A stretch of 64,000 nucleotides of DNA, taken from assembly GCF_000255135.1 (NCBI RefSeq), contig NC_016751.1:1798001-1862000 (forward strand), read 5' to 3'. Under the pieces are notes generated by a model. It was not told the DNA's origin. It did not search any database and worked only from the letters and a program-made list of their open reading frames with translations. A program made the translations under genes and the position numbers. Numbering within the stretch: the first letter of the stretch is position 1; each line of letters opens with the position of its first letter. The DNA comes from Marinitoga piezophila KA3. GTDB lineage: Bacteria; Thermotogota; Thermotogae; Petrotogales; Petrotogaceae. Positions 1 through 64,000 of this stretch are shown in pieces.

Positions 1-688
1 GATAAATACGTTTTACAAGATCGAAAATTTCTTCTGTTGTTAAATTATCCTTTCCCCTTAAAATACTTTCAGAATACCCTAAAATAGCAGTTAAAGGTGT
101 TCTAACCTCATGTGTAATAAAACTTAAATATACACTGTTCATTTCATTTGCTTTCTTTTCCTCATCACGAAGAGATTTTAAAGTTAAAAACGTTGAGGCA
201 AAACTTCCAAATATTTTTAAAGATTTTTTAGCAGTTTCACTGAACTTTTTAAGTCTGAAATTATCAACATATATATGCCCTTTAATTTCATCTCCAACCT
301 TTAAAGGATAAGCAAGGGTAATCATATTTTCATGTTTTTCATGTAACTGTTTTACATTTTCATGGAAAATCCTCGATGGATTCTTAAATTCTTTAAAAGC
401 ATCAATTTCTATAATATCCTGAACATCTATATATTTGTAAATATATGAATCCTCAAGAGGAACTATAAGTTTTTCAACAATGTCATCATCATAATTATAG
501 CCAACTACAGCCTTATATAATGTATTGTCTATAAGCCAGATTGTACCAGCTTCTGCTTCAGGAATACTTTTAATAGCAACAGACAATAATTTTTTCATAA
601 ATTCCTTTTCATTTTCTTCACCGGTTAATTGTGAAGAAAGTTCTGCCATTAATTCAAAATTTGATAAAATATCGTTTTCGCAGTCCAT
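1..688 (-). CDS. GAF-domain sensor histidine kinase (C-terminus outside window)
   Basis: Only the first 229 or so codons are present; the gene runs off the left edge. The start is the ATG at 686-688 (MDCENDILSNFELM), preceded by a GGGGGG run. Residues about 10-165 read as a GAF-type sensor with no transmembrane segment, so the kinase is probably cytosolic. A HisKA helix follows with the phospho-acceptor motif HEVRTPL at about residue 193. The ATP-binding HATPase domain should lie outside the window. Known family role: autophosphorylating sensor of a two-component system. The ligand and response regulator cannot be seen; no cognate regulator is adjacent on this side. Confidence 0.85.
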   Translation of the reverse strand, partial: MDCENDILSNFELMAELSSQLTGEENEKEFMKKLLSVAIKSIPEAEAGTIWLIDNTLYKAVVGYNYDDDIVEKLIVPLEDSYIYKYIDVQDIIEIDAFKEFKNPSRIFHENVKQLHEKHENMITLAYPLKVGDEIKGHIYVDNFRLKKFSETAKKSLKIFGSFASTFLTLKSLRDEEKKANEMNSVYLSFITHEVRTPLTAILGYSESILRGKDNLTTEEIFDLVKRIY

Positions 689-751
689 GTTAGGTGCCCC
701 CCTGTATAAAAACTCACACATTTTAAAATTATAACATATCTTTTTTCATAA

Positions 752-1375
752 TCAAAATGTTAATGAAAAAATTTTCAATGTATTTTTAAAATCATCTATA
801 ATTCTTGCTGTTAATCCCCATATAATTTTGTTTTCGTAAAGATAAAAAAGTGTTTTATAATATCCCTTTCTCCAATTATAATTCTTGCCATTTGGAATTA
901 AATGATAAGGATAATCTTCTGGTGGTTCCATTTTTATATTTACCTTATACTTCAATGGTTCATTATTTAAGAAAAATTTTAAAGGAACAAAAAAGTACTC
1001 TTTCACTTCTTCATTAGGTCGAATATCAGAAATATCAAAATCTTTAATTTCTATAAGAAATGGATATATAACAAAATTAAAAGGTGTTGTGAAATAATCA
1101 AGTTGAGAGATTAATCGTACTTTTTCTTTTTTAATCCCCAATTCTTCATTTAATTCTCTTAAAGCAGCATCATATATTTCTTCACCTTTTTCAACAGCGC
1201 CTCCTGGCAAACTTACCTCGCGAGGTTGAGGTAAATGATCTGCACGAATTTCAAAAACAATATTTACCTCATTATCTATTTCCACAAGAGGTATTGTTAC
1301 AGCAAATCGTTTAAATTCAGAAATCAAATCTGGTTTATAATCTTTATAAATATTTTTGATCTTTTCTATATTCAT
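752..1375 (-). CDS. Nudix hydrolase, CoA-pyrophosphatase-like
   Basis: A 207-residue protein with a complete Nudix box at about residues 58-80 (G-x5-E-x7-REL-x-EE-x-G-I, beginning GAVEKGEE). This motif binds the metal and hydrolyses nucleoside-diphosphate-linked substrates. Length and layout resemble the NudL/YeaB CoA pyrophosphatase group, but the substrate is an inference. The start ATG overlaps the stop of the upstream mannose-6-phosphate isomerase gene (ATGA), so the two are co-transcribed and probably translationally coupled. A weak AAAGGA sits upstream. Confidence 0.85.
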   Translation of the reverse strand: MNIEKIKNIYKDYKPDLISEFKRFAVTIPLVEIDNEVNIVFEIRADHLPQPREVSLPGGAVEKGEEIYDAALRELNEELGIKKEKVRLISQLDYFTTPFNFVIYPFLIEIKDFDISDIRPNEEVKEYFFVPLKFFLNNEPLKYKVNIKMEPPEDYPYHLIPNGKNYNWRKGYYKTLFYLYENKIIWGLTARIIDDFKNTLKIFSLTF

Positions 1376-2178
1376 AATGTAAAGAATAGTCCTTTCTTTT
1401 TTGTTGTATATTCTAAATTAAAAGGAATTATAAATGTTTCATATGTTTCAAATTCCACAAAAATTCCAGGTCCTTTAATAGTTTCACCATTATCTTTTTC
1501 AAATATAGTAAAATATTGCGTTTTAAATTCTTTTGGTGAATTAGCAATTACAAATGGACAATTCTTCAAAGCATTTTTACCTTTTTCAACATGAATTTCC
1601 CTTGGCCTTCCCCAATCATATAATCTATATGTAAGATTTGAAGTTTGTTGAATTTCAAGCAATTTTGAATCTGGACCAAGTGTATGAACAACTCCTGCTG
1701 GAATAAATAATAAATCATTTTTATTAAGTATAGTTGGTTTAAAAACTTCATCCCAATTTTCAGATTCAATAGCTTTTTTATTTTTCTCAACATCATTAGA
1801 AATAAAAATTTCATTCTTTTCATTTAAAAAATACCATGCTTCAGTCTTTCCCCATGGTTCATTTTCAGCGTTTCTTGCAATATCATCATCTGGATGAACC
1901 TGAATTGAAAGCCATTGAGTGGTTGATATTAACTTTAACAATAACGGAATACGAGGTAATTCCATTCCAAAAATATCTTTTATATATTCAGAAGGCTTTC
2001 CATAAGAATTATTTGATTCCATACCATAAAGTTCCGTTTCATAACCCTCAAATCCGGAGAATAACCATACTTCTCCTATTTTATCCATATTTTCAATATT
2101 AAAATCTTTATTTAAAGAAAAATCACCCCATACCTTTTCAACAAAAATAGGTTTTGACTTTAATATTTCATCAAACAT
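1372..2178 (-). CDS. manA: class I mannose-6-phosphate isomerase
   Basis: Interconverts mannose-6-phosphate and fructose-6-phosphate in sugar metabolism, with zinc as cofactor. The cupin-type motif QVHPDD (residues about 93-98) and the downstream segment with PAGVVHTLG fit the type I PMI family, in the short form of about 270 residues. I place the start at the ATG at 2178 (MFDEILKSKP), because GGGTGA lies at good distance; the GTG three codons upstream sits inside that ribosome binding site. It is the first gene of a two-gene operon with the Nudix hydrolase. Confidence 0.9.
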   Translation of the reverse strand: MFDEILKSKPIFVEKVWGDFSLNKDFNIENMDKIGEVWLFSGFEGYETELYGMESNNSYGKPSEYIKDIFGMELPRIPLLLKLISTTQWLSIQVHPDDDIARNAENEPWGKTEAWYFLNEKNEIFISNDVEKNKKAIESENWDEVFKPTILNKNDLLFIPAGVVHTLGPDSKLLEIQQTSNLTYRLYDWGRPREIHVEKGKNALKNCPFVIANSPKEFKTQYFTIFEKDNGETIKGPGIFVEFETYETFIIPFNLEYTTKKKGLFFTL

Positions 2179-2340
2179 ATAAATCACCCTTCATAATATA
2201 ATTTTTATTACTACATAATAATATTATATCATAAAAAAAATTACTCATGCGGTAAAATCTCTTATAAAAAAGTGTATCATATGATATAATTTATCATATA
2301 AAATAATTTGAAAAACAAACAATAAAACAGGAGGAGTTAT

Positions 2341-3201
2341 ATGTTAAAAGCATACTTTTTATTGCTATTTGTAACCTTCATCTGGGGAAGTACATTTCCT
2401 CTAATAAAAATGACAGTTGGAGAAAATGATGTTTATATCTTTTTAACCTTAAGATTTGCAATAGCATCATTGCTTTCATTTCTAATCTGGAAAAAGCAAA
2501 ACTTTAAATACGGTATGATAATAGGAATATTCATTGCTCTTGGATATATTACGCAAACAATAGGATTAACTCTTACAACAGCTTCAAAAAGCGGATTTAT
2601 AACATCATTATATATAATCATGGTTCCATTTTTTTCGTATCTTGTAGAAAAAGAAAAAGCGCATTTAAACCATATTATAGCATTACCTTTTGCAATTACA
2701 GGTTCTTATCTATTATCAGGAGGAATTTCAGGATTTAATTTTGGCGATTTTCTCACATTATTATGCGCAATATTCTTTGCATTATCAATGGTATATATTA
2801 CAAAGTATTCAAAGATAGAAAAAGAAACATCATTACTTGGATATCAATTCTTATTTGTTGCAGTATTAAATGGTGCATTATCATTAACAAAACCCATTCA
2901 TATAACTCTTCCTATGATTGGCACAGCATTGTTTACAGCAGTTCTTGCTACAATATTTGCAACACTTGTACAATTAAAATATCAAAAAGTTGTTTCCACC
3001 AATACCACAGCATTTATATTTATTGGAGAACCAATATTTGCAATGCTATCATCATTTATAATATTGCACGAAAGAATGACGTCAACACAAATAATAGGCG
3101 GAATAATACTCATTATAGCTCTTGTAATTGCATCATTAAACTTTACCAGAAAAACAAATAAAGAGAATTATATTGAAAAAGGAGTTGAAGAAGAAATATG
3201 A
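2341..3201 (+). CDS. EamA/DMT-family transporter
   Basis: A 286-residue polytopic membrane protein with about ten hydrophobic segments arranged as two EamA repeats. It starts with the family-typical FVTFIWGSTFPLIKM near residue 10, and a second repeat begins around residue 145. The DMT superfamily exports metabolites or amino acids; the substrate cannot be read from sequence. The ribosome binding site GGAGGAG is directly upstream of the ATG. A TATAAT box at 2285-2290 lies within the palindromic stretch TATCATATGATA. The stop overlaps the next start by four bases. Confidence 0.85.
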   Translation: MLKAYFLLLFVTFIWGSTFPLIKMTVGENDVYIFLTLRFAIASLLSFLIWKKQNFKYGMIIGIFIALGYITQTIGLTLTTASKSGFITSLYIIMVPFFSYLVEKEKAHLNHIIALPFAITGSYLLSGGISGFNFGDFLTLLCAIFFALSMVYITKYSKIEKETSLLGYQFLFVAVLNGALSLTKPIHITLPMIGTALFTAVLATIFATLVQLKYQKVVSTNTTAFIFIGEPIFAMLSSFIILHERMTSTQIIGGIILIIALVIASLNFTRKTNKENYIEKGVEEEI

Positions 3202-4511
3202 AAAAAATAGTATTAATACTTATAGCTATACTTTTAGTATCTTTTAACGGTTTTGCTAACTTTTCCTTTAACTTTATTGCAGATTATACAATTACCAATT
3301 CAGCTACAAGCGATTATCTTCAACTAATTGGTGGATATTATTCAGACAACTTTGAAGCAATTATAGACTTTCCGGTAAGAAAAGATGGAAAATATGTATT
3401 TACAGATCATGCCTCCTTTATACTAAACCATTATTTCTTAATACAGCAGGGATACTTAAAGGTTTATTTTAATAAAGATTTTTATTTAAGAGTTGGTCAG
3501 AGCCAGTTAAAAGATACAATAGATTCAAAATATGCATTATTTATAAATCAAAATATTTATAAAACCAATATAGAACTATCATTTGAAAATGACAACGCCT
3601 TTTATAGGGCCTTCTGGGTACCATTAAATGAATATTCGAAATACGGTTATCCAGATAGAGGAATGAATTTTAAAACCTTTGGGATAAAATTTGGCAATTT
3701 TAAAATTGGTTATGAAGATTCTGTTATATATACAGATAGAACTGTAGATATCTATTATCTATTTTCACCATTTCCTGTGCCTATTATTCAGGCTTATAAA
3801 AATTCAATGATTGCACCCTGGGGAGAATATGTAAACGACAATTCTATTGTGGGATTATTCATGGAATACGATAATCAAAAATATAAATATTTCCTTCAGG
3901 TTCTTGCTGATGACTTAAATATGAATAGATATTTTGATCCAGACTCATATCAAAATCCCGATAAGGTTGCATGGTCCACGGGATTAAATATCAGGACTAA
4001 TTCTGGAAAGTTTGGTATTTATAATGCAGGTGCAACAAAATACACATATGAAAGGCTTCCAAAACCATATGAATATACGCAATACCCAGCGTCTGTATAT
4101 CCTGGCGGAATTATAGATTACAAGGACAATTATATTGGATATTTATATGGTGAGGATTCATTATCCACATTATTAGAGTACGAAAATACATTTGATAAAT
4201 TATGGTTGAAAGCCAGTGGAGAATATGTAATATCCGGTTCAAAATCGCCACATGATCCATGGCATGAAGAATCTAATTATATTCCTGGAACACATTTTTT
4301 AGAAGAAAAAGTAAAAGAATATATGTATAGCTTTGAAACACAATTAAAATATCAGCTAACTTCAAACATTCTTTTAGGAACAGATTATAAATACACTAAA
4401 TATATAAATAAAATAGCATTAGTTGATGATTTATACTGGAAACCACAGAAAGGAGTAAATGAGAATATTAACTCTTTTTCTATATATTTCATTATTAACT
4501 TTCAATTTTAA
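3198..4511 (+). CDS. exported beta-rich protein, putative outer-membrane (toga) protein
   Basis: A 437-residue protein with an N-terminal signal peptide (residues 1-20, MKKIVLILIAILLVSFNGFA). The rest is rich in aromatic residues and alternating hydrophobic strands (many short stretches such as YFNKDFYLRVGQ). It ends in Phe (IYFIINFQF), the usual end of outer-membrane barrels. No enzymatic motif is seen. A role as barrel or porin in the toga is inferred from composition and the terminal Phe. It overlaps the upstream DMT transporter gene by ATGA and is followed by a ThiF-like gene, so a three-gene operon is likely. Confidence 0.6.
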   Translation: MKKIVLILIAILLVSFNGFANFSFNFIADYTITNSATSDYLQLIGGYYSDNFEAIIDFPVRKDGKYVFTDHASFILNHYFLIQQGYLKVYFNKDFYLRVGQSQLKDTIDSKYALFINQNIYKTNIELSFENDNAFYRAFWVPLNEYSKYGYPDRGMNFKTFGIKFGNFKIGYEDSVIYTDRTVDIYYLFSPFPVPIIQAYKNSMIAPWGEYVNDNSIVGLFMEYDNQKYKYFLQVLADDLNMNRYFDPDSYQNPDKVAWSTGLNIRTNSGKFGIYNAGATKYTYERLPKPYEYTQYPASVYPGGIIDYKDNYIGYLYGEDSLSTLLEYENTFDKLWLKASGEYVISGSKSPHDPWHEESNYIPGTHFLEEKVKEYMYSFETQLKYQLTSNILLGTDYKYTKYINKIALVDDLYWKPQKGVNENINSFSIYFIINFQF

Positions 4512-4525
4512 AGAGGTGAAAACCT

Positions 4526-5191
4526 TTGAGATATAATCGACATGAAATCCTATTTGGAAGAGATTTTGAAAAAATAAGAAACTCAAGTATTATGGTTTGT
4601 GGGGCAGGAGGTTTAGGAAGTAACGTTTTAATGCAAATTTCAAGATTAGGTGTAAAGAAAATACATATATATGACAATGGAATTCTCGATGAACCTGATC
4701 TAAATAGACAGATATTATATGATATTGAAGATATTGGAAAAAAGAAGGTTATTGCAGCAAAAGAAAAGTTAGAAAAAATCAATCCAGAAGTAAAGTATTA
4801 TATATATGATGAAAAAATAACAGAAGACACTAAATTCCCTGATGTAGATATAATAATAGATTGTCTGGATAACTTTGAAGGTCGTAAAATAATTGATAAA
4901 AGAGCATTTGAAAAAAATATTCCTTATATTCATGGTGGTGTGGAAGGGTATTATGGGCAGGTAACAGATATTATTCCCGGGAAAACAAAGCGACTATTTG
5001 AAATCTTTGGAGATATTGAAGATACAGGAGAAACAAAATATGTTGTTCCATATGCTGTATCCATGATAGCTTCACTTCAGGTAAGTGAAACCATAAAAAT
5101 TATTACAGGAGATTACGAAAATGCACTTATAAACAAATTAATGATAATGGATTTAAAATATAATACATTTGATATAATAGAAATAAACTAG
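4526..5191 (+). CDS. ThiF/MoeB/HesA-family adenylyltransferase lacking zinc and catalytic cysteines
   Basis: A 221-residue protein starting at TTG (4526-4528) behind AAGAGGTG. It has the Rossmann ATP loop VCGAGGLGSN (about residues 24-33), the basic segment NRQILYDIEDIGKKK, and the DCLDN...R segment of E1-like adenylating enzymes. These activate the C-terminus of a ubiquitin-like sulfur carrier. The two CxxC zinc sites and the C-terminal catalytic Cys loop seen in MoeB and ThiF are absent; the only cysteines are in VCGAGG and DCLDN. The substrate is unknown, and no ThiS or MoaD gene is adjacent. The stop codon is built into the downstream terminator. Confidence 0.75.
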   Translation: MRYNRHEILFGRDFEKIRNSSIMVCGAGGLGSNVLMQISRLGVKKIHIYDNGILDEPDLNRQILYDIEDIGKKKVIAAKEKLEKINPEVKYYIYDEKITEDTKFPDVDIIIDCLDNFEGRKIIDKRAFEKNIPYIHGGVEGYYGQVTDIIPGKTKRLFEIFGDIEDTGETKYVVPYAVSMIASLQVSETIKIITGDYENALINKLMIMDLKYNTFDIIEIN

Positions 5192-5219
5192 CCTTTCCGT
5201 TTTGGAAAGGCTAGTTTTA
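5188..5219 (+). terminator. intrinsic terminator after the ThiF-like gene
   Basis: An 11-bp perfect stem (5188-5198 with 5204-5214, CTAGCCTTTCC/GGAAAGGCTAG) with a 5-nt loop, followed by TTTTATT. The stop codon TAG lies inside the left arm. Confidence 0.85.
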
Positions 5220-5244
5220 TTAAATTTTTTTTTATGATATTCAT

Positions 5245-5271
5245 AAAAAAATCCCGGCTAACGCCGGGATT
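5245..5271 (-). terminator. intrinsic terminator of the Omp-beta-type gene
   Basis: Stem AATCCCGGC (5250-5258) pairs with GCCGGGATT (5263-5271) around a 4-nt loop. Read on the minus strand it is followed by a run of Ts (5245-5250), so it ends the minus-strand transcript. Confidence 0.85.
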
Positions 5272-5290
5272 GTATTAATTTAAATCCAGA

Positions 5291-6880
5291 TTAAAATTCT
5301 ACTGAACCTTTTACGTATGCGTACCAGTGCATATCTTCGTCATTAGCGCTGAATTTGCCGTTGTATGTACCAGCAACAACACCAAAGTTGAAGATTGAGT
5401 ATTCATAATCTGCAGTTACTGAGTAACCCATTGCATTATCATTGTTTGTGTCATCTTTATCTAAGTCGTAGTATACATCTGCAGCAACTGTTACATTTTC
5501 TAATGGAGTTACTGTTGCATTTACATTTACATTAGCAATGTAATCCATGTCTTTACCTTTTTCCATTGTAATAGCTGATTTTAATAATGCTGATAATGAA
5601 ACCATATCCATATCGTAACCAGCTGAAACATTTACAAATGCATATTGTGTATCATCTTTTACTAATGAGTAGTAATATGTATCTTCTACACCTAATGTTA
5701 ATCCAGCTACATTAACTGATAAGTCTAAACCAGCTTCGATCTGTGTTGCATCTGAACTTGTAGCTTTTGTAGCTTTTTCTTCAATAATAGCGAATTTCTG
5801 TGATGTATAACCTTTATCTTTTGTAGCTTTTGCAGGTGTCTGATTGATTTTGTTAAAGAATTTAACGTGTGGTGTTAATGATAATAATTCACCTAAAGCA
5901 AATTCATTTGAGTATGATAATGTAAGAACATATTCTTTATCTAATTCATGTTTGCTTTTTGCTGTGTAATTTTTGTAAACTGCTGTAATATCTGTAGCAT
6001 CTTCTGTTTTTGTTCCGTCGTCATAATCTGCACTTTTACCAACAGCTACTTCTGATGTATATGTTGTTTTTGTAGCCTTTAAAGTAGTTGTTTTTATTGA
6101 AGAAACAAAATCTCCACCAGCATTTGACATTCCATAGTGAGCTGATACTGATAAACCAGCAACTACAGCAAAGTCAGCTGAGAAGTCTACACCATAGAAT
6201 GGAGCTGTATATGAAGCACCGCTTAAAAGTGTTAAATCATCTAATTTCCATGTTGTTTTTGTATATGTGTATGTTGATGTTCCTGTTAATGCAACGCTTT
6301 CTTTAGCTGCAGGTAATTCCCATTCTTTTCCTGATGCATCGAAGTAACCTAATACTTCAGCGTCTTTTGAGAAGTAGTTAACTCCGTAATTACCAGCAAC
6401 GCTAACATCTGAGAATATTGAATCTAAACCAAATTTTGCAACTGGTAATGCGTATTCTACTGTTAATGAGTAGTCAGCAAATTCCATTTTTGCATCTTTA
6501 ACAGCTTTTGTTTTATTAACATAATCTTTTGCACCTAAATCTTCTAAAGTTACTGATAAACCAGCAACTGCTGCAGGTTCAATAGTTAATGCGTTTTTAG
6601 CCAAGGATAAATCGAATAATTTACCTTCAAATGCAACACCGCTTACTGTAACATCTGAACCATCCCATTCCCATGCTGCTGTCCATGTTCCATCTGTTGT
6701 TGCTGCTTCAAAAGTTCCTTCTGCACCCCATGTTCCGCTACCAGCTGGGCCAGCAACTAAATCAAAACCATTTTCATCAAATACTAATTCGAAGCTTGCT
6801 GATCCACTAACTGTAAGTGCAGGATTAGCAAACATAGCTACGGATAATAATGCTACTAAAAACACCAATACTTTCTTCAT
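5291..6880 (-). CDS. Omp-beta-like toga outer-membrane protein
   Basis: A 529-residue secreted protein. The signal peptide is MKKVLVFLVALLSVAMFA, with cleavage likely before NPALTVSG. The body is Gly/Ala/Thr/Tyr-rich, with long runs of alternating strands (TVEYALPVAKFGLDS and similar), and the last residue is Phe (YVKGSVEF). In Thermotogota the toga is a lattice of a porin-like beta protein plus an SLH-anchored alpha protein; the neighbour at 7000-7863 is the alpha type, so this is assigned as the beta partner by context and composition. Expression should be strong: TTGACA/TAGAAT promoter, AAGGAGGT ribosome binding site and a dedicated terminator. Confidence 0.7.
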   Translation of the reverse strand: MKKVLVFLVALLSVAMFANPALTVSGSASFELVFDENGFDLVAGPAGSGTWGAEGTFEAATTDGTWTAAWEWDGSDVTVSGVAFEGKLFDLSLAKNALTIEPAAVAGLSVTLEDLGAKDYVNKTKAVKDAKMEFADYSLTVEYALPVAKFGLDSIFSDVSVAGNYGVNYFSKDAEVLGYFDASGKEWELPAAKESVALTGTSTYTYTKTTWKLDDLTLLSGASYTAPFYGVDFSADFAVVAGLSVSAHYGMSNAGGDFVSSIKTTTLKATKTTYTSEVAVGKSADYDDGTKTEDATDITAVYKNYTAKSKHELDKEYVLTLSYSNEFALGELLSLTPHVKFFNKINQTPAKATKDKGYTSQKFAIIEEKATKATSSDATQIEAGLDLSVNVAGLTLGVEDTYYYSLVKDDTQYAFVNVSAGYDMDMVSLSALLKSAITMEKGKDMDYIANVNVNATVTPLENVTVAADVYYDLDKDDTNNDNAMGYSVTADYEYSIFNFGVVAGTYNGKFSANDEDMHWYAYVKGSVEF

Positions 6881-6928
6881 TCAAACAACCTCCTTAAATA
6901 TAGTTTTGTTTTGACTTAAACTGTAATT

Positions 6929-6957
6929 ATTCTATCATAACTCTGCAAAAATGTCAA
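6929..6957 (-). promoter_or_regulatory. sigma70-type promoter of the Omp-beta-type gene
   Basis: On the minus strand, TTGACA (6952-6957) is followed after 17 bp by TAGAAT (6929-6934). Transcription would begin near 6922, about 40 nt before the ATG. Confidence 0.8.
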
Positions 6958-6999
6958 GTCTTTTTTAACATTAAATTAATTAATCACATGTTTTACTTA

Positions 7000-7863
7000 T
7001 TAAAATACAAATGCTAATACAGCTGCTAATACTGCTGCTCCAATTCCAACCATGGCCATGGTATTTGCGGAATTAGCTTTTTCTTCTACTGCATTTATTT
7101 TTTCTGTGTTAGCATTAACATTTCCTTCAATTGTAGAAACTTTTGTATTTAAAGAATCAACTGAATCACTTAAATCTAACATATCTTCAACAACCATATC
7201 TGCATTATTAAATGCTCTGTAAGCAACTTTCGTTATTGTTTCTAACTTTGTAGAAACCTTGTTTAATTCTTCTGAAAGTTCTTTAACTTTTTCAACATCA
7301 GCTTTTTTAGCAATTAAAGCTTTTAATTCTTCATGAGCTTTTACATTTTCACCTGATACATAGTCAAGATCGCTCTGTAATGTTTCTAATTCTTCCCATA
7401 AACCATCAATATTTTCTGTGTTTACAGAAACATCATCAGTATTTTTGCTTAATGCATTTTCAAGAGAAGTTACTCTATCCCCTAAATCAAGAACCATGTA
7501 TTTTGTTTCCAATAATTTTCTTGAAGTTTCACCTTTAAGTTTTGATACATCACTTTTTACTGATAAAGCATCATCTAATTTTTTGTTTAATAATCCCATA
7601 ACTGTTTCTACTCTTTTTATATCTTCTGCTTTTGCCAATACAGGGTCGTTTTCAATGTAAGTTAATGTGTCTGATAATAATTCAGCAACTTCAGCTTTTG
7701 TTAAAACAACATCTGGATTGAAGTTATCTTCCATAGGAAGAATACCTCTGTTTGCTAAATCCATAACGTATTCATATGCCCAGTGATCCTCTGGAACATC
7801 AACAAACGCAAATGAATAGATACCAAAAAGTACTAATGCCATTACTAAAAGTGCTTTACGCAT
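7000..7863 (-). CDS. Omp-alpha-like toga anchor protein (SLH domain, coiled coil, C-terminal membrane segment)
   Basis: A 287-residue protein. The signal peptide (MRKALLVMALVLFGIYSFA) is followed by an S-layer homology domain (about residues 20-70: FVDVPEDHWAYEYV ... LTKAEVAELL). A long heptad-rich coiled coil follows (about 75-265), then a hydrophobic C-terminal anchor (AMVGIGAAVLAAVLAFVF). This is the layout of Thermotoga Omp-alpha, which binds the cell wall through SLH and spans the periplasm to the toga. The start is the ATG at 7863, behind AGAGGGGGT; an 18-codon upstream extension is ignored. It lies directly upstream of the beta-type gene. Confidence 0.85.
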   Translation of the reverse strand: MRKALLVMALVLFGIYSFAFVDVPEDHWAYEYVMDLANRGILPMEDNFNPDVVLTKAEVAELLSDTLTYIENDPVLAKAEDIKRVETVMGLLNKKLDDALSVKSDVSKLKGETSRKLLETKYMVLDLGDRVTSLENALSKNTDDVSVNTENIDGLWEELETLQSDLDYVSGENVKAHEELKALIAKKADVEKVKELSEELNKVSTKLETITKVAYRAFNNADMVVEDMLDLSDSVDSLNTKVSTIEGNVNANTEKINAVEEKANSANTMAMVGIGAAVLAAVLAFVF

Positions 7864-7950
7864 ACGCTCTACCCCCTCTTTTAAATTTTTGAATTTTAAA
7901 TAGTTGTTAATACACACTATTTATATTATACTATAAATTTTTTTAATTTT

Positions 7951-9141
7951 TTACTTTGTTTTGAGGTTAAAAAACCTTCTTTTTCCAATTCTTAGAATGT
8001 CATTGTCTTTAATTTCCAATAATTGGAAAGGATCATTGATTTTCGTTTTATTTATTCTAACTCCACCCTGCTTTATTAATCTTTTTGCTTCACTTTTACT
8101 TGAAATTGAATTCGTTTTCATTAATAAATCAATAGCTGTTATTTCTTTTTCAACTGTTAATTCTTCCATTTCATCGGGAATATCCTTTTTCTGGAAAACT
8201 TTTACAAATTCATTTTGAGCATATTCCGCCTTTTCTTTTCCATGGAAGAATTTTACAATTTCATATGCGAGTTTCATTTTTATGTCTCTTGGATTTACTG
8301 AATTTTCTTTCATTTGTTTTTCATATTCTTTTATTTCGTTTTCTGGAACATCTGTGGCAAGTCTCATATACTTCAATATTAATGTGTCAGGAATAGACAT
8401 TACTTTTCCATACATATCAAATGGTTCATCTTCAAATGCAATGTAATTATCATATGATTTACTCATTTTTAGATGGCCATCTGTTCCCTCAATTATAGGC
8501 ATTGTTAATACAATTTGTGATTTCTGGCCATATGCTTCCTGAATTTTTCTTCCAACCAATAAATTAAATAATTGATCAGTTCCCCCTATTTCAATGTCAG
8601 ACTCAACCATTACTGAATCATATGCCTGAGCAAGAGGATATAAAAATTCAGATACGCTAATAGGTTCATTGTTTGCAAGACGTTTGGCAAAATCATCTCT
8701 TTCAAGCATTCTTGCAACGGTGTAATGTGAGGAAAGTTTAACTACATCGTGGAATGTCATTTTGTCAAACCATTCACCATTATATCTAACCTCTGTTTTT
8801 TCTTTGTCTAAGATTTTAAATGCCTGTTTTTGATAGGATTCTGCATTTTTCTTTACTTCTTCAAGGGTGAGCATAGGTCTTGTTTTTGATCTTCCTGAAG
8901 GATCACCAATTCTTGCAGTGAAGTCACCAATGATAAGTACAACTTGATGGCCTAAATCCTGAAATTCTCTTAATTTTTTTAATACTACAGCATGACCAAG
9001 ATGTAGATCCGGCCTTGATGGATCTACTCCTAATTTAATTCTTAATTTACTTTTTTCTTTAAGTCTTTCCTTTAATTCCTCTTCATTGATTAAATCAACT
9101 GTGTTTCTTTTTATTATCTCAAGCTGCTTTTCTACGTCCAC
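7951..9141 (-). CDS. tyrS: tyrosyl-tRNA synthetase
   Basis: A 396-residue class I aminoacyl-tRNA synthetase that charges tRNA-Tyr. The HIGH-type motif is HLGH (PDLHLGHAVVLKK, about residues 45-57) and the class I loop is KMSKS (about residue 227). The substrate-binding block with YPLAQAYDSV and GGTDQ is present. A C-terminal S4 RNA-binding domain begins near residue 335 (SSKSEAKRLIKQGGVRIN). The start is GTG at 9141, with GAGGTGA upstream that lies in the end of secG. It probably forms an operon with secG and may read into the toga genes. Confidence 0.93.
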   Translation of the reverse strand: MDVEKQLEIIKRNTVDLINEEELKERLKEKSKLRIKLGVDPSRPDLHLGHAVVLKKLREFQDLGHQVVLIIGDFTARIGDPSGRSKTRPMLTLEEVKKNAESYQKQAFKILDKEKTEVRYNGEWFDKMTFHDVVKLSSHYTVARMLERDDFAKRLANNEPISVSEFLYPLAQAYDSVMVESDIEIGGTDQLFNLLVGRKIQEAYGQKSQIVLTMPIIEGTDGHLKMSKSYDNYIAFEDEPFDMYGKVMSIPDTLILKYMRLATDVPENEIKEYEKQMKENSVNPRDIKMKLAYEIVKFFHGKEKAEYAQNEFVKVFQKKDIPDEMEELTVEKEITAIDLLMKTNSISSKSEAKRLIKQGGVRINKTKINDPFQLLEIKDNDILRIGKRRFFNLKTK

Positions 9142-9148
9142 TACTTAA

Positions 9149-9388
9149 TCACCTCGCAAGAAGTGCAGTAACTATAAATGAAGAAATCATAAACAATACT
9201 CCTGTCCATAATGCCATTTTTGCAGCTGGATCAAATCCTTTTTCTCTACCGAACATTGTATGAGCTGCACCTGAACCAAATGCTCCACCAAGTTCGGCAT
9301 TTTTCTGCATTCTGTGTAATGCAAAATAGATTAAAGCAATGGATAAAACTATATGTACTATAATGGCTAATACTGTTAATGCTGACAC
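9149..9388 (-). CDS. secG: preprotein translocase subunit SecG
   Basis: A 79-residue protein with two hydrophobic helices (about residues 3-22 and 57-77) separated by a Gly-rich loop (GGAFGSGAAHTMFGREKG). This is the SecG layout: the accessory membrane subunit of the SecYEG channel. I choose the GTG at 9386-9388 as start, because GGAGG lies 8 nt upstream; the ten preceding in-frame codons would read through the ribosome binding site. It has its own promoter, and tyrS follows closely downstream. Confidence 0.85.
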   Translation of the reverse strand: MSALTVLAIIVHIVLSIALIYFALHRMQKNAELGGAFGSGAAHTMFGREKGFDPAAKMALWTGVLFMISSFIVTALLAR

Positions 9389-9423
9389 AAAAAATTCCTC
9401 CTTTTTTCGTATTCTCAAAAAAT

Positions 9424-9452
9424 ATTATACACTAAATCTCTATTTAATTCAA
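9424..9452 (-). promoter_or_regulatory. promoter of secG-tyrS
   Basis: On the minus strand, TTGAAT (9447-9452), a 17-bp spacer, then TATAAT (9424-9429). Confidence 0.75.
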
Positions 9453-9607
9453 GTTAAAATTAAATTTCAGTTAATTGATATGATTTTTTCTGAAAGAGGT
9501 GGATAAAATTTTTTTTGATTTTAAAAGATGTGACATATTATATAAATATAATATTGTTAAAATTTACTTGAAATCATAATAAATAATTTTAGAACGGGGG
9601 TGAAAAG

Positions 9608-9835
9608 ATGCCGATTTATAGATATGTTTGTCAGGAATGCGGTCATGAATTTACTGTAATGCATGGAATGAATGAAACTCCTGAAGTTTTTTGTGAAAAA
9701 TGCGGTGGAGTTGCTAAAAAAGGTATAGGAAGAGTGGGTATTGCATTTAAAGGAAGCGGTTTTTATATAAATGATTCAAAGTCATCTTCAACTTCTAAAT
9801 CTACGACATCAACAACTGGTAGTAATAGTAAGTAA
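9608..9835 (+). CDS. FmdB-type zinc-ribbon protein
   Basis: A 75-residue protein. MPIYRYVCQECGHEF and FCEKCG supply two CxxC pairs (about residues 8-11 and 29-32) of a single zinc ribbon. This is the FmdB/CxxC_CXXC_SSSS family, named for exactly the Ser/Thr-rich tail seen here (SSSTSKSTTSTTGSNSK). FmdB was linked to formamidase expression in Methylophilus, but the general function is unknown. Monocistronic: its own region upstream and a terminator directly after. Confidence 0.8.
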   Translation: MPIYRYVCQECGHEFTVMHGMNETPEVFCEKCGGVAKKGIGRVGIAFKGSGFYINDSKSSSTSKSTTSTTGSNSK

Positions 9836-9843
9836 TAAACAAA

Positions 9844-9872
9844 ACGGTCCAGATAAATCTGGACCGTTTTTT
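9844..9872 (+). terminator. terminator shared by two convergent genes
   Basis: A 10-bp perfect stem (ACGGTCCAGA, 9844-9853, with 9858-9867), loop TAAA, then TTTTT. The complementary side is also followed by T-rich sequence, so it may also stop the S1-domain gene on the other strand. Confidence 0.85.
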
Positions 9873-9895
9873 AATCCCCCAATAATTTTGTTTTA

Positions 9896-10261
9896 TTATC
9901 TTCTCCCCTTGCCACCTCTTTTCTTATCAAGTCTTCTTGAATACTCAGAAAGTTTCCTGTCGCTGTCTTTTAAGAATCTTGAAAGTTTCTTTTCGAATTC
10001 TTCATCTTTCTTTTCTTCCTGAGCATCTTCAGTTTTTAAGGAGAGTTCAACTTTTCCGTCTTTTGTTTTTCCGATAATTTTTCCTTCGAGTTCCTGTCCA
10101 ACCTTTAAAAAGTCTGAGATGTTCTTTACGTAGTCATTTGAAATTTTAGAAATGTGAATAAATCCTTCTTCACCAGATTCTAATGTAACAAAAGCTCCGA
10201 ATTTTTTAATGTCTTTTACCGTTACTTTCACAGTTTCCCCAAATGCCGTACTTTTAGTCAC
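9896..10261 (-). CDS. S1 RNA-binding domain protein (YugI/GSP13-like)
   Basis: A 121-residue protein with one S1 domain (about residues 5-75; VTVKDIKKFGAFVTLESGEEGFIH...ISK) and a highly basic, charged tail ending KKRGGKGRR. Small single-S1 proteins of this type bind ribosomes or RNA, for example B. subtilis YugI, but the exact role here is inferred. GTG at 10261 is the likely start, with GGAGG 8 nt upstream; the ATG five codons earlier overlaps that ribosome binding site. It lies next to rpmE on the same strand. Confidence 0.8.
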   Translation of the reverse strand: MTKSTAFGETVKVTVKDIKKFGAFVTLESGEEGFIHISKISNDYVKNISDFLKVGQELEGKIIGKTKDGKVELSLKTEDAQEEKKDEEFEKKLSRFLKDSDRKLSEYSRRLDKKRGGKGRR

Positions 10262-10303
10262 AAATACTACCTCCATAATAAAGTGATTTATAAATGATTA
10301 ATA

Positions 10304-10321
10304 TGGGAGGTTAACCTCCCA
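10304..10321. repeat. perfect 18-bp palindrome between rpmE and the S1 gene
   Basis: TGGGAGGTTAACCTCCCA reads the same on both strands and follows the rpmE stop. There is no T-tract after it on the minus strand, so it is more likely an mRNA 3'-end or processing hairpin than a strong terminator. Confidence 0.5.
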
Positions 10322-10322
10322 C

Positions 10323-10538
10323 TTATGAGTTAAGGAATTTAGCATACTTATTCTTAAACTTCTGTACTCTACCTTCTGTGTCGATGATTTGTGAACTTGT
10401 TTCACCAAGGTAGAATGGGTGACAGTGTGAACAAACATCAACACGGAAATTATCTTCTGTACTGTAAAGTTGATGTTCTGCTCCACATGCACATTTTACA
10501 GTAATAAGCTTCATTTCTGGGTGTATCCCTTTTTTCAT
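10323..10538 (-). CDS. rpmE: 50S ribosomal protein L31 (zinc-binding form)
   Basis: A 71-residue L31: [11 protein letters not shown], then the zinc ligands CAC (about residues 15-17) and [10 protein letters not shown] (about 36-39), matching the cysteine-containing type. The start is the ATG at 10538 behind GAGGTGA; 13 upstream codons are untranslated leader. A near-consensus promoter lies about 40 bp upstream. Confidence 0.93.
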
Positions 10539-10577
10539 GTTATTCACCTCTATATTATAATTTTTTTGTCTGAGCAA

Positions 10578-10606
10578 ATTATAACATATTCTCCTTTCTT
10601 AGTCAA
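10578..10606 (-). promoter_or_regulatory. promoter of rpmE
   Basis: On the minus strand, TTGACT (10601-10606), a 17-bp spacer, TATAAT (10578-10583). Confidence 0.8.
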
Positions 10607-10644
10607 GGAAGTATTTATATTTTAATAAACAATTGTATTAAATT

Positions 10645-11409
10645 TTAATGTAATTCTATTACCAGTATTTCTGGTGATGAGAAAAGCCTTATATTAAACC
10701 ATGCTCCAAGGCCTCTGTTTATATACATGATTTTATCTTTATCAAGTTCTTTTTTTCCTCTTAAATAAAAGGCATATTTTTTTAGTATTTTTTTTGTTAA
10801 ATAAGGAATGTATATCTGTCCGCCATGTGTATGACCGGCAAGGATGAGATTTGATTGATCAAAGACTTCTTTGTTATAAAATATTGTGTCTGGGATATGT
10901 TCGAGGGTTATTGTGTAGCTTGCCGGTGTTGTGTCGATTCTGGTTATTTGTTTATATATAGGAAGCCCAATTAATTTTAGATTTAATTCTTTTATTTTAA
11001 GTATAGTGGTATTGTCATTTATTATGTGAATGTTTTTGTTGTTGTAGGCATTATTTACTTTATTTATATCATAGTAATCCCAATTTCCATATATTAAATA
11101 AACAGGTGCAATTTCGCCTAGCAATTTGAAAAAGAGGGTTAAGTCTTTTTGTTCTGTATTTTTTATTATAGAGTCTCCAGTATATAATATTAAGTCAGGA
11201 TTTTCTTTTTTTATTTCATTTAAAATCTTGTCATGAAAAAATATGTATTTATACATATGCAGATCGGTAATATGTATTATTTTTATATTTCCATTATATT
11301 CAGGAATGTCAATGCTGAGATAGCTTTTTTGCAAAGAAAATGGTTCTATTATTATTGAGTATATTGATATAATTATAATTAATGAGATAAAAGCTTTAAA
11401 ATTCTTCAT
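10645..11409 (-). CDS. membrane-anchored metallophosphoesterase (YaeI/YkuE-like)
   Basis: A 254-residue protein with an N-terminal hydrophobic anchor (residues about 5-24), so the catalytic domain probably faces outside the cytoplasm. Calcineurin-like motifs are present: ITDLH (DxH), YTGD (GD), and GHTHGGQ at the C-terminal side. The third motif, normally GNHD, reads GNWD, so a conserved His is Trp. Relatives hydrolyse lipid or nucleotide phosphoesters; the substrate is unknown. The ATG at 11409 is chosen because GGAAAGGAG precedes it; 16 upstream codons are dropped. Confidence 0.8.
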   Translation of the reverse strand: MKNFKAFISLIIIISIYSIIIEPFSLQKSYLSIDIPEYNGNIKIIHITDLHMYKYIFFHDKILNEIKKENPDLILYTGDSIIKNTEQKDLTLFFKLLGEIAPVYLIYGNWDYYDINKVNNAYNNKNIHIINDNTTILKIKELNLKLIGLPIYKQITRIDTTPASYTITLEHIPDTIFYNKEVFDQSNLILAGHTHGGQIYIPYLTKKILKKYAFYLRGKKELDKDKIMYINRGLGAWFNIRLFSSPEILVIELH

Positions 11410-11575
11410 GTTTTGCTCCTTTCCGTAGATACATCTTAAATTTGTTTTGATAATCATAAATATTCAATTCTAAGATGAGATGATTGATAATGATTGCACA
11501 ATATCCTGTTTATTATTTTATGTTAAAAATGATAAAATAAAATTACGACAATATTAAATATAGGGGGAGATAGTT

Positions 11576-12649
11576 ATGGACACAGTGACAATTTTAGATT
11601 TAGATGGAGAAAAGATTGAAATAAATACAGATACAGTTTTTCCTGTAATGCTCGCAGAAGTTATGTATGAAGGAGATTTAGAGTTGTTAATGGCAGACTT
11701 AAAGTCGAATAAGAAGTTAATGAACGAAGCAAAGAAGATAAAAATACTTGCTGATAATATTCCTGGAATTTCTTCAAATTTTGTTACCCAGCCTTTCATT
11801 TTCTCCGAATTTCTTGCTTATTTAAAAGAATTTGATTTAAAACCTTCTGATTTTAATCATGCCACGCTTAATGAACTTTATGATATAATTCTTGATTATG
11901 CAGACCATCACAATTTCGATGAATTAAAGGAAATTGTCAAGTTTATGATTGAGATCGATCCAAATTATACACCAGCATATGAAATTTTGGGTTCGGTACT
12001 TGTTGAAGAGGGTAATCTTGAAGAAGGAAAGAAATATTTGGAATTGGCTGTTAAACAGGATCCATGGAATATAGCAGCATTGTCAGAATTGGGAGAAACA
12101 TATTTTAATCTTGGGGAATATGAAAAAGCCGCAGAGATCTGGTTAAAAGAAGTTGAGTTAATGCCAGAAAATACGGTAACATATTTTATGATTGCTGACG
12201 CATATAGGCAATCAAAGAATTTTAAGAAAGCTGCAAGAATATTGGAGAAATTTTTAAATAAATATCCAAAGAGTATTCTGGCAAAATATGAGTTAATAGA
12301 TATTTATAGAAAACTTGAAAGAACTATTGAAGCTGATGAATTGCAGGAAGAGATTGCAAATTCCCAGCCTGAATATGTGAGTGATGTTGAAATCTGGGCA
12401 AAGGTAATGTTCCAGAATGGAAAGTATGAAAATGTTGAGAAGTTTATTAATAAGTTCCTTGATAAAAATAAAGATTATGAACATTTTAGAATTTTATTGG
12501 CTATACCGATGTTAAAAACAGGAAAAAAAGAAGAGGCAAAATTGCTTATTAGGGAAATGAAGGAAAAGTATCCATGGTATTATTATGGTATGAAAAATAT
12601 TCTGGAGGAGTTGCTTGAAGGTAATGAAAGAGATATTTTACAGGATTAA
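11576..12649 (+). CDS. tetratricopeptide-repeat protein
   Basis: A 357-residue protein without signal peptide or membrane segment. The first 110 residues are acidic and helical. From about residue 130 to 290 there are several TPR units (for example LGSVLVEEGNLEEGKKYLEL, LGETYFNLGEYEKAAEIW, IADAYRQSKNFKKAARIL). TPRs mediate protein-protein contacts; the partner is unknown. The ATG at 11576 follows AGGGGGAGA. The next gene starts inside its 3' end, suggesting coupling to the prepilin-peptidase-like gene. Confidence 0.8.
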   Translation: MDTVTILDLDGEKIEINTDTVFPVMLAEVMYEGDLELLMADLKSNKKLMNEAKKIKILADNIPGISSNFVTQPFIFSEFLAYLKEFDLKPSDFNHATLNELYDIILDYADHHNFDELKEIVKFMIEIDPNYTPAYEILGSVLVEEGNLEEGKKYLELAVKQDPWNIAALSELGETYFNLGEYEKAAEIWLKEVELMPENTVTYFMIADAYRQSKNFKKAARILEKFLNKYPKSILAKYELIDIYRKLERTIEADELQEEIANSQPEYVSDVEIWAKVMFQNGKYENVEKFINKFLDKNKDYEHFRILLAIPMLKTGKKEEAKLLIREMKEKYPWYYYGMKNILEELLEGNERDILQD

Positions 12650-13124
12650 AGATGAAAATAAAATTAATAATTTATACTTACTCCCGATTTTATCGGGAGC
12701 TCTTTTTGTTCTTTTATTATATGGACTTTCAATGGATTTTTTTGTTTATATTATAATAATGATGATAGGAATTATAGACTTTAATACGTTTTTAATACCG
12801 GATATTTTAAATTATGCAATTTTATTTTTAGGTGTTATTTTTAGCTTTTCAGCGAAAAATATCTTCGTTGCCATATATTTGTATTTGACATTATGGATAT
12901 TTGTTAGAAAAGGAAAGTTAGGGAAAGGTGATCAAATACTGCTTGCAGGAATTGGGATGTATTTTGGCGAATCGGTTTTTGATATTATGTTGATTTCCTT
13001 GTTGATAGCGTTATTTTATCAATTAAAAAAGGGAAAAGAAAAGGTTCCATATGGATATTTTGTATCCATAGGAACCGCATTATATCTTATTATTAATAAG
13101 TTCTATCCATTCTCCATCATTTAA
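12615..13124 (+). CDS. A24 prepilin-peptidase-like membrane protein, short form
   Basis: A 169-residue protein with about five or six membrane segments. The two catalytic aspartates of A24 prepilin peptidases appear in IIDFNTFLIPD (first Asp plus the IPD turn) and GKGDQILLAGIG. The N-terminal zinc-binding N-methylase domain of PilD is missing, as in archaeal-like or TadV-like forms. The start is uncertain: TTG at 12615 lies 4-6 nt after GGAGGAG, while the ATG at 12624 is further away. It overlaps the TPR gene by 35 bp and the convergent rsuA-like gene by 45 bp. No pilin genes are adjacent. Confidence 0.75.
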   Translation: MKVMKEIFYRIKDENKINNLYLLPILSGALFVLLLYGLSMDFFVYIIIMMIGIIDFNTFLIPDILNYAILFLGVIFSFSAKNIFVAIYLYLTLWIFVRKGKLGKGDQILLAGIGMYFGESVFDIMLISLLIALFYQLKKGKEKVPYGYFVSIGTALYLIINKFYPFSII

Positions 13125-13757
13125 GTTTTCTGGTAAGGTTATATTTCCTATAGCAATTCTTTTGAGATCAATTACTTCAAGCCCAACAGCTTTCATCATA
13201 CGTTTTACCTGATGAAATTTTCCTTCGGAGATTTTAATTGTAATTTTTTGGTTTTCTACCTTTTCTATTATTGCAGGTTTTGTGGTAAAATCCTTTAATT
13301 TGATTCCTTTTTTTAATTTTTCCAATTTTTCTTCAGTAATCTCTCCTTTTACTATTACTTCATAGGTTTTGTAAATGTCTTTTTTGGGAGAAATAATTTT
13401 ATGTATATATTCACCGTCATTGGTAAGTATTAATAGACCATGTGCATCTTTATCAAGTCTTCCTGCTATTTTTAATTCATTTTTATATGGGTGGTTTATT
13501 AATTGAAGGACGTATTTGTCTTTTTTATCGTATGTTGCTGAAAGGTAGCCTTTTGGTTTGTTAATTATAATATAAATGTTTTTGTGTGGTATTATTTTTT
13601 TGTTATTGACCGTTATTTCATCGTTTTCTGAGACTTTAAATTCGGGCTTTTTTATTGTTTTACCGTTTACTTTTACAACACCGGCTTTAATAATTTTTTT
13701 TACTTCAGAACGTGTCCCAACCTTTGCATTTGCAAGGAATTTATCCAATCTCTCCAT
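13080..13757 (-). CDS. RsuA/RluB-family rRNA pseudouridine synthase
   Basis: A 225-residue protein: N-terminal S4 domain (MERLDKFLANAKVGTRSEVKK...VNG) and a catalytic domain with the GRLDKDAHGLLILTNDG block containing the catalytic Asp (about residue 101). This family isomerises a uridine in 16S or 23S rRNA; size fits RsuA. The start ATG at 13757 shares a base with the stop of the ABC ATPase gene (TAATG) and has AAAGGAAG upstream. Its last 45 bp overlap the tail of a convergent gene. Confidence 0.87.
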   Translation of the reverse strand: MERLDKFLANAKVGTRSEVKKIIKAGVVKVNGKTIKKPEFKVSENDEITVNNKKIIPHKNIYIIINKPKGYLSATYDKKDKYVLQLINHPYKNELKIAGRLDKDAHGLLILTNDGEYIHKIISPKKDIYKTYEVIVKGEITEEKLEKLKKGIKLKDFTTKPAIIEKVENQKITIKISEGKFHQVKRMMKAVGLEVIDLKRIAIGNITLPENLNDGEWIELINNKI

Positions 13758-14686
13758 TAAAATCTTCCTTTTGTTACCGATGAATATACGTCTTCCAGGG
13801 ATATTTTCATTTGTCTGAAGGAACATTTTATATTTTTATCTTTTAATAATTTTTCAAATTCATTTATTTTTAATGGAGTTTCTATAATTGCTGTTGTTGA
13901 GGAAATAATTTTTAATCCAAGTATATTTTCATTGTTTTTAAGTTCTTCAATATCTTTCAGGTATTCCTGAGATTCCAGCTCTATTTCTATAATGGAGAGT
14001 TTGTCTTCAAATTTTTTCATGAGGTTTATCATTTTATCGTATTCAACGATTTTTCCATCAACAATAATAGCAACTTCTGAAGCTATTTGTTCAACTTCCC
14101 ACATATAATGCGAAGAAATGAGTATTGTCTTTTTGTTTTTAATATTTTCATCCAATATATATTCTCTTATAAATCGAGATGTTTCAACGTCTATAGCTAT
14201 AGTTGGTTCATCTAAAAGAAGTAATTTTGGATTTTTTATTAAAGAACGGGCTATATTTAATTTTTGTTTATTTCCAGATGAAAGATTTTTTGTGAGTCTG
14301 TTTTTATATATTGAAAGTCCAAAATCTTCCAGTAATTCAATTGCTCGTGATTTTAAATCGTCTCTTACATTGCTTATTTTTCCAAATAAAATTAAATTTT
14401 CATATGGTGTAAGCTCATCTTCAAGAACTGTGTAGTCTGATACAAGGCTAATAATTTTTCTTACTTTATCCTTTTCTTTTACAACATCATATCCAAATGC
14501 TTTAACGCTTCCTGATGAAGGTAATATTAATGTAGAGATGATTTTCATTAAAGTGGATTTTCCTGCACCGTTTGGTCCTAATAATCCGACAATTTTTTGT
14601 TCGTCAACTGTAAAGTTTATATTGTTAAGAGCAATCACATCTCCAAATTTTCTTGTTACGTTTTTCATTTCAATGGCTTTTTCCAT
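13757..14686 (-). CDS. ABC transporter ATP-binding protein without adjacent permease
   Basis: A 309-residue ATPase with Walker A GPNGAGKST (about residue 36), the signature LSSGNKQKL, and Walker B LLLLDEPTIAID, followed by a C-terminal accessory region of about 90 residues. This is the layout of drug/lipid/Nat-type exporters (CcmA/NatA-like). The usual permease gene is missing: smpB lies upstream and rsuA downstream. The permease is presumably elsewhere; the substrate is unknown. Co-transcribed in the clpC operon. Confidence 0.88.
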   Translation of the reverse strand: MEKAIEMKNVTRKFGDVIALNNINFTVDEQKIVGLLGPNGAGKSTLMKIISTLILPSSGSVKAFGYDVVKEKDKVRKIISLVSDYTVLEDELTPYENLILFGKISNVRDDLKSRAIELLEDFGLSIYKNRLTKNLSSGNKQKLNIARSLIKNPKLLLLDEPTIAIDVETSRFIREYILDENIKNKKTILISSHYMWEVEQIASEVAIIVDGKIVEYDKMINLMKKFEDKLSIIEIELESQEYLKDIEELKNNENILGLKIISSTTAIIETPLKINEFEKLLKDKNIKCSFRQMKISLEDVYSSVTKGRF

Positions 14687-14697
14687 ACTTTATTACC

Positions 14698-15147
14698 TCA
14701 CATGTCGTATTTTAAATTCTTTCTTAATCTTCTTTCAAGATCGCGTTTTGCAATATCTTCTCTCTTGTCATATAATTTTTTACCTTTAACGAGAGCTATT
14801 TCTACCTTTACAAGCCCTTTGCTATTAATATACATCTTTAGAGGAATTATTGTTAATCCTTTTTCTTTAACTTTTTGATCCAGTTTTAATATTTCATATT
14901 TATGCATAAGCAATCTTCTTGGCCTTTCTGGATCGTGATTGAAAACAGAAGCGTTTTTATATTGACTAATATGAGCGTTGTATAAGAAAATTTCCCCTTT
15001 TTCTATTTTGCAAAAAGCATCTTTTAAATTTACTCTTCCATCTCTAATGGATTTCACTTCTGAACCCAAAAGTTCTATTCCCGCTTCATATTTTTCAAGA
15101 ATATGATATTGAAAGGTTGCCTGTTTGTTATTGGCGACTATTTTCAT
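14698..15147 (-). CDS. smpB: SsrA-binding protein SmpB
   Basis: A 149-residue protein of normal length. It binds tmRNA and places it in the A site of stalled ribosomes. The beta-barrel segments [26 protein letters not shown] and the basic C-terminal tail ([16 protein letters not shown]) are typical. The start overlaps the disA stop as ATGA, with GGAGGATC upstream. No tmRNA gene is visible in the window. Confidence 0.95.
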
Positions 15148-16241
15148 TTATGATCCTCCATTTCTGAGCTTAATTTTTCTGAGAATTCATTTTTCCTTCT
15201 TATGGCTCTATTGATTCTTTCAGCGCGTTTTTTACCTATACCCGGAACGTTTATTAATTCATCCATGTTTGCTTTCATTAATGTTTCGAGATTTTTGAAT
15301 GTTTCAACAACATTTCTTACAATAATTGAAGGTATTCTCGTTGAATATAATAGTCTAAATCCTCTTGGAGTTACAAAGAATTCTTCAAGGTCATTTTCTG
15401 TTTCTATATCATACCCAAGTTTTTGAGAGATTAGTTTCATATTTAAAAATTCTTCTGTTTTAAATCCGTCAAATAATTTTAAAGCTTCCTGGGGATATTG
15501 GAAATCGAGAAGATCTTTTGAATAATCCATAATTAATGCTCCAAGATATCTTGGAGTGATTCTATATATTTCATTTATTTCCAATTTTGAACTTTCTGCA
15601 GCTTCTCCAAGTTCGAGAAGGTATTTTTCTGCTTTTTGAGCTACTTTTAATGTCATGAATCCTTTTGATATTGCTTCAACAACTGTGGATAATATTACCC
15701 TGTTTTCCATTTCTGCAATATTAATTTCTGAAAGCAATTCAAAGAAGCTTTGCTTATATCTTTGTGCAACGGCTATTTCCTGGTTTAAACGAGGAAGGAT
15801 TATAGTTTCTGGATATAGTACCCTGCTGTTTGTACCGTAATATATTGAAACCTGATTTCTTCTTTTTGAAACTGCTATGAGTATTTCATCTGTTTGTTTT
15901 GCCATTCTTTCTGCCGTTCTATGCCTCATGCCAGTTTGAAAACTCGGAATATTACTTGAAGGATTTAATTGAGCATTTGCATATAAGATTTTTGTGGCAT
16001 CTTTATTTAAAACAATTGCTCCATCCATTTTTGCAAGTTCATACATTCTCTCCGGCTCAAATTCTGTATCTATAACAAAACCAAGCTGGATTAATCCTTT
16101 GCTTAAATGTTCTTCTGCATTATCAGTTAAGAAAATTAGGGCTCCTAAATTAGCTGAAATTATAAGGTCTATTCCATCCCTTAATTTTTTACCAGGAGCA
16201 AGTAATGAAAGTATGTCTGTAATGTCGTTTTTTGGAGTCAT
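15144..16241 (-). CDS. disA: DNA-integrity scanning diadenylate cyclase
   Basis: A 365-residue protein that makes cyclic di-AMP from two ATP and pauses at branched DNA. The DAC domain carries DGA (about residue 72) and GMRHRTAER (RHR about residue 104). A helical linker follows, then a C-terminal HhH DNA-binding motif ([14 protein letters not shown], about 335-348). I choose the ATG at 16241 (MTPKND) behind CAGGTGAT rather than the upstream MHKAGDI, whose sequence contains that ribosome binding site. It sits downstream of radA, as in Firmicutes. Confidence 0.93.
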
Positions 16242-16254
16242 TATATCACCTGCC

Positions 16255-17610
16255 TTATGCAAAGAATCTTTTTACTAATTCACTGAGATTTGAAATTTTT
16301 ATGTGTTCATTATTTTTAATCTTCTTAGAATTTGGTATTACAATATAATCAATTCCTAATTTTTTTGAAAATTCAATTCTTTTTTCAAGATTGTTTATAT
16401 TTCTTATATTTCCATCAAGTCCTATTTCTCCCATTACAACAATAGAACCGCCAGTTGATATATCAAATAGCGAAGAAAGCAATGCGTATGCAATTGCTAA
16501 ATCACTTGAAGTATCGGAAATTTTAAATCCTCCCGATGTACTTAAAAATATATCTTTTGATTCAATTGGAAGCCTCAATCTCTTGCTTAAAACTGCTATA
16601 ATCATTAGTAGTCTATCTAAAGGGGCACCTGAGGTTACACGCCTTGGGTTTCCATATACAGGTTTGCTAACCAGTGCCTGTATTTCTATTGGAATTAATT
16701 TGCTTCCTTCCTTTACAATTGTCAAAACATTTCCAGAAGCAGTTTTATAATCTTTAAGAAAATAATTTGTATATTCAGATATTGGAATTAATCCTTTTTG
16801 TGTCATTTCAAACATTAATAGTTCGTCAGTGGGACCATATCTGTTTTTTAAAATTCTAAGCATTCTTAAACCAGAAGTTTTTTCCAGTTCAAATTGTAAA
16901 ACAGCATCAACCATATGTTCTAAAACCTTTGGTCCGGCGATAATGCCGCCTTTTGTTACATGGCCCACTATTATAAGCGTGATGCCCTTCTTTTTACAAT
17001 ATTCGGATAAATAACGTGTAACTTCTTTTACCTGAAGAATACTCCCGGCAAAAGAAGAAAAATTTTCTGATTTTAATGTTTGTATTGAATCTATTATTAA
17101 CATAGTTGGTTTTTCTTCTAATTTTTCAATTACAGATATTATCCGTTCAAGTGAATTTTCAAAGATTAAGCCAATTTTACTTCCATCTTTTTTTATTCCC
17201 AGTCGTTTAAATCGCTGAAATACCTGTTCTGCAGATTCTTCTCCGGAAACGTATATTACCATATTTTCACTACCAACAGATGAGGATATTTGTGTAAGTA
17301 AAGTGCTTTTTCCTATGCCAGGTTCACCGGCTAATAGATATACACCACTTTCAACAAAACCGCCATTTAAGACTTCGTCTAATTCTTTGAATCCTGTTTT
17401 TAATTTTTCCGGTTCGTTTATTTCATCGTCTAAAAATAGCAATTCTGTTGGTTCTGTTTTTATGTTTATGTTTGCTTTATCATCAAAAAGATCCGCGGTA
17501 AATTCTACCGCGGTATTCCATTCATTACATGAAGGACATTTTGCAAACCATTTTGTTGATTCGTATCCACAATTAGAACAAACAAAGTAATTTTGTCTCT
17601 TTTTACTCAT
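16255..17610 (-). CDS. radA: DNA repair protein RadA
   Basis: A 451-residue RecA-family branch-migration ATPase. Order: a CxxC...CxxC zinc finger (about residues 11-29, CSNCGYES...CPSC), Walker A GEPGIGKST (about 98), the RadA motif KNRYG (about 250), and a Lon-protease-like domain in the last 150 residues (LSTSGGFKISDTSSDLAIAYAL). Full length for the family. The start ATG shares a base with the clpC stop (TAATG). Next to disA, which RadA is known to regulate in B. subtilis. Confidence 0.95.
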   Translation of the reverse strand: MSKKRQNYFVCSNCGYESTKWFAKCPSCNEWNTAVEFTADLFDDKANINIKTEPTELLFLDDEINEPEKLKTGFKELDEVLNGGFVESGVYLLAGEPGIGKSTLLTQISSSVGSENMVIYVSGEESAEQVFQRFKRLGIKKDGSKIGLIFENSLERIISVIEKLEEKPTMLIIDSIQTLKSENFSSFAGSILQVKEVTRYLSEYCKKKGITLIIVGHVTKGGIIAGPKVLEHMVDAVLQFELEKTSGLRMLRILKNRYGPTDELLMFEMTQKGLIPISEYTNYFLKDYKTASGNVLTIVKEGSKLIPIEIQALVSKPVYGNPRRVTSGAPLDRLLMIIAVLSKRLRLPIESKDIFLSTSGGFKISDTSSDLAIAYALLSSLFDISTGGSIVVMGEIGLDGNIRNINNLEKRIEFSKKLGIDYIVIPNSKKIKNNEHIKISNLSELVKRFFA

Positions 17611-20108
17611 TATGACACCTTCTGTTTTGGTTTAGAACTTCGTCCTTTTTTAAAGTGTATTTCGCCGTTTTTAGTATCTATTATTATTTTGTCTCCTTCT
17701 TTAAATCTTCCTCTTAATATTTCTTCTGAAAGCGGATCTTCAAGATATCTTTGAATGGCTCTTTTTAGAGGTCTTGCGCCAAAGATAGGATCGAATCCTT
17801 TTTCAATTAATAATTCTACAGCTGAATCTTTTATTTTAATGTGTAAGTCCTTTTCTTTAAGTCTTTTTTCAAGATCATTTAATTGAATTTTTATAATTTC
17901 TTTCATATGTTCTTTGGTTAATGGATGGAATACTACTGTTTCATCAAGTCTGTTTAAGAATTCAGGTTTAAAGGCTTTTCTAACTTCTTCCATTACAGAT
18001 AGTTTTATTTCTTTGTATTTTTTCTCTTCTGATTCTTCATCGACAAATCCCATTGAACGTTTTGATTTATTAATTGATTCACTTCCAAGATTACTTGTCA
18101 TGATAATTATAGAGTTTCTAAAGTCCACAATTCTTCCCTGTGAATCAGTTAATCTTCCATCATCCATTATCTGTAATAATAAGTTATATACATCAGGATG
18201 TGCCTTTTCTATTTCGTCAAGAAGTATTACAGAATATGGTCTTCTTCTTACAGCCTCTGTAAGCTGACCTCCTTCTTCATATCCAACATATCCTGGAGGT
18301 GCTCCAACAAGTCTTGAAACATTGAATTTTTCCATGTATTCAGACATATCAATTCTAACAAGTGCCTTTTCATCTCCGAAAAGATATTCAGCAATTGTTT
18401 TTGCCAATTCTGTTTTACCAACTCCTGTTGGTCCAAGGAATAAAAATACTCCTGTTGGTCTTTTTGGATCTTTGATTCCGCTTCTTGCTCTTCTAATTGC
18501 CTTGGAAACGGCTTTTATTGCATCATCCTGACCAATAACTCTTTCGTGTAATACAGCTTCAAGATTAAGCAATCTTTCCATTTCAGACATTTCAAGCTTT
18601 TTAAGTGGAACGCCAGTCCAATCAGAAACAACTTCAGATATATGTTCATCTGTGATTTCTATAATTTCCTTTTCGGCTTTTTCGCGCCATTCTTTATATT
18701 TCTTTTTGTATTTTGATTTTAATTTTACCAATTCTGTTTTTATTTCTTCTATTTTGTCATACTCATCATTTTGAGCGTAATAATCTTTTTTGTTTTCAAG
18801 CTCAGAAATTTTATTTAGCATCTTTTTAAGATTTGCTGGTAATGTTAAAGCATTTAATCTGGATCGTGCACCAGCTTCATCTATTAAATCAACAGCTTTA
18901 TCCGGTAAAAATCTATCTGTAATATACCTTAGTGAAAGATTTACAGCAGCTTCAATTGCTTCATTTGTATATTTTACCTTATGATGTTCTTCGTATTTTG
19001 ATTTTATTCCTTTTAAGATTTCAATTGCTTCTTCATATGTTGGTTCATTTACATATATTTTCTGGAATCTTCTTTCCAATGCAGGATCTTTTTCTATAAA
19101 TTTTCTATACTCTGAAGGTGTGGTTGCACCGATTATAGTTATATCTCCACTTGCTAAAGCTGGTTTTAAAACATTTGCAGCGTCCATTGAAGATCCTTCT
19201 GCAGCTCCAGCTTCAACTATCATATGCAATTCGTCTATAAATAAGATTATGTCTTTATTTTTTTCAAGAATTTGCATTAATTTTTTCATTCTTTTTTCAA
19301 ATTCTCCACGGTATTTTGTTCCAGCAACAAGTGAGGTTAAATCAAGCGAGAAAATACTTTTATTTTTTAATACTTCTGGAACATCCCCTTTTACAATCCT
19401 TTCGGCTAATCCTTCAACTATTGCACTTTTTCCCACACCAGCTTCACCAATTAAAACAGGGTTGTTCTTTTTTCTCCTTGCAAGAATTTCCATTACTCTT
19501 CTAATTTCAACTTCTCTTCCTATAATAGGATCGAGCAGATTTTTAGCAGCTTTTTCGGTGAGATCAGAACCATATCCTTCTAATTGTTTTATGGCATTTT
19601 GCTTTTGTCTTAATTTTTCTTCATTTTCTTCTTCAAACATAGTAATATCAGTTTCTTCGTTTTTTTCTTTATTCATCATTAAATCGGCAAGTTTTTTTCT
19701 CATTTCAACAAGATTTATGCCTATTCTTCTTAAAACATGTGCAGCAATACCTTCGCCTTCTCTACAAATGCCAAGTAATAGATGTTCAGCATCAATTTGC
19801 GTTGTTCCTAAGATTTCTGATTCATCGTATGCTAATTCAATAATTCTTTTTGCTCTTGGAGTTGGCTGTGGTGAAGCGCCAACAATATTATGAGTAGCAT
19901 TTACACCAACGATATTAGTTATTTCGGCTTTTATTTTTCCATATGTAAGATTGTAATATGAGAATATTTGAGAAAGATATTTTCCTCCAACTTTTAATAA
20001 GCCAAGTAATAAATGTTCAGTTCCAACATATGGATGGCCCATAAATCTTGCTTCATTTTGTGCTTCGATAAATACTTTTGCAGCTCTATCTGTAAAATTA
20101 TCAAACAT
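17610..20108 (-). CDS. clpC: ATP-dependent Clp protease ATPase subunit ClpC
   Basis: An 832-residue AAA+ unfoldase that feeds ClpP. Two N-terminal Clp repeats (residues 1-145), AAA1 with Walker A GEAGVGKSA (about 220), a coiled middle domain (about 410-480) and AAA2 with GPTGVGKTE (about 557). The ATG at 20108 follows GGAGGTGAT. First gene of a six-gene minus-strand operon. Unlike Firmicutes, ctsR and mcsB are not next to it; a candidate McsA-like protein lies at 52.0 kb. A weak promoter (TTCATA, 17 bp, TAGAAT) can be read 40-70 bp upstream; no CtsR-type box was recognised. Confidence 0.93.
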   Translation of the reverse strand: MFDNFTDRAAKVFIEAQNEARFMGHPYVGTEHLLLGLLKVGGKYLSQIFSYYNLTYGKIKAEITNIVGVNATHNIVGASPQPTPRAKRIIELAYDESEILGTTQIDAEHLLLGICREGEGIAAHVLRRIGINLVEMRKKLADLMMNKEKNEETDITMFEEENEEKLRQKQNAIKQLEGYGSDLTEKAAKNLLDPIIGREVEIRRVMEILARRKKNNPVLIGEAGVGKSAIVEGLAERIVKGDVPEVLKNKSIFSLDLTSLVAGTKYRGEFEKRMKKLMQILEKNKDIILFIDELHMIVEAGAAEGSSMDAANVLKPALASGDITIIGATTPSEYRKFIEKDPALERRFQKIYVNEPTYEEAIEILKGIKSKYEEHHKVKYTNEAIEAAVNLSLRYITDRFLPDKAVDLIDEAGARSRLNALTLPANLKKMLNKISELENKKDYYAQNDEYDKIEEIKTELVKLKSKYKKKYKEWREKAEKEIIEITDEHISEVVSDWTGVPLKKLEMSEMERLLNLEAVLHERVIGQDDAIKAVSKAIRRARSGIKDPKRPTGVFLFLGPTGVGKTELAKTIAEYLFGDEKALVRIDMSEYMEKFNVSRLVGAPPGYVGYEEGGQLTEAVRRRPYSVILLDEIEKAHPDVYNLLLQIMDDGRLTDSQGRIVDFRNSIIIMTSNLGSESINKSKRSMGFVDEESEEKKYKEIKLSVMEEVRKAFKPEFLNRLDETVVFHPLTKEHMKEIIKIQLNDLEKRLKEKDLHIKIKDSAVELLIEKGFDPIFGARPLKRAIQRYLEDPLSEEILRGRFKEGDKIIIDTKNGEIHFKKGRSSKPKQKVS

Positions 20109-20224
20109 ATTATCACCTCCGTTTTGCGAATCACTATTAATTCTAACACATTTTATGAAAATTATGAAGTTCTTTCAGTAAAATTTGTGTTTAACATACA
20201 AAAATATCAAAAAAAATAATATAT

Positions 20225-20242
20225 GATAAAATTTATCCAATT
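20225..20242. repeat. 18-bp element shared with the rubredoxin upstream region (copy 1)
   Basis: GATAAAATTTATCCAATT contains the inverted repeat GATAAA-A-TTTATC. The identical 18-mer is at 32536-32553. Here it lies in the divergent region between clpC and the transporter, about 100 bp before the transporter start. Possible operator (inference). Confidence 0.45.
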
Positions 20243-20342
20243 CTACTTATAAAAACGTTTTTAAACCTTAAAAAATATTTCAAGTATATTTTAAAATAAA
20301 GGAGTTTAATTACGATAGACTATTCTATCAATTGGAGGCGAT

Positions 20343-21617
20343 ATGATGTCAGAGCTCTTGGTCTTGGGAATCACTATTGTGGCGTATTATTTTATTATTT
20401 TTGCAAGAAATGTAAAAAAATCGATTATTACTTTTTTCTTTGGAACGTTATTATTTATATTAAAACCTGTTGAAGGACTTGAATTTGAAAATGTTGGTAA
20501 CATAGTTAGTTTTGAAACACTTGGTATTTTACTTGGTATGATGATTATTGTAGAAATTTTAAAAGAAAGTGGTTTTTTTACATTTGTTGCAATTAATGCC
20601 ATAAAAATGAGCAGGTATAAATTCTGGGTTGTTATTTTTCTTATTATGCTTGTTATAGCTTTATTTTCTGCTTTTCTTGATAATCTTATAACCATTATGC
20701 TTATGGCTCCAATTATCTTCTTGATTGCTGATACTTTAGAAGTTAACCCCATACCATTTTTAATGTTATCCATTTATATAGATAATATTGGCGGTATGAG
20801 CACATTGATAGGTAGTCCTTTAAATATTGTTCTTGGATCAATTGGTGAATTGGATTTCGCCACGTTTTTAGGTAAAATGCTTCCAATAACAGCTATTTCG
20901 TTCTTAAGTGTATTATTTATATTTAAGGTTACAAATAAAGTGGATTCAAAGGTGTATAATCAGAGATTAAAAGAAAAGCTTTCAACTATTGATCCTACAA
21001 AAGCAATTGAAAATAAATCATTAATGTATAAGGGGATTATTGTTTTTGCAATAGTTCTGGCAGGGTTTATGTTTCACTCAGCTATAAATATAGATCTTGC
21101 ATTAATTGCTGTTATTGGTGCATTGACATTGATGTTATTAACCCAAAAAGATTTTGAAAGTATGTCAAAAGATTTAGATTGGGACACAATGTTCTTTTAT
21201 GCAGGATTATTTACTATAGCTTATTCTCTTGAAGAGATTGGTGTTACTCAGGCAATTGCACATTTATTTGATCCGTTAATGGGAACACCAAAAGTATTAA
21301 TGATAGTTATAGCATGGATTTCAGCGTTTACTATTCCGTTTTTAAGTGCAGTTCCAGGGACATTAATTATGGCACCTGTTATAAAATTACTTGTAATGAA
21401 TGGAGCGCCATTTGATTTGTGGTATGCATATGCAATAGGGGCAAACCTTGGAACAAACCTAACACCGCTTGGAGCAGTACAAAATCTTGTAGGTGTTTCA
21501 TTATTAGAAAAAAACTACCAGAAAACCATAACCTTTGCCGAATATATGAAAATGTCTGTGCTTCCAGTTTTGATACCTTTAATCCTCGGAACAGCATATT
21601 TAATATTTTTCTTTTAA
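20343..21617 (+). CDS. ArsB/NhaD/citrate-type (IT superfamily) ion transporter
   Basis: A 424-residue protein with about eleven membrane segments in two homologous halves. Half-site motifs such as DNLITIMLMAPI (residues about 113-125) and the second-half counterpart GANLGTNLTPLGAVQN (about 365-381) are typical of ArsB/NhaD/SLC13-like carriers. Candidate substrates are arsenite, Na+/H+ or dicarboxylate; sequence alone does not decide. GGAGGCG precedes two adjacent ATGs (20343 and 20346). A hairpin GATAGA-CTAT-TCTATC at 20314-20329 lies just upstream of the ribosome binding site and could affect translation. Confidence 0.85.
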   Translation: MMSELLVLGITIVAYYFIIFARNVKKSIITFFFGTLLFILKPVEGLEFENVGNIVSFETLGILLGMMIIVEILKESGFFTFVAINAIKMSRYKFWVVIFLIMLVIALFSAFLDNLITIMLMAPIIFLIADTLEVNPIPFLMLSIYIDNIGGMSTLIGSPLNIVLGSIGELDFATFLGKMLPITAISFLSVLFIFKVTNKVDSKVYNQRLKEKLSTIDPTKAIENKSLMYKGIIVFAIVLAGFMFHSAINIDLALIAVIGALTLMLLTQKDFESMSKDLDWDTMFFYAGLFTIAYSLEEIGVTQAIAHLFDPLMGTPKVLMIVIAWISAFTIPFLSAVPGTLIMAPVIKLLVMNGAPFDLWYAYAIGANLGTNLTPLGAVQNLVGVSLLEKNYQKTITFAEYMKMSVLPVLIPLILGTAYLIFFF

Positions 21618-21693
21618 ATATTATAAAAATGAATTAGGTTGTCCAATAATTAAAAACACTCAAACCTTGATTGCTAATCTTCAAAAATTAATT

Positions 21694-21722
21694 AAAGTCA
21701 ACCTCAGGGTTGGCTTTTTTAT
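21694..21722 (+). terminator. intrinsic terminator after the ion transporter
   Basis: AAAGTCAACC (21694-21703) pairs with GGTTGGCTTT (21708-21717; one T-G wobble), 4-nt loop, then TTTTT. Confidence 0.8.
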
Positions 21723-21816
21723 TTAGTTCATTTTTCTATGATATAATATTTTAGTAAAATAACTTTTATTCTATATATGTATAATTAATATAACTCTTGT
21801 TATGGGAGTGATAAGT

Positions 21817-22362
21817 ATGAATAAAGTTATCTTTGAGAAAAAAATAAATAGTATTCAATTTCAGATTGTTGTTGGTGATTTAACAAAAGAAGATGTAGAT
21901 GCAATTGTTAATGCAGCTAATTCTTATCTTTCACATGGTGGCGGGGTTGCAGCAGCAATTGTGAGAGCAGGAGGATATATTATTCAAAAAGAAAGCGATG
22001 AATTGGTAAAAAAGAATGGTATAATTAAAACTGGAAATGTTGGAGTAACTTCAGGTGGTAATTTAAAGGCAAAATATGTAATTCATGCTGTTGGACCGGT
22101 ATGGCATGACGGCAATGAAAATGAAGAAGAATTATTATATAATGCAATATATAATTCGTTAAAAAAAGCCAATGAGTTAAATATAAAATCCATATCATTT
22201 CCTGCGATAAGTTCAGGTATTTTTGGATATCCTTTTGATAAAGCCTGCGATGTTTATAAAAAGGCTATTGAAGATTTTTCAAAGGAATTTAACCAACCAA
22301 ATTTAATCCGTTTTTGCTTTATAGATGCCACAAGGGCTCAACGATTTTCTAAAATATTTTAA
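21817..22362 (+). CDS. macro-domain protein, MacroD-type ADP-ribose/O-acetyl-ADP-ribose hydrolase
   Basis: A 181-residue single macro domain. Motifs: VVGDLTKEDVDAIVNAANS, the Gly-rich loop HGGGVAAAIVRAGG, and the second loop SGIFGYP. MacroD-type proteins bind ADP-ribose and remove it from proteins or hydrolyse O-acetyl-ADP-ribose. I choose the ATG at 21817 because GGGAGTGA lies directly upstream; the ATG at 21802 contains that site. The downstream gene (24 bp away) is an unknown membrane protein; no ADP-ribosyltransferase is visible nearby. Confidence 0.88.
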   Translation: MNKVIFEKKINSIQFQIVVGDLTKEDVDAIVNAANSYLSHGGGVAAAIVRAGGYIIQKESDELVKKNGIIKTGNVGVTSGGNLKAKYVIHAVGPVWHDGNENEEELLYNAIYNSLKKANELNIKSISFPAISSGIFGYPFDKACDVYKKAIEDFSKEFNQPNLIRFCFIDATRAQRFSKIF

Positions 22363-22386
22363 TATGTATAGTATCTGGAGGTTATA

Positions 22387-22983
22387 ATGGCAACTTTAAA
22401 AATTAGACCGGAAAAAAAACCCATAAAAAAGAAAAGAAATACTTTATCCGAACATTTAAAAACAATAAAAGCACAAAAAAGCGATGAAGAAAAAATTCAT
22501 AAGGAATTAAAAAAACTTTCGTTTTCCTCAAATGCTGGAGTTGGATGGTTGAAAATTGTATTTTCCAGCTTTAATTTTTTAATTTCGTTGTTTTTAATTT
22601 CAATAATTCTTTTTATAAATTTTGAAAAAGAATTACTTCAAAGTATGCTTGGAACGCATTTTTCTTTTGAAACAAAAGGGATAATGATTCTGGGTATATT
22701 GTTTTTATTATATAGTATAATTGAACAATTTAATGCTATTTATTATTTAAAAGAATCTTTAAAATGGTATAGAATAACCTGTATTTTAAAGTTTATAGTT
22801 TCGTTATTGATGATTTTTTCTATTGTTTATTTGATATCGAAAAGCGGAATTCAATGGTTTGGTATATCGTTATTTGGAAATACAACGCTTGGTAAAAATA
22901 AGTTATTTTATATTCCGAGTATTGTATATCTTACATATTCAATATATCTTTCTCTTTTATCGTATTATGATTTATTAAAGTAA
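22387..22983 (+). CDS. hypothetical four-helix membrane protein
   Basis: A 198-residue protein. The first 50 residues are very basic and hydrophilic (RPEKKPIKKKRN...), followed by four hydrophobic helices at about 60-80, 98-115, 130-152 and 175-195. I do not recognise a family. CTGGAGG precedes the ATG. It follows the macro-domain gene by 24 bp and precedes the flavoprotein gene by 41 bp, so it is probably in one transcript with them. Confidence 0.65.
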   Translation: MATLKIRPEKKPIKKKRNTLSEHLKTIKAQKSDEEKIHKELKKLSFSSNAGVGWLKIVFSSFNFLISLFLISIILFINFEKELLQSMLGTHFSFETKGIMILGILFLLYSIIEQFNAIYYLKESLKWYRITCILKFIVSLLMIFSIVYLISKSGIQWFGISLFGNTTLGKNKLFYIPSIVYLTYSIYLSLLSYYDLLK

Positions 22984-23024
22984 ATAAATAATTAAAAATA
23001 AAATGACTATAGGAGGTTGTTGCA

Positions 23025-24374
23025 ATGGTAAAACAGGAATATGATGTTGTAATTATTGGAGGAGTAGCAGCTGGAACAAGTGCCGCTGCAAGTGCAAAAA
23101 GAGGTAATAAAGACTTAAAAATTGCTATATTTCAAAAAGAACCATATATTTCATATGGTGGATGTGGATTGCCATATGTAATTAGTGGCGACGTAAAATC
23201 TCCAGAAGCAGTAATAGCTTTAACACCAGAAACATTTAAAGAAAAAAAAGGTGCAGATGTATTTGTAAATCATGAAGTATATGAAGTTGATTTTTCAAAT
23301 AAGATTTTATATGTAAAATCAGGTGATGAAGAAAAAGAGGTTTCATATAAAAAGCTGGTTATTTCAACAGGTGCTTCACCAATAATTCCTGATTTTAAAG
23401 CATGGGGAGAAGAAGGAATATTTAAATTAAGAAATCCTGATGATGCAGCTTCAATTTTAAAATTTATAAATGAAAAAAGTCCAGAAACGGCAATTGTTAT
23501 TGGTGGAGGATTTATAGGTGTTGAAACAGCAGAAGCTTTAAAATCACATGGTATAGAAATTACAATAATTGAAGGAATGGATCATTTATTGGGAAGTATT
23601 GAGCCAGAAATTCATGAAGAGTTTAAAACAGCAATTGAATCAAAAGGTGTAAAACTTGTATTTAATACCTTTGCAAAAGATATTATAAAAGAAAACGGTA
23701 AATTTAAAGTATTAACCGATGAAAATACATATGAAGCAGATATGGTAATTGTTTCAATTGGAGTTAGACCAAATACGGCATTTTTACAGGGTAAAGGATT
23801 GGAAATGGCTAAAAATGGTGCTATTATAGTTAATAACAAAATGGAAACCAATATAAAAGACGTATATAGCGCAGGAGATTGTGCAACTGTAAATCATTTT
23901 ATAACAAATGAAAATGTATATATTCCACTTGGAACAACAGCTAATAAACAGGGAAGAATTGCAGGTAAAAATATTTCAGGAGGCAATGACTCATTTATAG
24001 GTGTTGTTGGTTCATTAATTACTAAATTTGAAGATATTGAGTATGCAAAGACAGGTTTAACACTTAAAGAAGCGCTTGAAAAAGGATTTGATGCTGAAGC
24101 AGTTGTTATAAAATCAGGTAGTAAAGCACATTATTATAAAGGTTCAAAGAAAATATTAATGAAATTGGTTTTCGAAAAGAAAACAGGAAGGATTTTAGGC
24201 GCTCAATTTGTAGGTGGCGAAATTCATCCAAGATTAAATGCAATAACTTCATTAATATATAATAACGGTACAGTTGATATGTTAAGAAATATGGACTTAG
24301 CATATTCACCACCGTTCTCACCAGTTTGGGATATTGATTTAGTTGCAGCTACTCAGGCAATGAAAAAAATATAA
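23025..24374 (+). CDS. CoA-disulfide reductase / NAD(P)H oxidase family flavoprotein
   Basis: A 449-residue pyridine-nucleotide-disulfide oxidoreductase. The FAD loop IIGGVAAGTSAA is at about residues 10-21, the single redox cysteine is in SYGGCGLPY (about residue 47), the NAD(P)H loop GGGFIGVETAE at about 160, and the second FAD motif YSAGDCA at about 285. One Cys rather than a CxxxxC pair is the hallmark of CoA-disulfide reductases and water-forming NADH oxidases. A role in thiol redox or oxygen defence in an anaerobe is inferred. GGAGGTTG precedes the ATG. Confidence 0.88.
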   Translation: MVKQEYDVVIIGGVAAGTSAAASAKRGNKDLKIAIFQKEPYISYGGCGLPYVISGDVKSPEAVIALTPETFKEKKGADVFVNHEVYEVDFSNKILYVKSGDEEKEVSYKKLVISTGASPIIPDFKAWGEEGIFKLRNPDDAASILKFINEKSPETAIVIGGGFIGVETAEALKSHGIEITIIEGMDHLLGSIEPEIHEEFKTAIESKGVKLVFNTFAKDIIKENGKFKVLTDENTYEADMVIVSIGVRPNTAFLQGKGLEMAKNGAIIVNNKMETNIKDVYSAGDCATVNHFITNENVYIPLGTTANKQGRIAGKNISGGNDSFIGVVGSLITKFEDIEYAKTGLTLKEALEKGFDAEAVVIKSGSKAHYYKGSKKILMKLVFEKKTGRILGAQFVGGEIHPRLNAITSLIYNNGTVDMLRNMDLAYSPPFSPVWDIDLVAATQAMKKI

Positions 24375-24404
24375 AAAATAAAAAAATAATATGGAGGGTA
24401 CTCC

Positions 24405-27400
24405 GTGAAAATTTCTGAATATGTTATTTCTAAATTGGGATTTTATCCTTTTGATTTTGATGGTGAAATTGAAGAAGATTCATATTTAATTTTAAAGTTA
24501 TTTGATCCACTTAGCGAATCAGAAGAAAGATTATATAAGCGTTTCTTTTCAAGACTATCAAAGAAACCTGTTAAAATAAAACTTCTTAATAAGAAGGAAC
24601 CAGCGTATATATTAGAAAAATGGCTGGACCTAATTGCCGGTAATAGTGAAGAAAATTATTTAAGGTTTATAGTTCCAGATATAGAAAATAATTCCCTTGT
24701 ATTTAGAGTGGCTAATAAATTTGCATTTGATAGAGTTAGAAAATATAGAAAAAATGTAGAAAATATTGTTTCGAGGACATTGGGGTATTTACCAGAATAT
24801 GAGTTTATTTACGATGAATCCTTAAACATAGATTATAATGAATTATCTGACGAAAATGATTTTGATTATCACAATAATGAATATAATAATGAGCATATAC
24901 CTGTAAATACAGTGCCTCAGGCTGTAGTTAATAATGAATTTTCAGATAATATAAAAAATGAAGATAATGAAAAAGACAAAGTGATTATAGGTTCTTATTT
25001 TAAGAAGGTATCTGTGCCTATTGATAAATTAAATGAAGTAATGTATCATACATCTAATGTTGTAGTTGAAGGAAAGGTGTTTTTCAAAGAATTTAACGAC
25101 AGGGCAATTATTGTTACTTTATATATTACTGATAATAGGGATTCAATAACAATCAAATCGTTTAAAAATAATGCTGAAAAAGTAAATAATGAAATATCTG
25201 TAGGAGATAGCATAAAGGTTGAAGGTAAGATACAATATGATGAATTTCAGAAAGAATATGTAATAATACCTTTTAATATACTAAAAACAGAAACAAAAGA
25301 AAGAATAGATGATTGTGAAGAAAAAAGAGTGGAATTACATGCGCACTCTAAGTTTAGTGCTCTTGATTCGGTTCTTGATGTAGAAGAGTTAGTTTCAACA
25401 GCAGCTAAGTGGGGGCATAAAGCTGTTGCGATTACTGATCATGAAGTTGTTCAATCAATACCAACGTTTTATAGCATTGCTAAAAAGAAGGGTATAAAAC
25501 CAATTTTTGGTTGTGAAATTAATGTTGTAAATAACAAGGTTTCAATTGCATATAATTTAGATAAAGAATATGGATTTGATGCAGATTTTGTTGTATTTGA
25601 CTTTGAAACTACCGGTTTTGATCCAAATGCAGAAGAAATAATAGAAATTGGTGCTGTAAAGATTGAGAATGGACAAATTACAGATATTTTCCATAAACTT
25701 ATAAAACCATCAAAACCTGTTCCTTTGAAGATTCAACAAATAACAGGAATAACCAATGAAATGCTGGAAGACGCACCGGATATATCCGATGTTCTCCCAG
25801 AATTTATGGATTTTATAGGAGATAGCATTTTAGTTGCTCATAATGCCAATTTTGACTACAGGTTTTTAAGAAGATGGGTAAAAGAAATAATGGATATAGA
25901 TCTTGTAAAACCGTATATAGACACATTGGCTATGGCGAGAGCTTTGTTAAATCTTAAAGGTGGGCATTCACTTGATAAAGTGGTTAAGTCTTTGGGCCTG
26001 GAAAATTTTGAACATCATAGAGCTCATGAAGATGCTAAAATAACAGCCAAGGTATTTTTAAAACTCCTTGAAAAAGCCAGAGGAAGAGGAATAAAAGAAA
26101 TAAATTCCTTAATGAATCTTGAAAAAATGATTGATTTTAAAAAGTTAAGAAAGCATCATGCTACTGTGTTGGTAAAAAATAGAATAGGTTTGAAAAATTT
26201 ATATAAATTAGTTTCTAAAGCACATACAGAATATTTTTATAGGGATACCACAGTTTTATTAAGTGAGTTACTTGAAAATAGAGAAGGGCTTTTAATAGGT
26301 AGTGGCTGTACAAAAAACCTTATTTATGAAGAATATTCAAGAGGAGCTTCACAGGATGAAATAAATTCGTTGATTAGTATGTATGATTATATAGAAATAC
26401 AACCTCTTGACAGTATAGAACATAAAAATGTTGATAAAGAACAGATAAAGGAATTTTATAGGGTAATATATAATAGTGCGAAAGATTTTAATATACCTGT
26501 TGTTATGACATCTAATGCGCATTATCTAAATAAAGAGGATAAAAAAATAAGAGATGCGTTAATAATCGGCTCTGCCACTAAAGGACAGAAAAAGCATGTA
26601 TATAATTCCAATAAATACTTTAGAACAACAAAAGAAATGTTAGATGCAGCATACGAAATATTTGAAGATGAAAATATAGCAAAAGAAATTGTTATTGAAA
26701 ATACAAATAAAATTGCGGATTTAATAGAAGAAATACAGCCGCTTGAAGGAAAGCTGCATCCGCCAATTATTGAGGGTGCAGATGATACAGTAAGACAAAT
26801 GAGCTGGGAAAAAGCAAAGGAAATATACGGAGATCCTCTTCCGGAAATAGTAAAAGCGCGTATTGAAAGAGAATTAAATTCTATTATAAATCATGGTTAT
26901 GCAGTTTTATACTTAATGGCCCAGAAAATTGTAAAAAAATCCAATGATGATGGTTATCTTGTTGGGTCAAGGGGATCTGTAGGATCATCTCTTGTAGCAA
27001 CAATGATGGGGATTACAGAAGTTAATCCTTTGCCACCACATTATGTATGTCCTAAATGTAAATATAGCGAATTTATTACAGACGGTTCTTATGATTCGGG
27101 ATATGATTTGCCTGATAAAAAGTGTCCACATTGTGGAATTGAAATGAAGAAAAATGGTCAGGATATACCTTTTGAAACATTCATGGGATTTGAAGGTGAC
27201 AAAGTTCCTGATATTGATTTGAATTTTTCTGGCGAATATCAATCAAGAGCACATAAGTTTATTGAAGAGTTATTTGGTTCTGAACATGTATTTAGAGCTG
27301 GTACTATATCTACTGTTGCAGAAAAAACTGCATATGGATATGTAAAAAAATATGCTGAAGAATTTGCACCTGGAATGAGAAATTCAGAAATTTTAAGAAT

Positions 27401-28640
27401 TGCAAAAAAAATTGAAGGTGCAAGAAGAACCACAGGTCAGCATCCAGGTGGTTTAATGATAGTTCCAAAAAATATGGATGTATATGATTTTACACCTGTT
27501 CAATATCCAGCAAACGATAAAAAAGCAAATACAATGACAACGCATTTTGATTATCATGTTATCCACGATGATCTTGTAAAACTCGATGCACTTGGGCACG
27601 ATGATCCTACATTTTTAAAAATGCTCAGTGATCTCACTGGTGTTGAATATTTTAATATAAAAATGGATGACAAAGAAACTATGTCTATTTTTTCTTCAAC
27701 AAAAGCACTGGGAATAGATTTGAAAAGTGAATTGAAAACAACAGTAGGGACATTGGGAATACCGGAATTTGGAACACAATTTGTTAGGGGAATGTTAGAA
27801 GAAACAAAACCCAAAACATTTGCAGCTTTGGTTCGAATTTCAGGACTTTCCCACGGAACAGATGTATGGCTTAACAATGCAAGAGATTTAATTGTTGCTA
27901 AAAAAGCTACAGTTGATGAAGTTATTGCCTGTCGTGATGATATTATGAATTATTTAATACAGAAAGGGTTAGATAAAAAACACTCATTCTTCATTATGGA
28001 AAAGGTTAGAAAGGGAAAAGGATTAGCTCCGGAAGATGAAGAGGCCATGGTAAAAAACAAAGTGCCTGAATGGTTTATAGGTTCATGTAAAAAAATAAAG
28101 TATCTTTTCCCTAAAGCGCACGCTGCGGCATATGTAAGTATGGCGTTCAGAATTGCATATTTTAAAGTGCATTATCCACTTGCTTTTTATGCAACATACT
28201 TTTCTGTTAAAGGTGATGAATTTAATACCGCTATTATTTTAAGAGGAAAACCAGCAATTAAGGGAAGAATCTTTGAATTAAAGGCATCAAAGTCACTTGA
28301 TGTAAAGGAAAAAAATGAATTAACTGTGCTTGAATTGGCATATGAAATGATATTAAGAGGTTTTGACTTTTTACCGCCAGATATATATAAATCAGATGCA
28401 AAAAACTTTATTATAGAAGGTAATAAATTAAGAATTCCGTTTATTAAAATACCAAATCTTGGAGAAAAAGCTGCAATTAGTATTGTAAAAGCAAGAGAAG
28501 AAAGGAAATTTCTTTCAATTGAGGATTTGTTAAATAGAACAGGAATAAATAAAACAACTGTTGAAACATTTAAAAAAATGGGTATATTAAAAGGATTGCC
28601 AGAAAGAAATCAGGTAAATCTATTTGAAAGTCTTATGTGA
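24405..28640 (+). CDS. polC: DNA polymerase III alpha subunit, PolC type
   Basis: The 1411-residue replicative polymerase with built-in proofreading. Order: N-terminal domain (1-180), OB fold (about 200-300), PHP domain starting at ELHAHSKFS (about 310) and split by a DnaQ-type 3'-5' exonuclease (FVVFDFETTGFDP, about 396; HNANFDYRFL), then the polymerase core with zinc cysteines CPKC...CPHC (about 880-905), the catalytic PDIDLNFSG (about 936) and GQHPGGLMIVP (about 1010). Length is normal for PolC. GTG start behind GGAGGG. The pseudo-receiver gene begins 14 bp after its stop. Confidence 0.97.
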   Translation: MKISEYVISKLGFYPFDFDGEIEEDSYLILKLFDPLSESEERLYKRFFSRLSKKPVKIKLLNKKEPAYILEKWLDLIAGNSEENYLRFIVPDIENNSLVFRVANKFAFDRVRKYRKNVENIVSRTLGYLPEYEFIYDESLNIDYNELSDENDFDYHNNEYNNEHIPVNTVPQAVVNNEFSDNIKNEDNEKDKVIIGSYFKKVSVPIDKLNEVMYHTSNVVVEGKVFFKEFNDRAIIVTLYITDNRDSITIKSFKNNAEKVNNEISVGDSIKVEGKIQYDEFQKEYVIIPFNILKTETKERIDDCEEKRVELHAHSKFSALDSVLDVEELVSTAAKWGHKAVAITDHEVVQSIPTFYSIAKKKGIKPIFGCEINVVNNKVSIAYNLDKEYGFDADFVVFDFETTGFDPNAEEIIEIGAVKIENGQITDIFHKLIKPSKPVPLKIQQITGITNEMLEDAPDISDVLPEFMDFIGDSILVAHNANFDYRFLRRWVKEIMDIDLVKPYIDTLAMARALLNLKGGHSLDKVVKSLGLENFEHHRAHEDAKITAKVFLKLLEKARGRGIKEINSLMNLEKMIDFKKLRKHHATVLVKNRIGLKNLYKLVSKAHTEYFYRDTTVLLSELLENREGLLIGSGCTKNLIYEEYSRGASQDEINSLISMYDYIEIQPLDSIEHKNVDKEQIKEFYRVIYNSAKDFNIPVVMTSNAHYLNKEDKKIRDALIIGSATKGQKKHVYNSNKYFRTTKEMLDAAYEIFEDENIAKEIVIENTNKIADLIEEIQPLEGKLHPPIIEGADDTVRQMSWEKAKEIYGDPLPEIVKARIERELNSIINHGYAVLYLMAQKIVKKSNDDGYLVGSRGSVGSSLVATMMGITEVNPLPPHYVCPKCKYSEFITDGSYDSGYDLPDKKCPHCGIEMKKNGQDIPFETFMGFEGDKVPDIDLNFSGEYQSRAHKFIEELFGSEHVFRAGTISTVAEKTAYGYVKKYAEEFAPGMRNSEILRIAKKIEGARRTTGQHPGGLMIVPKNMDVYDFTPVQYPANDKKANTMTTHFDYHVIHDDLVKLDALGHDDPTFLKMLSDLTGVEYFNIKMDDKETMSIFSSTKALGIDLKSELKTTVGTLGIPEFGTQFVRGMLEETKPKTFAALVRISGLSHGTDVWLNNARDLIVAKKATVDEVIACRDDIMNYLIQKGLDKKHSFFIMEKVRKGKGLAPEDEEAMVKNKVPEWFIGSCKKIKYLFPKAHAAAYVSMAFRIAYFKVHYPLAFYATYFSVKGDEFNTAIILRGKPAIKGRIFELKASKSLDVKEKNELTVLELAYEMILRGFDFLPPDIYKSDAKNFIIEGNKLRIPFIKIPNLGEKAAISIVKAREERKFLSIEDLLNRTGINKTTVETFKKMGILKGLPERNQVNLFESLM

Positions 28641-28654
28641 GGTTGGTGAGAAGT

Positions 28655-29023
28655 ATGCCGGTAACTGTGCTGGTTGTAGATGATTCAAAATTTGATAGGA
28701 TTATTTTAAAGGATATGCTTGAAAATCTGGGATATATGGTTGTTGGAGAAGCAGAAAATGGAAAAGAAGCTGTAAAAGAGTATTTTAAAACAATGCCAGA
28801 TATAGTTTTAATGAATCTTATGATGCCTGTTATGAATGGTATAGAAGCTATGACATTTATACTTGAGAATGATCCATCGGCGAATATTATAGTTACATCA
28901 TCTTCAAGTGAAAAGAAATACGTTACCGAAGCAATAAAAAACGGTGCAAAGGATTTTCTTGTTATTCCTATTAAAGAAAAAAAGTTAATAGAAGCAATAG
29001 AAAACATATTATCAGCAAAATAG
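28655..29023 (+). CDS. CheY-like receiver domain lacking the phospho-acceptor Asp
   Basis: A 122-residue stand-alone receiver. The acidic pair VVDDSKF (D9, D10) and the Thr in VTSSSS (T81) are kept. The phosphorylation site reads PDIVLMNLMMP, with N54 where CheY has Asp, and the conserved KP dipeptide is IP (I104). The fold should be intact but normal phosphorylation should not occur. The start is the ATG at 28655 with GGTGAGAAGT upstream; its ribosome binding site lies right after the polC stop. It is followed by a bidirectional terminator. The partner is unknown. Confidence 0.85.
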   Translation: MPVTVLVVDDSKFDRIILKDMLENLGYMVVGEAENGKEAVKEYFKTMPDIVLMNLMMPVMNGIEAMTFILENDPSANIIVTSSSSEKKYVTEAIKNGAKDFLVIPIKEKKLIEAIENILSAK

Positions 29024-29047
29024 CGGGATTTACTCCCGCTATTTTTA
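29017..29047. terminator. bidirectional terminator between the receiver and deacetylase genes
   Basis: AAAATAGCGGGA (29017-29028) pairs with TCCCGCTATTTT (29034-29045) around TTTAC, with T-rich flanks on both strands. It serves both convergent genes. Confidence 0.85.
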
Positions 29048-29947
29048 TTTCACATTTTCATAAAAAGTTTTGACAATTAATGTCCATAATTCTGCAGTTC
29101 TCGGAAAGTTAAATCCTCCGCCGCCTAATAAGATTACAGGAAATTTATTTTTCTTTGCACATCTTGCCAGTACAACTGATATGGATTTATAAAACCTTTC
29201 GCTAAGGTTTATTGATGACATTGGATCATACATATCACCATCTACACCCATTTGAATTATAAGCATTTCCGGTTTAAAGAATCTAATTTCATTTGGAATT
29301 GTGGATAAAACCCTTGTCATAATTTCCTGTTCGGATTCACCAGGAGTTATTGGAATATTAAGGTTTGTTTTTTTATTTTCAGAAGTAAATCCGCTTACAT
29401 ATGGATATTGTGTAGAAGGATCCTGATGGATAGATATGGTATACACAGAATCATCGTTTAAAAAAGCTCGTTGTGTTCCATCGCCATGATGAACATCCCA
29501 ATCAATTATCATAACTTTTGAAAATCCTTTCTTTTGAGCATATTTAGCGCCAATAACAACATCATTGAAAATACAGAACCCTCTTGCTCTATTTTCAAAA
29601 GCGTGATGCCAACCTCCACAGAGGTTAACAGAAATTCTTGCATCATCAGTAATTGAATTTATTGCTGTTAATGTTGCGCCAACAGAAAGCCTTGCAGGAT
29701 TATACATGTTTTTTACAGGTGTTTCAGCAGAACCGCCAATATTTTCTTCAATACTTTTTATATAATCTAAAGTGTGGAATAAAGCTAATTCCTCTTTTTC
29801 TGCGTATTCTGGAGAAATTAAATTATATTCCAAATCTTCCTCTTTTTTTAGTCTTTCAATACCTTTTTTGCACCTGATGCTTCTCAAAGGATGACCGGGA
29901 CCAAAATCATATTCCATCAATCTTTCATCCCAGATAATATTAATCAT
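29045..29947 (-). CDS. histone-deacetylase-family (AcuC/HDAC-like) hydrolase
   Basis: A 300-residue arginase-fold deacetylase. Features: PGHPLR near the N-terminus, the active-site pair GGWHHA (about 115-120), the zinc/charge-relay segment IDWDVHHGDGTQ (about 145-156), and VDGDMYDP further on. Bacterial members act on acetyl-lysine, acetylpolyamines or acetoin-utilisation targets; the substrate here is not known. The ATG at 29947 is chosen behind GAGAGGTGA; five upstream codons are dropped. Monocistronic. Confidence 0.9.
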   Translation of the reverse strand: MINIIWDERLMEYDFGPGHPLRSIRCKKGIERLKKEEDLEYNLISPEYAEKEELALFHTLDYIKSIEENIGGSAETPVKNMYNPARLSVGATLTAINSITDDARISVNLCGGWHHAFENRARGFCIFNDVVIGAKYAQKKGFSKVMIIDWDVHHGDGTQRAFLNDDSVYTISIHQDPSTQYPYVSGFTSENKKTNLNIPITPGESEQEIMTRVLSTIPNEIRFFKPEMLIIQMGVDGDMYDPMSSINLSERFYKSISVVLARCAKKNKFPVILLGGGGFNFPRTAELWTLIVKTFYENVK

Positions 29948-30063
29948 AAAATCACCTCTCATTATAGAAAGTTATATTTTCTGATAATATATATTTATTG
30001 TAGATAATTATATTATACCTCAAAATTAATACATTTTTCTTCGAAAAGCTATATTAACAAAAG

Positions 30064-30092
30064 TTGAATTTTATATTTTTATGTGATAAAAT
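30064..30092 (+). promoter_or_regulatory. promoter of the transglutaminase-epimerase operon
   Basis: TTGAAT (30064-30069), a 17-bp spacer ending TGTGA (extended -10 context), TAAAAT (30087-30092). Confidence 0.6.
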
Positions 30093-30151
30093 CAAAATAA
30101 TTAGCATAACAAACTTTATGTTGTGCATAAACTTATACGAGGGGGGATAAA

Positions 30152-31507
30152 ATGGAATTCTTGAGCGTCGGGGTACCAGAAGATATAAAAAGGGAATTAA
30201 GTGTAGGTAATATTGGAAATGCGTTGTATTTAATTAATAAAATGCTTGAAAGAGACTTGCCAGATTTATTGCGTAAACGGTTAAATTATGAAAAAGAAAG
30301 AATAAACAGATTAATACTTGATTATCCATATACAATAGAAGAGGCACGTAAAATTGCAAAAGAAAGAATTAGAGGATTTAAAGATATAGGATTTGAAGAA
30401 TTGTTTCAAAAAGGGGAATTGGATTATATTATAATTGATGGGAAAGCATATTTTGAAAAAAGATTTGCATATAATATAGGGTTTAAATTTGAGAAGTATA
30501 AAAAGTTTGTGAAAAATGATGAAAGTTCCTTAAAAGCGCGGGAATTGCTTCATAGTAGATTGGACGAAATTATAAAAGAAAATTCACCTGCTAAAAAATA
30601 TAATGTTAGAGCAAAAATTAAAATTTCTCCTATATATGAAAATATTAAAGGTGATATAATAAAAGCATGGTTACCTTTACCAGATGAAAAATTCCAGGTA
30701 AAAAATGTAAAAATTCTTGAAACAAGTCACGAAGAGTATAAAGTTTTTAATAAAAATCTTCAAAAAACAATATATTTTGAAGATCTGACAAAAAATCAAA
30801 AAGATTTTTTTGTTGAATTTGAATATGAAATTTCAGAACTGATAAATAATATCGATCCTGAAAAAGTAAAAGAAGGTTATCCTGCGGAATATAAAAAATT
30901 TCTTGAAGAGAAGCCACCACATATTTTATATACATATTATTTAAAAAAACTTACTAAGGATATTATTGGAGACGAGAAAAATCCATATCTAAAAGCTAAA
31001 AAAATATATGACTGGATTACATTAAATGTAAATTATTCATATGTAAAACCATATAGCATATATGAAAATATTCCTCAATTTGTGGCAACAAATCTAAAAG
31101 GTGATTGTGGTTTTCAGGCATTACTGTTTATCACCCTTTGTAGAATAGCTGGAGTTCCAGCACGATGGCAGTCAGGTTGGTATATAAATAAATATTTTGC
31201 ATCTCCGCATGATTGGGCATTATTTTATGTTGAACCATATGGCTGGTTACCAGCAGATTTGTCTTTTGGGGGAGCAAGACGAAATATCCCTGAATATAGA
31301 GAGTTTTACTTTGGAAATCTTGATGGTTTTAGGATGGTTGCAAATAATGATTATTATGAAGACTTTGAAAATAAAAAGTATTATAGAAGCGATCCATATG
31401 ATAATCAGGTGGGGGAATTAGAAACGGAAGTTGAAAATATTTATTCAAATAATTATGAATATAAAATTGAGGTCATAGAATTTAAAAGGGGGGAGAAAAA
31501 TGAGTAA
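30152..31507 (+). CDS. transglutaminase-like cysteine peptidase-fold protein
   Basis: A 451-residue protein without signal peptide. The first 150 residues are helical and of unknown family. A beta-rich region follows (150-240), then a transglutaminase core (about 285-375) with the triad Cys319 (KGDCGFQALLF), His353 (PHDWALFYVEP) and Asp369 (WLPADLSFGG). Bacterial members are usually peptidases or amidases. It overlaps the L-Ala-D/L-Glu-epimerase-like gene by 8 bp, so a role in breaking down murein peptides is a reasonable inference. The AGGGGGGAT ribosome binding site is strong. Confidence 0.83.
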   Translation: MEFLSVGVPEDIKRELSVGNIGNALYLINKMLERDLPDLLRKRLNYEKERINRLILDYPYTIEEARKIAKERIRGFKDIGFEELFQKGELDYIIIDGKAYFEKRFAYNIGFKFEKYKKFVKNDESSLKARELLHSRLDEIIKENSPAKKYNVRAKIKISPIYENIKGDIIKAWLPLPDEKFQVKNVKILETSHEEYKVFNKNLQKTIYFEDLTKNQKDFFVEFEYEISELINNIDPEKVKEGYPAEYKKFLEEKPPHILYTYYLKKLTKDIIGDEKNPYLKAKKIYDWITLNVNYSYVKPYSIYENIPQFVATNLKGDCGFQALLFITLCRIAGVPARWQSGWYINKYFASPHDWALFYVEPYGWLPADLSFGGARRNIPEYREFYFGNLDGFRMVANNDYYEDFENKKYYRSDPYDNQVGELETEVENIYSNNYEYKIEVIEFKRGEKNE

Positions 31508-32531
31508 AATAAAAAAAATTACATTTGAAGTAAAAAAATACGAGTTTCATAAACCATTTCATGTTACAGGTAGCATTTCAAATTATGCAACAAATATAGA
31601 AGTTGTTTTAGAAACGGAAGATGGTGCAAAAGGATATGGCGAGGCTTCACCCTCATTTAGGGTAAATGGTGAAAAGGTTGAAGCGTTATATGCTTTGGAA
31701 TCTTCTATAAATGAATTATTAGTAGGTATGGAAGTTAGAAATTACAGACAGATATTTGATTTAATGGACAAATACTTTGCATCTCCAAGTATTAAAGCTG
31801 CTGTCCAATACGCTACACTTGATGCATTTTCAGAAGAAATAAATGTTCCAGTTTATCAAATCTTAGGTGGTGCAAGAACAGAGATTGAAATTGATAAAAC
31901 TGTAAGTATAGATACAGTCGAAAATATGGTTAGAGATGCTGTTGAAATATATAATGCCGGTCATAGGGTAATAAAAATAAAGGTAGGTGAAGATTTAAAG
32001 AAAGATATAGAAGCTGTTGAAGAAATAGCTAAATTAACCAGTGGAGCAAAATATATAGTTGACGCAAATATGGGTTATACACCAAAAGAGGCTATTGAAT
32101 TTGCAAAGGTATTATATTCAAAAGGGATAGATTTAGGGTTATTGGAACAACCAGTAAAGGCTACCGATTTTGAAGGATTAAAATTTGTAAGATACAATTG
32201 TCCATTTCCTGTTGGTGCAGATGAGAGTGCAAAAACTAAATATGATATTATGAGATTAATAAAAATGGAAGCTGTAGACTTTATAAACATTAAATTAATG
32301 AAATCAGGTATTTCCGATGCTTTAGCTATAGTTGAAATGGTAAAATCTGCTCATTTACAATTAATGATAGGTTGTATGGGTGAATCAAGTGTTGGAATTA
32401 ATCAAAGCGTTAATTTTGCGCTTGGAACAGGAGCTTTTGTGTATCATGATCTTGATTCAGCATTACTTTTAAAAGAAGATACCTTTAGAGGGAAATACAT
32501 TTCAGAACCACCAGTATTCAAAGGAATATAA
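31500..32531 (+). CDS. dipeptide epimerase (L-Ala-D/L-Glu type), enolase superfamily
   Basis: A 343-residue muconate-lactonising-like enolase superfamily member. Catalytic Lys pair: IKIKVG (about residues 158-163) and the second Lys in INIKLMKSG (about 260-268). Metal ligands: VDANMG, LEQPV and GADES. Dipeptide epimerases convert L-Ala-D-Glu to L-Ala-L-Glu in peptidoglycan recycling; this is a characterised activity in Thermotoga. Substrate preference here is inferred from family and from the coupled transglutaminase-like gene. Confidence 0.87.
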   Translation: MSKIKKITFEVKKYEFHKPFHVTGSISNYATNIEVVLETEDGAKGYGEASPSFRVNGEKVEALYALESSINELLVGMEVRNYRQIFDLMDKYFASPSIKAAVQYATLDAFSEEINVPVYQILGGARTEIEIDKTVSIDTVENMVRDAVEIYNAGHRVIKIKVGEDLKKDIEAVEEIAKLTSGAKYIVDANMGYTPKEAIEFAKVLYSKGIDLGLLEQPVKATDFEGLKFVRYNCPFPVGADESAKTKYDIMRLIKMEAVDFINIKLMKSGISDALAIVEMVKSAHLQLMIGCMGESSVGINQSVNFALGTGAFVYHDLDSALLLKEDTFRGKYISEPPVFKGI

Positions 32532-32535
32532 AACA

Positions 32536-32553
32536 GATAAAATTTATCCAATT
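32536..32553. repeat. 18-bp element upstream of rubredoxin (copy 2)
   Basis: GATAAAATTTATCCAATT, identical to 20225-20242, placed 15 bp upstream of the rubredoxin -35 box, a position typical for an activator site (inference). Confidence 0.45.
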
Positions 32554-32568
32554 TTAACATGATACCTC

Positions 32569-32597
32569 TTGACTTTTTGGAGAAAATAGGATATAAT
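32569..32597 (+). promoter_or_regulatory. promoter of rubredoxin
   Basis: TTGACT (32569-32574), a 17-bp spacer, TATAAT (32592-32597). Confidence 0.8.
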
Positions 32598-32643
32598 AAA
32601 TTTGTATTAATTACAATTTTATAACTAATTAGGAGGCGGGATT

Positions 32644-32805
32644 ATGAAAAAATATGTATGTACAGTTTGTGGATATATTTACGATCCAGAAGAAGGAGAT
32701 CCAACAGCAGGTATTCCAGCAGGAACATCATTTGAAGATTTACCAGAAGATTGGGTATGTCCAATGTGTGGTGTAGGTAAAGACTTATTTGAAGTACAGG
32801 AATAA
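32644..32805 (+). CDS. rubredoxin
   Basis: A 53-residue protein read directly from the sequence: [18 protein letters not shown] at the start, then [15 protein letters not shown]. The CxxCG and CPxCG pairs (residues 6, 9, 39, 42) hold one iron. Rubredoxin carries single electrons, in anaerobes often to oxygen- or superoxide-detoxifying reductases. GGAGGCGGG is the ribosome binding site. It has its own strong promoter and terminator, so it is monocistronic. Confidence 0.97.
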
Positions 32806-32814
32806 TAATTAATT

Positions 32815-32849
32815 AAAGAGGTGCTTTTTTAAGAAGCACCTCTTTTTTA
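32815..32849. terminator. terminator between rubredoxin and the coiled-coil gene
   Basis: AAAGAGGTGCTT (32815-32826) pairs perfectly with AAGCACCTCTTT (32834-32845), followed by TTT on the plus strand and preceded by A/T-rich sequence for the minus strand. Probably bidirectional. Confidence 0.85.
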
Positions 32850-34538
32850 TCACCAGATATATTTTTCTTTTAAAATATCCTTTGTAGCTGTTATAACCTG
32901 TTGATATTCCTTTTTAATTTCAGGATATAACAATTCAGGGTCAATGGTAAGAATTTTTTCTTTAAAACTTTTTATAATTTCATCTTTAATAATAACCTTA
33001 TTTTTAAATAAGTCAAGATATTCTTTTATTTTCAATTTTGCGTTATTATTATACTCTTCAATTCTTTTGCTTTCAAGAATATTTAATTTTTTAATTTCGT
33101 CTTTTAATATATTGTATTTCTTTTCATTAAAGGGGTTTTTAATAAGTTTATTAAACGAATAATTAATGTATTTGATATCTTTCTGGAAGTTTATATTGTA
33201 TCTTCTTGAATTTAAATCTTCATACTCAATCTTTACTATTTCTATAAACTTATCAAATACCTTTTCTGTTAACTTTGAAAATTCTGTATTGAGAGTTTGA
33301 TCATTCGAAAGTTGTCCTTTTTGTATATAATTCCATATTTCATTATATCCTTCAACCATATTTATTAATTTAAAATCATCACTATCAATAAATTTATTAA
33401 GGTTTTTAATTTCGTCTATAATAAGCATTTTCTTTTCGGAATTTTTAATTTCCTTTGTTATATCCATTTGTATTTTTGAGAAATATGACTGAATTCCGGA
33501 AATTTCAGCGTTTATATTCTTTATGTCTTTTACGAGTTTATTAATATTTGAATTGTTAATCTTTAAAGAGGTTTCAAGAGAATTTATTTTTTTATCAATA
33601 TTCTCAAATGATTTTTTTAGAGTTATAAAATCATTTTTATTAATAAAACTGGAATTGATTTTATTATTGAGATTTTTTATGTTGGATAAAATTTCATTAT
33701 TATCACTTGATAAACTTTCAAAATTCTTTGAAAGCTGTTCTATTTTAGAATCGAAAATATTTAATTTATTAATATATTGAGCATAAAAGTCATCATTTTT
33801 AGAATTCTTTGTAATATTGATAATGGAAGATGCAATTTTAGAAATTAAAATGTCCTGTTCTTTTTGTTTTTTATTAAGATCAGAAATAAGATAATTAATC
33901 TGGTTTAATTTTTCCTCAATACTTTCAATCTTTGAATTAAATTCTTTGGAAATTACAGGTTCAGAGGTATTTTTATTCATATTATTAATTATTTGAGTGC
34001 TTTCAAGTGTTGAGAATTTTTTTTGCAATTCATCTTTTATTGAAGTAACAATATCCTCTTTTAAAGAATTATAATCAATATTAACTGGTTTAATTTCAAT
34101 TTTTTCAAGATTTTTTAAAGCATTTTCCAATCTATCGATAGTATTATTTAAAGCTTTTGTGTCTAATGATTTTAAAGTATCCTTTGTTTCGGCGAGATCG
34201 AGTTCTATATCAGGAATTTTCCTTACATTAGAATTTATTATATCAAGTATTTGGAAGTTATTATTTAATTTTTCTAAATTTGTGTTTAGTGTTCCAAGAG
34301 AAGAAAGATTATATTCTATATTATTTAAACGCTCTAAAATTATGGCTTCATTTTTATAACGTATGGAAATTACATAAATAATAATTCCTATAAATAATAT
34401 ATTTAGAAACAACATAAACCTGAGGAGTTTTGTGAAATTTTTGTTTTCCTCAATATTGGATTTATTCTTTTTGTTTGGTGATGGTGTATTGGACATATTT
34501 TTTACTTCAAGATTTTCATTTCTTTTAAATTCAGTCAT
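32850..34538 (-). CDS. membrane-anchored coiled-coil protein of unknown function
   Basis: A 562-residue protein with a polar N-terminus of 38 residues, one transmembrane helix (about 40-60, FMLFLNILFIGIIIYVI), then nearly 500 residues dominated by Asn/Lys/Leu/Ile heptads with many LNKK/NIKNLNNKI repeats. No enzymatic motif is seen. Topology suggests a cytoplasmic N-terminus and an extended external or periplasmic coiled coil. It is divergent from the chemoreceptor gene, with a 245-bp shared upstream region. GGAGG lies 10 nt before the ATG. Confidence 0.6.
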   Translation of the reverse strand: MTEFKRNENLEVKNMSNTPSPNKKNKSNIEENKNFTKLLRFMLFLNILFIGIIIYVISIRYKNEAIILERLNNIEYNLSSLGTLNTNLEKLNNNFQILDIINSNVRKIPDIELDLAETKDTLKSLDTKALNNTIDRLENALKNLEKIEIKPVNIDYNSLKEDIVTSIKDELQKKFSTLESTQIINNMNKNTSEPVISKEFNSKIESIEEKLNQINYLISDLNKKQKEQDILISKIASSIINITKNSKNDDFYAQYINKLNIFDSKIEQLSKNFESLSSDNNEILSNIKNLNNKINSSFINKNDFITLKKSFENIDKKINSLETSLKINNSNINKLVKDIKNINAEISGIQSYFSKIQMDITKEIKNSEKKMLIIDEIKNLNKFIDSDDFKLINMVEGYNEIWNYIQKGQLSNDQTLNTEFSKLTEKVFDKFIEIVKIEYEDLNSRRYNINFQKDIKYINYSFNKLIKNPFNEKKYNILKDEIKKLNILESKRIEEYNNNAKLKIKEYLDLFKNKVIIKDEIIKSFKEKILTIDPELLYPEIKKEYQQVITATKDILKEKYIW

Positions 34539-34783
34539 TCTATTAAGTCCTCCTTCCCGGTTTTACTACTAGTATTATATCATACTTATTTTGATTTTTA
34601 TTCTTTCTTTAAAATAATAGTTTTCCGTTTAATTAATTTTTGTTATTAGCATTGATTATATGTTATTGAATGAAAATATAAAAGAATAAATACGATTGAA
34701 AATATTTTTTTATGAAAATCTTAAAATATTTATAAGATTAAATTTGGTATAATATAATTTGACAAATTTTTGGAGGTGGAAAA

Positions 34784-37102
34784 ATGCAAAAAGATGAAAA
34801 AAAGGTTTCTTTGTTTAATTCATTTAGTTTTAAAATAGGTATATTGATAGTTTTTTTATCAATTACACCTTTATTAATAACTTCTTTTGTATTAAACTAT
34901 TCAATAAAAAAGCAGGAAAAGATTATTTCGCATAATTTTGAGAATCAGATTAATATTATACAGGAGAGTTATAAAAAACAGTTTGAATCGTATAATAATT
35001 TATTAAAAACACAAATTGAAAAATATAATAAAGATATAACCTCTCAGGTTGAATTATTGCAAAAGGATATAAATGGAAAAATAGAAAAATATTTTCTTGA
35101 AAATTATGATAATACATTAGCTACATTGTTTTCTGTTTTTGAAAATAAAATAAAAGAAAATACGCAAAACCTTGGCGATTTTCTAAATGCAATTTCCAGA
35201 AGTGAAAAAATAAAAGAAAAAGCAGCTTCGAGAAGTATATCGATAATAGAAAGATATAAAATTTTACAACCATATGTTGAATTAAATAAATTTGATGGAT
35301 TGCAACTGTGGCTTGTTAATCCAAAAGTCTTTACCAGAAAGAATGCATTTACAATAAATATAAAAGATACAACATATAAAATTCAAAGAAAAGCAGAAAG
35401 CTATTCTCCGGGTAAAGATACATTAAAAAAATTAAATATAACAAATATTGTAAAAGAAGAAAGTAAAAATATTATAGAAAACAATATCTCGTTTGGGAAA
35501 AATGAAATTATTACCATTGAAAATAAACCGTATTATGTATCAATAGTACCTGTTTATGATCCTGTTTCAACTCAAAAAATAGTTGGGATATTGGTTGGAT
35601 TAAGAGCTTTTGATTATAATGATATAGTTTCTCTTGGAAATCTAATAAATGCATATATAGTTGTATATGATAAAAGTGGGAATCCGCTATTTGGAAATAT
35701 TCCAACATCAGGATTAAAATTTAAACCTTCAAATTCCAATAAGTTTATTACAGAAACATTATTGAAAAAGAAGGCAAGAAGTTATTATACACAATCAAAA
35801 ATTCTTCCTGATATGTATATTCAAATATCAAAGAATTTAATAGATACAAAGACAGATATCAATATTAATTTAAAAAGCGACTTTGAATTACCACCATTTA
35901 AAACAGAAAGTATAGATCTCAATTTGAAAATAGACATGAGCAACGTTTTACAGCTTATTGCAGTAATTATATTAATAATAATAGTAATTTCAATAATTAC
36001 ATCTATAGCAATAGGAAATAGACTTTCTCGGGATTTATCTCTTGTGGCAGATAATCTTGATAATATCTCAAAAGGGAATCTTAATAATATAAAACAATTA
36101 CACAAAAAGAAAAACGATGAAATAGGGTTAATGATGAATAAAATACATGAAACTCTGGATTTTCTAATTAAAATGTTTAAGGATTTAAATGAAAATGTAC
36201 AGAGCTTAAATAAAGCTTCAGATGAAATAGATGAATCCTCTGAAAAACTTGAACATACAAAAGAATCAATAGAAAACATAGTAAATAGCGTTCAATCCCT
36301 TATGAGTAATCTCGAAGATTTTATAGATTCTCTTGAAAATAGCATAGAAGTATTATTTGAAAATAGCGGAAACCTTTCAAACGAAGCAAATACAATTGAA
36401 GCTACAATTGATAAATTAAGTGAATTTAATACAGTAACAGAAAAATTGACCTTTGATACAAAAGAAACAACAAATGTGATAAATAATTTAATTTTAAATC
36501 TTGCAGAGAATTTCAATGAATTTACAGTGAAGGTAAATCAAATTTCAGATTTTGTTGTAAAAATTACTGATATAGCAAAACAAACAAATCTTCTTGCATT
36601 AAATGCGGCAATAGAAGCAGCAAGAGCCGGTGAAGCTGGTAAAGGATTTGCTGTAGTTGCAGATGAAATAAGAAGTTTATCTGAAGAAACCAATGATACA
36701 GCAATAGATATTGCGAATCAGGTAAAAGTAATAACAGAAGATATGAAAAAATTACTGGAAGAAGTTCAGTCATCGAAAGAAAATGTTGTTTCACTTGAAA
36801 ATACAATGTTGAAATTTGAAAATGGAATGAAAGAAATAAATGAATTAACCAATGAACTTGATAAAGTATTTGATGTATTAAAGAGTATAATAGAAGACCA
36901 GAATCAAATATTAAACTCATTTGATTCAAGAAAAAATGATTTAAACAATTTTGTTGAAAGCTCGAAAAAAGAAATATTAGGATTTTCTGAAGTAATAAAC
37001 AATGAAACTCAAATAATAAATACTCTGATAGCCCAATCAGAAAGATTACAAAAAAGTTCAGAAAAGCTTACATCTATAATTTCATTTTTCAAAGTCGATT
37101 AA
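34784..37102 (+). CDS. methyl-accepting chemotaxis protein
   Basis: A 772-residue chemoreceptor. First membrane helix at about 18-38, a large extracytoplasmic sensor domain (40-385, Cache-like with [12 protein letters not shown] and DKSGNPLF), second helix about 389-410, HAMP (about 411-465), and a long signalling coiled coil. The hairpin tip carries the conserved [20 protein letters not shown] block (about 600-620), which contacts CheA/CheW. The ligand is unknown. No che genes are adjacent apart from a degenerate receiver at 28.7 kb. Confidence 0.93.
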
Positions 37103-37131
37103 ACTTGGTTAAAAGAATTTAAAGTTGATTA

Positions 37132-37160
37132 TTGAAAAAAATCTAAATTTATGATATAAT
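37132..37160 (+). promoter_or_regulatory. promoter of glnA
   Basis: TTGAAA (37132-37137), a 17-bp spacer ending in TATGA, TATAAT (37155-37160). The start codon is 35 bp downstream. Confidence 0.8.
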
Positions 37161-37194
37161 CCCTCTATACAATATGTATAGGGGGTGTTTTTTT

Positions 37195-38520
37195 ATGAAT
37201 CATGAAGATGTGTTAAGGATTGTCGAAGCTGAAAAGGTGAAGTTTATCAGATTGCAGATTACAGATATTAATGGTCTGCTGAAAAATGTAGAAATACCTT
37301 GGGATGAACTAAAAAATTCCTTTGAAAAAGGAACGATGTTTGATGGCTCATCTATTGAAGGTTTTGTAAGAATCGAAGAATCAGACATGTATTTAAAACC
37401 GGACCCGGAAACATTTGCAATCTATCCATGGACAGACAAGGGGTATAAATCTGCCAGAATTATATGTGACGTTTATACAGCTGATGGAAAACCGTTTGAA
37501 GGGGATCCTAGATATCGATTAAAAAAAGTATTATCCAGATTAAAAGAACATGGATATGAAGGCTTTGTTGGACCAGAACCAGAGTTCTTCCTTCTTCCCA
37601 AAGATCCTCAGACACATAAACCTATCCTTCAATTCCTCGATAATGGAGGTTACTTTGATCTTCTTCCTATTGATCAGGGTGAAGAAACAAGAAAAGATAT
37701 AGTTCTTGCCCTGGAAGATATGGGAATAAATGTTGAAGCTTCCCATCATGAGGTTGCCCCTTCTCAACATGAAATTGATTTTACATATGATGAAGCGCTA
37801 AAAACAGCAGATAATATACAGACATTTAAATTAGTTGTAAAAACAATAGCATTATTAAGGGGATTACATGCAACATTTATGCCAAAGCCATTCTTCGGCG
37901 TCAATGGTTCAGGAATGCATACACATCTCAGTTTATTTAAAGATGGAAAAAATATATTCTTTGATCCTGAAAATGATTATGAATTAAGCGATGAATTAAA
38001 ATACTTTGTAGCCGGTGTATTAAAACATATAAAAGCGATAACCGCTATAGCCAATCCTACAATTAACAGTTATAAACGTCTTGTTCCGGGATATGAAGCT
38101 CCTGTAAATATAGCCTGGTCACCAAGCAATAGAAGTGCGTTAATTAGAGTTCCAGCAGCAAGAGGAAAAGGAACCAGAATTGAAGTAAGGAGCCCTGATC
38201 CAACAGCAAACTCATACTTATTATTAGCAGCTTTATTTGCAGCTGGTTTTGAAGGTATTCAGGAAAAATTGGAACCACCAAAACCTGTAATATCGAATAT
38301 TTACCATATGACACCTGAAGAGAGGGATAAAATAGGAATAGACCATCTTCCTGGCAATTTAAAAGAAGCAATTGAAGAATTGAAAAAAGATGAATTAATG
38401 AAAGAAGTATTAGGAGAGCATATATTTGAAAAATATATTGAAATGAAGGAACATGAGTGGAAAGAATTTTCAATTAATGTGACTGATTGGGAAATTAATA
38501 AATACTTATGGATTATGTAA
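37195..38520 (+). CDS. glnA: glutamine synthetase type I (alpha form)
   Basis: A 441-residue enzyme joining ammonia to glutamate with ATP. Signatures: FDGSSIEGF (about 49-57), GPEPEFF, NGSGMHTHLS (about 240), PSNRSALIRVP, and the C-terminal Glu/Arg block RIEVRSPDPTANSYL. The length and lack of the 25-residue insert and adenylylation segment point to the GSI-alpha subgroup, which is controlled by feedback rather than adenylylation (established for the family). I start at the ATG at 37195 behind GGGGGTG. Confidence 0.96.
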   Translation: MNHEDVLRIVEAEKVKFIRLQITDINGLLKNVEIPWDELKNSFEKGTMFDGSSIEGFVRIEESDMYLKPDPETFAIYPWTDKGYKSARIICDVYTADGKPFEGDPRYRLKKVLSRLKEHGYEGFVGPEPEFFLLPKDPQTHKPILQFLDNGGYFDLLPIDQGEETRKDIVLALEDMGINVEASHHEVAPSQHEIDFTYDEALKTADNIQTFKLVVKTIALLRGLHATFMPKPFFGVNGSGMHTHLSLFKDGKNIFFDPENDYELSDELKYFVAGVLKHIKAITAIANPTINSYKRLVPGYEAPVNIAWSPSNRSALIRVPAARGKGTRIEVRSPDPTANSYLLLAALFAAGFEGIQEKLEPPKPVISNIYHMTPEERDKIGIDHLPGNLKEAIEELKKDELMKEVLGEHIFEKYIEMKEHEWKEFSINVTDWEINKYLWIM

Positions 38521-38561
38521 CATTTTTCTATTATAATATAATATGGTTTTAGGGACCTACA

Positions 38562-38663
38562 ATCGGCTGGGTCCCGCGCAACGGGAACCCGCGAACCTGG
38601 TCAGGCCCGGAAGGGAGCAGCCATAAGCGGTACTTCCTGTGTGCCGCGGGGGTGCCCAGCCAT
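38562..38663 (+). ncRNA. ffs: signal recognition particle RNA (4.5S)
   Basis: The conserved SRP domain IV hairpin is plain at about 38598-38622 (GGTCAGGCCCGGAAGG then GAGCAGCC), the Ffh-binding site. Outer pairing GGCTGGG (38565-38571) with CCCAGCC (38655-38661) closes the molecule at about 100 nt, the small bacterial form. Its high GC stands out. TATAAT boxes at 38532-38542 fit a promoter, though the -35 is poor. The exact ends are estimated. It lies between glnA and an exported protein gene. Confidence 0.95.
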
Positions 38664-38686
38664 CTTTATTTATAAGGGGGATTTTT

Positions 38687-39367
38687 ATGAATATAAATAA
38701 AAAGTTTTTTCTTTTTTTTATAATCTTTATACCTGTTTATCTGTTTTCGTTAAATCTTGGGATATATTCAGATGGAATATTTCTTGAAGAAACATACAAT
38801 AACGTTAAAGTAAAGGGAGGATATCCCACTTTTGGTGTATCGTATTTTACAAATACATCGTTAACAACATTTGATATTACAGCAGATTTTAATCTCGATA
38901 ATCCGCAGTTAAATAATTATGTCTCTGCAACATTTGGAATAAAAACAAACAATTTAAACATTTATTCAGGAATAAGCAATACATTTAATGAAATATCTTC
39001 GCGAGATTCCACCACCACGGCAAATATAGGTAATATAATGGCTTATTCAGGAATTCTTCTTGATAGTTATCCGGTATCTGCATATTTACAGTTAAACTTA
39101 AAAACATTAAACTGGATAAAAACAGGAGATATAATTACCACATTACCTGCAATTAGAGGAACATTTGAAGATACGTTGTTAATAACTTTTGGAATAAAAT
39201 ATAAAGTACAGATAAATGCAAATAATATAATTATATTTTTCAATTTTGGAAGCAGTTATATAAGTTTTCCAAATGGGTTGACATTATATCAATTTCAAAA
39301 GAAATACAATTTTGGAGTGTTAGTTGATTTAAATGAAATCATTAACACTGAGAATCGGGAGGAATAA
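38687..39367 (+). CDS. exported beta-rich protein of unknown function
   Basis: A 226-residue protein with a signal peptide (MNINKKFFLFFIIFIPVYLFS). The rest has alternating strand patterns (TFDITADFNLDNPQL, SAYLQLNLKTLNW), like small outer-membrane or periplasmic beta proteins of this lineage. The family is not recognised. The start is the ATG at 38687 behind AAGGGGG; the longer reading frame would begin inside the SRP RNA and is rejected. The stop is 4 bp before the methyltransferase start, so the two are coupled. Confidence 0.6.
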   Translation: MNINKKFFLFFIIFIPVYLFSLNLGIYSDGIFLEETYNNVKVKGGYPTFGVSYFTNTSLTTFDITADFNLDNPQLNNYVSATFGIKTNNLNIYSGISNTFNEISSRDSTTTANIGNIMAYSGILLDSYPVSAYLQLNLKTLNWIKTGDIITTLPAIRGTFEDTLLITFGIKYKVQINANNIIIFFNFGSSYISFPNGLTLYQFQKKYNFGVLVDLNEIINTENREE

Positions 39368-39371
39368 TTTA

Positions 39372-40094
39372 ATGCGTGAAAAAAATGAGAGGATTTTTGG
39401 ACCTGAAGATTTAAGGGATTTAACGCCGGAACAGGTAATAAAATTATATGGTGAAACAAATAAAAAAAAGAAAGTTGAAAAGAAAAAACCAACAACCTTT
39501 CAACATTATTATGTGGAAAATCCAGAATCTGAGTTAAGGGTAAAAGAATTGGAACTCAATTTAAAAAATGGACACACATATATATTTAAAGCACCTACAG
39601 GTGTTTATGGAAAAAAAGACATAGACAAAGCTACAAAGGTATTACTTGAATATGCAGAAATAGAAGGAAAAAAAATACTGGATATAGGATGTGGCTATGG
39701 AGTAATTGGCATTACATTAAAAAAAGAATATCCTGATATTGAAATATACATGAGCGATATAAACAAAAGAGCAGTTGAATTTTCAAAGATAAATGCAAAA
39801 AATAATAATGTTTTTGCCGATATAAGGCAGGGATATTTATATGAGCCGTGGGAGAATGAGAAATTTGATCAAATAATTTCCAATCCGCCAATTGTAGCCG
39901 GGAAAAAAGTATGGATGGCATTAATTGATGGAGCATATGAACATTTAAATAATGAAGGTTCATTGCAACTTGTTGCTTTTCACAATAAAGGTGGAAGTAG
40001 AATAAAAGAATATATGAAAAAGGTATTTGGAAATGTAATTGAATTAACCAAAAAAGGCGGAATTAGAGTATACAAATCGGTGAAAGAAAAATGA
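39372..40094 (+). CDS. RsmC-like class I SAM-dependent methyltransferase
   Basis: A 240-residue protein. SAM motif I is KKILDIGCGYGVIG (about 98-111). Motif IV is SNPPI (about 170-174), the NPP[I/Y] signature of N-methyltransferases acting on guanine or adenine amino groups. The layout matches the C-terminal domain of RsmC/RlmG-type rRNA guanine-N2 methyltransferases; the exact rRNA target is not known. The ATG at 39372 follows GGGAGGAAT. It overlaps ecfA1 by four bases. Confidence 0.85.
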   Translation: MREKNERIFGPEDLRDLTPEQVIKLYGETNKKKKVEKKKPTTFQHYYVENPESELRVKELELNLKNGHTYIFKAPTGVYGKKDIDKATKVLLEYAEIEGKKILDIGCGYGVIGITLKKEYPDIEIYMSDINKRAVEFSKINAKNNNVFADIRQGYLYEPWENEKFDQIISNPPIVAGKKVWMALIDGAYEHLNNEGSLQLVAFHNKGGSRIKEYMKKVFGNVIELTKKGGIRVYKSVKEK

Positions 40095-40870
40095 TAGAAG
40101 TAAAAAATCTTTTTTTTGGATATGAAAATAAAACAATATTTAATAATTTTACTCTCTCTTTTGAACCACGGGTTCCCGTGGGGTTAGTTGGTGCAAATGG
40201 AAGCGGTAAGTCTACATTACTAAGAATGATGTGTGGTATTTTAATTCCACAAAAAGGTGAAATATATTATAACAACACAAAAATAAATCATAATGATATA
40301 AATTCTCTTTTGTTTTTAAAAAGAAATGTTGGATATATATTTCAAAATCCAGAAAATCAAATAGTTGGAGTTACAGTAGAAGAAGATATAGCTTTTGGAT
40401 TGGAAAATCTTGGTCTTGAAAGAGAAGAAATGAAAAAAAGAATAAAATGGGTACTTGAAGTAACAGAATTAATAGGCCTTGAAAAAAAGGATCCAAATAC
40501 GCTTTCCGGAGGTCAAAAACAGCGATTAGCAATAGCTTCGATAGTTGCCATGCAACCTGAATATATATTAATGGACGAACCAACAACCATGCTTGATCCA
40601 GAAGGAAGAAAAGAAATATATAAAGTAATAAAAAATCTGATTTCAATAGGGAAAACTGTAATAATAGCTTCTCATCATGCAAGTGATTTAAAGGTTGTCA
40701 AAAAAATTATAGCTCTTGAAAAAGGAAAGATAGCATTTAATGGTGATAGAGAACGATTTTATAACTGGTCTGAAAGCAAAAGGTTTAATGTTGAAATACC
40801 TTTTGAAAATATAGTCAAAAAATATACAGGACGAACATATGAAAACATGGAGAGAAAAATATGTCAATAG
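40091..40870 (+). CDS. ecfA1: ECF transporter ATPase component A1
   Basis: A 259-residue ABC ATPase. Walker A GANGSGKST (about 37-45), Q-loop IFQNPENQIVG, signature LSGGQKQR, Walker B ILMDEPTTMLD. The QNPENQ stretch is typical of the CbiO/EcfA group that powers vitamin- or metal-uptake ECF transporters. The pair with ecfA2 overlaps by 10 bp. The membrane T and substrate-binding S components are not adjacent, as in shared group II ECF modules. Confidence 0.88.
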   Translation: MIEVKNLFFGYENKTIFNNFTLSFEPRVPVGLVGANGSGKSTLLRMMCGILIPQKGEIYYNNTKINHNDINSLLFLKRNVGYIFQNPENQIVGVTVEEDIAFGLENLGLEREEMKKRIKWVLEVTELIGLEKKDPNTLSGGQKQRLAIASIVAMQPEYILMDEPTTMLDPEGRKEIYKVIKNLISIGKTVIIASHHASDLKVVKKIIALEKGKIAFNGDRERFYNWSESKRFNVEIPFENIVKKYTGRTYENMERKICQ

Positions 40871-41661
40871 AAATCAGGGATTTAAACTATACATATGCAG
40901 AAGGGACACCATTTGAAAGTATTGCATTAAAAAATATAAACTGGAAAATAAATGAAGGAGAAATGTGGTTATTACTTGGAAAAACAGGTTCGGGTAAAAC
41001 CACACTTATTCAAAATATTAATGGTTTATTAATACCCAAAAATGGTGAAGTTATAGTAGACGGATTAAAAACATCAGATAAAAACGTTAATATAAAGGAT
41101 ATAAGAAAAAATGTAGGAATAGTATTTCAATATCCAGAAAATCAATTTTTCTTACCAACAGTATTAGAGGAAATTTTATATGCGCCGAAAAATTTTGGAA
41201 TAGAAATTTCAAAAAATGAATTGCTGGAAATTTTAAAAATAGTAGGATTAACTCCAGAATTTTTAACCAGAAATCCTTTTAGTCTTTCAGGTGGCGAAAT
41301 GAGAAGAGTGGCAATAGCTTCTGTCCTTGCGTATAATCCTAAATATATTGTATTTGATGAACCTACTGTTGGGCTTGATTATAATGGTAGAAAAAAAATA
41401 TGGCAGATTATTGAAAATTTAAGAAAAGCAGGTAAAACAATAATAATTGTTACACATTGGATAGATGATTTAATTTCATTTAAGCCGAAAGTTTTACACA
41501 TTCAAAATAGAGAAATAAGCTTTAAAGGTGAATTTAATGATTTTATAATGCTTGGTGAAGAAGAATTGAAAAAAAGAAGTATCTCACTATCAGAAAAATT
41601 GAAATTATACTATTGTTCATTAAAAAATAATATAACGTTAGAAAAATTATTTCAATATTGA
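40861..41661 (+). CDS. ecfA2: ECF transporter ATPase component A2
   Basis: A 266-residue ABC ATPase. Walker A GKTGSGKTT (about 40-48), FQYPENQFFLPTVLEEI, signature LSGGEMRR, Walker B IVFDEPTVGLD. It differs from A1 in the signature, as usual for the asymmetric EcfA1-EcfA2 pair. ecfT is missing downstream: the next genes are tRNAs. So the transmembrane partner must be encoded elsewhere. Confidence 0.87.
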   Translation: MSIEIRDLNYTYAEGTPFESIALKNINWKINEGEMWLLLGKTGSGKTTLIQNINGLLIPKNGEVIVDGLKTSDKNVNIKDIRKNVGIVFQYPENQFFLPTVLEEILYAPKNFGIEISKNELLEILKIVGLTPEFLTRNPFSLSGGEMRRVAIASVLAYNPKYIVFDEPTVGLDYNGRKKIWQIIENLRKAGKTIIIVTHWIDDLISFKPKVLHIQNREISFKGEFNDFIMLGEEELKKRSISLSEKLKLYYCSLKNNITLEKLFQY

Positions 41662-41673
41662 AAAGAATAGACG

Positions 41674-41702
41674 TTGACTAATTAGAAAAATCATGTTATA
41701 AT
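41674..41702 (+). promoter_or_regulatory. promoter of the tRNA cluster
   Basis: TTGACT (41674-41679), a 17-bp spacer, TATAAT (41697-41702). The predicted start, near 41709, is 5 nt before the first tRNA. Confidence 0.85.
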
Positions 41703-41713
41703 ACTATCAGTCT

Positions 41714-41787
41714 TGGGAGGTCGTCTAATGGCAGGACAGCGGACTCTGGATCCGCCGGTGGAGGTTCGAGTCCTCCCCTCCCAGCCA
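41714..41787 (+). tRNA. tRNA-Gln (CUG)
   Basis: A 74-nt cloverleaf: acceptor TGGGAGG/CCTCCCA, anticodon stem GCGGA/TCCGC with loop CTCTGGA giving anticodon CTG, T-loop GGTTCGAGTCC, encoded CCA at 41785-41787. Confidence 0.95.
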
Positions 41788-41806
41788 TTCACCTAATTTT
41801 AGGTAC

Positions 41807-41882
41807 ACGCCTGTAGCTCAATTGGTAGAGCGGCGGTCTCCAAAATCGCAGGCTGGGGGTTCAAGTCCCTCCGGGCGTGCCA
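41807..41882 (+). tRNA. tRNA-Trp (CCA)
   Basis: A 76-nt cloverleaf: acceptor ACGCCTG/CGGGCGT, anticodon stem GCGGT/ATCGC with loop CTCCAAA giving anticodon CCA, T-arm GGGGGTTCAAGTCCCTC, encoded 3' CCA. Confidence 0.95.
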
Positions 41883-41890
41883 AAAAAAGT

Positions 41891-41966
41891 GGGCCATTAG
41901 CTCAGCTGGTAGAGCGGCTGACTCTTAATCAGTAGGCCGTGGGTTCGAATCCCGCATGGCCCACCA
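41891..41966 (+). tRNA. tRNA-Lys (CUU)
   Basis: A 76-nt cloverleaf: acceptor GGGCCAT/ATGGCCC, anticodon loop CTCTTAA giving anticodon CTT, T-loop GGGTTCGAATCCC, encoded CCA at 41964-41966. Eight bases separate it from tRNA-Trp. Confidence 0.95.
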
Positions 41967-41989
41967 TTTTATTTATTAAAGTCAAAGTG

Positions 41990-42122
41990 TAAAGCGGAAG
42001 CCACCCATATGCTTCCCACCTCGGGCAAATAAGCCGTCAGGGGTTTATTATTTAGCGTATAATAATATATCTGGGAAATATATGGGTGGATTCTATCCAC
42101 CCATTTTTGTTTATTTTTTTTA
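41990..42122 (+). promoter_or_regulatory. infC operon leader with attenuator-like competing structures
   Basis: Three mutually exclusive pairings can be seen. CCACCCATAT (42001-42010) is the exact complement of ATATGGGTGG (42080-42089). The latter is also the left arm of a perfect 10-bp terminator stem (42082-42091 with 42095-42104) followed by TTTTGTTTATTTTTTTT. The first segment lies in the loop of hairpin GGAAGC/GCTTCC (41996-42016), so a pseudoknot is possible. Placement before infC-rpmI-rplT resembles L20-controlled leaders; L20 control is inferred. Confidence 0.7.
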
Positions 42123-42147
42123 ATACAAACGAACAGGAGGGATAAGT

Positions 42148-42672
42148 ATTAAAAAATCGAAAGATACAACGATTAGAAACGAAGACATTAAGGCGAAGGA
42201 ATTAAGGGTTATTGGAAGTGATGGAAGTCAACTGGGAATAATGGAAACAAAAAAAGCATTACAGTTAGCTTATCAGGAAGGACTCGATTTAGTATTGGTT
42301 GCACCTAATTCCAATCCACCTGTTGCCAAAATTATGGATTATGGAAAATACAAATACGAAAAGGAAAAGAGAGAAAAGGAAGCTAAAAAGAAGCAGAAAA
42401 AACAGCAATTAAAAGAAATGAAGTTCAGATTGAGAATCGATGAACATGATTTTAATACAAAAGTAAAAAGAATTAGAGATTTTCTCGAAGCTGGTAATAA
42501 AGTTAGAGCTGTTGTAATGTTCCTTGGTAGGGATATAATGTTTACCGACAAAGGTAAAGAAATATTAGATAGGGTTATCGAAAAGGTTGAAGATATTGCA
42601 GAAGTAACTCGAGCGCCAAAAATGGCAGGGCGAGATATGGATATGATTTTATCTCCGAAAACAAAAAAATAA
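42148..42672 (+). CDS. infC: translation initiation factor IF-3, ATT start codon
   Basis: A 174-residue protein that binds the 30S subunit and checks start-codon and initiator-tRNA pairing. The conserved N-terminus (TTIRNEDIKAKELRVIGSDG) lies upstream of the first ATG (42241), and there is no ATG, GTG or TTG in frame before it. The only well placed start is ATT at 42148-42150, 7 nt after GGAGG. ATT starts on infC are known in E. coli, where IF-3 limits its own synthesis. N and C domains with the lysine-rich linker (KYEKEKREKEAKKKQKK) are complete. Confidence 0.95.
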   Translation: MKKSKDTTIRNEDIKAKELRVIGSDGSQLGIMETKKALQLAYQEGLDLVLVAPNSNPPVAKIMDYGKYKYEKEKREKEAKKKQKKQQLKEMKFRLRIDEHDFNTKVKRIRDFLEAGNKVRAVVMFLGRDIMFTDKGKEILDRVIEKVEDIAEVTRAPKMAGRDMDMILSPKTKK

Positions 42673-42694
42673 TGTTTAAAAAGGAGGAATAATT

Positions 42695-42889
42695 ATGAAA
42701 GTTAAAAGACATTCAGCATCAAGCAAAAGATTTAAGGTTACAGGATCAGGAAAAATCAGAATGAGAAGATCAAATGTTGGACATAACACAAGAATTAGAG
42801 GAAAAAAGAGAATGAGAAGGTTACACAACTATAAAGATGTTCCAGCAGGATTAAATGAAAAAGTAGAAAGATTACTCGGTTTAAAATAA
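42695..42889 (+). CDS. rpmI: 50S ribosomal protein L35
   Basis: A 64-residue basic protein: MKVKRHSASSKRFKVTGSGK at the start and MRRLHNYKDVP near the end, fitting L35. AAAGGAGGA lies upstream. Middle gene of the infC-rpmI-rplT operon. Confidence 0.95.
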   Translation: MKVKRHSASSKRFKVTGSGKIRMRRSNVGHNTRIRGKKRMRRLHNYKDVPAGLNEKVERLLGLK

Positions 42890-42914
42890 TAAAAATAGAA
42901 AGGAGAGAACATAA

Positions 42915-43271
42915 ATGAGAGTTAAAAGAGCAGTTCATGCAAGAAAAAAGAGAAAAAAATATCTTAAAGCTGCTAAGGGTTACAGAGGAGCTTTAAGCAG
43001 AAGATATGTATTAGCAAAACAGCAATTCTTCAGATCAGGAAAATATGCATATGCAGGTAGAAAACAGAAAAAGAGAGATTTCAGAAGATTATGGATTACA
43101 AGAATTAATGCAGCTGCAAGAAATGAAGGATTAAAATATAACGAATTAATTCATGGTTTAAAATTAGCAGGTGTTAATATCAACAGAAAGATGTTATCAG
43201 AACTTGCTGTAAATGATTACGAAGCATTCAAAGAATATGTAACAATTGCTAAAGAAGCTATATCCAGGTAA
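42915..43271 (+). CDS. rplT: 50S ribosomal protein L20
   Basis: A 118-residue protein: the long basic N-terminal extension (MRVKRAVHARKKRKKYLKAA) binds 23S rRNA early in assembly, and the globular part has LWITRINAAARNEGL. Standard length. In several bacteria L20 binds its own leader mRNA, and the leader of this operon has a suitable attenuator. Followed by a terminator. Confidence 0.95.
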   Translation: MRVKRAVHARKKRKKYLKAAKGYRGALSRRYVLAKQQFFRSGKYAYAGRKQKKRDFRRLWITRINAAARNEGLKYNELIHGLKLAGVNINRKMLSELAVNDYEAFKEYVTIAKEAISR

Positions 43272-43274
43272 TAT

Positions 43275-43306
43275 AAAAAGCCACCTATAAAAGGTGGCTT
43301 ATATTT
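43275..43306. terminator. terminator between rplT and a convergent gene
   Basis: AAGCCACCT (43278-43286) with AGGTGGCTT (43292-43300), 5-nt loop. The minus-strand exit has a clean TTTTT; the plus-strand exit is ATATTTTATA. Probably bidirectional. Confidence 0.8.
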
Positions 43307-43311
43307 TATAT

Positions 43312-43737
43312 TTATTGTGTTCTTATAAATATAGTATTAATGAGATTGAGAAAATCGGTATATAATATTTTCTCATCACCTGCATAATAAGAAATTGGTT
43401 GAATGGTTTTTGTTTTTATTGTTTTATTTACATCAAAAGTAATTTTAAACCTCACATATTTTCCAAAATAATAAGCATCACCCTGAAAGATTACATATAA
43501 TTTTCCGGGTTTTCTAACGCATTTCCATTCTGGATTAGAGAAAAAAGCATTAAAATATGGTCCGATTTTTTTATCGGGAAATCCATAGAAATTACTATTT
43601 TTAATTATTTTAATACATTCATTGTCAGTTAAATTTGTATTATTTAAAAGATCTTTTAGAAACACGTTATACATTATAAATAGCGTAATTGTGACGGTTA
43701 TAAATGAAGCAGAAATAATAATAATTATATTCTTCAA
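43312..43737 (-). CDS. hypothetical membrane-anchored protein
   Basis: A 141-residue reading from TTG at 43737, with one N-terminal hydrophobic helix (about 3-24, IIIIISASFITVTITLFIMYNVF) and a probable external domain with two Cys. I recognise no family. The TTG has no Shine-Dalgarno close by. The strong GGGGGTGAT lies about 22 nt upstream, where in-frame ATT and ATC codons would give IIKSNFLKN ahead of the helix, so a rare non-ATG start about five codons earlier is possible. Confidence 0.6.
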   Translation of the reverse strand: MKNIIIIISASFITVTITLFIMYNVFLKDLLNNTNLTDNECIKIIKNSNFYGFPDKKIGPYFNAFFSNPEWKCVRKPGKLYVIFQGDAYYFGKYVRFKITFDVNKTIKTKTIQPISYYAGDEKILYTDFLNLINTIFIRTQ

Positions 43738-43798
43738 AAAATTTGATTTGATAATATCACCCCCTGATAATTAATTCTATATTGTATAAAAAATTCCC

Positions 43799-43827
43799 TT
43801 GAATTCTTAACAACATTAAAGTATAAT
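43799..43827 (+). promoter_or_regulatory. promoter of valS
   Basis: TTGAAT (43799-43804), a 17-bp spacer, TATAAT (43822-43827); the start codon is 40 bp further on. Confidence 0.75.
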
Positions 43828-43867
43828 ATAGGTAATAATCAATTTTCGAGAACTGGGAGGGAGAAAT

Positions 43868-46486
43868 ATGGATATTGGAAAAAGATATACTCCAAATGAA
43901 ATAGAAACAAAGTGGTACAAAGTTTGGCTTGACGAAGAATTGTTTAAAGCAAAAGGTGAAGGTAATGGTAAATTTTCTGTTGTGATACCTCCTCCTAACA
44001 TTACTGGAAAAATTCATATGGGACATGCTTTGAATATTTCCCTTCAGGATATAGTGACAAGATTTAAAAGGATGCAAGGTAAGGATACATTATGGTTACC
44101 TGGTGAAGACCATGCAGGTATTGCGACTCAGCATGTTGTAGAAAAGTTCCTTATGCAAAGCGAAGGAAAAAGAAAAGAAGATTATGGCAGGGAAGAATTT
44201 ATAAAAAGAGTATGGAATTGGGCAAATGAATATAGAGAACATATAAAAAAGCAAATAATGGCAATAGGTGCATCTGTTGACTGGTCAAGGGAAAGGTTTA
44301 CACTTGATGAAGGTTTAAATAAAGCTGTAAGAAAGGTATTTGTTGAATTATACAATGAAGGATATATATATAAAGGAAAATATATAGTAAACTGGTGTCC
44401 AAGCTGTGGCACAGTTTTATCAGATGAAGAGGTTGAACATAAAGATGAAAAAGGTGCATTATATCATATAAAATATCCAATAAAAGGTGAGGATAATTAT
44501 ATAATAATTGCAACAACAAGGCCAGAAACAATGTTAGGAGATACAGCAATAGCTGTACATCCATCAGACGAAAGATATAAGGATTATGTTGGAAAAGTAG
44601 CTATATTACCATTAGTAGGAAGGGAAATACCAATAATCGCAGATAAATATGTTGATCCATCATTTGGAACAGGTGCTTTAAAGGTTACGCCTGCACATGA
44701 TCCAAATGACTATTTACTTGGTCAGAGACATAATCTTGAATCAGTTCAAATAATGGATGAATATGCAAAGATAAATGAAAATGGTGGAAAATATGCCGGA
44801 ATGACAAGAGAAGAAGCAAGAAAGGCTGTAGTTGAAGATCTTGAAAAAGAAGGATATTTATTAAAAATAGAAGAATTAGAACATTCAGTTGGTCATTGTT
44901 ACAGATGTGATACAGTAGTTGAACCATTCCTCTTAGATCAATGGTTTGTAAAAATGAAACCACTTGCAGAAAAAGCAATAGAAGCTGTAGAAGACGGAGA
45001 CATAAAATTCTATCCTGAAAGATGGAAAAAGGTATACCTTAACTGGATGAATGAAATAAGGGATTGGTGTATTTCAAGACAATTATGGTGGGGACATAGA
45101 ATACCTGTATGGTATTGTGAAGATTGTGGACATATAAATGTTTCTGAAGAAGATGTACATAAATGTGAAAAATGTGGATCCACAAATCTAAGGCAGGATG
45201 AAGATGTACTTGATACATGGTTTAGCTCTGCATTATGGCCATTTTCAACATTGGGTTGGCCAGAAGAAACAGAAGATCTCAAAAAATACTATCCAACTGA
45301 TCTGTTAATGACAGGTTTTGACATAATCTTTTTCTGGGTAGCAAGAATGATTGTAATGGGAGAAAAATTCATGGGAGATAAACCATTCTCAGATGTATAT
45401 ATTCATCAACTTGTAAGGGATAAACATGGACGAAAAATGTCAAAATCCCTTGGAAACGGTATTGACCCACTTGAAGTTATTGAAAAATATGGTGCTGATC
45501 CAATGAGATTTGCACTGGCAATTCTCGCGGCACAGGGAAGGGACATAAAATTAGATCTTCAAATAATTGATTCATATTCAAAATTTGCAAATAAAATATG
45601 GAATGCTACAAGGTTTGTATTGTTGAATATGGATGATTTTGAAAAGATGGAATTAAAACCGGAAGACTTAACCCTTGAAGACAAATGGATGCTTACAAGA
45701 TTGAATAAAACAATAAAAGAAGTTACAGAAGCAATAGAAAAATACGAGTTTAACATTGCAGCAAGAGCATTATACGATTTCTTCTGGAATGAATACTGTG
45801 ATTGGTATATAGAAGCTGTGAAAAATAGATTAAAATCAGAAGATAAAAAACTTGCACAAAATGTATTGGTTCGTGTTTTAGACTCTTCGTTAAGATTATT
45901 GCATCCATTTATGCCATTTTTAACAGAAGAATTATGGCAGAATTTACCAAAGATTACAGATGAAAAGTATCTTGTAACTGCAAAATGGCCAGAGTATAAT
46001 GAAAACTTCGTATTTGAAAATGAAGAAGCAGAATTTGAAAAGATAAAAGCATTTATTAGAGGTATAAGAAATGTAAAAGCTGATATAAATATTCCACAGA
46101 TAACAAAGGTTGAAATAGCATATAAAACTTTAAGCGATAATGACTGGATAAAGAGAAATGAAAAGACAGTTAAAGAATTGGCATTTGTAACAAATATAGA
46201 AATAGTTTCAGAAAAACCTGAAAAATCTGCAACATCATATGTTGATGAAGATGTTGAAGCATACGTAAAGCTTGGGGAACTTATTGATATAGAAGCTGAA
46301 AAAGAAAGATTAAACAAAAAGCTTGAAAAACTCAATAAAGAATTCCAGAAATACGATAAAAAATTAAATAACAAAAACTTTATTGAAAGAGCTCCTGAAG
46401 AAGTAATAGAAGAAACAAAAGAAAAATTTGAAATGGTAAAAAGCCAGATTGAAAAATTAGAAAAATTATTAAGGGAGTTAGATTAA
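43868..46486 (+). CDS. valS: valyl-tRNA synthetase
   Basis: An 872-residue class I synthetase. HMGHAL (about residue 50) and KMSKSLGN (about 527) form the adenylation site. The CP1 editing domain contains TTRPETMLGDTA (about 218-229). Zinc-ribbon cysteines are at WCPSCG and CEDCGHI/CEKCG. The C-terminal coiled-coil arm (EKERLNKKLEKLNKEFQKY) is typical of ValRS. Full length. GGGAGGGAG is the ribosome binding site. folC begins directly after its stop. Confidence 0.96.
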   Translation: MDIGKRYTPNEIETKWYKVWLDEELFKAKGEGNGKFSVVIPPPNITGKIHMGHALNISLQDIVTRFKRMQGKDTLWLPGEDHAGIATQHVVEKFLMQSEGKRKEDYGREEFIKRVWNWANEYREHIKKQIMAIGASVDWSRERFTLDEGLNKAVRKVFVELYNEGYIYKGKYIVNWCPSCGTVLSDEEVEHKDEKGALYHIKYPIKGEDNYIIIATTRPETMLGDTAIAVHPSDERYKDYVGKVAILPLVGREIPIIADKYVDPSFGTGALKVTPAHDPNDYLLGQRHNLESVQIMDEYAKINENGGKYAGMTREEARKAVVEDLEKEGYLLKIEELEHSVGHCYRCDTVVEPFLLDQWFVKMKPLAEKAIEAVEDGDIKFYPERWKKVYLNWMNEIRDWCISRQLWWGHRIPVWYCEDCGHINVSEEDVHKCEKCGSTNLRQDEDVLDTWFSSALWPFSTLGWPEETEDLKKYYPTDLLMTGFDIIFFWVARMIVMGEKFMGDKPFSDVYIHQLVRDKHGRKMSKSLGNGIDPLEVIEKYGADPMRFALAILAAQGRDIKLDLQIIDSYSKFANKIWNATRFVLLNMDDFEKMELKPEDLTLEDKWMLTRLNKTIKEVTEAIEKYEFNIAARALYDFFWNEYCDWYIEAVKNRLKSEDKKLAQNVLVRVLDSSLRLLHPFMPFLTEELWQNLPKITDEKYLVTAKWPEYNENFVFENEEAEFEKIKAFIRGIRNVKADINIPQITKVEIAYKTLSDNDWIKRNEKTVKELAFVTNIEIVSEKPEKSATSYVDEDVEAYVKLGELIDIEAEKERLNKKLEKLNKEFQKYDKKLNNKNFIERAPEEVIEETKEKFEMVKSQIEKLEKLLRELD

Positions 46487-47803
46487 ATGATAGAGTCACT
46501 TCGAAAGGCTGTAGAGTATATATACGATAGGCGTGGTGGCACAAGAATAAAGTATGGTTTAGATAGAATAAACAAATTATGTGAATTATTGGGGAATCCT
46601 CAAAGGGATTTCCCTGTTATTCATGTAACAGGAACAAATGGTAAGGGAAGTACATCAAAAGCTATACATGAGATATTAAAAGCTCATGGGTTAAAAACAG
46701 GAATATTTACCTCTCCGCATTTAACCAATATAAAAGAGAGAATAAAAATAAACGGAAAATCCATAACAGAAAAGGAATTTGTTTCAATTCTTAATGATAT
46801 GATTATTCCAATTGAAAAAATGGATGCCATGTCAGAAGATATGTCGCCATCATTTTTTGAAATTATTACCGCATTGGCATTAAAATATTTTTCAGAACAA
46901 AATGTTGATGTAGCTGTACTTGAAGTAGGACTTGGAGGAAGACTTGACGCTACTAATGTTGTGAATTCTGAAGTTTCTGTTATTACAACAGTACAATATG
47001 ATCATACAAGTTTACTTGGAGATACATTAGAACAAATAGCCTATGAAAAAGCCGGAATAATAAAACCTGATAATTATTTAGTATTAGGAAATATAAATGA
47101 ATCTTCAAAAGAGGTAATATTTGAAAGAGCCAATGAAGTTGGAATAAGAAAAGTATTTGAATTTGAAAAGGACTATAATTTTAAAAATCCCATATATTCA
47201 TTGAATTGGAATTCAATTGATTATAAGAGCATATATACAGAAATTCCCGGGCTTGTATTCAAAGCAAATGGAACATATCAACCATATAATGTATCCACAG
47301 CTGTTATGGCAGTAGAGGCATATATGGAAAAAAAAGAGTTAAAATTTGATATTGAAAAAACAAAAAAAGGATTAAAAAACTTTTTATGGGAAGGGCGTTT
47401 TGAATTAATAGAATATAATGATAAAAAGGTTATATTAGAAGGAGCGCACAATATTTCTGGAGCTTTGGCATTAAAAAATTCAATTAAAATATACACAAAA
47501 AACTTCAAAAAAGCAGCTTTAATTGGAATATTAGATGATAAAGATTTTGAAGGAATGGTAAAGTTAATGGCAGATAACTTTGATTATATAATAGTTACTC
47601 AGGTTCCAAATAAACGATCTTCAAATCCAGAAGCAGTATATAAAGCATTTAAAAAATACTCAAGAAACGTTACATATATTCAGGATCCAATAAAAGCCTT
47701 TGATTATTTACTTACCATTCCGTATGATTATTATTTTGTTACAGGTTCTCTTTATTTGGTTGGAAAAATAAGAGGATATATGTTAAATCTGGAGGAAATA
47801 TAA
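46487..47803 (+). CDS. folC: folylpolyglutamate synthase / dihydrofolate synthase
   Basis: A 438-residue Mur-ligase-family enzyme that adds glutamate to folates. ATP loop VTGTNGKGSTS (about 45-55), HLTNIKERI, and the carbamoylated-Lys region YEKAGIIKP (about 186). No gap to valS upstream, and one base shared with the ruvA start (TAATG), so valS-folC-ruvA form one operon. Confidence 0.92.
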   Translation: MIESLRKAVEYIYDRRGGTRIKYGLDRINKLCELLGNPQRDFPVIHVTGTNGKGSTSKAIHEILKAHGLKTGIFTSPHLTNIKERIKINGKSITEKEFVSILNDMIIPIEKMDAMSEDMSPSFFEIITALALKYFSEQNVDVAVLEVGLGGRLDATNVVNSEVSVITTVQYDHTSLLGDTLEQIAYEKAGIIKPDNYLVLGNINESSKEVIFERANEVGIRKVFEFEKDYNFKNPIYSLNWNSIDYKSIYTEIPGLVFKANGTYQPYNVSTAVMAVEAYMEKKELKFDIEKTKKGLKNFLWEGRFELIEYNDKKVILEGAHNISGALALKNSIKIYTKNFKKAALIGILDDKDFEGMVKLMADNFDYIIVTQVPNKRSSNPEAVYKAFKKYSRNVTYIQDPIKAFDYLLTIPYDYYFVTGSLYLVGKIRGYMLNLEEI

Positions 47804-48360
47804 TGATTAGAAAAGTAAGAGGAAAAGTGGAAAAATTAACTCCAGACGAAATAATAATAGAATCTGGAAATATGTTTTTTGAAAGTATTCCAACATACAG
47901 GATTTTAGAAAGATGTGAAATAGGAAAAGAATATGTGTTTGAAACACATCTTGAAATATCAGAATGGAACATAGCTTTTTATATGTTTTATGATGATATT
48001 GAAAGAAATATATTTCTTAATTTAAAAAAGGTTTCAAAACTTGGTGGAAAAAGTGCATTGAAAATTCTTCAGAAAATAGATGTAGAACAATTAATAAATA
48101 TGATAGCTTCTCAGGATGTAAAGGGATTATCTAAACTTCCTGGAATAGGTAAAAAAACAGCAGAAAGAATAATCAACGAATTGGGTGAAAATCTTGAAAC
48201 CTTACCTGTAAGTGGAGAAAGTACAAAATTAAAAGATGCTCTTGAAGCTCTTGAAGCTCTGGGATTTGAAAAAAACAAAGTATTTAATGTATTAAAGGAA
48301 ATAGATATAGAAAAATTGACGCTTGAGAATATAATTACACAAGCTTTGAAGAAATTGTGA
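47803..48360 (+). CDS. ruvA: Holliday junction DNA helicase subunit RuvA
   Basis: A 185-residue protein. N-terminal OB domain (1-65), two HhH motifs (LGGKSALKILQKID at about 75-90, LPGIGKKTAERIINEL at about 109-124), and a C-terminal domain III (about 145-185) that contacts RuvB. It binds four-way junctions. ruvB is not in the window. GGAGGAAAT precedes the start. Confidence 0.93.
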   Translation: MIRKVRGKVEKLTPDEIIIESGNMFFESIPTYRILERCEIGKEYVFETHLEISEWNIAFYMFYDDIERNIFLNLKKVSKLGGKSALKILQKIDVEQLINMIASQDVKGLSKLPGIGKKTAERIINELGENLETLPVSGESTKLKDALEALEALGFEKNKVFNVLKEIDIEKLTLENIITQALKKL

Positions 48361-48420
48361 TAATATCTTAATTTTAATTAATGAAAATAATGTTAAAATA
48401 TAGAATGTCGGGGGTGTGCT

Positions 48421-49770
48421 ATGAAAGTATTAATTCTGGCAGCTGGTCTTGGAAAAAGGATGAAATCAAAATATCCAAAGGTAATGCACAAAATTCTTGA
48501 AAAAGAATTGGTAAATTGGGTAATAGATACTGCGAAAGAATTAAATCCTACAGAAATAGGAGTTGTTCTTGGATATAAAGGAGAACTTGTTGAAAAAATA
48601 CTTCCAGAAGGAATAAAAATATATTATCAAAAAGAACAATTGGGAACTGGTCATGCTGTAATGTCAGCTGAAGAATTTTTAAATGACGAAGATATATTAA
48701 TATTATATGGAGATACACCATTAATTACCGCTTCAACATTGTCGAAGTTAATTGATAAACATAAAAATACAAATGCAGATGCTACAATTCTAACCGCAAT
48801 TTTAGATAATCCTGCTGGATATGGTAGAATAGTAAAAGATGAAAATGGAAAGTTCATAAATATTGTAGAAGATGCTGATGCATCAGAAGAAGAAAAGAAA
48901 ATAAAAGAAATAAATTCAGGTTTCGTTATATTTAAGGGAGATAAGCTAAAAAATGCATTAAAAGAGTTAAAACCAAATAATAATCAAGGTGAATATTATC
49001 TAACAGATGTTCCTAAAATGCTAGAAAATGTGGAAACATATGTTTTAGAAGATTTTTCAGAAGCGTTGGGAATTAATAATAGAATTCAGCTGGCAAATGC
49101 TGAAAAAATATTAAGAAAAAGAATACTTGAAAATTTAATGCTAAACGGAGTTACAATAACAGATCCCGATACAGTATATATAGGTCCTGACGTAAAAATA
49201 GGGCAGGATACAATAATTTATCCAATGACATTTATATATGGAAAAACAGAAATAGGTGAAGATTGCGAAATAGGTCCTATGACACGAATAAATAATTGTC
49301 AAATAGGAAATAACGTGAAAATATTACGTTCAGAATGTGAAGATGCTATATTGAAAGATAATGTATCCGTTGGGCCATACTCCAGATTAAGAACCGGAAC
49401 AGTATTAAATGAAAAGGTAAAAATAGGAAATTATGTTGAAACGAAAAAAACAATAGTGGGTAAAGGTTCAAAAGCACAACATTTAACCTATCTTGGTGAT
49501 GCGACAATAGGTGAAGATGTAAATATAGGTGCTGGAACAATTACATGTAATTATGATGGAAAAAATAAACATAAAACATTTATTGGAGATAGAGTTTTTG
49601 TAGGTAGCAATACAGCATTGGTAGCTCCAGTAAAAATAGAAAATGATGTTTTAATAGGTGCTGGTTCAACAATAACAGAAGATATACCTGAAGGTTCACT
49701 TGCACTTGGAAGAGCAAGGCAGGTAACAAAAGAAAATTGGGTATTTAATAAGAGGGAGAAAGGAGAGTAA
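48421..49770 (+). CDS. glmU: bifunctional UDP-GlcNAc pyrophosphorylase / GlcN-1-P acetyltransferase
   Basis: A 449-residue enzyme making UDP-N-acetylglucosamine for peptidoglycan. The N-terminal nucleotidyltransferase has LAAGLGKRMKSKYPKVMH (about 6-23) and the QLGTGHAV block. The C-terminal half (from about 250) is a left-handed beta helix of hexapeptide repeats with the catalytic-site region KIGNYVETKK and LTYLGDATIG. Heads a run glmU-prs-rplY-pth with small gaps. A GGGGGTG ribosome binding site precedes the ATG. Confidence 0.95.
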   Translation: MKVLILAAGLGKRMKSKYPKVMHKILEKELVNWVIDTAKELNPTEIGVVLGYKGELVEKILPEGIKIYYQKEQLGTGHAVMSAEEFLNDEDILILYGDTPLITASTLSKLIDKHKNTNADATILTAILDNPAGYGRIVKDENGKFINIVEDADASEEEKKIKEINSGFVIFKGDKLKNALKELKPNNNQGEYYLTDVPKMLENVETYVLEDFSEALGINNRIQLANAEKILRKRILENLMLNGVTITDPDTVYIGPDVKIGQDTIIYPMTFIYGKTEIGEDCEIGPMTRINNCQIGNNVKILRSECEDAILKDNVSVGPYSRLRTGTVLNEKVKIGNYVETKKTIVGKGSKAQHLTYLGDATIGEDVNIGAGTITCNYDGKNKHKTFIGDRVFVGSNTALVAPVKIENDVLIGAGSTITEDIPEGSLALGRARQVTKENWVFNKREKGE

Positions 49771-49775
49771 AAATT

Positions 49776-50732
49776 ATGCCTTTTTCAATGGCCCACGAAA
49801 TTAAAATATTTTCCGGTTCAGCTAATCAGCCATTAGCTGAAAAAATTGTTCAGTATCTTGGAACAAGATTAAGTGAAGTAGAACTTGGAAGATTTGCTGA
49901 TGGTGAAGTAAATCTTCGAATTGGTGAAACAGTTAGAGGACTTGATACATTTGTTATTCAGTCAACCTCTTCACCTGTAAATGAAAGCTTAATGGAATTA
50001 CTTGTAATGATTGATGCATTAAAAAGAGCATCAGCAAATTCAATAGCTGTTGTAATTCCATATTTTGGTTATGCGCGTCAGGACAGAAAAGTAAGAGGTA
50101 GAGATCCAATATCAGCAAAACTTGTAGCCAATCTATTGACTGTTGCAGGAGCAACAAGAATAGTAACAATAGACTTGCATGCGGAACAGATTCAGGGATT
50201 CTTTGATATACCTGTTGATAATCTTATGGGATTTCCTGTATTTGTAAATTATTTTAGAAATGAATGCGAAGATTTTGATGAAGAAAATTCCGTTGTTGTT
50301 TCACCAGATGTTGGTGGAGTAAAAAGAGCAAGGAAATTTGCAGAAAAAATGAATTTACCACTTGCAATACTCGATAAAAGAAGACCAAAAGATAATGTAG
50401 CAGAGATAGTCAATATAATTGGTGATGTAAATAATAAAGTAGCTATAATATTTGATGATATAATAGATACAGGAGGATCGTTAGTTGGAGCAGCAGAAAT
50501 GCTCGTAAAAAATGGCGCTAAAAAGGTTATAGCGTGTGCAACTCATGGAGTTCTTTCCAAAAATGCAAAGGAAAAGTTACAAAATTCAGTAATTGAAAAA
50601 ATATATGTTACAGATACAATATATCATAATGATTTGCCGGACAAATTTGAAGTATTAAGCGTATCTTCAATTCTCGGTGAAACAATTGCAAGGATCAAAA
50701 ATAATTTATCAGTAAGTATACTCTTTAAATAA
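49776..50732 (+). CDS. prs: ribose-phosphate pyrophosphokinase
   Basis: A 318-residue PRPP synthase. Features: FSGSANQPLAEKI, the flexible catalytic loop YARQDRKVRGRDPISAKL (about 102-119), and the PRPP-binding motif IIFDDIIDTGGSL (about 223-235). It supplies PRPP for nucleotides, His and Trp. Five bases after glmU, an arrangement common in Gram-positive bacteria. Confidence 0.95.
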   Translation: MPFSMAHEIKIFSGSANQPLAEKIVQYLGTRLSEVELGRFADGEVNLRIGETVRGLDTFVIQSTSSPVNESLMELLVMIDALKRASANSIAVVIPYFGYARQDRKVRGRDPISAKLVANLLTVAGATRIVTIDLHAEQIQGFFDIPVDNLMGFPVFVNYFRNECEDFDEENSVVVSPDVGGVKRARKFAEKMNLPLAILDKRRPKDNVAEIVNIIGDVNNKVAIIFDDIIDTGGSLVGAAEMLVKNGAKKVIACATHGVLSKNAKEKLQNSVIEKIYVTDTIYHNDLPDKFEVLSVSSILGETIARIKNNLSVSILFK

Positions 50733-50761
50733 AATAATTTATTAACATAGGAGGGATTAAA

Positions 50762-51385
50762 ATGGCAAAAGTATACCAGCTAAAAGCTATTGAAAGAAAA
50801 GAAGGAGAAAAAGCAAATCACATCAAAAAAGAAGGTTTTATTCCCGCTATAGTCTATGGACCTGGTTTAGAAGGCGGAAATATTGCTTTAAAGGTTTCTT
50901 CTGTTGATGCATTCTTAATGATTGAAAAAATTGAAGAAACAACACCTATTCAATTAAACATTGAAAAGGAAAATGGTGAAACATATTCAGTAACAACATT
51001 CTTAAAGACATTACAGAGACACAAAGTATCAGATAAACCAATTCACATTGATTTCTATGTTCCATCAGCAGGACATAAAATGCACCTTAACATTCCTATT
51101 GAATTTACAGGTGAAGCAAAAGGATTATCAAGAGGCGGTATGTTAGAAATCCACTACCACGAATTACCAGTTGAAATATTACCAAAAGATATTGTAGAAA
51201 AATTCGTAGTAGATATTTCAGAATTAGATCTTGGAGATCATATTACAGTAAAAGACCTCAACATATCTGAAGAAATAGATGTATTACTTGACCCAGAAGA
51301 AGTTGTTATAGCTGTTACAGAACCAAGAGCAGCTGAAACAACAGGTGAAGAAGAAACAGAAGAAGCAGAAGGAGAAGAAGCTTAA
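50762..51385 (+). CDS. rplY: 50S ribosomal protein L25 (CTC form)
   Basis: A 207-residue protein: N-terminal L25 domain (IKKEGFIPAIVYGPGLEGG) binding 5S rRNA and the longer C-terminal CTC domain, ending in an acidic tail (ETTGEEETEEAEGEEA). GGAGGG precedes the start. Located between prs and pth as in Firmicutes. Confidence 0.94.
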   Translation: MAKVYQLKAIERKEGEKANHIKKEGFIPAIVYGPGLEGGNIALKVSSVDAFLMIEKIEETTPIQLNIEKENGETYSVTTFLKTLQRHKVSDKPIHIDFYVPSAGHKMHLNIPIEFTGEAKGLSRGGMLEIHYHELPVEILPKDIVEKFVVDISELDLGDHITVKDLNISEEIDVLLDPEEVVIAVTEPRAAETTGEEETEEAEGEEA

Positions 51386-51392
51386 TTAAACT

Positions 51393-51968
51393 ATGAAAAT
51401 AATAATAGGATTAGGTAATCCAGGCCCACGTTATGTCTTTACAAAGCATAACGTGGGGTTTTTGGTTATCGATAGATATTATGAGTTAAATAAGCAGATA
51501 TTCAAAAAAATTGAAAAAAACACCTTTGAAGGATATATAAATGATGATATAATATTAATAAAACCGCTTACATATATGAATTTAAGCGGAAAGGTGTTTT
51601 TTGAACTGAAAAATTATATAGAAGAAATATCACCGGAGAATATACTGGTAATATATGATGATATATCCATTGATCTTGGGAAGATTAGAATAAGACCAAA
51701 TGGTTCTGCTGGAGGCCATAATGGATTAAAATCCATTATCTCCGTACTTGGTACAAAAGACTTTCCAAGGATACGCGTTGGAATAGGGCCAAAACCAGAA
51801 GGAATAGACCTTGCAGATTATGTATTAAGTGAGTTTACAAATGAAGAAATGTATAAATTATACAAAGTAATAGATAAAACAGTAGATGCAATAAACATTA
51901 TTCTCGGAGGAAAAATAACAGATGCAATGAACAAATATAACAATCGTGATTTAACTGGAGATGATTAA
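51393..51968 (+). CDS. pth: peptidyl-tRNA hydrolase
   Basis: A 191-residue enzyme that releases peptides from peptidyl-tRNA dropped by ribosomes. IGLGNPGPRYVFTKHNVGF carries the active-site His and Asn region; KPLTYMNLSG and RIRPNGSAGGHNGLKS complete the family blocks. It starts 7 bp after rplY and overlaps the next gene by 8 bp. Confidence 0.95.
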   Translation: MKIIIGLGNPGPRYVFTKHNVGFLVIDRYYELNKQIFKKIEKNTFEGYINDDIILIKPLTYMNLSGKVFFELKNYIEEISPENILVIYDDISIDLGKIRIRPNGSAGGHNGLKSIISVLGTKDFPRIRVGIGPKPEGIDLADYVLSEFTNEEMYKLYKVIDKTVDAINIILGGKITDAMNKYNNRDLTGDD

Positions 51969-52404
51969 ATTGAAATGTCAATTATGCAAAACCAATGAAG
52001 CGGAAATAGTCCAGAAATTTGATTATGACGGAATAATGACTGAAATTGGATATTGTCAAAAATGCATGAAGGAAATTATGAAATTTCATCTTTCTCCAGT
52101 AAATGAAACAACGATAAAATTCTTTACTACAAAACTTTTTTTTAAAAACCATTCAAAATTTATGGAATCCTCGGTTGAAATTAGCGGGGTAAAAACATGG
52201 GTATTATCAGAAGGGCCTATACATTCAAAGCGTTTAATATTTAAAGAAGATGAAAACTCAAAAATACGAGATACGCAAACAGTAATTGAAAGAACATTAT
52301 ATTATTTATCTAAAGAATATGAGGCAGCCAGAAAAAACAACGATATAGATAAAATGGAAGCAATAGAAAAGATTATAAAAAAATTAAAAAGAATGCTTAA
52401 ATAA
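51961..52404 (+). CDS. McsA-like zinc-finger protein with UVR motif
   Basis: A 147-residue protein. Two CxxC pairs at CQLC (about residues 6-9) and CQKC form an N-terminal zinc ribbon. The last 35 residues (LSKEYEAARKNNDIDKMEAIEKII) resemble a UvrB/UvrC (UVR) motif. This combination is that of McsA, an activator of the McsB kinase and modulator of ClpC in Firmicutes. Neither mcsB nor ctsR is seen here, and clpC is 32 kb away. The true start may be TTG at 51970, 10 nt after GGAG; the ATG at 51961 has almost no spacing. Confidence 0.7.
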   Translation: MIKLKCQLCKTNEAEIVQKFDYDGIMTEIGYCQKCMKEIMKFHLSPVNETTIKFFTTKLFFKNHSKFMESSVEISGVKTWVLSEGPIHSKRLIFKEDENSKIRDTQTVIERTLYYLSKEYEAARKNNDIDKMEAIEKIIKKLKRMLK

Positions 52405-52446
52405 AAAATCCCCTCTATTTGGAAAACCAGATAGAGGGGATTTATA
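52404..52446. terminator. bidirectional terminator between the McsA-like and STAS genes
   Basis: A 17-bp stem (52406-52422 with 52427-52443, including one T-G pair) around loop AAAA. The minus-strand exit is a run of six Ts, so it terminates the STAS gene well; the plus side is A/T-rich. Confidence 0.85.
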
Positions 52447-52456
52447 AATATTAAAT

Positions 52457-52807
52457 TTAAATAGCAGTTTTACTATAACGTTTAGCTTCTTCTATTGTAT
52501 CTAAAATAAGCATAAGATTAATAACCTTGGTAATTTTTAAGATATTTTTAATCATAGAATTTATATTTATAAAAATCAATTTATTATTAAAATGTCTGGC
52601 TTTTTGAATTAAAGTAATAATTATTCCAAGTCCGTTACTATCCATATAATATACATTTGAAAAATCCACAATAATATTACTATCCTTTATATCTAAAATT
52701 TCCTCTAATTGTTTTTTTACAAATTTTCCATTTTCTATATTCAAATTATCATTAAATTTTAAAAGATAATAATTATTAAATTTTTCTATATCACAATATT
52801 TCTTCAT
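52457..52807 (-). CDS. STAS-domain protein (anti-sigma-factor-antagonist type), copy 1
   Basis: A 116-residue single STAS domain with the phosphorylatable Ser in YYMDSNGLGI (about residue 59), as in SpoIIAA/RsbV. Such proteins switch partners with an anti-sigma kinase. No kinase or sigma gene is adjacent. The ATG at 52807 is preferred because GGAGG is 8 nt upstream; the earlier ATGs overlap it. The second half is Ile/Asn-rich. Confidence 0.82.
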   Translation of the reverse strand: MKKYCDIEKFNNYYLLKFNDNLNIENGKFVKKQLEEILDIKDSNIIVDFSNVYYMDSNGLGIIITLIQKARHFNNKLIFININSMIKNILKITKVINLMLILDTIEEAKRYSKTAI

Positions 52808-52939
52808 TTCCATCACCTCCGACATTAAATATATCGTCTATAAAATCAGTTGCTTTAATAAACAAAAAAAGTGAAATAATTATATAATTTATGATATAAT
52901 ATTTCTATAAAAAATAACAAAATGAAAAGGAGGGGCAAA

Positions 52940-54919
52940 ATGACAATACTAAATCTAAGCGGAATTGTATTTGGTCTTGTGGGGATTGTATTTACAATCT
53001 TTTTAACCTTTAAAGTACTTGAAAATTCACCGGGAAACGAAAAAATGCAAAAAATTTCTGGTGCCATTCAGACAGGTGCAAGAGCATTTTTGATTTCAGA
53101 ATATAAAATCCTTTATGTAATTGTTGGAATAATATTTATATTATTGGGACTTACCAATGGCTGGATGATGGCGCTTGCATTTTTCCTGGGTGCAACCTTA
53201 TCAGTTTTATCAGGTTTCTTTGGTATGAGTATTGCTACAAAAACAAATACCAGAACAGCTCAGGGAGCAATTCATTCTTTGAGTAATGGATTAAAAATAG
53301 CATTTAATGGTGGAGCTATAATGGGAATGACAGTAGCTTCATTGGGATTATTTGGTTTAGGACTCGTTTTTTATCTCACAAATGGCGATACCATATCAAT
53401 GAGTGGCTATGCAATGGGAGCTTCATTGGTAGCGTTATTTGCAAGAGTTGGAGGAGGTATATTTACAAAAGCTGCAGATGTTGGTGCAGACCTTGTAGGA
53501 AAGACAGAAGCAGGAATTCCAGAAGACGACCCAAGAAATCCAGCTGTTATTGCTGATAATGTTGGTGATAATGTTGGTGACGTTGCTGGAATGGGAGCAG
53601 ATTTATATGAATCATTTGTAGGTTCAATATTCTCTGCTTCTGCATTAGGGGTTATATTATTCAGCGAAAAAGGTGCAACATTTCCATTTATTGTAGTATC
53701 AATAGGTATAATATCTGCAATTATAGGAATTTTGGTGTTTAATTTTAATCTAAAAGACAAAGAAAATGTAGATCCTTCAAAAGCTTTACATTTTGGAATG
53801 TATATAGCAAATATACTCACATTAATAGGAGTATTTTTTCTATCATTAATATTCTTAAAGACATTAAAACCTTTTTATGTTATATTTCTGGGGATGGTAG
53901 TGGGAATGTTAATAGGTTCAATAACAGAATACTATACAGCAAAAGAACCTGTAAAACATCTTGCTAAAAGTGCAGTAAGCGGAGCTGCGCCATTACTAAT
54001 AAATGGTATGGCTGTTGGTATGGAATCTACAGCTATTCCTGTAATATTAATATCTCTGGCAACAATAGTATCGTATAATCTTCTTGGATTATTTGGAATA
54101 GCGCTTGCAGGTGTAGGAATGCTTGCAACACTTGGAATTACTTTAGCAATAGATGCATATGGCCCTATTGCCGATAATGCAGGTGGTATTGCACAAATGG
54201 CAGAGCTTGAACCATATGTAAGAGAAAGAACCGATGCTTTAGATGCAGTTGGAAATACAACAGCTGCAATAGGTAAAGGATTTGCAATAGGTTCAGCTGC
54301 ATTAACTGCTTTAGCATTATTTGCTTCATATACAAAGGTTGTAAACCTTGAAATAATAGATCTTGCAAAATCGCAGGTATTTATAGGTGCATTAGTTGGT
54401 GGAATGTTACCATTTCTTTTTTCATCAATGGCAATGAAAGCTGTTGGTGATGCTGCAGAAATAATGGTTGAAGAAGTAAGAAGACAATTTAGAGAAATTG
54501 TAGGATTAATGGAAGGAAAAGCTGATCCTGATTATTCATCATGTGTTGCCATAGCAACAAAAGGCGCTTTGAAAAAAATGGTATTACCTTCATTATTAGC
54601 TGTATTTATGCCAATAATAATGTTCTTTATACTTGGAAAAGAGGCAGTAGCCGGTATGTTAGTTGGAACAACAGTATCAGGTGTAATGCTTGCAATATTC
54701 ATGGCAAATTCTGGTGGTGCATGGGACAATGCAAAAAAATATATTGAAACAGGCGAATTTGGCGGTAAAGGTTCATTTGCACATAAGGCAGCAGTTATTG
54801 GAGATACTGTAGGAGATCCATTTAAAGATACCGCAGGCCCTGCTATTAACATACTTATTAAATTAATGTCTATAGTTTCTATTGTTGTTATTCCTATATT
54901 AATAAAAATCTTTCAATAA
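52940..54919 (+). CDS. hppA: membrane-bound ion-pumping pyrophosphatase
   Basis: A 659-residue protein with about 16 membrane helices that couples PPi hydrolysis to H+ or Na+ export. Signature segments: the PPi-binding loop DVGADLVGKTEAGIPEDDPRNP (split here as DVGADLVGKTE and AGIPEDDPRNP, about 192-213), DNVGDNVGD, and GDTVGDPFKDTAGP near the end. GNTTAAIGKG has Ala where K+-independent enzymes have Lys, so K+ dependence is expected; Na+ transport is likely by analogy with Thermotoga. The ATG at 52940 follows AAGGAGGGG. The PFK homologue follows by 17 bp. Confidence 0.93.
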   Translation: MTILNLSGIVFGLVGIVFTIFLTFKVLENSPGNEKMQKISGAIQTGARAFLISEYKILYVIVGIIFILLGLTNGWMMALAFFLGATLSVLSGFFGMSIATKTNTRTAQGAIHSLSNGLKIAFNGGAIMGMTVASLGLFGLGLVFYLTNGDTISMSGYAMGASLVALFARVGGGIFTKAADVGADLVGKTEAGIPEDDPRNPAVIADNVGDNVGDVAGMGADLYESFVGSIFSASALGVILFSEKGATFPFIVVSIGIISAIIGILVFNFNLKDKENVDPSKALHFGMYIANILTLIGVFFLSLIFLKTLKPFYVIFLGMVVGMLIGSITEYYTAKEPVKHLAKSAVSGAAPLLINGMAVGMESTAIPVILISLATIVSYNLLGLFGIALAGVGMLATLGITLAIDAYGPIADNAGGIAQMAELEPYVRERTDALDAVGNTTAAIGKGFAIGSAALTALALFASYTKVVNLEIIDLAKSQVFIGALVGGMLPFLFSSMAMKAVGDAAEIMVEEVRRQFREIVGLMEGKADPDYSSCVAIATKGALKKMVLPSLLAVFMPIIMFFILGKEAVAGMLVGTTVSGVMLAIFMANSGGAWDNAKKYIETGEFGGKGSFAHKAAVIGDTVGDPFKDTAGPAINILIKLMSIVSIVVIPILIKIFQ

Positions 54920-54936
54920 ATGAAAGGGGGATTAAG

Positions 54937-55947
54937 ATGAAAAGAATAGCTGTTTTGAATGTAGGTGGAGATTGTCCGGGATTAAATTCTGCAATTAGAG
55001 CTTTAGTAAGAAAATCTGCAATTGAAGATATTGAAGTACTTGGAGTATATGATGGGTTTAAGGGATTTATTGAAGATAGGGTATTTATAATGACAAAAGA
55101 ACACGTTTCGGGTATCCTGGAAAGAGGAGGAACTATTTTAGGTTCTTCAAAATTCGATCCCACAAAAAATCCTGAAGACTTTAAAAAATTGAAAGATAAT
55201 TTTGAAAAATACCAGATTACAGCTTTTGTTATTATGAGTGGGCATACAGGAACATCAATAGCTTTAAAGCTTTCTGAAGAAGGTATGCCATCTGTAGTTA
55301 TTCCAGCAACAATAGACAATGATCTTCCATGGACAGATTTTAGCATAGGTTTCTTTACAGCATTGGAAACTGTTACTAAAACATTGGATGCACTTCATTC
55401 AACAGCAAGTGCAGGACATAGAGTTATTGTTGTTGAAGTTGCAGGTGATGAAGCAGGATGGCTTGCAACAATAGGAGGGTTAACAGGAGGAGCTGATTAT
55501 ATACTTATACCAGAAATTGAATTTAATCCGGAAAATTTATTAAAAAACATAAAGAAAAGATACGATGAAGGAAAAAAATTCTCAATAGTAGTAGTTGAAG
55601 AAAAATGCCCTCTTGACGAAAAATTAAAGGATATAAAAGAAAAGTTGCCAGAAGGTTCAACCCCTTCAGACATAATTTCAAAATATATAAAAGAAAAATT
55701 ACCAACAGTGGAATGTAGAAATGTAAACCTTGGATACATGCAAAGAGGTGGAGCACCTGTTTCATTTGATAGGCTTATTGCTACAATGTTCTCAACAGCG
55801 GCAATAGAATATGTTAAAAAAGGAAAAGTTAATGTAGCTTTATCTTTAAAAGGATTTGAAATTACAGATGTACCATTCTCAAAAGAATTGTTAGAAAATA
55901 AAGATATTGAACCAAAAATATATGATATGGCTAAAATATTCTTTTAA
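54937..55947 (+). CDS. phosphofructokinase-family protein with altered donor and substrate sites
   Basis: A 336-residue PFK-A fold protein closest in style to group III enzymes (GGDCPGLNSAIR, GGTILGSSKFDP). TIDND with catalytic Asp127 and Arg162 are kept. The donor loop GGDG(S)/GGDD(T) is SGHTGT (His103, Thr104), position 124 is Ala (Gly in ATP enzymes, Lys in PPi enzymes), and MGR is AGD (Asp171). These are residues known from E. coli PFK to bind Mg-nucleotide and fructose-6-phosphate. It may be inactive, or use another donor or sugar. Directly downstream of hppA; terminator follows. Confidence 0.85.
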   Translation: MKRIAVLNVGGDCPGLNSAIRALVRKSAIEDIEVLGVYDGFKGFIEDRVFIMTKEHVSGILERGGTILGSSKFDPTKNPEDFKKLKDNFEKYQITAFVIMSGHTGTSIALKLSEEGMPSVVIPATIDNDLPWTDFSIGFFTALETVTKTLDALHSTASAGHRVIVVEVAGDEAGWLATIGGLTGGADYILIPEIEFNPENLLKNIKKRYDEGKKFSIVVVEEKCPLDEKLKDIKEKLPEGSTPSDIISKYIKEKLPTVECRNVNLGYMQRGGAPVSFDRLIATMFSTAAIEYVKKGKVNVALSLKGFEITDVPFSKELLENKDIEPKIYDMAKIFF

Positions 55948-55955
55948 TTAAGTAA

Positions 55956-55994
55956 AAAATATTGGGCAGCTTAACAGCTGTCCAATATTTTTTT
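55956..55994 (+). terminator. terminator after the PFK homologue
   Basis: AAAATATTGG plus CAGCT (55956-55971) pair with AGCTG plus CCAATATTTT (55976-55991) with one mismatch, followed by further Ts. A TATAAT box for the next gene follows at 55999-56004. Confidence 0.85.
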
Positions 55995-56026
55995 ATGGTA
56001 TAATATGGATAGAAGGCGGTGATAAA

Positions 56027-58099
56027 ATGAAAAAACCACATTTTTATTTTCTTCTATTTCTGTTAATAATAAGTATAATATCTTTTATTAATATTAATTA
56101 TGCTTATTATATAATGGAAGGTTTAACTTCCATATTACTTGTTTTTTTAGCAGCATTTTCTGTAAAATATGTAAATAAATTTTTTACCGCCGGAATAATA
56201 ATGTTTTTAGTAGAAAACACCCTTGAAATTATAAATGAATTTAAACCTTTTAATATCTTTTTCTGGCAAAATATTTTAATTATATATGGAACAGTATTTT
56301 TGATGTTTGGATTGTATAAATTCTATAAAAAATATTTTGAATTAGAAAAAACATTCAACGGAATATTTAAGCGTTCAAACGAGGCCATATTTTTCTGGGG
56401 TAAAGACAAAAAATTAATAAAAGCCAATCCAAGAGCAGCAAAATTATTGGGATATAATTCACCTGAAGAAATGGTTGGGATGGAAGTTGAAAAACACGTC
56501 TTTAAGGAAGATTATGAACATGTAAATAAAATAAAAAAACTTTTGGATAATAAAGAAGAAATTGAACCGTATGAAAGGAAATATAAAACATTAAATGGAG
56601 AAATAAAATGGGTTGAAGTTCATGCAATAAATGTTCAGGAAGGAAATGGTGAATATTATTTCCAGGAAATTGATCATGAAATAACTGACAGAAAAAAACT
56701 TGAAGAACAATTATATAGAGAAAAAGAAAAATTCAGAATGTATTTTGAATATGCACAGGTAATGTATGTTATTCTTGATAAAAATGGAAATATAGAAGAC
56801 TTAAATCTCAAAGCCTGTGAAATATTAAAAGTAAAAAAAGAAGAGGTTATAGGAGAAAATTGGTTTGAAAATTTTATACCGGAAAATATTAGAGATGAAG
56901 TAAAAGAAGTTTTTAATAAAATAATGTCCGGTGAGCTTGAGGGTGTAGAGTATTTTGAAAACGAAATAATAACAAAAGATGGGGAAATATTAAATATATC
57001 CTGGCATAATACATATTTACTAGATGAAGATGGAAATATAGATAAGACATTTAGCTCAGGGCTTGATATAACAGCAGAAAAGAAATATCTTGAGACACTA
57101 AAATACAATGCAAAATTCGCAACAAAATTTCTTAATCTAAACAATGAAATTCTGACAAAACCATGGAATGAAAGTATGTATCAATTAATATTGGATACGG
57201 TAATAGATATTATCCCATCTGCAGAAGCAGGTAGTTTACTTACAATAGAGGAAAATCAAAGAATATTCACATATAAAGCTGTTCAGGGGTATAACTTTGA
57301 AAAATTAAAAGAAATAAAGTACCCGGAATTACCGCTAAGCATAAAAAAGCCAATAATTATAGATGATTGGGATGATATATATATTCCACCAAAATACGAA
57401 TATGAATTACTTATAAAATACGGAAGATTAAAAGAGATAAAACAGAGTTTAATCATACCTTTTTATTTAAGAGGAAAATTATATGGCTTACTTACACTGG
57501 ATATCTTTGATGAAAAAAAGAAATTTTCAGATATAGATCTTAATTTTGCCAATATAATAAAAAGTAATCTTGAATATCTAATTTTAAAAGTATTCCTTGA
57601 ATTACAGCTGAAAAAATCAGCAGAACTTGATTATTTAACCGGGATATACAACAGGCAGGCATTCTTTTCAAGAGTGAAAATGATGATGTCATACCTGTCA
57701 AGACACAACAGCAGTAGAATGGGATTGTTGTATATAGACATAGATAAATTTAAACATATTAACGATACATATGGACATAAAGTAGGAGATGAAGTTTTAA
57801 AATTCTTTGTAAAACAGGTTTCCTCAATGATTAGAGAAAGCGATTTATTTGGAAGAATAGGCGGAGATGAATTTACCGTCGCTTTAATGGATACAGATAA
57901 AGAGGGAATAGAATCATTTATTTCACGAATGAAAAAAGTTTTCAAAGAAAAACCGTTTATTTTTGAGGATATAAAAATAAATATAAGTTCAAGTATTGGA
58001 TATAGTATATATCCAGATGAAGGAAAAAACATTGATATTTTACTTGATATTGCTGATAAAAGAATGTATATAAATAAAAGAAAAAAGCCGGAGGAATAA
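56027..58099 (+). CDS. PAS-PAS-GAF diguanylate cyclase, membrane-anchored
   Basis: A 690-residue protein. Three or so N-terminal hydrophobic helices (residues 5-110), PAS domain (about 118-225), second PAS (about 230-350), GAF (about 370-525) and GGDEF domain (about 535-690). The catalytic motif RIGGDEF is intact (GGDEF starts at residue 612), and RESD five residues before it is a complete RxxD inhibitory site. It should make cyclic di-GMP with product inhibition. GGCGGTGAT precedes the ATG. ABC-F follows by 2 bp. Confidence 0.9.
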   Translation: MKKPHFYFLLFLLIISIISFININYAYYIMEGLTSILLVFLAAFSVKYVNKFFTAGIIMFLVENTLEIINEFKPFNIFFWQNILIIYGTVFLMFGLYKFYKKYFELEKTFNGIFKRSNEAIFFWGKDKKLIKANPRAAKLLGYNSPEEMVGMEVEKHVFKEDYEHVNKIKKLLDNKEEIEPYERKYKTLNGEIKWVEVHAINVQEGNGEYYFQEIDHEITDRKKLEEQLYREKEKFRMYFEYAQVMYVILDKNGNIEDLNLKACEILKVKKEEVIGENWFENFIPENIRDEVKEVFNKIMSGELEGVEYFENEIITKDGEILNISWHNTYLLDEDGNIDKTFSSGLDITAEKKYLETLKYNAKFATKFLNLNNEILTKPWNESMYQLILDTVIDIIPSAEAGSLLTIEENQRIFTYKAVQGYNFEKLKEIKYPELPLSIKKPIIIDDWDDIYIPPKYEYELLIKYGRLKEIKQSLIIPFYLRGKLYGLLTLDIFDEKKKFSDIDLNFANIIKSNLEYLILKVFLELQLKKSAELDYLTGIYNRQAFFSRVKMMMSYLSRHNSSRMGLLYIDIDKFKHINDTYGHKVGDEVLKFFVKQVSSMIRESDLFGRIGGDEFTVALMDTDKEGIESFISRMKKVFKEKPFIFEDIKINISSSIGYSIYPDEGKNIDILLDIADKRMYINKRKKPEE

Positions 58100-58101
58100 A
58101 T

Positions 58102-59898
58102 ATGCTACTAAAAGTTGAGGATATATCGTATAATTTTGGTACTCAAGATCTTTTTTACGATGTTTCATTTTCAATTTATGAGCACGATAGAATAGCTTTA
58201 ATAGGTCCAAATGGTTCAGGAAAAACAACATTATTAAGAATATTAAATGATGAATTAGAGCCATTAGAAGGAAATATAATAAAAAACAAAAATCTAAAAA
58301 TAGGATTTTTAAAACAATTTAGAGCAGACGAAATGGATTTAAATCTATATGAATACGTTTTAAAAGAAATTGAATCAAATATAAAAGAAGAAATGAAAAA
58401 TAAAATAGTTCGTTCTGTATTAAAAGGAATGGGATTTGAGGAAGAAGAGTGGAATAGAAAAATCAGCACATTAAGTGGTGGAGAATTAACGCGTTTAGCC
58501 TTAGGAAGAGTATTGGCTGGAGATTATAATCTTTTAATTTTAGATGAGCCAACAAACCATCTTGATATTTATTCTATTAATTGGCTGATAAATTATTTAA
58601 AAAATTACAAAGGTGCAATGATATTTGTTTCTCATGACAGAAAATTCATAAAAGAATTAGCAAATCGCTTTTTTGAAATAAATAATTTTAAATTATGGGA
58701 TTTTCATGGAAAATATGAAGAATATTTAAAATTAAGGGAAAATATGCTTATAAACATAGAAAATAGAAAGAAAAATCTGGAAAAGGAAATAGAAAGATTA
58801 AACAGAATGATAGAGCGTTTCCGAAAATGGGGAACCGAAAAAATGATGAAACAGGCCAAGTTCAGGGAAATGTTAAGAGATAAATTACTTAAAGAATATG
58901 AAGAAATAGATTCCTTAAAAGAAGAACAGGTAATAAAAATAAAGATTCCTGAACCAAAAAGAACGGGATATAAAGTATTGGAAGTTAAAAATCTTGAGTT
59001 TTCATATGATAAAAAAACAATTTTAAACAATATATCCTTTGAAATAAATGAAAAAGAAAAAATAACAATAATAGGAAAAAACGGTTCTGGAAAATCAACA
59101 TTATTAAAATTATTAATGGGAAAATTAAAAACTGAAAAAGGGAAAATAAATTGGGGATATAACATAAAAATCGGATATCTTGATCAGGTTATTTCTTCTT
59201 TGGGAAAAGAAAAGGATATTATGAGTGTAATATGGGAAGATGTACCTGAGTGGCAGGATTTTGAAGTAAGAAAATATCTTGGAAGATTCGGCTTTTCGGG
59301 AGATAATGTATTTAAAAGTATTAAAAATCTCAGTGGTGGGGAATTAACCAGACTTGCGCTGGCAAAAGTAATACTTCAAAAACCAAATGTGCTTATACTT
59401 GATGAACCTACCAATCATCTTGATATTTTTACAGTTCAAACCCTTGAAGAAACATTAAAAGAATTTAAAGGTTCAATTATTATGGTTTCGCATGATGAGA
59501 AACTAATAAAAAACATAACAGATAGATTTTTTGTAATAAAAAACGGGTATATTAAAGAGTATAGTAAATTTGAAGATATAATAAACGAACAGCAAAATGA
59601 AACATTTAAAATAAAAAAATCCTCTTCTGAGAATCTTGAATATAAAGAAGCCAAAAGGATAAAAAATAGAATAAAAACACTGGAAAGAAAAAAAATAAAT
59701 CTTGAAAAAGAATTTGAAGAATTAATAGAAAAGATTGAAAAAATTGAAAATGAAATGGTAAAATATTCTCAAAACTATCAAAAATTAATGGAACTTGAAA
59801 ATGAAAAACAACAACTTGAAAAAAGAATGGATGAAATAACCTTAGAAGAAGATGAAATAAATAAAGAACTAAAAGAATTAGTAAAAATTGGAGGATGA
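58102..59898 (+). CDS. ABC-F family ATPase
   Basis: A 598-residue protein with two ABC domains in one chain and no membrane segment: Walker A GPNGSGKTT (about 36) and GKNGSGKST (about 331), signatures LSGGELTRLALGRV and LSGGELTRLALAKV, both with LDEPTNHLDI. The domains are joined by a charged linker, and a C-terminal coiled coil (about 525-595) follows. ABC-F proteins bind the ribosomal E site, aiding translation or protecting against antibiotics; which type this is cannot be told. Confidence 0.9.
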   Translation: MLLKVEDISYNFGTQDLFYDVSFSIYEHDRIALIGPNGSGKTTLLRILNDELEPLEGNIIKNKNLKIGFLKQFRADEMDLNLYEYVLKEIESNIKEEMKNKIVRSVLKGMGFEEEEWNRKISTLSGGELTRLALGRVLAGDYNLLILDEPTNHLDIYSINWLINYLKNYKGAMIFVSHDRKFIKELANRFFEINNFKLWDFHGKYEEYLKLRENMLINIENRKKNLEKEIERLNRMIERFRKWGTEKMMKQAKFREMLRDKLLKEYEEIDSLKEEQVIKIKIPEPKRTGYKVLEVKNLEFSYDKKTILNNISFEINEKEKITIIGKNGSGKSTLLKLLMGKLKTEKGKINWGYNIKIGYLDQVISSLGKEKDIMSVIWEDVPEWQDFEVRKYLGRFGFSGDNVFKSIKNLSGGELTRLALAKVILQKPNVLILDEPTNHLDIFTVQTLEETLKEFKGSIIMVSHDEKLIKNITDRFFVIKNGYIKEYSKFEDIINEQQNETFKIKKSSSENLEYKEAKRIKNRIKTLERKKINLEKEFEELIEKIEKIENEMVKYSQNYQKLMELENEKQQLEKRMDEITLEEDEINKELKELVKIGG

Positions 59899-59902
59899 TT
59901 GC

Positions 59903-61897
59903 ATGAATTATTTCGGAATATATTCCGATCAAAGCGAAAACTTTTTAATGCCAGTAAATCCCAAAGTTGGTGACGAAATAACAATAAAAATAAGAATACC
60001 AAAAAAATATGGTAAAGTAAAGGGGAGATTAAATTTTCTTGTTCAAAAGCATCATAATAAATACAAACATACAGTAATGCACCTTGAAAAAGAAGATGAA
60101 TACTTTAAATATTTCAGTACAAAGTTTAAATTAACAGAAAGGATTATACGCTATCATTTTGAAATACATTTTGAAAACGATAACAGAACAATAAAATACG
60201 ATTCGAGAGGAATAGTTGAGCACAGGCACGTAGAAGATTTTATTATAATTCCAAATTTTGAAGTGCCAGAATGGTCAATAGGAGCAATTTACTATCAAAT
60301 ATTCCCGGATAGATTTAACAACGGAGACAAAACAAATGATCCAGTAGATGGCGAATATATATATGATGGTGAAAAAATAAGAAAAAAAGAATGGAATGAA
60401 TATCCACATCCTACAAAAGGACACACAGAATTTTATGGTGGGGATATACAGGGAATAATAGATAAACTGGACTATTTGAAGGAATTAGGAATAGAAGTAA
60501 TATATTTAAATCCAATATTTGTATCTCCAAGTCCTCATAAATACGATACACAGGATTATGAACATATAGATCCCCATTTAGGAGTAATAGTAGAAGATAC
60601 AGAGGATTTAACAGAAAAATACAAAATAAGAACAACATCTAAAAAAAATCTTGAAGCCAGTGATAAACTGTTTGCTAAATTAGTTGAAGAAGCTCATAAA
60701 AGAAATATAAAAATAATTCTTGATGGTGTATTTAATCATTGTGGTTCATATCATAAATGGGTAAATGAATATAAAATATATGGTGAAGATGTTGGCGTTG
60801 CAAATAACAAAGAAGTGCCAGAAAGCGAATACTTTTATTGGGACAAAAATAATGAATATGAAGGCTGGTGGGGATATAAATCACTTCCGAAGTTAAATTA
60901 CGACAAAACATTATTACTATGGAAATACATATCTCAAATCGGGGAAAAATGGGTTTCATATCCGTATAATGCTGACGGTTGGAGATTAGATGTTGCAAGA
61001 GATTTAGGAAAAACAAAACAGGTCAATAAAAATTTCTGGAAATATTTCAGAACAATTGTAAAAAGGAAAAATCCTGAAAGCATAATATTTGCTGAAGATT
61101 ATGAATCTCCTAAAGAATGGATTGAGAATTTATCATGGGATGGTATAATGAATTATATTGGAGCTATGGATCCTATAAGTTACTTTTTAACCGGTATGGA
61201 AAAACATAATGATGATTACAAGCCAGAATTGTTGGGAAATTCTGAATGGTTTATTGAACAATTGCGTTGGGCATGGAGTCAAATGCCAATGAATTCAAAA
61301 TATTTGTCCATGAATCAATTGAGCAATCACGATCATTCAAGATGGGCAACAAGAACTACTAAAAAAGTAGGAAGGAGTTATTCCTTAGGTCCAGAGGAAG
61401 CTGAAAAAGGTATAGATTGGGATATCTTTAAAATTGGAATTATAATGTTATTTACATTGCCGGGTTCTCCGGGAATATATTATGGTGATGAAATAGGATT
61501 GCCAGGCTGGACAGATCCTGACAATAGAAGAACATTTCCATGGGATAAATTAAAGGAAAAAGAATCGCAGGAAAAACTGAATTTTTTTAAAGAAGTAATT
61601 GATTTTTATAAAAAACACCCGGTTTTGAGAAATGGTTCAATAGAATTTTTAAAATGGGAAAAGGATTTTGTTTCTTATGGAATATGGAATAATGACGAAA
61701 AAATTGTTGTAATTGTGAATATATCAGATAAAGATAAAGACTTTGAAATTCCAGTATGGTTATGCGAAGTAAAAGAAAAGAAAATGAAAAAAGGCATATC
61801 AATAAAAAATAATGAAATTGATGAAATAAATGTGGAAAACGGGAGTATAAAAGGTACAATAAACAAAAAAAGTTTTATTATTTTTCTTGGAAAATAA
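59903..61897 (+). CDS. GH13 alpha-amylase-family glycosidase (neopullulanase/cyclomaltodextrinase-like)
   Basis: A 664-residue protein. N-terminal beta domain (about 1-115), then the TIM barrel beginning WSIGAIYYQIFPDRFNNGD. The four GH13 regions include DGVFNHCG, GWRLDVARD with nucleophile Asp363, IFAEDYE with acid/base Glu398, and LSNHDHSR with Asp477. The C-terminal domain starts near 590. No signal peptide, so it acts on imported maltodextrins. The start is ATG at 59903, 5 bp after the ABC-F stop, with GGAGG inside that gene's end. Confidence 0.88.
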   Translation: MNYFGIYSDQSENFLMPVNPKVGDEITIKIRIPKKYGKVKGRLNFLVQKHHNKYKHTVMHLEKEDEYFKYFSTKFKLTERIIRYHFEIHFENDNRTIKYDSRGIVEHRHVEDFIIIPNFEVPEWSIGAIYYQIFPDRFNNGDKTNDPVDGEYIYDGEKIRKKEWNEYPHPTKGHTEFYGGDIQGIIDKLDYLKELGIEVIYLNPIFVSPSPHKYDTQDYEHIDPHLGVIVEDTEDLTEKYKIRTTSKKNLEASDKLFAKLVEEAHKRNIKIILDGVFNHCGSYHKWVNEYKIYGEDVGVANNKEVPESEYFYWDKNNEYEGWWGYKSLPKLNYDKTLLLWKYISQIGEKWVSYPYNADGWRLDVARDLGKTKQVNKNFWKYFRTIVKRKNPESIIFAEDYESPKEWIENLSWDGIMNYIGAMDPISYFLTGMEKHNDDYKPELLGNSEWFIEQLRWAWSQMPMNSKYLSMNQLSNHDHSRWATRTTKKVGRSYSLGPEEAEKGIDWDIFKIGIIMLFTLPGSPGIYYGDEIGLPGWTDPDNRRTFPWDKLKEKESQEKLNFFKEVIDFYKKHPVLRNGSIEFLKWEKDFVSYGIWNNDEKIVVIVNISDKDKDFEIPVWLCEVKEKKMKKGISIKNNEIDEINVENGSIKGTINKKSFIIFLGK

Positions 61898-61946
61898 TAA
61901 AAATGTGTTATAATATGTATAAAGGAAAATGAGAGGAGGAAAAAAC

Positions 61947-62261
61947 ATGAAAAAAGAAATTTATGGAAACAGTGCAACAATATTTCTTCAAGGCAGAATT
62001 GATATAACTAATTCAGAAGAATTAAGGGATGAACTAAACGAATTAGCAGAAAACGGAATAAAAAGAATATTTATTGATATGTCAAAACTTGACTATATAG
62101 ATAGTAGTGGATTGGGTAGAATATTATATTTCTTTATGAACTACAAGAAAAAAGGTGGTTCAATGGAATTGCATAATGTAAGAAATGAAAACGTGAAAAA
62201 AGTAATTGAAATAGTAAAATTAGATAAAATCATCCCTGTAAGAGAATATGATGTTGAATAA
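61947..62261 (+). CDS. STAS-domain protein (anti-sigma-factor-antagonist type), copy 2
   Basis: A 104-residue STAS domain with LDYIDSSGLGRIL; the Ser at about residue 53 is the usual phosphorylation site. It reads as a normal SpoIIAA/RsbV-type antagonist. The ATG at 61947 follows GAGGAGGAA. TATAAT at 61909-61914 may be a separate promoter. It shares the family, but little sequence beyond the motif, with the copy at 52.5 kb. Confidence 0.85.
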   Translation: MKKEIYGNSATIFLQGRIDITNSEELRDELNELAENGIKRIFIDMSKLDYIDSSGLGRILYFFMNYKKKGGSMELHNVRNENVKKVIEIVKLDKIIPVREYDVE

Positions 62262-62272
62262 ATTTGAATTCT

Positions 62273-62301
62273 AAAGCTGCTTTAAAGCAGCTTTTTTTAT
62301 T
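62273..62301 (+). terminator. terminator after STAS copy 2
   Basis: AAAGCTGC (62273-62280) pairs with GCAGCTTT (62287-62294), 6-nt loop, then TTTTT. Confidence 0.85.
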
Positions 62302-62367
62302 TTTATAAAAATTTTACATAAATAGACTTTTAGATTTAACCCAAATATGGCATAAATTATCTGTAAA

Positions 62368-62386
62368 TATATACAAATTGTATATA
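62368..62386. promoter_or_regulatory. perfect inverted repeat upstream of the glutaredoxin gene
   Basis: TATATACAAATTGTATATA is a 9+1+9 perfect inverted repeat, ending a few bases before the AAGGAGGGG ribosome binding site. It could be an operator overlapping the promoter or start region (inference). Confidence 0.4.
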
Positions 62387-62402
62387 AAGGAGGGGTATAA
62401 TA

Positions 62403-62642
62403 ATGCCACATGTAAAAATAGCAATATACACAACATCCAGATGTCCATGGTGTAGAAAAGCAAAAAATTATTTCAAGCAATTGGGTATTCCTTTTAAAGA
62501 ATATAATGTTGAAAAGGATCAAAAGGCAGCTGAAAGAATGGTGAGAAAAACAGGGCAAATGGGTGTTCCTGTAATTGAAATAGGAAATCAGACAATTGTA
62601 GGATTTGACAAAGCAAAAATTGAAAGATTGCTTGGAATATAA
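62403..62642 (+). CDS. glutaredoxin-like thiol-disulfide protein
   Basis: A 79-residue thioredoxin-fold protein. The redox motif CPWC (residues 14-17, TSRCPWCRKA) and the cis-Pro segment GVPVIEIGNQTIVGF are plain. It belongs to the small glutaredoxin/NrdH-like group common in anaerobes, which may be reduced by a thioredoxin reductase. Monocistronic with AAAGGAGGGG upstream and a very strong terminator. Confidence 0.92.
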   Translation: MPHVKIAIYTTSRCPWCRKAKNYFKQLGIPFKEYNVEKDQKAAERMVRKTGQMGVPVIEIGNQTIVGFDKAKIERLLGI

Positions 62643-62644
62643 GT

Positions 62645-62700
62645 TAAAACAAAAGAAGTCCGCTTCACTAATTTTGGTGAAGCGGACTTCTTTTGTTTTA
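62645..62700. terminator. very long terminator hairpin after the glutaredoxin gene
   Basis: A 24-bp perfect stem (62645-62668 with 62677-62700; core GAAGTCCGCTTCAC), 8-nt loop, A-rich left and T-rich right arm. It insulates the glutaredoxin transcript from the RNA region that follows. Confidence 0.88.
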
Positions 62701-62704
62701 GGTT

Positions 62705-62733
62705 TTGACATTGAAGAAATTTTGTAGTATAAT
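62705..62733 (+). promoter_or_regulatory. full-consensus promoter upstream of a gene-free region
   Basis: TTGACA (62705-62710), exactly 17 bp, TATAAT (62728-62733). The predicted transcript starts near 62740, with no convincing coding sequence downstream for over 700 bp. Confidence 0.85.
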
Positions 62734-62837
62734 TAATGTCACCTTTTTTTATAAAAGTTTGTGATGTAGAAAAAAGAAAAATAATGTTCATTCAAACAGC
62801 AAGAATTTCTGATCCTTGTTCTATAAAAAACACTCCT

Positions 62838-62886
62838 AAAAAGGTTCATTCAGGCGGTGAAATTTCAAGCCTTCATTCACCTTTTT
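62838..62886 (+). terminator. terminator-like branched hairpin
   Basis: AAAAAGGT (62838-62845) pairs with ACCTTTTT (62879-62886). Inside are AGGC/GCCT and the self-complementary TGAAATTTCA. The right arm ends in TTTTT, so it could end a short RNA started at 62740. Confidence 0.55.
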
Positions 62887-62933
62887 ACTCGTGTTTTTTA
62901 TGTTTAACTTATATAATAAAATATAATAAGAAA

Positions 62934-63300
62934 TAAGAAAATAGAAATAATAATATGAGCGAAAACTTGAAAATTCCGAAGAGAAACAACTATGATTGAG
63001 AAAAATAAAAACGAACGAAAACTCGCAGGTTGCCCGAGAAAATCACGAATGGAGGCTGTCAAAAAAACAGGATGTTTTTTTGAGCGCAGCTTCTGCAGGG
63101 ATGCAGAATCTAAGCGACAGCCGGGAATGAGTGATTTTCGAGGATCAGCAACCAAGTTGTTTGAGGGAGTTTTTATTTTTCTTAATCAACAACACAAAAG
63201 GACGAACATGGATGTGAGTCTGCAACGACCGGCGGGAACGAGAATTTTTGAGGATTAGAATTTTCTACCGTTTGAGCGATTATTATTATTTCTATTTTCG
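62934..63300 (+). ncRNA. candidate structured RNA of unknown class
   Basis: A nested fold read by eye. P1: 62937-62955 with 63281-63299, 19 bp perfect, continuing through a U-U and GAGCGA/GAGCGA to AAAC/GTTT (62966/63270). P2: 62969-62976 with 63258-63265. P3: 62994-63012 with 63169-63187, 19 bp with one G-U, continuing through GAACGA/GAGGGA to AAAC/GTTT. P4: 63028-63033 with 63148-63153. P5: 63038-63046 with 63131-63139. P6: 63054-63060 with 63116-63122. Hairpins: 63061-63081, 63091-63108 (GGGA tetraloop) and 63201-63220. Purine loops favour the plus strand. GC is above its surroundings. A mobile palindromic element is the alternative. Confidence 0.6.
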
Positions 63301-63476
63301 AAAAAAGTTTTTGATATACAAATATTTAATAGCATAAATGAATCTTTTTAAGAAGTTTTCTTGACTATATTCTTTATAAATCCTCGTTGTGGGAAATTTT
63401 TGTCTTCGTTCATTTTTATTTTTTAAGCTAAATTTTTCAATTTATATAAATAAAATCATTATTAGGGAGGGATAAG
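63301..63476. other. AT-rich leader region before the nucleoside-kinase gene
   Basis: No gene seen. 63402-63424 (GTCTTCGTTCATTTTTATTT and on) is nearly the reverse complement of 62999-63022 in the structured RNA. No convincing promoter with 17-bp spacing was found, so the downstream gene may be read from the promoter at 62705 or through the RNA element. Confidence 0.4.
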
Positions 63477-64000
63477 ATGAGTTATATAGTAAAAACTAAA
63501 AACGGGGAATTTAAAATAAAAAAAGGAGAGCAGTTTTTTAAGATAGCTGAAGAATTGCAAAAGAAAAATAAATATACTGTACTTGCAGTAAAATTCAACA
63601 ATGAAATTAAAGAATTATGGAAAAAGGTTCATGGAAGCGGATATGCTGAACCAGTTGATGTAACTTCAACAGAAGGTATGAGGATATATAGAAGGGCTTT
63701 ATTATTTATTATATATATTGCATTAAAAAGAAAATTTAAAAAATCAAAACTTGTTGTACATCATTCTATTGGTAGCGGATTGTATTTTGAAATAAAAGGA
63801 GTAAAAAATTCAGAAAAAAATATTGAGAAATTAAAAGCTGAAATGAAAAAGATAATAGAAGAGGATTTGTTATTTGAAAAAATAACATTAAGCAAATTCG
63901 ATGCCATAAAATATTTTGATGAAAATGACGAAAAGGATAAGGCTATTTTATTTAAATACAGAAAAAAAACAACAGTAAAGGTTTATAAATGTGGCGAGTA
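63477..64000 (+). CDS. TGS/tRNA-SAD/uridine-kinase-like nucleoside kinase (N-terminal part)
   Basis: The first 174 codons of a gene that leaves the window. It starts at ATG 63477 behind GGGAGGG. The N-terminus reads as a TGS-like domain (about 1-60). The second part, with STEGMRIYRRALLF and VVHHSIGSGLYFEI (His-His about residues 101-102), resembles the threonyl-tRNA-synthetase second additional domain found fused to a P-loop uridine-kinase/PRK domain in Thermotoga and Firmicutes. The kinase domain with its Walker A should lie just beyond the edge. Family known; the role of the TGS/SAD fusion is unclear. Confidence 0.82.
   Translation, partial: MSYIVKTKNGEFKIKKGEQFFKIAEELQKKNKYTVLAVKFNNEIKELWKKVHGSGYAEPVDVTSTEGMRIYRRALLFIIYIALKRKFKKSKLVVHHSIGSGLYFEIKGVKNSEKNIEKLKAEMKKIIEEDLLFEKITLSKFDAIKYFDENDEKDKAILFKYRKKTTVKVYKCGE

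Follow-up and report, generated by a model that had tools for sequence, protein, structure and literature searches.

A nested pair of high-copy, mobile repeat units in Marinitoga piezophila with a conserved fold, kinship to TwoAYGGAY and candidate CsrA sites

Background

The RNA motif TwoAYGGAY (RF01731) is known from the human gut, gamma-Proteobacteria and Clostridiales (PMC2864571), and has been an orphan motif since 2010. Its outer stem contains tandem-GA loops, and motif matches led Gardner and Eldai to propose TwoAYGGAY as a CsrA-binding sRNA (PMC4333381). The SELEX consensus of CsrA is RUACARGGAUGU, in which ACA and GGA are invariant and GGA is preferred in a hairpin loop (PMC4347634). 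Rfam types RF01731 as cis-regulatory ('Cis-reg'). No published test of the CsrA-binding proposal was found, and the open-access literature searched does not describe TwoAYGGAY as mobile or as a high-copy family.

REP/BIME elements of bacteria are mosaic, intergenic, palindromic and high-copy. The Marinitoga units described here are like REP/BIME elements with RAYT in all four respects, and unlike them in that the high-copy genomes have no Y1 transposase and the units are larger, with conserved GA loops and target-site duplications. They are like bacterial MITEs in being short and non-coding, with inverted ends, target-site duplications and bursts in copy number, and unlike MITEs in that compensatory change maintains a multi-branched, RNA-like fold in the body of the unit. 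A further likeness is to the sponge RNAs CsrB, CsrC and RsmX/Y/Z: the units have several GGA hairpins with loops that fit the CsrA consensus (PMC4347634). Unlike these RNAs, the units are dispersed and transposable, have no single dedicated gene and contain a long double-helical stem with GA loops.

Architecture of the locus

The window (the whole stretch of Marinitoga piezophila KA3 DNA that was analysed, 64,000 nucleotides) contains the following features.

62649..62696, readable both ways: terminator-like hairpin between a glutaredoxin-like gene and the promoter-like site
62705..62733, plus strand: promoter-like site TTGACA-17-TATAAT, 12/12 for sigma-70 (consensus match only), reading into the units
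62769..62922, minus strand: third unit (subfamily C), facing the nest head-to-head and with a deletion of the core between two GAAATTTC words
62934..62979, plus strand: left part of the outer unit (subfamily A), with P1 arm at 62937-62955, GAGCGA loop and P2 arm to 62977
62993..63188, plus strand: complete inner unit (subfamily B), nested in A
63067..63075, plus strand: hairpin P5, loop ACAGGAUGU (AGGA), CsrA-type site 1
63095..63104, plus strand: hairpin P6, loop GCAGGGAUGC (AGGGA), CsrA-type site 2, the GGGA loop of the preliminary description
63199..63300, plus strand: right part of outer unit A, with hairpin, GAGGATTAG loop, P2 arm from 63259, GAGCGA loop and P1 arm at 63281-63299
63206..63215, plus strand: hairpin loop of the outer unit, ACAUGGAUGU, CsrA-type site 3
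63402..63423, minus strand: piece of another unit, complementary to the left arm of B, AAAAATAAAAACGAACGAA.AC
21640..21722, minus strand: remnant of the right half of a unit in a small intergenic region, ending in a TTGGACA-type inverted repeat sequence

The plus strand of 62934-63300 folds to -121.5 kcal/mol in RNAfold, against -73.8 +/- 4.5 for shuffled sequences (z -10.6; 0 of 100 shuffles as good), whereas the minus strand folds more weakly (-103.2, z -8.3). The closing helix is 19 bp long (62937-62955 with 63281-63299), the inner helix about 20 bp (62993-63012 with 63169-63188), and the outer arms (62937-62966 and 63270-63299) are 83% complementary over 30 nt without a gap, with G-A mismatches. 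The preliminary description of this DNA, made from the sequence alone, had called the stretch gene-free and reported nested helices, three hairpins, one with a GGGA loop, and a gapless outer pairing of 30 nt if G-A pairs are allowed. Each of these was found where it had been placed, as were the GA-type internal loops, and the overlapping ORFs are short ones only. The plus strand, on which the structure had been read, is favoured by its stronger fold, by the strand-specific A(N)GGA loops and by the 12/12 sigma-70 promoter-like site upstream.

The same description had taken the big stem as the architecture of one molecule. Instead, 62934-63300 is a nest of two homologous units, in which a complete inner unit takes the place of a lost portion of the outer unit's apical domain. 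This follows from the separate occurrence of the two parts in the genome: the outer unit is found without an insert at loci L035, L009, L033 and L031, where the left apical strand lost in the window is intact, and the insert at 62993-63188, itself a complete unit, is found alone at other loci. The nested pair has seven copies in the M. piezophila genome, and the window nest is 75-98% identical to the other six. The strong fold and the lack of an Rfam match for the window copy would both suit the first reading, one large and novel structured RNA forming a class by itself; the separate occurrence of its inner and outer parts refutes that reading, homologues that match RF01731 also speak against it, and it now has hardly any credibility. 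The case carries a caution, namely that Rfam overlooks divergent copies and that nested copies may pass for one giant new RNA.

Other nestings were found as well: B lies in C at L012, L014 and L029, and flanking sequences show B in A, A in B and B in B, congeners included. The core missing from the subfamily C unit at 62769-62922 is intact in L017, L030 and L034. On the upstream side, the terminator-like hairpin is followed directly by the perfect 12/12 sigma-70 promoter-like site (62649-62733).

Copy number and mobility

A DNA search of the M. piezophila genome (2,244,793 bases in two contigs) gave 61 matches in about 30 loci, the copy count that the preliminary description had asked for, and the six other Marinitoga genomes all have DNA matches. 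With a covariance model trained on 25 core units, the window unit among them, 34 units are found in the same genome and 1-69 in the six congeners (34, 39, 5, 25, 1, 69 and 1 in G000-G006). Across 103 genomes of the phylum, the model's matches outside the genus were few, weak and confined to three genomes. The model core of the inner unit (63009-63172) scores 184 bits with this model, whose 25 training units include it.

Direct repeats of 9-16 bp flank 12/41 units at fixed offsets from the core, compared with 0.28 expected from mismatched flanks, and the unit family therefore moves as DNA, in the manner of a MITE. The target-site duplications lie mostly in congeners, L010 being the only one of the 12 units in the M. 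piezophila genome. Inverted repeats resembling TGTCYAAAAAGT form the ends of most of these units, and the eight neighbouring genes checked are ordinary, with no transposase and one tyrosine integrase gene. The terminal inverted repeats correspond to the P1 helix, which measures 19 bp in the window copy, and to TGTCYAAAAAGT ends in congeners. The flanks of the window copy hold no clear duplication, only the 6 bp AACAAC, and an exact empty site was not demonstrable in congeners, where the upstream synteny differs. A plasmid BLAST gave no match. The locus had first been described as a structured RNA or a palindromic element, and both terms hold: the helices carry compensatory changes, and the copies are dispersed, mobile and palindromic with target-site duplications. 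For the family, this last finding is the very one that the preliminary description had set against a plain structured RNA.

Units less than 500 bp apart are arranged head-to-head (minus then plus) in 7/7 Marinitoga pairs, and similar pairs occur in Clostridia. Head-to-head pairs include the window units at 62769-62922 (-) and 62934-63300 (+), and those at 1465655/1466060, 1499296/1499702, 1620077/1620366 and 2000541/2000909 of G000 C2. The pairing could represent a composite element or a divergent promoter. In one congener (G001 C1), unit orientation looks biased between the chromosome halves, mostly plus before 1.2 Mb and mostly minus from 1.25 to 1.8 Mb, which is perhaps a leading-strand orientation.

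Relation to TwoAYGGAY

When the window was searched against Rfam at gathering and at relaxed thresholds, no relevant match was returned, and the window copy (62985-63200) has no RF01731 match at E up to 10. Homologous copies in the same genome do pass the RF01731 cut-off of 43 bits: L026 (50.8), the inner unit of L028 (48.0), L036 (45.5) and L034 (43.4). The best Marinitoga scores over the full model are 50.8 in this genome and 52.2 in a congener. L028 is an 81% homologue of the whole nest, over 366 nt. The Rfam search suggested in the preliminary description is thus negative for the copy itself and positive for its homologues, and 'no recognised class' no longer describes a locus whose homologous copies match RF01731, though the window copy escapes the model. 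As judged from these sequence relationships, the window copy is a relative of TwoAYGGAY by descent, with an own score below the cut-off.

It probably misses that score through its inner loops, which read A-GGA-U and A-GGGA-U instead of AYGGAY. The consensus has CAuGGAUG in both loops. The window copy has two adjacent A(N)GGA hairpins closed by C-G (63067-63075 and 63095-63104) and has the strict AYGGAY form in the loop of the outer unit only (63206-63215). The tandem-GA loops of the outer stem are present, as GARYGA and GA/GA, with Watson-Crick pairs in their place in some units. As in TwoAYGGAY, two adjacent hairpins with CANGGANG loops end a long stem with tandem-GA loops; unlike TwoAYGGAY, the window copy is sub-threshold, nested and has AGGA/AGGGA inner loops, and the family here is mobile and high-copy. 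At least in Marinitoga, TwoAYGGAY is thereby recast as a family that transposes, is high-copy and is strongly constrained in its structure.

Conservation of the fold

When 67 distinct units are aligned to the model, two-sided changes occur in 42/56 base pairs (706 cells), whereas controls with slid partners reach at most 22 pairs or 147 cells and 0/500 shuffles do as well; standard pairs make up 89.8% of cells. In the smaller set of 25 aligned units, 264 cells are changed on both sides (0/500 shuffles). The slid control keeps the relatedness of the units, which the shuffles do not, and an alignment fitted to the structure favours that structure, although the margin is large. The tandem GA mismatch at P3 is also replaced by Watson-Crick pairs in some units. 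Substitutions across paralogues and species compensate in the helices, as the preliminary description would have it, and this supports selection on the fold.

The full alignment of 67 units contains 3242 Watson-Crick, 65 G-U and 56 A-C pairs. Since G-U is hardly commoner than A-C, these counts alone do not separate RNA from single-stranded DNA, and the comparison of G-U with A-C (65 vs 56) was set aside as an uninformative test of strand.

Candidate CsrA sites

Loops of the A(N)GGA type, the element that CsrA recognises, are kept while the stems change. Among the 67 units, the GGA is kept in 66/67 and 62/67 in the two hairpin loops, and the base after GGA varies. The unit loops match the CsrA SELEX consensus, and the nest carries three GGA hairpins that fit it. 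In the M. piezophila genome, 33/37 ACANGGAYGT sites fall within unit loci, although the genome-wide total is not enriched (37 vs 47 for the reversed control).

A canonical CsrA gene, whose product aligns with solved CsrA structures, is found some 5 kb downstream, next to a gene that is FliW-like by our own reading of the ORF. The FliW-like protein upstream of csrA (L062:1667-2647, minus strand) seemingly consists of two tandem FliW-like halves, judged by eye. csrA is present in 25/26 genomes examined, a set made up of seven Marinitoga genomes, that of one relative and eighteen to which the double-hairpin motif had led. This co-occurrence is no more than supportive, since many of these lineages carry csrA anyway, and two of the eighteen (G115 and G118) have no RF01731 match. 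The exception is the draft genome G111, which has 10 RF01731 matches and no CsrA match.

Explanations of the family

The Rfam label suggests a cis-regulatory leader, which here would serve the downstream gene (63477, +). This agrees with the 12/12 promoter-like site at 62705 and with the lack of any terminator-like site from the unit to the gene. Against it, the genes next to 46 units are oriented without bias (both antisense in 15 cases, both sense in 15, mixed in 11 and 5), and in six congeners the orthologue of the downstream gene is preceded by a different gene and by no unit. A dedicated leader is disfavoured by both of the latter findings, and we regard it as improbable. Equally mosaic, intergenic, palindromic and high-copy are REP/BIME elements, and on that ground the units might belong to the REP/BIME-like or retro-type repeats, with a RAYT (Y1) transposase or reverse transcriptase as the enzyme that moves them. 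Yet RVT_1 and Y1_Tnp (PF01797) are absent from all four high-copy Marinitoga genomes, that of M. piezophila included, and within the genus were found only in single-unit genomes; direct repeats of 9-16 bp would, in addition, better suit a DDE-type transposase. Spread by either enzyme is disfavoured by their absence from the high-copy genomes, and such an origin is very hard to credit.

A more serious alternative, which we nevertheless hold to be rather unlikely, is a MITE whose fold is selected at the DNA level only, the purine-rich strand folding during transposition or replication and being recognised by the transposase, with no part for RNA or CsrA. Nesting and high copy number would follow from mobility alone, and the target-site duplications, the inverted ends, the nearly complete Watson-Crick pairing with few G-U, the unbiased flank orientation and the head-to-head order of 7/7 close pairs all fit. 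Such a MITE does not predict that both loops keep A(N)GGA while the base following GGA is free, nor that strong CsrA-type sites are nearly confined to the units. We regard as fairly probable, from these sequence features, that the family is a non-autonomous transposon whose transcript would be a CsrA-binding decoy; that a transposon has retained an RNA-grade fold would then be accounted for by selection for CsrA binding.

In the proposed mechanism, the outer helix of a unit of about 200 nt serves as the terminal inverted repeat; the stacked helices of the unit are split by tandem-GA internal loops, and its apex is formed by two hairpins whose loops read A(N)GGA. The family moves as DNA, with target-site duplications of 9-16 bp and presumably a transposase acting in trans, and units come to lie inside units. 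Each unit would be transcribed on the GGA-loop strand, in the window probably from the promoter-like site at 62705, and its paired GGA hairpins would bind the two sites of a CsrA dimer. The transcript may then titrate CsrA as CsrB/RsmZ RNAs do, the nest offering three such hairpins. Should CsrA binding prove true, mobile elements would be a source of RNA sponges that act on a global regulator, and bacteria would have a counterpart to the functional RNA domains that derive from transposons in eukaryotes.

Occurrence beyond Marinitoga

A scan for two closely spaced CATGGATG loops led to Pseudomonas, Lachnospiraceae, Halothiobacillus and others, and many of the double-loop candidates pass RF01731, with up to 89.6 bits. 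RF01731 matches number 83 in Pseudomonas kilonensis (83 candidates scored), 52, 32 and 28 in Lachnospiraceae-type genomes and 43 in Halothiobacillus, and high copy number is thus common in the TwoAYGGAY family; the test for target-site duplications covered Marinitoga. Tentatively, TwoAYGGAY might be a phylum-spanning class of transposable CsrA decoys, whose payload would be a folded RNA that captures a global regulator of the host. If so, genomes would gain sponge RNAs by transposition and stack them by nesting.

In Lachnospiraceae-type genomes, the units at L189, L235, L241 and L242 each cap a nearly perfect hairpin of 60-110 bp, the arm sequence of which varies between copies in one genome; ordinary terminal repeats do not explain these cap hairpins. 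For Marinitoga, an origin of the outer helix from a host palindrome was set aside, since the outer arms are shared within subfamilies and ordinary inverted ends suffice. At one Lachnospiraceae locus, an IS91-type (Y2) transposase gene (L234:2679-3878, minus strand) lies between two head-to-head TwoAYGGAY units, a single case that may be a coincidence. The genome of Lachnospiraceae bacterium B94_19 (G109), with 32 RF01731 matches, encodes seven CsrA-domain proteins.
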